Below are positions 1-21,100 of a stretch of DNA of 21,100 nucleotides, one piece after another. Source of the DNA: a virus; the IMG/VR virus record IMGVR_UViG_3300031578_000405, positions 1-21,100 of that record; one strand, given 5' to 3'. Both the position numbers and the translations under genes were made by a program. The notes beneath the pieces are model-generated. The model ran no database searches, had not been told where the DNA came from, and worked only from the letters and a program-made list of their open reading frames with translations. How positions within the stretch are numbered: position 1 is the first letter of the stretch; the number at the start of each line of letters is the position of its first letter.

Positions 1-142
1 CTACTGCAATGGTTACATTCAGACCGGGCACGAACCGAGCACGAGTGATCCAATTGCCTGTATGTGCGATTGCCTTCATGTCGATGATGTGATGGCACTG
101 CTGGCTGAAAAAGGTCTGGATAAGCGCCCTACCGGTAAGTAA
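1..142 (+). CDS. 3' end of unidentified Cys-rich protein (partial)
   Basis: An open frame enters from the left edge (first full codon at base 2) and stops with TAA at 140-142, giving 46 visible C-terminal residues. The tail has four cysteines and a histidine in a compact arrangement (C2, then C20, C22, C24 and H26 of the visible part, around CMCDCLH), which could bind a metal ion. It ends in a basic KGLDKRPTGK stretch. I do not recognise the family. It lies 48 bases upstream of the small terminase gene on the same strand and so probably belongs to the end of the preceding gene block. The 5' part is outside the window. That the frame is coding is likely but not certain; function is unknown. 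Confidence 0.6.
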   Translation, partial: YCNGYIQTGHEPSTSDPIACMCDCLHVDDVMALLAEKGLDKRPTGK

Positions 143-190
143 GGGACTGAAGTATATAAATCCCTAATTTTAACCAATGGACAACTCCAA

Positions 191-436
191 ATGGCCGCAA
201 CAATCAGAAAAACAAGACAGGACGAGGTTAGAGCCAAGATTCAGGCATCAAATCTGATAACTCGCCTTGAAAAGCACATTGGCGGCGAAATTGTTTTAGA
301 AAATAGCCAGATAAAGGCTATTGAGATATTGCTTGATCGAACTATTCCAAAGCTATCTAGTGTTGAAATGTCTGGAGCTGATGGTGGGCCTCTTGTTGTT
401 GAGATAACACGCTTTGCGGATAAGACTCCCGAATAA
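191..436 (+). CDS. Probable terminase small subunit-like protein
   Basis: This 81-residue protein sits directly before the large terminase gene and overlaps its start by 23 bases. It is short and mostly helical: a basic start (IRKTRQDEVRAKI), a helix containing LITRLEKHIGGE, then SQIKAIEILLDRTIPKLSSVE and a short acidic end. The pattern 'RQDEVRAKI..S.LI.RL..H..GE...  SQ..A.E.LL...IPKLS' matches small proteins that occupy the TerS slot before this type of TerL in podovirus-like genomes. In those phages TerS recognises the packaging site and regulates TerL. At 81 aa it is shorter than many TerS proteins, so it may be only the DNA-binding/oligomerization part. No strong Shine-Dalgarno site precedes the ATG. 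The call rests mainly on position and on a remembered family pattern. Confidence 0.6.
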   Translation: MAATIRKTRQDEVRAKIQASNLITRLEKHIGGEIVLENSQIKAIEILLDRTIPKLSSVEMSGADGGPLVVEITRFADKTPE

Positions 437-1790
437 CTGGTCTCCTCGCCCTTATCAGCGTCCAGCATGGGATTATCTTGAAAATGGTGGAAAACATTGC
501 GAGCTTATTTGGCATCGTAGATCTGGGAAAGATGAAGTTGGACTGCACAGAACTGCTGTAGCAGCGTTTGAGCGTGTTGCAACGTACTGGTACATGCTCC
601 CATTGGCTACACAGGCGCGCAAGGCTATTTGGGAGGCTGTAAACCCCCATACTGGGCGCAGGAGGATAGACGAGGTATTCCCACTTGAGCTTAGAAGTTC
701 CACGCAGCAGCAGGAAATGTTCATAAAGCTAAAGAACGGATCAAGCTGGCAGGTGGTTGGATCTGATAACTTCAATGCAATGGTAGGGTCGCCACCGGCA
801 GGAATTGTTTATTCAGAGTGGGCATTGAGTAATCCATCAGCAAGGGCGTATCTAAGGCCGATATTGGCGGAGAATGGTGGTTGGCAGATATTCAACACAA
901 CGCCACGCGGAAAGAATCACGCACATAGGACATTTGTAGCGGCGAAGAATGATCCAAGAGCATTTGCACAGCTGCTGTCTGCTAAAGAAACTGGCATATT
1001 TACCAATGAACAGCTAGAAGAAGAACTGGATGCATACCAGAACGACTTTGGTATGGATGCCGGTAATGCGCTGTTCGAGCAGGAATATCTATGTTCATTT
1101 GAAGCGGCTATCCTGGGCGCTTTTTATGCCAGAGAAATGCAGCAATGCAGAAATGATGAGCGCATAACTGAAGTTCCGCATGATGTGGATGCAAAGGTAT
1201 TTACCGCATGGGACATAGGATATACAGATGACACGTCTATCTGGTGGTTTCAGGTAATCCAAGGGGAGATTCACGTTCTTGAGTGCTATACGGCAAGCGG
1301 CATGGATATTCCGCACTATGTTGATGTTATTTTAAGCAAAAAAGAGTATGTGTATGACAAACACTATCTGCCGCACGATGCAAGGGCAAAGACGCTGGCA
1401 AGTGGTGGAAAGTCAGTAATTGAGCAATTGGGTAAATATCTGGGCGTTGACAGGCTGGCAATAGTTCCTGAGATTGGAGTTCAGGACGGTATCCAGGCGG
1501 CTCGTAGTAATTTCTTTAGGTTGTGGTTCGACGATTACAAGTGTGCTGAAGGATTGGACGCTCTGAGCCAGTATCAGCGCGAATATGACGATACCAAGAA
1601 GATGTTTAGGGATAAGCCCAGGCATGATTGGACAAGCCATTTGAGCGATGCTTTCCGTATGATGATGGTTGCATTCAAGACAGAGTTTAAGGCGGCAAAG
1701 CCCGTCGAGAAGAAAATAAGGCTAGTCCAAGACCTGTCATTGGAAGAATTATGGGAAATAAACAAGATAAACAGAACGGAAAGGATTTGA
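414..1790 (+). CDS. Terminase large subunit (packaging ATPase and nuclease)
   Basis: This 458-residue protein is the DNA-packaging motor: an N-terminal ATPase translocates DNA into the prohead and a C-terminal RNase H-like nuclease cuts it. Visible motifs are Walker A HRRSGKD (residues 34-40), Walker B with the catalytic acidic residue in GIVYSEW (130-136), the coupling motif NTTPRG (161-166), and the nuclease acidic residues D267 (AWDIGY), D322 (PHDA) and D412 (SDAFR). The length is normal for the family. The start is a TTG at 414; there is no in-frame ATG until residue 61, after the Walker A motif, and the N-terminus RIRLPNNWSPRPYQ is typical, so TTG is the real start. It overlaps the small terminase gene by 23 bases, suggesting coupled translation. 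The identification is very secure. Confidence 0.97.
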   Translation: MRIRLPNNWSPRPYQRPAWDYLENGGKHCELIWHRRSGKDEVGLHRTAVAAFERVATYWYMLPLATQARKAIWEAVNPHTGRRRIDEVFPLELRSSTQQQEMFIKLKNGSSWQVVGSDNFNAMVGSPPAGIVYSEWALSNPSARAYLRPILAENGGWQIFNTTPRGKNHAHRTFVAAKNDPRAFAQLLSAKETGIFTNEQLEEELDAYQNDFGMDAGNALFEQEYLCSFEAAILGAFYAREMQQCRNDERITEVPHDVDAKVFTAWDIGYTDDTSIWWFQVIQGEIHVLECYTASGMDIPHYVDVILSKKEYVYDKHYLPHDARAKTLASGGKSVIEQLGKYLGVDRLAIVPEIGVQDGIQAARSNFFRLWFDDYKCAEGLDALSQYQREYDDTKKMFRDKPRHDWTSHLSDAFRMMMVAFKTEFKAAKPVEKKIRLVQDLSLEELWEINKINRTERI

Positions 1791-1791
1791 T

Positions 1792-2097
1792 ATGTCAGGC
1801 GTAAATCAACCGTATGCATATAATTATGAAACCGTAGCGGCAAGTCAGACTGCTCAAGTATTGGGTGGAACTGGTGCAATTGGCGATTACCTGCACCGTT
1901 TGATTATCACTGATGTAACCGGATCAACTGGGACAGTAACTATTTTGGATGGATCAACCTCAATTCCGGTTATGACCTCTAACTCTGGGACTGGCGTGTA
2001 TAACATTGAGTGCAATATGAGATCGAAGACCGGCCCTTGGAAAGTTACAACTGGAGCAGGTGCTACGGTTATTGCTGTAGGCATATTCTCGGCTTAA
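1792..2097 (+). CDS. Small beta-rich virion-associated protein, function unknown
   Basis: This 101-residue protein starts one base after the TerL stop codon, behind an AAAGGA ribosome-binding site, and ends one base before the portal start. It is rich in Gly, Thr, Ser and Val with alternating hydrophobic residues (LHRLIITDVTGSTGTVTILDG, then VIAVGIF), suggesting a single small beta-sandwich. There is no signal peptide or membrane segment. Proteins of this kind are often found between TerL and portal in podovirus-like genomes, but I know no established role; a capsid-surface or fibre-base protein is a reasonable guess. Its C-terminus FSA resembles the C-termini of the major capsid protein (LSA) and the protein at 8541-8924 (VSA). 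It is surely a real gene because of its tight packing. Confidence 0.8.
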   Translation: MSGVNQPYAYNYETVAASQTAQVLGGTGAIGDYLHRLIITDVTGSTGTVTILDGSTSIPVMTSNSGTGVYNIECNMRSKTGPWKVTTGAGATVIAVGIFSA

Positions 2098-2098
2098 C

Positions 2099-4243
2099 AT
2101 GGCAGATCAAAAGCCTGGTGGTGAAGTCCAAAGATGGCTGGACATAATTGGTGATTATGACCGTGAATTCCAGAAGTGGGAGAAACGCTCTACCAAGATA
2201 GTAAAGCGTTATCGTGATGAGCAATCACTCACTAATTCGGTATCGCGCAAGAAATATCCTAGCCTTTGGACTAATATTCAAACTTTGCTTCCAGCGGTTT
2301 ACGCAAAGACTCCTAATCCTGATGTATCGCGCAGGTTCGATGATAATGACGATGTAGGGCGTGTCGCATCCAGGATCATCCAGCGCGCGCTTGAGTTCGA
2401 GATGAAGCACTTTAGCGACTTTTCTGAAACCATGATGTGCTGCATACAGGATAGATTGCTGAGTGGTCGTGGTACAGCATGGGTGCGTTATGATCCTGAA
2501 TTCATGGATTCACAACAGATTTCAGATGTAGATTCAGATGATGATGGGGATCAGGAAGATCCACAACAGGAGATTGTTGAAGAAAAGACACCAGTTGATT
2601 ACGTTCATTGGCAGGATTTCGGCCATAACGTATGCAGAACATGGGGCGAAGTAACGGTTTTATGGCGCATGGTCTATATGGGGCGTAAAGCGCTTATTAG
2701 CCGTTTCGGCGAAGAAATAGGCAGGGAAATACCGCTTGATGCAAGTCAACCAGATCCTCTAAATAACAATACCAAAAAATTAACTGGTGACAAGAAGGCA
2801 CTCATTTACGAGATTTGGGATAAGGACGAAAAGAAAGTTTACTGGATCAATAAATCTCACCCTGAATTACTTGATGAGGCAGATGATCCGCTTAAACTTG
2901 AAGACTTCTTCCCTTGCCCGAAGCCAATTTACTCTACTACAACATCTGATACGCTTATTCCAGTTCCTGACTATGTGTTTTATCAGGATCAGGCAGAGCA
3001 ATTAGACCTTTTGCAGAACAGGATTGATGGTCTAGTCCAATCATTGAAGGTCGCAGGGGTTTATGATTCCTCTGTTCCAGAATTGAAGCGGTTGTTGACT
3101 GAGGGTTCAAATACCCAGCTTATTCCTGTTACAAACTACGGAGGATTGAGCGAAAAAGGCGGTCTGAAAGGCGCTATAGACCTTTTACCTATGGATATGA
3201 TTGTATCCACACTTACACAGTGTTTTGAGGCCCAGAAATCACTTAAAGATGAGATTAATTACATTACCGGACTTGCAGATATTGTTCATGGTGTCGGTGA
3301 TGCTGGTGAAACGGCGACAGCCCAAGGGATCAAGGGAAATTATGTAGGATTGCGGCTTAACTGTTCACAAGGCCAGGTTGCACAATTTGCCTCGGATATA
3401 ATTCGCATCAAGGCGCAGATAGTTTGCACCTATCAGCCTGAAATATTGCTAAGTATTGCTGATGTAGATCAATTCAGTGATGCAGACAAGCAATTTGTGC
3501 CACAGGCATTGCAACTGATAGCAAACAAGCCGTTACGCACATTCAGGATTGAGGTTGACTCTGATTCGATGGTCAATCTTGATGAATCGCAGGAAAAGGC
3601 CGATAGAGTCGAGTTTATCGGCGCGTTTAGTCAATTGTTTGGACAGGCTGCTCCATTGGTTCAGACTGCGCCTGAAATCGCTCCGATCGTAATAGAGATA
3701 ATGAAGTATGGTATTGGAGCTTATAAAGGATCAAGCGGCATCGAGGGTCAATTGGATGCCATGCTTGACCAGATTTCACAGGCGCAAAAAGCGCAGGCGG
3801 GACAGCCAAAGCCAAATCCAAAATTGCAGGAGATTCAGGCGCAGCAACAAGGACAGATGCAGCAGAAGCAAATGGAGCTTCAGCTTAATTCTCAGGTTGA
3901 ACAGCAAAAGATGCAGATGCAGGAAAGACTTGAACAAGCCAAGATTCAAATGCAGATGCAAGCTGCGCAACATGAGCAGCAAGTCCAGGCGCAACAAGTA
4001 TCCCAACAGCAGGAAATGGAAGCGCGGCGGGATACATTGAATCAGCAAAACTCAGCAGCACTTGAGCAGCAACGGCAGCAGCACGAAGCGAATCTTGCTC
4101 AAATGAAGATGGAATTCGATAAATGGAAAGCTGAATTGGATGCGTCCACAAAAATAACCGTTGCGCAGATTTCGGCTGCTCAAAGTGTGCAAAACGCTAG
4201 TATTGCAGCAGATAACAAAATTACCGAGGACTTGAATGGCTAA
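2099..4243 (+). CDS. Portal protein (head-to-tail connector)
   Basis: This 714-residue protein is the P22-like portal that forms the DNA entry/exit ring at one capsid vertex and docks TerL and then the adaptor. Support is its position (TerL - small gene - this - scaffold - coat), its large size, and family-like segments such as KYPSLWTNIQTLLPAVYAKT, DRLLSGRGTAWVRYDP and the helix near residues 395-425 with ITGLADIVHG. A D/E-rich insert lies near residues 143-162. Roughly residues 560-700 form a long Gln/Met/Ala-rich coiled coil with many QQ, QMQ and EQQ units; this would correspond to the barrel-like C-terminal extension known from P22 portal. The start has no clear Shine-Dalgarno site and lies one base after the upstream stop, implying translational coupling. 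Confidence 0.93.
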   Translation: MADQKPGGEVQRWLDIIGDYDREFQKWEKRSTKIVKRYRDEQSLTNSVSRKKYPSLWTNIQTLLPAVYAKTPNPDVSRRFDDNDDVGRVASRIIQRALEFEMKHFSDFSETMMCCIQDRLLSGRGTAWVRYDPEFMDSQQISDVDSDDDGDQEDPQQEIVEEKTPVDYVHWQDFGHNVCRTWGEVTVLWRMVYMGRKALISRFGEEIGREIPLDASQPDPLNNNTKKLTGDKKALIYEIWDKDEKKVYWINKSHPELLDEADDPLKLEDFFPCPKPIYSTTTSDTLIPVPDYVFYQDQAEQLDLLQNRIDGLVQSLKVAGVYDSSVPELKRLLTEGSNTQLIPVTNYGGLSEKGGLKGAIDLLPMDMIVSTLTQCFEAQKSLKDEINYITGLADIVHGVGDAGETATAQGIKGNYVGLRLNCSQGQVAQFASDIIRIKAQIVCTYQPEILLSIADVDQFSDADKQFVPQALQLIANKPLRTFRIEVDSDSMVNLDESQEKADRVEFIGAFSQLFGQAAPLVQTAPEIAPIVIEIMKYGIGAYKGSSGIEGQLDAMLDQISQAQKAQAGQPKPNPKLQEIQAQQQGQMQQKQMELQLNSQVEQQKMQMQERLEQAKIQMQMQAAQHEQQVQAQQVSQQQEMEARRDTLNQQNSAALEQQRQQHEANLAQMKMEFDKWKAELDASTKITVAQISAAQSVQNASIAADNKITEDLNG

Positions 4244-4586
4244 TAAGCAAGATTGGCTTGAGTTTTGGGGATTGGCTGATGCGCAAGATGCTGATGAGCA
4301 ATGGGCGCGTAAATGTGCAATGGACGATAAAGTTTCATGCTTATATGGTAAAGAACAAAATATGGGGATAATTCCTGATATTCAGCCATACAAGAGCATG
4401 ATTACCGGAGAGATTATACATAGTCGCACCAGGCACAAGACGCACCTCAAAGATCATAATGTTGTAGAAGTGGGAAACGAGATAGCAGCGGCGACAAAAA
4501 TGCCTGAAGTAAAAAGGGCTGATTTCAAGGAAGAAATAAAGAAGCAGGTTTATTTGGCAAAAGAAGAGCAACGCAGAAAACATTAA
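4236..4586 (+). CDS. Small conserved phage head-region protein, unknown function
   Basis: This 116-residue soluble protein overlaps the portal gene by 8 bases (ATGGCTAA), so it is probably translationally coupled. It has an acidic N-terminal half (DWLEFWGLADAQDADEQWA), then a central segment PDIQPYKSMITGEIIHSR followed by HLKDHNVVEVGNE, and ends in a Lys/Glu-rich helix. The central pattern (PYxSMITGExIxSRxxHxxHLxxH....VGNE) matches a short protein commonly placed between portal and scaffold in podovirus-like genomes, whose role I do not know. The resemblance is to small FmdB-like/prohead-region proteins, but there is no zinc-binding Cys cluster (only C27 and C35). It is probably a head-assembly or packaged minor protein. 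Confidence 0.75.
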   Translation: MANKQDWLEFWGLADAQDADEQWARKCAMDDKVSCLYGKEQNMGIIPDIQPYKSMITGEIIHSRTRHKTHLKDHNVVEVGNEIAAATKMPEVKRADFKEEIKKQVYLAKEEQRRKH

Positions 4587-4606
4587 CAACCAAAGGGAAA
4601 CCCCAA

Positions 4607-5584
4607 ATGGCAGACTTACGCACAGCACTACAGGAAGCAATTGAAACTCACCGCGACGATGAACCGATTGCTGGTGAACGACAAATAGTTGAAAAGGCTG
4701 ATCCAGAAGCAGACAAAATAGTAGAAAAGGCAGAGCCTGACAAAGTAGAAAATCCTCGTGATGACTCTGGTAAGTTTGCTCCAAAGCAGGAAGCGCAAGA
4801 GAAAAATGAACCTGTTGATCAAGTCCAGCGTCCAGCTAGGCCAAATACCTGGAAAAAGGAATATTGGGAATCTTTCGATAAGTTAGACCCTAAATTAGCT
4901 TCTTATATCAATGAGCGAGAGCATCAGATCCATACTGGAATTGAGCAATATAGGGAAAAAGCGCAACTTGCTCAAACATTCGAGTCAATTGCAGCGCCTT
5001 ATATGGAAACAATGCGCTCACAGGGTAAAACACCTGTCCAAAAGTTTAGTGAATTGTTGCAAGCAGAAAATATGCTGCAAAATGGATCGCCAGAACAAAA
5101 AGCACAGATGTTTCAGAATCTGGCGCAAGTTTATGGCGTTAATCTGGGGCAACAGACACAACAATATCAACAACCTCAATTCGATCCTAGAATGGTTGAG
5201 GAAATAGTCAATAACAAACTGGTAGAACAGACCACACAAAGCCAATTAAACGACTTTTTAAAGTCTCCACCAGAGCATTTTGAAAGTGTAGCAAATGATA
5301 TGATTCAGCTTTTACAGGCTGATATGGCAAATAGTTATCAAGACGCTTATGACAAAGCGGTTAGATTGCACCCTGAAATTTATGACCAGATCATTGCAAA
5401 ACAGCAAGAAAGTCAAATGGCTAAATTAGCGAGCAAGTCTAACGAAGCGGCGAAAGCTGCAAAGTCCAAAGCTGTGTCCGTGAAAGGTTCCTCTACAGGA
5501 ACGAAAACTACGACAAGTTCTGGAAGTGATAGGCGCAGTGCAATTGCGGATGCAATCCGCGAGGCATCTGCTAATCGAATCTAA
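4607..5584 (+). CDS. Scaffolding protein
   Basis: This 325-residue protein sits immediately before the major capsid gene, where the internal scaffold of P22-type proheads is encoded. The composition fits: highly charged and Gln-rich, almost no Cys, mostly helical. The N-terminal region is acidic with an imperfect repeat (EKADPEADKIVEKAEPDK, about residues 28-46). Then comes NTWKKEYWESFDKLDPKLAS (about 84-103), a long helical middle with a QQTQQYQQPQ linker (about 183-192), and a basic Ser/Thr/Lys-rich stretch (KAAKSKAVSVKGS) leading into a short C-terminal amphipathic helix with RRSAIADAIREA. In P22 the basic C-terminal helix-turn-helix of scaffold binds coat protein; this end is likely its equivalent. 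A ribosome-binding site AAAGGGA precedes the ATG by about 10 bases. Confidence 0.88.
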   Translation: MADLRTALQEAIETHRDDEPIAGERQIVEKADPEADKIVEKAEPDKVENPRDDSGKFAPKQEAQEKNEPVDQVQRPARPNTWKKEYWESFDKLDPKLASYINEREHQIHTGIEQYREKAQLAQTFESIAAPYMETMRSQGKTPVQKFSELLQAENMLQNGSPEQKAQMFQNLAQVYGVNLGQQTQQYQQPQFDPRMVEEIVNNKLVEQTTQSQLNDFLKSPPEHFESVANDMIQLLQADMANSYQDAYDKAVRLHPEIYDQIIAKQQESQMAKLASKSNEAAKAAKSKAVSVKGSSTGTKTTTSSGSDRRSAIADAIREASANRI

Positions 5585-5602
5585 TCGTTAAGGAGAATTA
5601 TT

Positions 5603-6607
5603 ATGGCAGTTTTCGCCAACTCCACGGTTTCCGATATTATCGCTACCACGATTCAAAACCGTAGTGGTGAACTAGCGGATAACGTGACTAACAACAATGC
5701 GGCACTTCGTCGCCTGAAAGCAAAGGGCAATGTACGTCCTTTCTCTGGCGGTAATGTGATTTTGGAAGAAATCATGTACACTGATGCCAATTACAACAAC
5801 ACTAACTCGTACTCTGGTTATGAGGTCTTGAACATCAGCCCGAATAGCCCGATCAGTGCGGCTCAGTTTTCCATTCAGCAATACGCATCGGCAGTTACTA
5901 TTAGTGGCCTTGAAATGCTGCAAAACAGCGGCGAAGAAGCCATCATCGACCTGCTGGATGGGCGCATGAAGGTTGCTGAAGCTCAATTGAATAACCGTAT
6001 CGCATCTGACGTTTATCTGGATGGAACTGGTAATTCGGGCAAGAATATCACCGGATTTGGTGCTGCGATCTCTGCGACTCCTACCAACACATACGGCGGC
6101 ATATCTCGTGCAACATGGGCTTTCTGGGCTAACTATGCCTATTCAGGTTTGACAAATGGCGGCGCTGCTGTATCGAGTGCCAATATCCAAACCTATATGA
6201 ACCAAGTTGCTGTAAGCTTGGTTCGTGGTAATGATCGGCCTGACCTGATTATTGCTGACTCGAACTATTACAAACTGTATATGAATTCGCTTCAGGCAAT
6301 TCAGCGCGTACAGTCTGAAGGTGGTGACGGTGGCGTAGGCGCAGGTTTCCCATCGCTGAAATACTTTGGCGCTGGTATGTCTTCTGACGTTGTACTGGAT
6401 GGCGGTATCGGCGCAGCTTCCCCGGCCAATCAAATGCTGTTCCTCAATACGGACTATATTTTCTTCCGTCCGCACAAGGATCGTAATTTCGTCCCCATCG
6501 GTGGTGAGCGCCAAGCGGTCAATCAAGACGCTATCGTGAAACTGATCGGCTGGGCCGGTAACTTGACTTGCTCTGGTGCGCAGTTCCAGGGCATTCTTTC
6601 AGCTTAA
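5603..6607 (+). CDS. Major capsid protein (HK97 fold)
   Basis: This 334-residue protein is the shell subunit. It follows the scaffold gene and has one of the strongest ribosome-binding sites in the window (TTAAGGAGAATT before ATG). Family-like features include NAALRRLKAKGNVRPFSGG (an N-arm-like start), ILEEIMYTDANYNNTNSYSG and TISGLEMLQNSGEEAIIDLL (the spine-helix region near 98-117), then AEAQLNNRIASDVYLDGTGN, and a C-terminal beta-rich part ending in GILSA. There is no N-terminal prohead-protease delta domain and no protease gene nearby, consistent with a separate scaffold. Codons are visibly more biased (frequent CTG, CGT, AAC, GGT) and GC-richer than in neighbouring genes, as expected for the most abundant virion protein. 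Confidence 0.93.
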   Translation: MAVFANSTVSDIIATTIQNRSGELADNVTNNNAALRRLKAKGNVRPFSGGNVILEEIMYTDANYNNTNSYSGYEVLNISPNSPISAAQFSIQQYASAVTISGLEMLQNSGEEAIIDLLDGRMKVAEAQLNNRIASDVYLDGTGNSGKNITGFGAAISATPTNTYGGISRATWAFWANYAYSGLTNGGAAVSSANIQTYMNQVAVSLVRGNDRPDLIIADSNYYKLYMNSLQAIQRVQSEGGDGGVGAGFPSLKYFGAGMSSDVVLDGGIGAASPANQMLFLNTDYIFFRPHKDRNFVPIGGERQAVNQDAIVKLIGWAGNLTCSGAQFQGILSA

Positions 6608-6619
6608 AGGAGAACTATC

Positions 6620-7117
6620 ATGGCGTATGTAATTAAAAATCCTGAAGCTGGCTATCAACCAATCGCCTATACGGATACCACGCAGAATCATCCGTTGGGC
6701 ACTGTCGTCCGCGCTGCTGATCCTACCTATGGAGAAGGTGAATTCATTTACCTGCTTGGGGTAACTTCTACCACTGTCGGTTCTATTGTTACCTATGATG
6801 CTTCTACATACCAAACGGTATTGTCTGCTGTCGGCGGTAATATTCCACGCGCTGTAGCTGTGGCAATGTCGGCAAACGTAGGTTCTCAATATGGCTGGTA
6901 TCAAATTAGCGGCCAGGCTGTTTGTGCCAAGACTTGCACTGTGTCTTTGGCTGCTGGTGCTGCTGTCGGCGTTCTGACTACTGGCTTGATCGCTGGAACT
7001 GGATCTGGCAAGGAAATCGAAGGCGCTGCGGTGGCTGCTGTAGCTTCCGCTACTGCTGGCCGTACCACAGTCAAGGTAATGATTAACCGGCCCCATAAAC
7101 AAGGACGGATTACCTAA
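6620..7117 (+). CDS. Head decoration/capsid cement-like protein
   Basis: This 165-residue protein starts 12 bases after the capsid gene, behind a strong AAAGGAGA ribosome-binding site, and is the last gene before a strong terminator. It is beta-rich and full of Ala, Gly, Thr and Val (GTVVRAADPTYGEGEFIYL, then AAGAAVGVLTTGLIAG), with two cysteines (C105 and C109 region, VCAKTC). The pattern of small beta strands with 'GEGEFIYL.GV' and a Gly/Ala-rich hydrophobic core is typical of the proteins next to the major capsid gene that bind the outer capsid surface and stabilise it. Codon choice resembles that of the capsid gene, so it is likely abundant. The role is inferred from position and composition; an internal head protein is the alternative. 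Confidence 0.75.
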   Translation: MAYVIKNPEAGYQPIAYTDTTQNHPLGTVVRAADPTYGEGEFIYLLGVTSTTVGSIVTYDASTYQTVLSAVGGNIPRAVAVAMSANVGSQYGWYQISGQAVCAKTCTVSLAAGAAVGVLTTGLIAGTGSGKEIEGAAVAAVASATAGRTTVKVMINRPHKQGRIT

Positions 7118-7136
7118 TCGCTGGTGTATCAATCTT

Positions 7137-7160
7137 CCCCCTCTACGGAGGGGGCTTTTT
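7137..7160 (+). terminator. Rho-independent terminator with UACG tetraloop
   Basis: CCCCCTC (7137-7143) pairs perfectly with GAGGGGG (7148-7154) around the loop TACG, followed by CTTTTT (7155-7160). The seven-base-pair stem is six GC pairs plus one TA pair, and C(UACG)G is one of the exceptionally stable UNCG-type RNA tetraloops. It begins 20 bases after the stop of the decoration-protein gene and ends 22 bases before the start of the next gene. It would separate the highly expressed capsid transcripts from the downstream genes, with read-through providing the rest. Confidence 0.93.
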
Positions 7161-7181
7161 AATACATCATCAGGAGTTAAT

Positions 7182-8537
7182 GTGCAATTACCATATGCAA
7201 ACTTGCAAATAAAACACCAAAACAAGGAAGCAAAGAATCCATTGATTCTTCCTGTTCATTTGATTTGCAATACGTCTGATGAGGAAATTTACTCAAATAT
7301 TCGGATAAACTCGAAAAATAACAGTAATTGGGTCAAATGCGAAGATGAGCATAATGGAGTTGCGATACTGTGCGGTTCCGGCCCAAGTCTGGTTGATTGC
7401 CTGGATGAAATTTGGAAAAAACAGCACGATGGCGGGAAAATATTTGCCATGAATGGAGCGGCTAAATTTCTTTATGACAATGACATTATGCCAGATTATC
7501 AAGTGATGATTGATGCAAGAGAGCAGACTGCCGATCTTATTGGGCCTGCAAATCATCATTTGTTTGCATCCCAAGTACATCCTAAATGCTTTGAAATCGT
7601 GCCGGATGCTCAATTATGGCATTTGCAGGTTGGAAATATAGAAAATGAATTCCCAGAATATAACAATGCTTATGCACTTATAGGCGGCGCTGCATCGGTT
7701 GGAAATACCGCAACGTGTCTTGCCTTCGCTATGGGATACCGTAATTTGCAGATTTATGGATATGATTCTTCCCATAAAAATGCAATGGGACATGCATTTC
7801 ATCAGAAGATGAATGATGGCGATCCATGCGCTATCGTGTCATTTAATGGTAAAGAATACGTTTGCAGTCTTACAATGAAGTTGCAGGCAGAGAAGTTTCA
7901 GGAAACATCAAGGGCATTGCAAGAGTCAGGATGCCATATTGAGGTTCATGGATCTGGATTGCTTCCTGATATGTGGAATACTCCTGTTGAGAATCTTACT
8001 GAACAGGAAAAATATACCCGTATGTGGTCTTATGATGCGTATAGGTCTGTTTCCCCAGGTGAAAATATAGTAGAAACATTCTTCAGGGTAGCCAATCCAG
8101 AAGGAAAAGTTATTGATTATGGTTGCGGAACTGGAAGAGCGGCATTGAAAATAAGCGAAAAATGCGAAGTTCTATTGCTGGATTTCACTACAAACAGCCG
8201 TGATGATAAGGCCGCGCATTTACCGTTTAGACAGGTTGATCTTACCGAAAAGATAAACTATAACTCTGATTATGGTTTGTGTTCTGATGTAATGGAGCAT
8301 ATTCCACCAGATGATGTAAAAAAAGTAATCGAGAATATTATGGAATCATGTGCGAAGGTATTTTTCCAGATAAGCACAGTTCCAGATATATGTGGAGAAA
8401 TAATTGGGCAGCAGCTTCACTTGACAGTCAGGCCGCATAGCTGGTGGAAGAAGTTGTTTGTTAGTTTTGGGTACATAATCAAATGGGAAGAATGTTACCC
8501 GTCTGAGTCGCAATTTTACATTTTAAGAAAGGAATAA
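7182..8537 (+). CDS. DUF115/MptE-like domain fused to SAM-dependent methyltransferase
   Basis: This 451-residue protein has two enzyme-like domains. Residues about 58-265 resemble the DUF115 family (archaeal MptE pterin diphosphokinase, flagellin Maf glycosyltransferases) and, more distantly, GT42 sialyltransferases: a nucleotide-binding-type CGSGPSL (64-70), KIFAMNGAAKFLYDNDIMPDY (86-106), GGAASVGNTAT (168-178) and IYGYDSS (191-197). Residues about 308-451 form a class I methyltransferase: motif I VIDYGCGTGRA (310-320), acidic D334 ending the next strand, QVDL (351-354), and CSDVMEHIPPDDV (367-379). The start is a GTG at 7182 with AGGAG five bases upstream; an ATG two bases earlier is out of frame. 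The gene lies right after the terminator, inside the virion operon, and its codons are AT-richer than the capsid gene. Substrate is unknown; a role in modifying glycans or virion/host surface molecules is inference. Confidence 0.85.
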   Translation: MQLPYANLQIKHQNKEAKNPLILPVHLICNTSDEEIYSNIRINSKNNSNWVKCEDEHNGVAILCGSGPSLVDCLDEIWKKQHDGGKIFAMNGAAKFLYDNDIMPDYQVMIDAREQTADLIGPANHHLFASQVHPKCFEIVPDAQLWHLQVGNIENEFPEYNNAYALIGGAASVGNTATCLAFAMGYRNLQIYGYDSSHKNAMGHAFHQKMNDGDPCAIVSFNGKEYVCSLTMKLQAEKFQETSRALQESGCHIEVHGSGLLPDMWNTPVENLTEQEKYTRMWSYDAYRSVSPGENIVETFFRVANPEGKVIDYGCGTGRAALKISEKCEVLLLDFTTNSRDDKAAHLPFRQVDLTEKINYNSDYGLCSDVMEHIPPDDVKKVIENIMESCAKVFFQISTVPDICGEIIGQQLHLTVRPHSWWKKLFVSFGYIIKWEECYPSESQFYILRKE

Positions 8538-8540
8538 ATC

Positions 8541-8924
8541 ATGTCTCTAGCAACTGAAAGAATGGGCGGTGGATTGTCGGCAGGTCAGGCAAACGCTATT
8601 GGTGGCGGATATGCAGCATTGACTGCTGTTGGCAGTACACAAGCAAATGGTGTAACAGTAACGGTAGGAAATTCTATTGTATCTGGCGCAAACGGAACGA
8701 CAGGTGCTGTACTTACATCAGGACAAACAGGAGATGAATGCAACGTATTTAACGATGCAGGATCTACCCTGAATGTTTATCCTCCAACTGGAGGATATAT
8801 TGCAGTACCTGGAACTGGATTAGGAACACAGAATGCGGCCTTTTCTCATCTGACATACAAATCAGTAAAGTATATTTGCCTTGATGGTTCTACCCAGCAC
8901 TGGATGCCGATTGTATCGGCTTAA
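8541..8924 (+). CDS. Small Gly/Thr-rich structural protein, unknown function
   Basis: This 127-residue protein starts three bases after the previous stop; its ribosome-binding site AAAGGA overlaps the end of the upstream gene. It is rich in Gly, Ala, Thr, Val and Asn with short beta strands (VTVTVGNSIVSGANG, then EYNVF-like ECNVFNDAGSTLNVYPPTGG, and KYICLDGSTQHWM near the end). The sequence looks like a small trimeric or beta-sandwich surface protein, such as a capsid fibre or minor head protein. I cannot name a family with certainty. Its C-terminal VSA resembles those of the capsid protein and the 101-residue protein before the portal. Two cysteines lie in the second half. It is a real gene by packing and codon use; the structural role is inferred. 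Confidence 0.72.
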   Translation: MSLATERMGGGLSAGQANAIGGGYAALTAVGSTQANGVTVTVGNSIVSGANGTTGAVLTSGQTGDECNVFNDAGSTLNVYPPTGGYIAVPGTGLGTQNAAFSHLTYKSVKYICLDGSTQHWMPIVSA

Positions 8925-8951
8925 TTTTTCTAAACAGAAAAGGAAATAAAA

Positions 8952-9578
8952 ATGGCAACAATGAAACTGGCAAGCGATGTGGACAACTCCGAATTTGTAG
9001 GAGCCAGGAATCCAGATGAAACACTTTGGGTTAAATTTGAATCACGCAAGTTCAAGAATGAGTTTGAAAGCGAAAAACAAGGTCATCCGATCTATGAGAT
9101 GCGTGATTTCATTACTATCCAGGCGCCTGGAGATCAGTTGACCTCAATTGATACCTTTGTTAATGAATCCCATAAAAGGCGGTTTCCTCGTCGATGGGCG
9201 CATTATCAGAATACCAAGAACAACGAGCATGTACAGGGATGGGCAATTGACACATGGCCTGTTATCAATGCCGCCCAAGCTGAAGATTTGAAATATCGCA
9301 AGTTCCAGACCGTAGAGCAATTGGCTGAAGCTCCACTCAATGTCATTCAGTCTATGGGGATGGGGTATGTTGAACTTCAAGAAAAAGCAAAGGCTGCGCT
9401 GAACAATGCCAAGGATGGTGCATTTGCCATCAAGCAAGCGGCAGAATTGAAAAAGCGTGATGATCTTATCGCTTCTATGCAGGCACAGATTGACGCACTT
9501 GCTCAAGGTCAATTGCATAATGTAGAAAAGAAAAAAGGTCGCCCTGCAAAAGCTAACGCAGAACAAGTAAATGGCTAA
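8952..9578 (+). CDS. Conserved phage protein with HhH-like segment, coiled coil and AT-hook-like tail
   Basis: This 208-residue protein follows an AAAAGGAAA ribosome-binding site. Residues about 24-105 form a conserved-looking domain with FITIQAPGDQLTSIDTFV and KRRFPRRWAHYQ. Residues 120-150 (TVEQLAEAPLNVIQSMGMGYVELQEKA, read in two parts) resemble the helix-hairpin-helix type repeat found in similar phage proteins (VEqLA...l..lGmG...L..kA). Residues about 155-188 are a Lys/Ala/Gln-rich coiled coil. Residues 193-200 are KKKGRPAK, like an AT-hook DNA-binding core (GRP flanked by basic residues). Proteins like this occur between coat and adaptor genes in podovirus-like genomes, but their function is not established; DNA contact inside the head or at the vertex is possible. 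It overlaps the next gene by 8 bases (ATGGCTAA). Confidence 0.75.
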   Translation: MATMKLASDVDNSEFVGARNPDETLWVKFESRKFKNEFESEKQGHPIYEMRDFITIQAPGDQLTSIDTFVNESHKRRFPRRWAHYQNTKNNEHVQGWAIDTWPVINAAQAEDLKYRKFQTVEQLAEAPLNVIQSMGMGYVELQEKAKAALNNAKDGAFAIKQAAELKKRDDLIASMQAQIDALAQGQLHNVEKKKGRPAKANAEQVNG

Positions 9579-10383
9579 TGTTTTATCAAGCAATGGAGTC
9601 CCTGCTACAACAGCATTTGCAGGTAGTACGGGTACTCCGCTTGTTGTAGATACAAATACTGGCAACGGATATGTTCTGATTGGTGGAGTTGTCGAAGGGA
9701 TTAATACCACTGGCAATGCAGCAACAGCAACTAATGCTACTAATGCTACGAACTTAATAGCTGGTGGAACTATTGCATCAAGTGTAACCGGTATAACACA
9801 GGCGAACGGCGACAATACTACTTTGATTGCCACCGATGCTTTCGTGCAAGCTGCACTGTCTTATTACAACACTCCCGTCGCTTGGAACGGTTCAACTGAC
9901 CGTGTATTAGGCGTAGGTCAGATTACGCAAGATTCCTTCACCTCCGCAACCTCCATTCCTCTGCACATAGCTTGTGGTGATGGGCAGATTTATGAGTTGG
10001 AGATGGATGGTACGTTTACACCCGCAGCAGGGGCGGGTGTAAACGTCACATTGAACCCAAATAATAATACATACACATCTAAGTTTACTGTAGGATTTAT
10101 ATATGCTGAGTTGGGTAGTGCAGCAACTTCCGTGATAGGAACAGCCAACTCTTTTGCCTTGGACAATTCCAATGGTGGAATATATTCAGTGAGGGCTAAA
10201 CTAAATACATCAACATTGACAAAGCAAGTTACATCTAGGAGTAGAAGTGCAGTAACTGGGACTAATTACATCATGGATAGCGAAATTCACTGGGATGACG
10301 CCACAACAGTCTGGGCATCGCTCGGCACAGTCATCATGCCCAACGCTTGGACAGGTTCAGTGGTTGTTAAAAGAATCGCATGA
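9571..10383 (+). CDS. Fibre-like minor structural protein with tail-fibre repeat
   Basis: This 270-residue protein overlaps the previous gene by 8 bases. Its N-terminal third is a short fibre stalk with NAATATNATNATNLIAGGTI (residues about 50-69) followed by GDNTTLIATDAFVQAAL, the phage tail-fibre motif usually written 'DNSTxIATTAFV'. The C-terminal two thirds (from about residue 100) is a beta-rich domain with many Thr, Asn and Gly (GQIYELEMDGTF, NPNNNTYTSKFTVGFIYAELG). This looks like a receptor-binding or head-fibre tip. Its place before the head-tail adaptor rather than beside the main fibre suggests a capsid or neck fibre. Within its coding sequence, bases 10012-10046 form a perfect long hairpin (listed separately). 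A second gene with a similar stalk lies at 19476-20579. Confidence 0.78.
   Translation: MANVLSSNGVPATTAFAGSTGTPLVVDTNTGNGYVLIGGVVEGINTTGNAATATNATNATNLIAGGTIASSVTGITQANGDNTTLIATDAFVQAALSYYNTPVAWNGSTDRVLGVGQITQDSFTSATSIPLHIACGDGQIYELEMDGTFTPAAGAGVNVTLNPNNNTYTSKFTVGFIYAELGSAATSVIGTANSFALDNSNGGIYSVRAKLNTSTLTKQVTSRSRSAVTGTNYIMDSEIHWDDATTVWASLGTVIMPNAWTGSVVVKRIA
10012..10046. repeat. Perfect 14-bp inverted repeat inside a fibre gene
   Basis: ACGTTTACACCCGC (10012-10025) is the exact reverse complement of GCGGGTGTAAACGT (10033-10046); the seven bases between are AGCAGGG. The next outer bases (T10011 and C10047) do not pair. It lies in frame in the fibre-like gene, encoding TFTPAAGAGVNV, and is not followed by a T-run, so it does not look like an intrinsic terminator. 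The mRNA would form a very stable stem. Chance occurrence of a 14-bp perfect repeat with so short a loop is unlikely in 21 kb. Confidence 0.95.
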
Positions 10384-10402
10384 TTAATATAAGGAGAGTA
10401 GC

Positions 10403-11314
10403 TTGACTACAATGCTATCACTGGTTCAATCTGTCCGAGGTGAATTAGGATTGACTGTACCAACAGCAGTAGCTACTTCACAAGATACCGACGTAATGAC
10501 TACGCTTGCCCTGATGATTGCTCTTGGGCAAGAACTGGTTAATATGAAGGCAGGTGGAGAACCCTGGAATAAACTGGTTACTGAATACAGATTCAATACT
10601 GTTTATGTAACGCTGACAGGTACAGCGACTGCCGGATCGCCAATAATCACAGGATTAAGTTCTACTACAGGTCTTGATACTACTTATTGCGCCATTGGTA
10701 CGCCTTGTCCACAAGATACCTATATCTCGACTGTTGATACAGCAACGCAAGTAACTTTAAATCAAAATGCCACTGAAACAGGCTCATATACGATAAATTT
10801 CTGTAAAACAAAGTACGATCTACCATCCGACTACAAGATGATGATTTCGCGTACTCAGTGGGACAAGTCTAAACATTGGGAAATGTTAGGTGCGCTGGAC
10901 GGTCAGCAATGGCAATGGCTTAAATCTGGATATATCTCAACTGGCCCGCGTATCCGCTTCCGTCTTTTGGATAGCTTTTTCCAGATATGGCCTGCATTAT
11001 CAACTACCGAATATTTGGGATACGAATATCTAAGTAATGGATGGGCAAGGTCAATTACCGGACTTTCTCAAACTAAATTTCTTGCTGATAGCGATACATG
11101 CCTATTCTCTGATCGGCTGATGATAATTGGCACTAAACTCAAATTCTTTCAGTTGAAGGGATTTGATACTTCCGCGATTATGGCTGATATGACAAGGGAA
11201 TTGAACATAGAGATTGCCAATGATGAACCAGCGCCAACTTTATCATTTGCTCCAAGACCAAGTGAGATACTGGTTGGTTATAACAATATTCCTGACTCTG
11301 GTTATGGGAGCTAA
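10403..11314 (+). CDS. Head-to-tail adaptor protein (P22 gp4-like position) with inserted beta domain
   Basis: This 303-residue protein is likely the ring protein that binds the portal after packaging. The N-terminal helices (LSLVQSVRGELGL, then LALMIALGQELVNMKA) and the following pattern (W..L..EY.F.T, LPSDYKMMISRTQWDKSK, GALDGQQWQWLKSG, then RIRFRLLDSFFQIWPAL and LGYEYLSNGWA) are typical of the podovirus adaptor family. Residues about 69-133 (VTLTGTATAGSPIITGLSST to SYTINF) interrupt this with a small Thr/Gly-rich beta module that is repeatedly seen as an insertion in phage structural proteins; it has two cysteines (C96 and C102). The start is a TTG at 10403, six bases after AAGGAG; the in-frame ATG at 10412 would be 15 bases away, so TTG is preferred. 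Positioned as gp4 is in P22, between coat and tail-stabilization genes. Confidence 0.85.
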   Translation: MTTMLSLVQSVRGELGLTVPTAVATSQDTDVMTTLALMIALGQELVNMKAGGEPWNKLVTEYRFNTVYVTLTGTATAGSPIITGLSSTTGLDTTYCAIGTPCPQDTYISTVDTATQVTLNQNATETGSYTINFCKTKYDLPSDYKMMISRTQWDKSKHWEMLGALDGQQWQWLKSGYISTGPRIRFRLLDSFFQIWPALSTTEYLGYEYLSNGWARSITGLSQTKFLADSDTCLFSDRLMIIGTKLKFFQLKGFDTSAIMADMTRELNIEIANDEPAPTLSFAPRPSEILVGYNNIPDSGYGS

Positions 11315-11316
11315 AA

Positions 11317-12213
11317 ATGCCATTGGGTCAGATTTTAGCTGATACACTTTCGCAATGGAAGCAGAATGCACAAACAGGAATGCAAAACGCATGGGATAGA
11401 ACATATCCTGCCAGAGTACAAGTAGGCGCGTTAATGTCTGGTGATCCACAGACAGCCGCTAAAGTATTGAAAGACCAAATAGCCGCACTTACACCAGAAG
11501 GTGTGAATAATGCGATTATAAATTTTGGTGTTGGGATGGTTGGGAATATAAAGGGGATTAATCCAGTAAATAAATTTTCAGGATTGTATGATGCAATGGT
11601 TAAAAGTGGAAATGAAGAACTTGCAATAAAAAAACAATCTCCAAATTTATGGACACCGGACAATCAAGAACTTGGAGTAGACGATGCTATCAATGATATA
11701 GTTTATCCAAAAAATACGGGAAAAAAATATCCAGACCCTTTACCAGAATATCAAGATAAGTATGGAGATTTGGGAGGAGAAAAATACGATGCACTTGAAG
11801 GTAAAATATCATCAGAATTAAGGGATAAGTGGATAGAAGAAAACCATCCAAACTTTACTGATGTAACAGATTTATATAATGCATCTCCGAACGAACAAGG
11901 AAGCGCATTTGAGGCGGGGTTAAATCATCTTGGCGTGAAATATACACCTAATTATAGTGCTAGTTCTAAATCAAACTATTTTTATGTGGAAAATCCAATA
12001 ACGAAACAGACTGATAAAATAAGATTCGCTACGCACGCAAAACAAGCATTTGATGCAGATGAAGCGACATTAAATGTAAATCCAGAAGGTGGGATTAGTA
12101 GTCATACATGGGATGACGCGCAGTCCTATTTAGAAAATTTACTGGAACATAATGGGCAGCCATTAGATAAACAAATAGCCGCACAACAATTACAGAAAGC
12201 AGTTGCACAATAA
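11317..12213 (+). CDS. AT-rich protein with polyvalent-protein-like C-terminal domain, unknown function
   Basis: This 298-residue protein follows a GGGAG site six bases before its ATG and overlaps the next gene by one base (TAATG). The N-terminus (about 1-80: LADTLSQWKQNAQTGMQNAW, YPARVQVGALMSGDPQTAA) looks like a virion-linked helical segment. The middle (about 85-190) is charged and has YPDPLPEYQDKYG and EGKISSELRDKWIEENHPNF. Residues about 200-275 contain SSKSNYFYVENP, then DKIRFATHAKQ and a closing helix SSHTWDDAQSYLENLL. The pattern S.Y.YV.NP......KIR...H resembles a small domain found in phage and plasmid 'large polyvalent' proteins. Codons and base composition are AT-richer than in flanking genes, with A-runs from about 11500 to 12050. 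P22 has no counterpart here. Function unknown; effector or injected-cargo role is inference. Confidence 0.7.
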   Translation: MPLGQILADTLSQWKQNAQTGMQNAWDRTYPARVQVGALMSGDPQTAAKVLKDQIAALTPEGVNNAIINFGVGMVGNIKGINPVNKFSGLYDAMVKSGNEELAIKKQSPNLWTPDNQELGVDDAINDIVYPKNTGKKYPDPLPEYQDKYGDLGGEKYDALEGKISSELRDKWIEENHPNFTDVTDLYNASPNEQGSAFEAGLNHLGVKYTPNYSASSKSNYFYVENPITKQTDKIRFATHAKQAFDADEATLNVNPEGGISSHTWDDAQSYLENLLEHNGQPLDKQIAAQQLQKAVAQ

Positions 12214-13760
12214 TGGCAACACAAACAACCTCGATAACCGCACCGACTGGCGGATGGAACGATAGAGACGCATGGGGAGAAATGCCTCCAAATGATGCTA
12301 TTACTCTAACTAATTTCTATCCGACTCCATCAGATGTGATGCAGCGTAAAGGGTATACAAACTTTGCAACAGGGTTGCCAGGACAGGTTAATAGCGTAAT
12401 AAATTATGCAGCACCTACCGGACAGTTTTTATTTGCTGCTTCTGTTACATCAGTTTATAACGTAACGGCTGGAGGTGCTGTTGGTGCTGCCGTGGTAACT
12501 GGCTTAACATCAGATAAATTCAAATACCAGAATATCAGCAATTCAGGTGGGCATTGGCTTTTAATGGTCAATGGAGCTGATAAGCTACATGGGTATTCAG
12601 GTTCTGCATGGTGGGTGGATGGCGATGGAGCGCATGATATAACCGGATTTGATACATCCAAGGCCACTAATATCATGTATCACCAGAATCGCATCTGGAT
12701 GGTTGAAAAATCAACCTTGCATGTTTGGTATCTTGGGATAGGAGCAATAGCCGGTGCAGCTACTCAATTTGATTTAAGCAATGTAGCCCGTAAAGGCGGC
12801 TATCTTGTAGGAATGGATAGCTGGACGATCGATGCTGGCGACGGTATGAACAATTACGCCGTATTTTATACATCAATGGGCGAAATAATAGTATATACAG
12901 GCGTTGACCCATCATCTGCTACAACTTGGTCATTGACTGGTGTTTGGGCATTAGGCGCACCAGTTGGCAATCGCTGTTCTATGAAATGGGGCGGTGATTT
13001 ATTGCTTATTACGCTGGATGGACTTGTACCAATGGCTCAAGCATTACAATCATCTCGCCTTGATCCGCGCATTAATTTGACTGATAAGATTTATATGGCA
13101 ATTTCAGCAGCTACTCAGGCGTATAACGGTAATTTTGGATGGGATTTGCTTTATTATGCAAAAGCAAACATGCTAATCCTTAATATTCCTATTGGTGTAG
13201 GTTCGCAGCAACAATATGTAATGAATACCATCACTAAGCAATGGTCAAATTTCACTGGCTGGAATGCAAACTGCTGGTGTCTGTTCAATGATGAGCCTTA
13301 TTTTGGTGGAAATGGGGTAGTTTGCAAGGCATGGGATGGATTTTCTGACAATAATACAAACATCAGTTCATTGGCACAGCAGGCATTTAACTACCTTGTA
13401 CCAATGGCCGGCGCTGGTCAAACTGGCGGAACAAGGGCTGTTCAGAAGCGCGTAAGCATGGCAAGGCCGATATTGTTCAGCAATGGCTCTCCAGCAGCTT
13501 CCATGAACGTAAATATGGACTTTGTAACAACTCCACCGACTGGAGCATTGACTTTTTCCGGATCTTCATCTTTTGGAACCTGGGATTCTTCAACTTGGGG
13601 CAATGCCAATTGGGGATCAGGACTTAATGTTAGCAAAAACTGGTATGGAGTACAGGGCATAGGTTATTGCATGTCGATTAATTTACAAATAGCTTCGCAA
13701 GGAATAGAAACTCATTGGGCGGCTACAGATATTGTCTATGAGACTGGCGGCATACTTTGA
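12213..13760 (+). CDS. Large tail hub/stabilization protein (P22 gp10-like position)
   Basis: This 515-residue protein follows the adaptor region and occupies the gp10 slot of P22, where the protein plugs the portal vertex after DNA packaging. It is beta-rich, with repeated short strands and many aromatic residues, as in a propeller-like fold. Family-like signatures include TGGWNDRDAWGEMPPNDAIT at the N-terminus, LTNFYPTPSDVMQRKGYTNF, then YHQNRIWMVEKSTLHVWYLG and NYAVFYTSMGEIIVYTGVDP. The C-terminal part (about 430-500) is rich in Ser, Gly, Trp and Asn (FGTWDSSTWGNANWGSGL). The start overlaps the previous stop (TAATG), so it is coupled. The N-terminal signatures are common in proteins annotated as phage stabilization or tail proteins of podoviruses. 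Confidence in the family is high; the exact correspondence to gp10 is inferred from order. Confidence 0.82.
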   Translation: MATQTTSITAPTGGWNDRDAWGEMPPNDAITLTNFYPTPSDVMQRKGYTNFATGLPGQVNSVINYAAPTGQFLFAASVTSVYNVTAGGAVGAAVVTGLTSDKFKYQNISNSGGHWLLMVNGADKLHGYSGSAWWVDGDGAHDITGFDTSKATNIMYHQNRIWMVEKSTLHVWYLGIGAIAGAATQFDLSNVARKGGYLVGMDSWTIDAGDGMNNYAVFYTSMGEIIVYTGVDPSSATTWSLTGVWALGAPVGNRCSMKWGGDLLLITLDGLVPMAQALQSSRLDPRINLTDKIYMAISAATQAYNGNFGWDLLYYAKANMLILNIPIGVGSQQQYVMNTITKQWSNFTGWNANCWCLFNDEPYFGGNGVVCKAWDGFSDNNTNISSLAQQAFNYLVPMAGAGQTGGTRAVQKRVSMARPILFSNGSPAASMNVNMDFVTTPPTGALTFSGSSSFGTWDSSTWGNANWGSGLNVSKNWYGVQGIGYCMSINLQIASQGIETHWAATDIVYETGGIL

Positions 13761-14179
13761 AGAAAATCATCACGGATCAGAATTACCGTGTAGGGGAATG
13801 GGTTTCTGAAAGGACTAATTCAACATTTAATGTAAATAGCATTTCATGTATTGGACTTGAAGAAAATGGAGAATTGATAGCTGGAGTTATATATGATGGA
13901 TATAACACTGCTTCGATTGCCATGCACGTAGCTGTAGAAGGTATGATTAATCGTGAATTTTTATGGTTTTGTTTTTATTATCCATTTGAACAATTAAATG
14001 TTCATAAAATTATTGGAATGGTTGAAGAAACAAATTCTAATGCAAGAAAATTAGATGAACATTTAGGGTTCGAACTTGAAACAAGAATAAAGAATGCGTG
14101 TATCAATGGCGACCTGTTGATTTACTCTATGACAAAGGATCAGTGCAGGCATTTAAGGATTAAACATGGGACAAAATAA
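13757..14179 (+). CDS. GNAT-family N-acetyltransferase
   Basis: This 140-residue protein is a phage-type GNAT enzyme. The C-terminal half shows the characteristic sequence HKIIGMVEETNSNARKLDEHLGFE (two adjacent pieces, residues 83-106), in which N-A-x-K-L-D-x-H-LGFE is the GNAT alpha4-beta6 region, and GDLLIYSMTKDQCRHL (118-133) at the end. The usual R/Q-x-x-G-x-G/A acetyl-CoA loop is not clearly present, so activity is uncertain. The start is TTG at 13757, sharing TTGA with the previous stop; no in-frame ATG occurs before residue 56. It overlaps the next gene by 14 bases. The middle (13940-14060) is strikingly AT-rich compared with its neighbours, suggesting transfer. GNAT genes occur in similar positions in podovirus-like operons; the target molecule is unknown. 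Confidence 0.85.
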   Translation: MKKIITDQNYRVGEWVSERTNSTFNVNSISCIGLEENGELIAGVIYDGYNTASIAMHVAVEGMINREFLWFCFYYPFEQLNVHKIIGMVEETNSNARKLDEHLGFELETRIKNACINGDLLIYSMTKDQCRHLRIKHGTK

Positions 14180-15284
14180 TAAGCAATCTCCTCCACCGCC
14201 TCCAGATTATACTAAAGCCGCACAAGCTACTGCGGCGGGGAATTTATCATTAGCGCAAGAACAGCAGGCCGCCAATAATGTCAATCAGATTACTCCGTAT
14301 GGGAATCTGACATACTCAAACTCACCAACACAGACTCCTGATATTTCTGCTTATCAAGCTGCTCTGCAATCATATCAATCAAATCCTAGTGGATGGATGT
14401 CACGTAATAAAGGTGTTGCTCCAAACCAAGCTGATTACATGATGAGTACGCCTCACTGGACGGCAACACAAACCCTTTCCCCTGCCGAACAGCAATTATT
14501 TGATAAAGGAAATACGCTAAATTCCACTTTGTTAGATACGGCCCAAACCGGCCTTAATTCAGCACAAGGAATACTACAGAATCCAACTGTAGATATGAGC
14601 AAACTTCCTTCCACTGGCATTAATCCAGGTCAGCAATATCAGGATGCGATGATGCAGCAATTGCAGCCGCAAATAGATCGGGCAAATAATCAGCTTCAGT
14701 CTAGACTTGCATCTCAGGGTGTAACTCCAGGTTCTGCTGCTTACAATGATGCGCTTCAGCAACAATCCCAATCAAATAATAATCTATTGGCTCAGGCTAC
14801 CACTTCAGGAATGGGGATGGGGTTACAAGCTAACCAGCAGGCTTATGCACAGGCTAATAATAACCTGATGCAGCCTATCAATATCATTGATGCACTCAGG
14901 ACCGGAACTCAGGTTCAAAGCCCATCTTATGCTTCAGCGGCGCAACAATCTCCAGTACAAGGAGCAGACCTTTTGGGCGCATTGCAAGGTAATTACAACG
15001 CTCAACTTGGCAATGTTAATGCCAATAATGCTACTTCAGCTGGTCAATTGGGGACGGTTGCAGGGCTTGGAGCTGCTGCTTTGCTTTCTGACATAAGACT
15101 TAAAAAGAACATTTCGCGTATCGGTACTCACCCGCTTGGGATAGGTATCTATGATTATGACTATTTATGGGGTAAACACTCCGTGGGAGTAATGGCGCAA
15201 GAGGTATTGAAAGTCAAACCTTCTGCCGTTCTAGTTCATCCATCAGGCTACCTGATGGTAAATTATGGAGAACTTCATGTTTAA
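14166..15284 (+). CDS. Virion protein with short S74-type (intramolecular chaperone-like) C-terminus
   Basis: This 372-residue protein overlaps the GNAT gene by 14 bases and has AAGGA seven bases before its ATG. The N-terminus SPPPPPDYTKAAQATAAGNL is typical of phage internal or tail-tip proteins. The bulk (20-290) is Gln/Asn/Ala/Ser-rich with coiled-coil-like stretches (QLQPQIDRANNQLQSRLASQ, then GVTPGSAAYNDALQQQ). The last 65 residues begin at S308 with SDIRLKKNISRIG, followed by YDYDYLWGK, VGVMAQEVLKVKPSAV and GYLMVNY. This matches the start of peptidase S74 / intramolecular chaperone domains, where a Ser at the SD site and a following Lys take part in self-cleavage. Those domains are usually over 100 residues; this is a minimal form. 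The role is probably assembly of an ejection or tail-tip protein. Cleavage here is not established. Confidence 0.78.
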   Translation: MGQNNKQSPPPPPDYTKAAQATAAGNLSLAQEQQAANNVNQITPYGNLTYSNSPTQTPDISAYQAALQSYQSNPSGWMSRNKGVAPNQADYMMSTPHWTATQTLSPAEQQLFDKGNTLNSTLLDTAQTGLNSAQGILQNPTVDMSKLPSTGINPGQQYQDAMMQQLQPQIDRANNQLQSRLASQGVTPGSAAYNDALQQQSQSNNNLLAQATTSGMGMGLQANQQAYAQANNNLMQPINIIDALRTGTQVQSPSYASAAQQSPVQGADLLGALQGNYNAQLGNVNANNATSAGQLGTVAGLGAAALLSDIRLKKNISRIGTHPLGIGIYDYDYLWGKHSVGVMAQEVLKVKPSAVLVHPSGYLMVNYGELHV

Positions 15285-15534
15285 TCCAAACCAGCAATAC
15301 CAAGCCCCGCAAATGGGCGGAAGCTCTCCTTTATTGGCTTCCATGCTTCAGCAATACATGATGAAGCAATCCATGCAACCACAGCAGCAGCAAATGCCCA
15401 GCACTCCAAGCCAGACTATGGGAATGATTCAGGGTAATTCGCAAAACTGGAATAGCTCTATGCCGCAACAGGGATTGATGAAGCCGCAAAGCACAATGTC
15501 AGATATGCCTTTACAAATTAGCAACGGGAATTAA
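15277..15534 (+). CDS. Small Met/Gln-rich virion protein, unknown function
   Basis: This 85-residue protein starts inside the end of the previous gene. I chose the ATG at 15277 (MFNPNQQYQAPQ) because GGAG lies six bases upstream; another in-frame ATG at 15265 has no ribosome-binding site and would add only four residues. The sequence is unusually rich in Met, Gln, Ser and Pro (MLQQYMMKQSMQPQQQQMPS), has no charged core and looks disordered. The next gene starts two bases after its stop codon. Similar short Gln/Met-rich genes sit among the ejection proteins of podovirus-like genomes, but I know no function. Its tight packing and ribosome-binding site argue that it is real. Confidence 0.68.
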   Translation: MFNPNQQYQAPQMGGSSPLLASMLQQYMMKQSMQPQQQQMPSTPSQTMGMIQGNSQNWNSSMPQQGLMKPQSTMSDMPLQISNGN

Positions 15535-15536
15535 TC

Positions 15537-17096
15537 ATGGCAGATAATCCACTATTAGGGTCGATACTTGATCCAGCCGGTATTCAGCTTCAGATGGCGC
15601 GTCAACAGGCGTTATATGATGCCCTGGCGCAGCAATCCTTAACGCCACAGCAAGGACAGATGGTATCAGGTCATTATATCGCCCCTGCTTTTGGTGGTTT
15701 GGGTAATATTGGGAAGGCTCTGATAGCCAATAAGACATTTGGAAACATGCTAGGAGAACGATCGCAACTTTCTCAACAAATGGCGCAGAATCTGCAAAAC
15801 ATATTTGGTGGGAATAAAACACAAACTATCCAGCAGCCTAATCCTAATCCTGTTCCAGTCCCTTCCACTCAGGATATAATGAATGCGCCGAATATGACCA
15901 GCGCTATTAGTCAGCAGGCAATTGCTAATAATACCAATGCACAGAATACGCCTGCTCCCGTTCAAATTCAATCACCATCAAATGGCCCTAGTTTTGCCAA
16001 TTTGATGAAGATTGGCATCGCTGGGAGCATGTTGGGGCCGGAAGCTGGTACGGCTGTAGCTAACTGGTCTAAACCTACAGATGCTAGTTTGATGGCAAAT
16101 CAAGCTGGTGTTGATCCTTTGCAAGCAAATAGAGATGCTCTTACTAAAGCAAACCTGATTGCTCCAATTTCAATGCGTCAGGGCGCAGCTTTGATTGATC
16201 CATTAACCCATAAAGTAATAAGTTTTTCTCCTAAAGGGCCGGAGAATTCGCTACCTATTATTCAAGATGGTCAGATAGTTGGTTTTAAAGAAGCTCCTGG
16301 TGGTGAGCAAATCATGCAGAATAACGCCTATGCTAATTCTGCTGGTGCAAAAGGTTATCGTTCAACTGTACCATCTTCCGCTCCAATCGTACCTTCGCAA
16401 GCAGCCAGTACAATTCAAAGTGGTATGCCTCCTGGCATCCCAAATTCATTTGGGCCGACTTCTGAAGTATCCATAAAAGCGTTTGGACAAGGACTAGTAC
16501 AGCAATTGGCAAGTCTTGATAAGAACTGGACTGCATTAAGCGATCAAAATAGAACGGCACAAGTAACAAATTCTTATTTGCAACAAATTAAAGATTTAGC
16601 TAAAACTGCCGCTGTCGGGCCAGAGGCTGATAAGCGGGACTTTGTAAATGGATTGCTATCTATAGCAGGTGTTTCTGATAGAGCAACAGATAAAGTAACT
16701 GCAAATGACTTGCTTGATAAGTATTCTAATCAAATCGTTGCCAGATTAGGCCAAGGTGGTATGGGTACTGATGCAGCCAGGGCAATTTTACAATCTGCAT
16801 ATCCTGGCGCTCATATGAATCAAGGAGCTATTAATGAGGCAGTTGATAACCTAGTTGGATCGAATGAAATGATAAAGGCAAAAACATCTTTATTGTCCCC
16901 ATATGCTGCTAAACGTGATCCTATTGGCTATCAGAACAATGAGGTTATATTCGACCAAAATGCCGATCCTAGATTATGGCAATACAAAGCAATAGCTGGA
17001 ACTCCGCAAGGAAAGATTTTTCTGCAAAACGTACTTAAACAAGACCCGCAATTTTTGCAAAAAGCACAAGCATTACACAAAATAGGGGCTTTTTAA
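15537..17096 (+). CDS. Ejection/internal virion protein candidate
   Basis: This 519-residue protein is one of a run of Gln/Asn/Ala-rich genes downstream of the tail gene, where P22 encodes its ejection proteins (gp7, gp20, gp16). The N-terminus MADNPLLGSILDPAGIQLQM and IAPAFGGLGNIGKALIANK suggest a virion assembly segment. A Pro/Asn/Gln-rich low-complexity linker runs from about 90 to 150 (NPNPVPVPSTQ). The C-terminal third, from about residue 310, is a compact helical domain (VSIKAFGQGLVQQLASLDK, FVNGLLSIAGVSDRATDKVT, DLLDKYSNQIVARLGQGG). There is no signal peptide and no catalytic motif that I recognise. It directly adjoins the next gene, whose ATG follows its stop. Being packaged and ejected with DNA is inferred from position and composition. 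Confidence 0.7.
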   Translation: MADNPLLGSILDPAGIQLQMARQQALYDALAQQSLTPQQGQMVSGHYIAPAFGGLGNIGKALIANKTFGNMLGERSQLSQQMAQNLQNIFGGNKTQTIQQPNPNPVPVPSTQDIMNAPNMTSAISQQAIANNTNAQNTPAPVQIQSPSNGPSFANLMKIGIAGSMLGPEAGTAVANWSKPTDASLMANQAGVDPLQANRDALTKANLIAPISMRQGAALIDPLTHKVISFSPKGPENSLPIIQDGQIVGFKEAPGGEQIMQNNAYANSAGAKGYRSTVPSSAPIVPSQAASTIQSGMPPGIPNSFGPTSEVSIKAFGQGLVQQLASLDKNWTALSDQNRTAQVTNSYLQQIKDLAKTAAVGPEADKRDFVNGLLSIAGVSDRATDKVTANDLLDKYSNQIVARLGQGGMGTDAARAILQSAYPGAHMNQGAINEAVDNLVGSNEMIKAKTSLLSPYAAKRDPIGYQNNEVIFDQNADPRLWQYKAIAGTPQGKIFLQNVLKQDPQFLQKAQALHKIGAF

Positions 17097-19007
17097 ATGT
17101 CAATTATTGACCAGATGATGAAGGATGCAGGATCGACTGCTCCACAAGCATCAATAATGGATACAATGCAAGCTGATGCAAATTCACCTGCTGCACCTAT
17201 TCAAGTGAACAATACTATCCAAAATAAAGGATTGCTTTCTGGGTCAGTTGGATCACAGATTTCAGATGCTGCGAGTGCTTTTGGTCATCATGTAATGAAT
17301 ATGCCACACGGTATAGCGCAGTTGATAGAGAATGGTATAAATTATGGAGCGCAACAATTACCTAATAATCCAGTTTCTCAGTATATCAATAAGACTGTTC
17401 AATCCGACAATGCGGCTATGGCACAACGAGAGAAGAACTATCAGGCTAATACTCCGAATTCCGCGGGTGCTTATTTAGGTGCTACAGCTGGTGAAGTTGC
17501 ACCTTTTGTAGTAAATTCAGTAGCCGCACCACTTAGGGCTGCTGGTGATATGATTGGTAAACAAGTAGCCAATAATCTTGCTGGTAAAGTAGCTTCAGGT
17601 GCTACTCAAGGGGCTTTGGTTGGTGCTGCTCAACCTGTTACTAATCCTGATTATTGGCAAGGAAAGCAAGGACAGATTGGCACAGGTACATTGATGGGTG
17701 GTGCTGTTCCGTTAGTCTCCGGTGCAGTAAGCAGAGTTTATAATGCTGGGAAAGGAGTAATCGAGCCTATCATAAACCCTGAATTAACTGCTGCAAGACA
17801 ATTGGCTTCGCAAACCGGGCAAGAACCTAATGCGATGGCTTCTGCATTGAGAAACTATACTCAATATGTACCTGGTTCAACTCCTACCACAGCGCAAGTA
17901 TTAGCTACTCCAGAAGCAGTGCAACTGGAAAAAGCTCTAGGAAATAATCCAGAGTTCAAGACACAATTAGAGCATCTAAGCACAACTAATAATGCCGCCA
18001 GACTTAATGCTATAAATTCAGTCGCTGGTAATCCCGGAGAATTGGAAACTGCACAAGCCGCCAGACAGTCAACCGCACAGGATTTGTATAAACAAGCATT
18101 CGGAGAAATAAACCCTCCTACGCCTTGGGTAAAAGGACAGATTACTCAGTTAATGAAACGTCCGGCTATGCAAACAGCTATCAAGGATGCAAAGAAACTT
18201 GCCCTAAATGAAGGAACGCCACTTAATAATTCAACCTCTATCCAGGGACTTCATTATGCAAAAATGAGCCTTGACGACCAAATAGGTAATGCTATTCAAA
18301 AAGATAACAAAAATACAGCAAGGGCTTTGACTCAGACTAAAGAACAGCTTTTGACGGTGATGAATAAGTTAAGTCCTACTTATCAAACAGCCATGCAAAC
18401 TTACGCTGAAATGTCCAAACCTGTTAATACGATGGAAGCTGGACAGTCTTTGCAAGATCAACTATGGAATAAGCCAATGAATTCTGTTGGCGATCCAAAT
18501 ATTCAATACCAGCAATATTCTACAACACTGGCAAAAGCACTGAAAAATTCCCCATACGGAATAAATCCAGATGCTTTAGATACTTTGCAAAATATTAAAA
18601 ATGACTTGCAAAGACAGACTATATCCAATGGATTGAAATCTCCAGGATCAGATACAAACTATAACCAGCAAGCACAAGGATGGTTAAGCCGCCAGTTATA
18701 TGGTCAAAACTTCTCAGGTGCAGGTGCTTCTACAAAGATAGCCGGAACTATAGCTGGCGCTGCCGCTGGTTCGCTAGTTGGTCATCCGATGTGGGGAATG
18801 GGTGCAGGTGCTACCGCTGCGGTTGGGCTAAGTAAGGTTGCAGGTCAGAGAGTTAGCAAGGCGATGGCGGATATTATGACCAATCCTGAAAATGCGGCGA
18901 ATGCACTTGAAAAATTGACTCCTGCTGAACGAGGGGTAATGGCTAGATTACTGTCACAACACCCACTTACGCAGCAGCTTCTTCAATCTGGTGCAAATTC
19001 GCCATAG
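17097..19007 (+). CDS. Large ejection/internal virion protein candidate with Gly/Ala-rich hydrophobic segments
   Basis: This 636-residue protein starts right after the previous stop; AGGGG lies about nine bases upstream. The first 50 residues are low complexity (MSIIDQMMKDAGSTAPQASI). Residues about 122-180 (AGAYLGATAGEVAPFVVNSV, LAGKVASGATQGALVGAAQP) and 546-584 (KIAGTIAGAAAGSLVGHPMW, GAGATAAVGLS) are Gly/Ala-rich hydrophobic segments with small-residue spacing like membrane-inserting regions. Between them is a long helical, Gln/Lys/Thr-rich stretch with coiled-coil character (about 265-500). P22-type ejection proteins are thought to form a trans-envelope channel for DNA, which such segments would suit. 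No enzyme motif is visible; in particular I see no lytic transglycosylase signature. Last gene before a 234-base gap. Confidence 0.72.
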   Translation: MSIIDQMMKDAGSTAPQASIMDTMQADANSPAAPIQVNNTIQNKGLLSGSVGSQISDAASAFGHHVMNMPHGIAQLIENGINYGAQQLPNNPVSQYINKTVQSDNAAMAQREKNYQANTPNSAGAYLGATAGEVAPFVVNSVAAPLRAAGDMIGKQVANNLAGKVASGATQGALVGAAQPVTNPDYWQGKQGQIGTGTLMGGAVPLVSGAVSRVYNAGKGVIEPIINPELTAARQLASQTGQEPNAMASALRNYTQYVPGSTPTTAQVLATPEAVQLEKALGNNPEFKTQLEHLSTTNNAARLNAINSVAGNPGELETAQAARQSTAQDLYKQAFGEINPPTPWVKGQITQLMKRPAMQTAIKDAKKLALNEGTPLNNSTSIQGLHYAKMSLDDQIGNAIQKDNKNTARALTQTKEQLLTVMNKLSPTYQTAMQTYAEMSKPVNTMEAGQSLQDQLWNKPMNSVGDPNIQYQQYSTTLAKALKNSPYGINPDALDTLQNIKNDLQRQTISNGLKSPGSDTNYNQQAQGWLSRQLYGQNFSGAGASTKIAGTIAGAAAGSLVGHPMWGMGAGATAAVGLSKVAGQRVSKAMADIMTNPENAANALEKLTPAERGVMARLLSQHPLTQQLLQSGANSP

Positions 19008-19077
19008 TGGATAAATAACATAAAATATGAAAACCTCGGCACTTGCCAAAGCAAGAACAGAAACTATTACTTTTGAA

Positions 19078-19188
19078 TTATCGCCCAATATTTTCAAACA
19101 TATGTGCTATCAATCCTATGCATACAGCCATAATAAGGTAGCCGAATAGTGTTATAAGAATTGACGTAAAAAATAGGAATGTTCCCAT
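19078..19188 (-). CDS. 36-residue single-pass membrane protein on minus strand
   Basis: In the otherwise empty gap, the minus strand reads ATG at 19188 and TAA at 19078-19080. TAGGAG (19195-19200) lies six bases before the ATG, an excellent ribosome-binding site. The product begins MGTFLFFTSILITLFGYLIM and continues AVCIGLIAHMFENIGR: a single hydrophobic span of about 27 residues with a polar, slightly charged C-terminal end. This fits a small membrane protein, for example a holin-like or moron product, but it is too short to assign. A possible promoter lies just upstream (listed separately). It is opposite to all its neighbours' direction. A plus-strand frame in the same DNA has no ribosome-binding site and was rejected. 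Confidence 0.6.
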   Translation of the reverse strand: MGTFLFFTSILITLFGYLIMAVCIGLIAHMFENIGR

Positions 19189-19191
19189 AAT
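19161..19191 (+). promoter_or_regulatory. Weak candidate plus-strand promoter before the fibre genes
   Basis: TTGACG (19161-19166) and CATAAT (19186-19191) each match the sigma70 boxes in five of six positions, but the spacer is 19 bases, longer than the optimum of 17. It lies in the only sizeable gap in the plus-strand operon, upstream of the AQQ-repeat and tail-fibre genes, and overlaps the start of the small minus-strand gene. It may be coincidental. Confidence 0.25.
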
Positions 19192-19213
19192 TTTCTCCTA
19201 CTTCGGAGCTGAT

Positions 19214-19242
19214 TTTATATCATAAATGGAGTATATAAGCAA
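19214..19242 (-). promoter_or_regulatory. Possible promoter for the small minus-strand membrane gene
   Basis: On the minus strand, TTGCTT (19237-19242) and TATAAA (19214-19219) are 17 bases apart. The -10 matches the sigma70 consensus in five of six positions and the -35 in the first three. Transcription would start near 19207, giving a leader of about 19 bases with the TAGGAG ribosome-binding site and a four-base CUCC/GGAG pairing around it. Strength is uncertain because of the poor -35. Confidence 0.4.
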
Positions 19243-19472
19243 TGTCGCAAAATAATACCAATAGAAAAATGTCGCTTTTGAATGCTATTCGCCAATGGGC
19301 TTCTCCAGGATCAACTATGAGTAATGTTGCTACCGATCAGGCATATCAACAACACGTTATGGATGCCAATGAGAATGGTCAAACTCCACTGACAAGAGAA
19401 CAATTTGAAGCACAGCAACAAGCCCAACAGGCTCAACAAGCTCAACAAGCTCAACAACAAGCTCAGAGGTAA
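19242..19472 (+). CDS. Small protein with C-terminal AQQ repeats, unknown function
   Basis: This 76-residue protein restarts the plus strand after the 234-base gap, with TGGAG about ten bases before the ATG. The N-terminal 50 residues contain SLLNAIRQWASPGSTMS, then DQAYQQHVMDANENGQTPLT and REQFEAQQQ. The pattern Y.xHV......TPLTREQFE recalls the short core of the YbdD/YjiX-type small proteins (Y..H......TPMT..EF), but the usual C-terminal part is replaced by a run of AQQ repeats. The repeat comes from a 9-base DNA unit (listed separately). It ends three bases before the tail-fibre gene. Function is unknown; being a structural or chaperone-like companion of the fibre is a guess from position. 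Confidence 0.62.
   Translation: MSQNNTNRKMSLLNAIRQWASPGSTMSNVATDQAYQQHVMDANENGQTPLTREQFEAQQQAQQAQQAQQAQQQAQR
19413..19466 (+). repeat. Tandem 9-base repeat (GCTCAACAA) encoding AQQ
   Basis: GCTCAACAA occurs three times head to tail (19431-19457), preceded by degenerate copies (AGCAACAAGCCCAACAG) and followed by CAAGCTCAG. Each full unit adds Ala-Gln-Gln in frame, so copy-number change by polymerase slippage would alter length without breaking the frame. Confidence 0.85.
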
Positions 19473-19475
19473 ATC

Positions 19476-20579
19476 ATGGCATACAATGGCTCAGGTGCAT
19501 TCAGTACCATAGATACTCCGGTTGTAACCGGAACAACTATTAGCTCTACTGCATTTAACGCAACAATGGCTGACATTGCAACTGGCCTTACTGATTGCGT
19601 TACTCGTGATGGTCAATCTCCTGCTTTGGCCAATCTTCCGATGGGCGGATTCAAACTAACCGGACTTGCTGCTGGATCTGCTGCTACCGATTCCGCCTCA
19701 ATCAAGGATGTCCAATCAGGCGCTTCTACATGGGCTGGTACTGCTGGTGGTACTGCTAATGCGCTTACTCTTACTCCTTCCCCTGCAATTGCTGCTTATG
19801 CTGCCGGACAACGTTTCAGGTTCAAGGCTAGTGCGAGTGCCAATACTGGAGCGACTACGGTTGCAATATCTGGATTAAGCGCGATTGCTGTACAAAATAG
19901 CGGTTCTGCGTGTGCTGGTGGAGAAATTACAGCCAGTGGATTTTACGAAATTACGCTCGATACAACTTCTACGGCTCAAATAAGTCCTGTTGGATTGGCT
20001 GAAATTGAAGCGTATATGTCGGCTTATGGAAATTCGGCTACGGCAACACTGGCCACTACAGCCACTACAGCTACTAATCAATCGGGAGGAACAGTTGCGG
20101 CAACGACAATCAGCGCAAGTGGATTGATAAGCGCCAATGGCGGACAGATAAAATTTCCAGCAACACAGAATCCAAGTTCTGATGCAAATACGCTGGATGA
20201 TTACAAAGAAGGAAGCTATGTTCCGACTGGAACGATGAGTACGAGCGGAACCGTGACTATTACCGGCAGTACCATTACTTATACAAAAATCGGGAAACGA
20301 GTATTTGTAAGTGGTTTCATTTTTTTTAATTCGGTTAGTTCTCCCTTGGGGGATTTAGTCCTTAGTGCATTGCCTTGGGCTTCCTACGGTAACTCTTCCT
20401 TTGGGGTCTTTTCCGGCGGTGGCGGGGCAAGTGGTGGCCCCATCGAAGCCTATATTAGTAATAGCGCTAACATTGCGCTAGTCAAAGCAGCCGGGGGTGA
20501 CTTTGCCCTGTTCGGGCCAGGTGATTTAGTAAACAACCAACAGATTTATATTTCAGGCTCTTACATTGCCGCTAACTAA
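19476..20579 (+). CDS. Tail fibre / receptor-binding protein
   Basis: This 367-residue protein has the layout of a phage tail fibre. The N-terminal part (AFNATMADIATGLTDCVTRD, then ANLPMGGFKLTGLAAGSAAT) is the typical virion-attachment region, with the conserved 'NLPMGGFKLTGL' motif. Residues about 85-170 form a repeat-like beta domain (TAGGTANALTLTPSPAIAAY, FKASASANTGATTVAISGL). Residues about 188-205 are a short stalk (ATATLATTATTATN), similar to the one in the gene at 9571. From about 238 the sequence NTLDDYKEGSYVPTG begins a C-terminal tip domain that matches the 'LDDYEEGTxTP' start of many phage receptor-binding tips. A ribosome-binding site AGAGGT lies just upstream, overlapping the end of the previous gene. 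The stop overlaps the end of a convergent gene by four bases. Confidence 0.9.
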   Translation: MAYNGSGAFSTIDTPVVTGTTISSTAFNATMADIATGLTDCVTRDGQSPALANLPMGGFKLTGLAAGSAATDSASIKDVQSGASTWAGTAGGTANALTLTPSPAIAAYAAGQRFRFKASASANTGATTVAISGLSAIAVQNSGSACAGGEITASGFYEITLDTTSTAQISPVGLAEIEAYMSAYGNSATATLATTATTATNQSGGTVAATTISASGLISANGGQIKFPATQNPSSDANTLDDYKEGSYVPTGTMSTSGTVTITGSTITYTKIGKRVFVSGFIFFNSVSSPLGDLVLSALPWASYGNSSFGVFSGGGGASGGPIEAYISNSANIALVKAAGGDFALFGPGDLVNNQQIYISGSYIAAN

Positions 20580-20935
20580 AACTTCGCACTTATCCCAATC
20601 GAATAATTATGAGCAACATACCCAACCTCTACCGCAATAGTTCCGTACTGGAATGGTGCGCGGTATTTTTCAGGAAGCATGTAAGCGATACCGGCATGAA
20701 GCACAGATCCTACAAGGAAGTAGCGATTGACCGCACCAATGGTTGGGTGAAGTCCAAGATAGGAATTCTCTTCATGCCATTGGTCAGGATGTGCCGCTAT
20801 GTTGCGCGTTTGTGCGTAGTCGATCAGCCACAGAACTTGAAATCCGACCTCGCGTTTTGTATCAACGGATTTCCATTCATCAGCAAAGGATGGTATTGAA
20901 ATAAACAGCAGAACAGCAAGTATAAAGGTTTTCAT
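20576..20935 (-). CDS. Secreted/envelope protein with signal peptide (moron candidate)
   Basis: This 119-residue minus-strand protein starts with a clear signal peptide, MKTFILAVLLFISIPSFA, with likely cleavage after SFA. The start at 20935 was chosen over an in-frame ATG at 20974 because TAGGAG lies eight bases upstream and the longer form would bury the signal peptide behind 13 extra residues. The mature part has W.. VLWLIDYAQTRNIAAHPDQWHEENSYLG and VNRYFLVGSVLHAGIAYMLP, then AVEVGYVAHNYSIGISAKF at the end (quoted in pieces). The pattern D..QT..IA.HP....E.N..LG.HP....V..YF...  .P..YR..FQ......E...V.HN...G matches a family of short envelope proteins encoded by phages near lysis or fibre genes, with no established role. 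Superinfection exclusion or host-surface alteration is inference. It is convergent with the fibre gene. Confidence 0.8.
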   Translation of the reverse strand: MKTFILAVLLFISIPSFADEWKSVDTKREVGFQVLWLIDYAQTRNIAAHPDQWHEENSYLGLHPTIGAVNRYFLVGSVLHAGIAYMLPEKYRAPFQYGTIAVEVGYVAHNYSIGISAKF

Positions 20936-21025
20936 TTTGAATGCTCCTATAAGCGTTGAGTGAGTATGTGGCAATCGGGAGTATAGGCTCCTTCAACTTA
21001 CCCGCCCTCCGGCGACCACATGCTT

Positions 21026-21053
21026 ATTATGCACCTTTAACTGATTTTATCAA
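21026..21053 (-). promoter_or_regulatory. Sigma70-type promoter for the minus-strand secreted protein gene
   Basis: On the minus strand TTGATA (21048-21053) and CATAAT (21026-21031) each match the sigma70 boxes in five of six positions, with a 16-base spacer. Transcription would begin near 21019, leaving a leader of about 84 bases before the ATG at 20935. The leader includes a small CGCC/GGCG hairpin (21003-21014), too short to call a terminator. This gives the reverse-strand gene its own expression independent of the late operon. Confidence 0.55.
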
Positions 21054-21100
21054 CATATTTATAATAGTATCTTAACCTTTACTATCTGAGAAAGTTTTGA

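Follow-up and report, generated by a model that had tools for sequence, protein, structure and literature searches.

The gene at positions 7182-8537 of the window, that is, of the whole 21.1 kb stretch of DNA analysed here, encodes a DUF115/MptE-like domain fused to a class I methyltransferase, and co-inheritance strongly indicates that the partner of the DUF115 domain is one head protein, encoded immediately upstream of the fusion. In many phages the enzyme follows this head protein in its inheritance but not the other capsid components, a pattern suggesting that it attaches a (methylated) sugar to the head protein. We consider it fairly probable that the fusion is a virion-protein glycosyltransferase acting on the adjacent head protein with a host-supplied sugar and optional methylation. 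The window is the entire virus record, a linear fragment, and its relevant features are as follows.

6620..7117, + strand: head protein, 165 aa, decoration-like, the proposed substrate or partner (phrog_29386 virion structural protein, E 6e-25)
6929..6931, + strand: Lys104 codon of the head gene, encoding a residue specific to the DUF115-linked clade
6998..7075, + strand: residues 127-152 of the head protein, C-terminal and rich in Ser/Thr, a candidate region for O-glycosylation from Ser/Thr counts across the clade
7137..7159, + strand: intrinsic terminator-like hairpin between the head gene and the fusion, 7 bp stem (7137-7154) with 6 GC pairs, and T run
7172-7176, + strand: ribosome binding site AGGAG, seen in the sequence
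7182-8537, + strand: DUF115–methyltransferase fusion gene, 451 aa, GTG start
7182..7979, + strand: DUF115/Maf-like (PF01973) domain, aa 1-266 of the fusion (Pfam, sequence and profile matches, model, conserved residues)
7989..8534, + strand: class I SAM methyltransferase domain, aa 270-451 of the fusion (Pfam, model, motif conservation)

Domains and setting of the fusion protein

The gene order is major head protein (5603-6607), head gene (6620-7117), fusion gene (7182-8537) and downstream virion genes, and homologues of the fusion align from the same start position. In Pfam, the N-terminal half matched MptE-like PF01973 (aa 54-199, 70.5 bits against a cut-off of 34.6, E 2e-19), as did 82 of 83 relatives at E 0.001 or better, and the best match of the C-terminal half was Methyltransf_25 (aa 310-389, 28.2 bits against a cut-off of 27, E 3e-6). 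These matches and the gene order confirmed the claim of an earlier note on this DNA that a DUF115/MptE-like domain is fused to a methyltransferase within the virion genes. As the fusion recurs across loci (55/76 unique DUF115-bearing loci in a first count and, among the matches listed, 75/134 in the extended set), chance or an assembly error is ruled out. No relatives of the DUF115 half were detected by tblastn in the INPHARED phage collection; relatives of the fusion are named MptE-like proteins of uncultured phages in BFVD, and a single host-side record, a Hyphomicrobium MAG, was obtained in one scan of genome contigs. No study of DUF115 within a phage virion operon was found in the literature searched.

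An AlphaFold model of the fusion, calculated from a 68-row alignment that was built without the siphovirus methyltransferase row described below, had a mean pLDDT of 93 and a pTM of 0.83; an earlier 6-row alignment (pLDDT 56) was discarded. Residues 2-266 of the model superimposed on residues 239-502 of the Maf structure 5mu5 (Z 21.8, rmsd 3.2, 220 residues), which was also the best solved relative of this half by sequence (E 1e-6 with the single sequence, 7.5e-16 with the profile). The central PF01973 domain is therefore of the Maf type, and the likeness to DUF115/Maf noticed earlier, together with the presence of a corresponding fold, is borne out by Pfam, profile and model alike. Five residues of this half are nearly invariant, namely S69 (67/67), N91 (66/67), D111 (67/67), D195 (68/68) and H204 (67/68). 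The central domain of Maf has been described as resembling Cst-II (PMC11339370); GT42 (Cst-II) was absent from the structure matches listed, the rows of which were filled by methyltransferases, and from the sequence matches listed.

The fusion shares with Maf/PseD the domain fold and the aligned GxGPS, PD and GxD motifs, and in each case the gene accompanies that of a single abundant surface structural protein, which is the proposed target. Unlike Maf/PseD, it has neither the Maf N-terminal domain nor the flagellin/FliS-like C-terminal domain, so that the full-length Maf architecture is not present and the C-terminal half is a methyltransferase instead; the phage enzymes carry a methyltransferase or glycosyltransferase, and their partner is a phage head protein. 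Flagellin modification protein PseD (NF050051) was the best NCBIfam match (E 1e-9), but its score of 37.1 bits is far below the cut-off of 670, and hence the fusion is not a Maf proper. MptE (8sd5), a pterin diphosphokinase of the same Pfam family, gave a weak profile match (E 4e-5, residues 32-195), weaker than that of Maf, and the phage gene lies in a virion operon and has no pterin pathway context. The genomic context thus speaks against pterin diphosphokinase activity.

The C-terminal half (residues ∼270-451 of the model) matched SAM methyltransferases with Z 17-19 (up to 18.8). Like other class I enzymes (Methyltransf_25/11; DhpI, TehB, UbiG-like) it has motif I, GxGxG at 314-318 (G314, G316 and G318), with an acidic residue, D334, and these positions were conserved in 59/59 aligned members; unlike those enzymes, the phage methyltransferases are fused to or encoded beside DUF115. 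The half is thus a full class I methyltransferase, as first read, and its catalytic motif is kept in homologues.

The hairpin at 7137-7154 was the best + strand match of a terminator scan and is real in the sequence. The earlier note had further proposed that this terminator separates the expression of the fusion from that of the capsid genes. Among the matches listed, however, a terminator-like hairpin follows the head gene in only 28/134 DUF115-bearing loci, and in 19/49 loci without DUF115, and no promoter-like site was found in the window between the hairpin and the fusion start, so that separate expression is not supported. A partial terminator that lowers the amount of enzyme relative to the abundant structural protein would fit these data.

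Domain partners of DUF115 in related loci

The methyltransferase, presented at first as one of two jointly acting halves, turned out to be an optional addition, as DUF115 also occurs alone or with other partner domains. Among the matches listed, the 134 DUF115-bearing loci comprised 75 DUF115–methyltransferase fusions, 30 with DUF115 alone, five with the fusion and a second DUF115, nine in which DUF115 is preceded by another domain (in L077 and L093, a glycosyltransferase of family 2), and eight with a preceding domain and further C-terminal sequence, which was Methyltransf_24 in the four scanned; one had DUF115 with some other C-terminus, and six were cut by the contig end. Second copies of DUF115 were seen in L016, L037, L038, L067 and L075. 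On the DUF115 tree, the presence of the methyltransferase switches 5-6 times. L103 is similar in its N-terminal part to phage proteins with a glycosyltransferase annotation, and a NAD epimerase-like gene lies beside the glycosyltransferase–DUF115 gene of L093.

The two halves were also found as adjacent separate genes, an arrangement which the earlier note had suggested looking for. In siphovirus MW202621 and its relatives L106-L109, a methyltransferase of 185-191 aa, which in MW202621 is 39% identical to the C-terminal half of the fusion and includes the linker ahead of the domain, is encoded directly downstream of the major capsid gene, and its gene has a 4-nt overlap with that of a 230-324 aa DUF115-like protein. 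The latter has GGGPSL, N and GFD motifs and a modest hhalign match (69%) to the DUF115 half; the order of the halves is thus reversed relative to the fusion.

Several neighbouring genes in these loci were also recorded. The second DUF115 gene of L016 (2368-3285), a divergent copy with 25% identity, precedes the scaffold and capsid genes; next to it is a gene for a protein of 475 aa, which showed a weak carbohydrate-binding match. Additional ORFs of 170-220 aa with no Pfam match occur between the head gene and the fusion in L029 (6559-7209), L060 (6542-7159), L066 (4660-5184) and L075 (5589-6170), and are possibly further parts of the cassette. Two short ORFs separate the head gene from the glycosyltransferase–DUF115 gene in L093 (6640-7574), the first with a NAD-dependent epimerase match, and they look like a split or frame-shifted sugar-nucleotide enzyme.

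Further downstream in the window, the ORF at 13757-14179 resembles a GNAT acetyltransferase (Acetyltransf_4, E 5e-4; weak PseH match) and its place is conserved in relatives. It apparently occurs in Myxococcus phages Mx8 and Mx9 too (Mx8 p53, noted as potential holin; Mx9 p87, acyltransferase), and because it is found also without DUF115 it is probably not part of the cassette. The PHROG label of 12213-13760, amidase (lysis), may be wrong, since the positional counterpart in Mx9 is named head closure protein and the gene is a conserved member of the virion operon. The product of 14166-15284 is a virion protein and not a long tail fibre; its C-terminus holds SDIRLKKNI, which we read as the beginning of an intramolecular chaperone motif of the S74 type.

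Co-inheritance of DUF115 with the head protein

The 165-aa head protein, which presumably sits on the capsid surface, is related to the ‘major virion structural protein’ of Mx8 and Mx9, and these phages have the same gene order and no DUF115 gene. The structural module of the Mx8/Pr podoviruses has been described with mention of neither glycosyltransferases nor methyltransferases (PMC10386132). Matches of the head protein in the PDB were designed repeat proteins, none of its stretches passed alone, and these matches were taken as chance.

Loci were collected from IMG/VR in scans that used either the enzyme or the head protein, taking the best 80 matches of each of three head-protein scans together with the loci of the enzyme scans. 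This yielded 183 distinct head-protein loci in which a DUF115 gene was found or the downstream sequence was long enough, 134 with and 49 without DUF115. Among the matches listed, DUF115 was present downstream in all 134 members of one head-protein clade and in 0/49 loci outside it, and a third head-protein scan, seeded at the clade boundary, produced no mixed cases among its listed matches. In quick trees calculated without bootstrap, the DUF115 label changes once on the head-protein tree, where the separating branch had an SH-aLRT of 98 (96 with a mixture model and 125 rows), whereas the capsid-protein tree requires 15-16 changes, of which 13-14 are forced by well supported branches, and the tree of the downstream tail/neck protein, which has long branches, requires six, four of them forced.

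Pairwise distances gave the same picture. For 60 de-duplicated loci, head-protein and DUF115 distances correlated with a rho of 0.63, which 0/2000 permutations reached and which was still 0.63 after capsid distances had been removed; the values for head protein versus capsid (0.08) and DUF115 versus capsid (−0.02) were not significant, and capsid versus neck gave 0.53. When loci were chosen by the head protein only, the corresponding values were 0.55 (head–DUF115), 0.08 (head–capsid), −0.01 (DUF115–capsid) and 0.50 (capsid–neck). The methyltransferase adds little beyond DUF115 (partial rho 0.09). In a comparison of L028 with the window, the head protein stood at 85% and the enzyme at 71%, and the capsid protein, which is encoded between the portal and the head protein, at 37%. 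Fourfold-degenerate sites were saturated while protein identity was 56-71%, indicating strong purifying selection on the fusion and an old linkage under constraint; this saturation also ruled out a recent horizontal transfer of the head protein–enzyme pair. What emerges is a putative glycosyltransferase gene that is co-inherited with a virion protein gene. The target had previously been sought in a virion or a host surface molecule; co-inheritance favours the former, in the shape of a single virion protein, the upstream head protein.

Proposed modification of the head protein and its alternatives

We propose that the head protein would be modified during assembly in the host cytoplasm. The DUF115/Maf-like half would transfer a sugar to it from an activated donor made by the host; as in Maf enzymes, this donor would most likely be a nonulosonic or Kdo-type sugar activated with CMP. 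The methyltransferase half, where present, would then O-methylate the transferred sugar. The altered capsid surface might be of benefit through, for example, stability, adhesion or masking. The acceptor would be a Ser or Thr near residues 127-131 and 146-152, towards the C-terminus of the head protein, and less likely Lys104. Of the transfer and methylation of an activated group postulated in the earlier note, the domains, folds and motifs are thus in place, and the reaction itself we infer. The donors of Maf enzymes are CMP-nonulosonic acids, and at least one of these enzymes additionally accepts CMP-Kdo, with transfer to Ser/Thr (PMC11339370); by analogy, Kdo is suggested as donor in hosts without nonulosonic acids. 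Phage-encoded CMP-sugar synthesis was sought in 27 phage records, many of them fragments, and neither NeuB nor CTP_transf_3 (CMP-sugar synthetase) genes were found (0/27 each), so that a host donor must be assumed.

Among the matches listed, Ser/Thr occurred within residues 127-131 in 132/134 DUF115-linked head proteins against 3/49 others, and at position 150 in 129/134 against 0/49. The single most clade-specific residue was Lys104, with K in 133/134 linked head proteins and 0/49 others at the same offset (among the matches listed); it is absent from L101, in which the enzyme is intact. As the head-protein split is a single event, such residues are markers and not a replicated test, and cannot alone name the acceptor. 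Lys104 was rejected as a proven acceptor, because the trait arose once on the tree and a lysine is found in the KAPN clade as well, one position earlier. In this clade, formed by the DUF115-less head proteins L133-L172, the motif VKAPN looks invariant.

The clade specificity of Lys104 would also be expected if the head protein were modified other than by glycosylation, either with a (di)phosphate or nucleotide-linked group or with another group accepted by this lysine, and the inclusion of 6-hydroxymethylpterin diphosphokinases in PF01973 and the weak profile match to 8sd5 are in line with such a reaction. We regard this as unlikely, however, as the Maf match is far stronger in both sequence and structure, the domain partners of DUF115 are glycosyltransferases and methyltransferases, and L101 does without Lys104. 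Glycosyl chemistry is favoured by the family-2 glycosyltransferase fused to DUF115 in L077 and L093, the epimerase-like neighbour in L093 and the likeness of L103 to glycosyltransferases.

Adjacent genes travel together, and the head gene could therefore be linked to the enzyme by neighbourhood only, the target being a host surface molecule such as LPS or flagellin, e.g. in superinfection exclusion. Bacterial DUF115 proteins do act on flagellin (PMC11339370), and one relative of the fusion gave a weak match to WaaZ-type Kdo transferases. But the capsid gene, separated from the head gene by 12 nt in the window, is closer to it than the fusion gene, at 64 nt, and is nevertheless decoupled, and among the matches listed no head protein of the clade lacked DUF115 and none outside had it, which makes a host surface target improbable.

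Co-inheritance would also be expected if the enzyme bound the head protein without modifying it, and docking alone could account for the strict association with the clade, the virion-attached enzyme then acting on host surface glycans or other molecules. Maf-type enzymes, however, require a cytoplasmic activated donor that is absent outside the cell (PMC11339370), and no virion-anchor domain was found in the AlphaFold model; we give this possibility little credence. That the protein is degenerate or purely structural without catalysis, or a metabolic gene captured at random, is very improbable, for even if no activity of a phage member is known from the literature searched, the motif residues of both domains are near-invariant and purifying selection is strong.

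Glycosylation of the head protein by the fusion would have a parallel in the mycobacteriophages, in which phage-encoded enzymes likewise modify virion proteins. The glycosyltransferases reported in PMC12363180, which cites Freeman et al. 2023, are those of Che8 (gp110), Corndog (gp38) and Myrna, and the virion proteins that they modify are the capsid and the tail tube. To our knowledge these glycosyltransferases are not of the DUF115/Maf type, and in contrast to them the enzyme described here is linked with a distinct head protein, and the phages are Mx8-related podoviruses. Phage virion glycosylation as such is therefore known; new are the tie of a DUF115 domain to the preceding head-protein gene and its swappable methyltransferase and glycosyltransferase modules.

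We see about an even chance that these genes make up a modular cassette dedicated to virion glycosylation. In this reading the head-protein clade could not persist unless accompanied by a Maf-like enzyme of its own, both would move between capsid lineages as a unit, and accessory domains (two methyltransferase types, a glycosyltransferase and a second DUF115) would diversify the capsid glycan. No such cassette was reported in the literature searched. The proposal is testable, as it singles out an enzyme, its substrate protein and, within the latter, a short candidate stretch. If true, it may offer an added route to glycan-decorated capsids for display work, and it would explain why, of all the virion proteins, this head protein is conserved best while the capsid protein beneath it changes. 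The system would then be a phage capsid counterpart of flagellin glycosylation, widespread in environmental podoviruses and overlooked because its proteins carry pterin kinase names.
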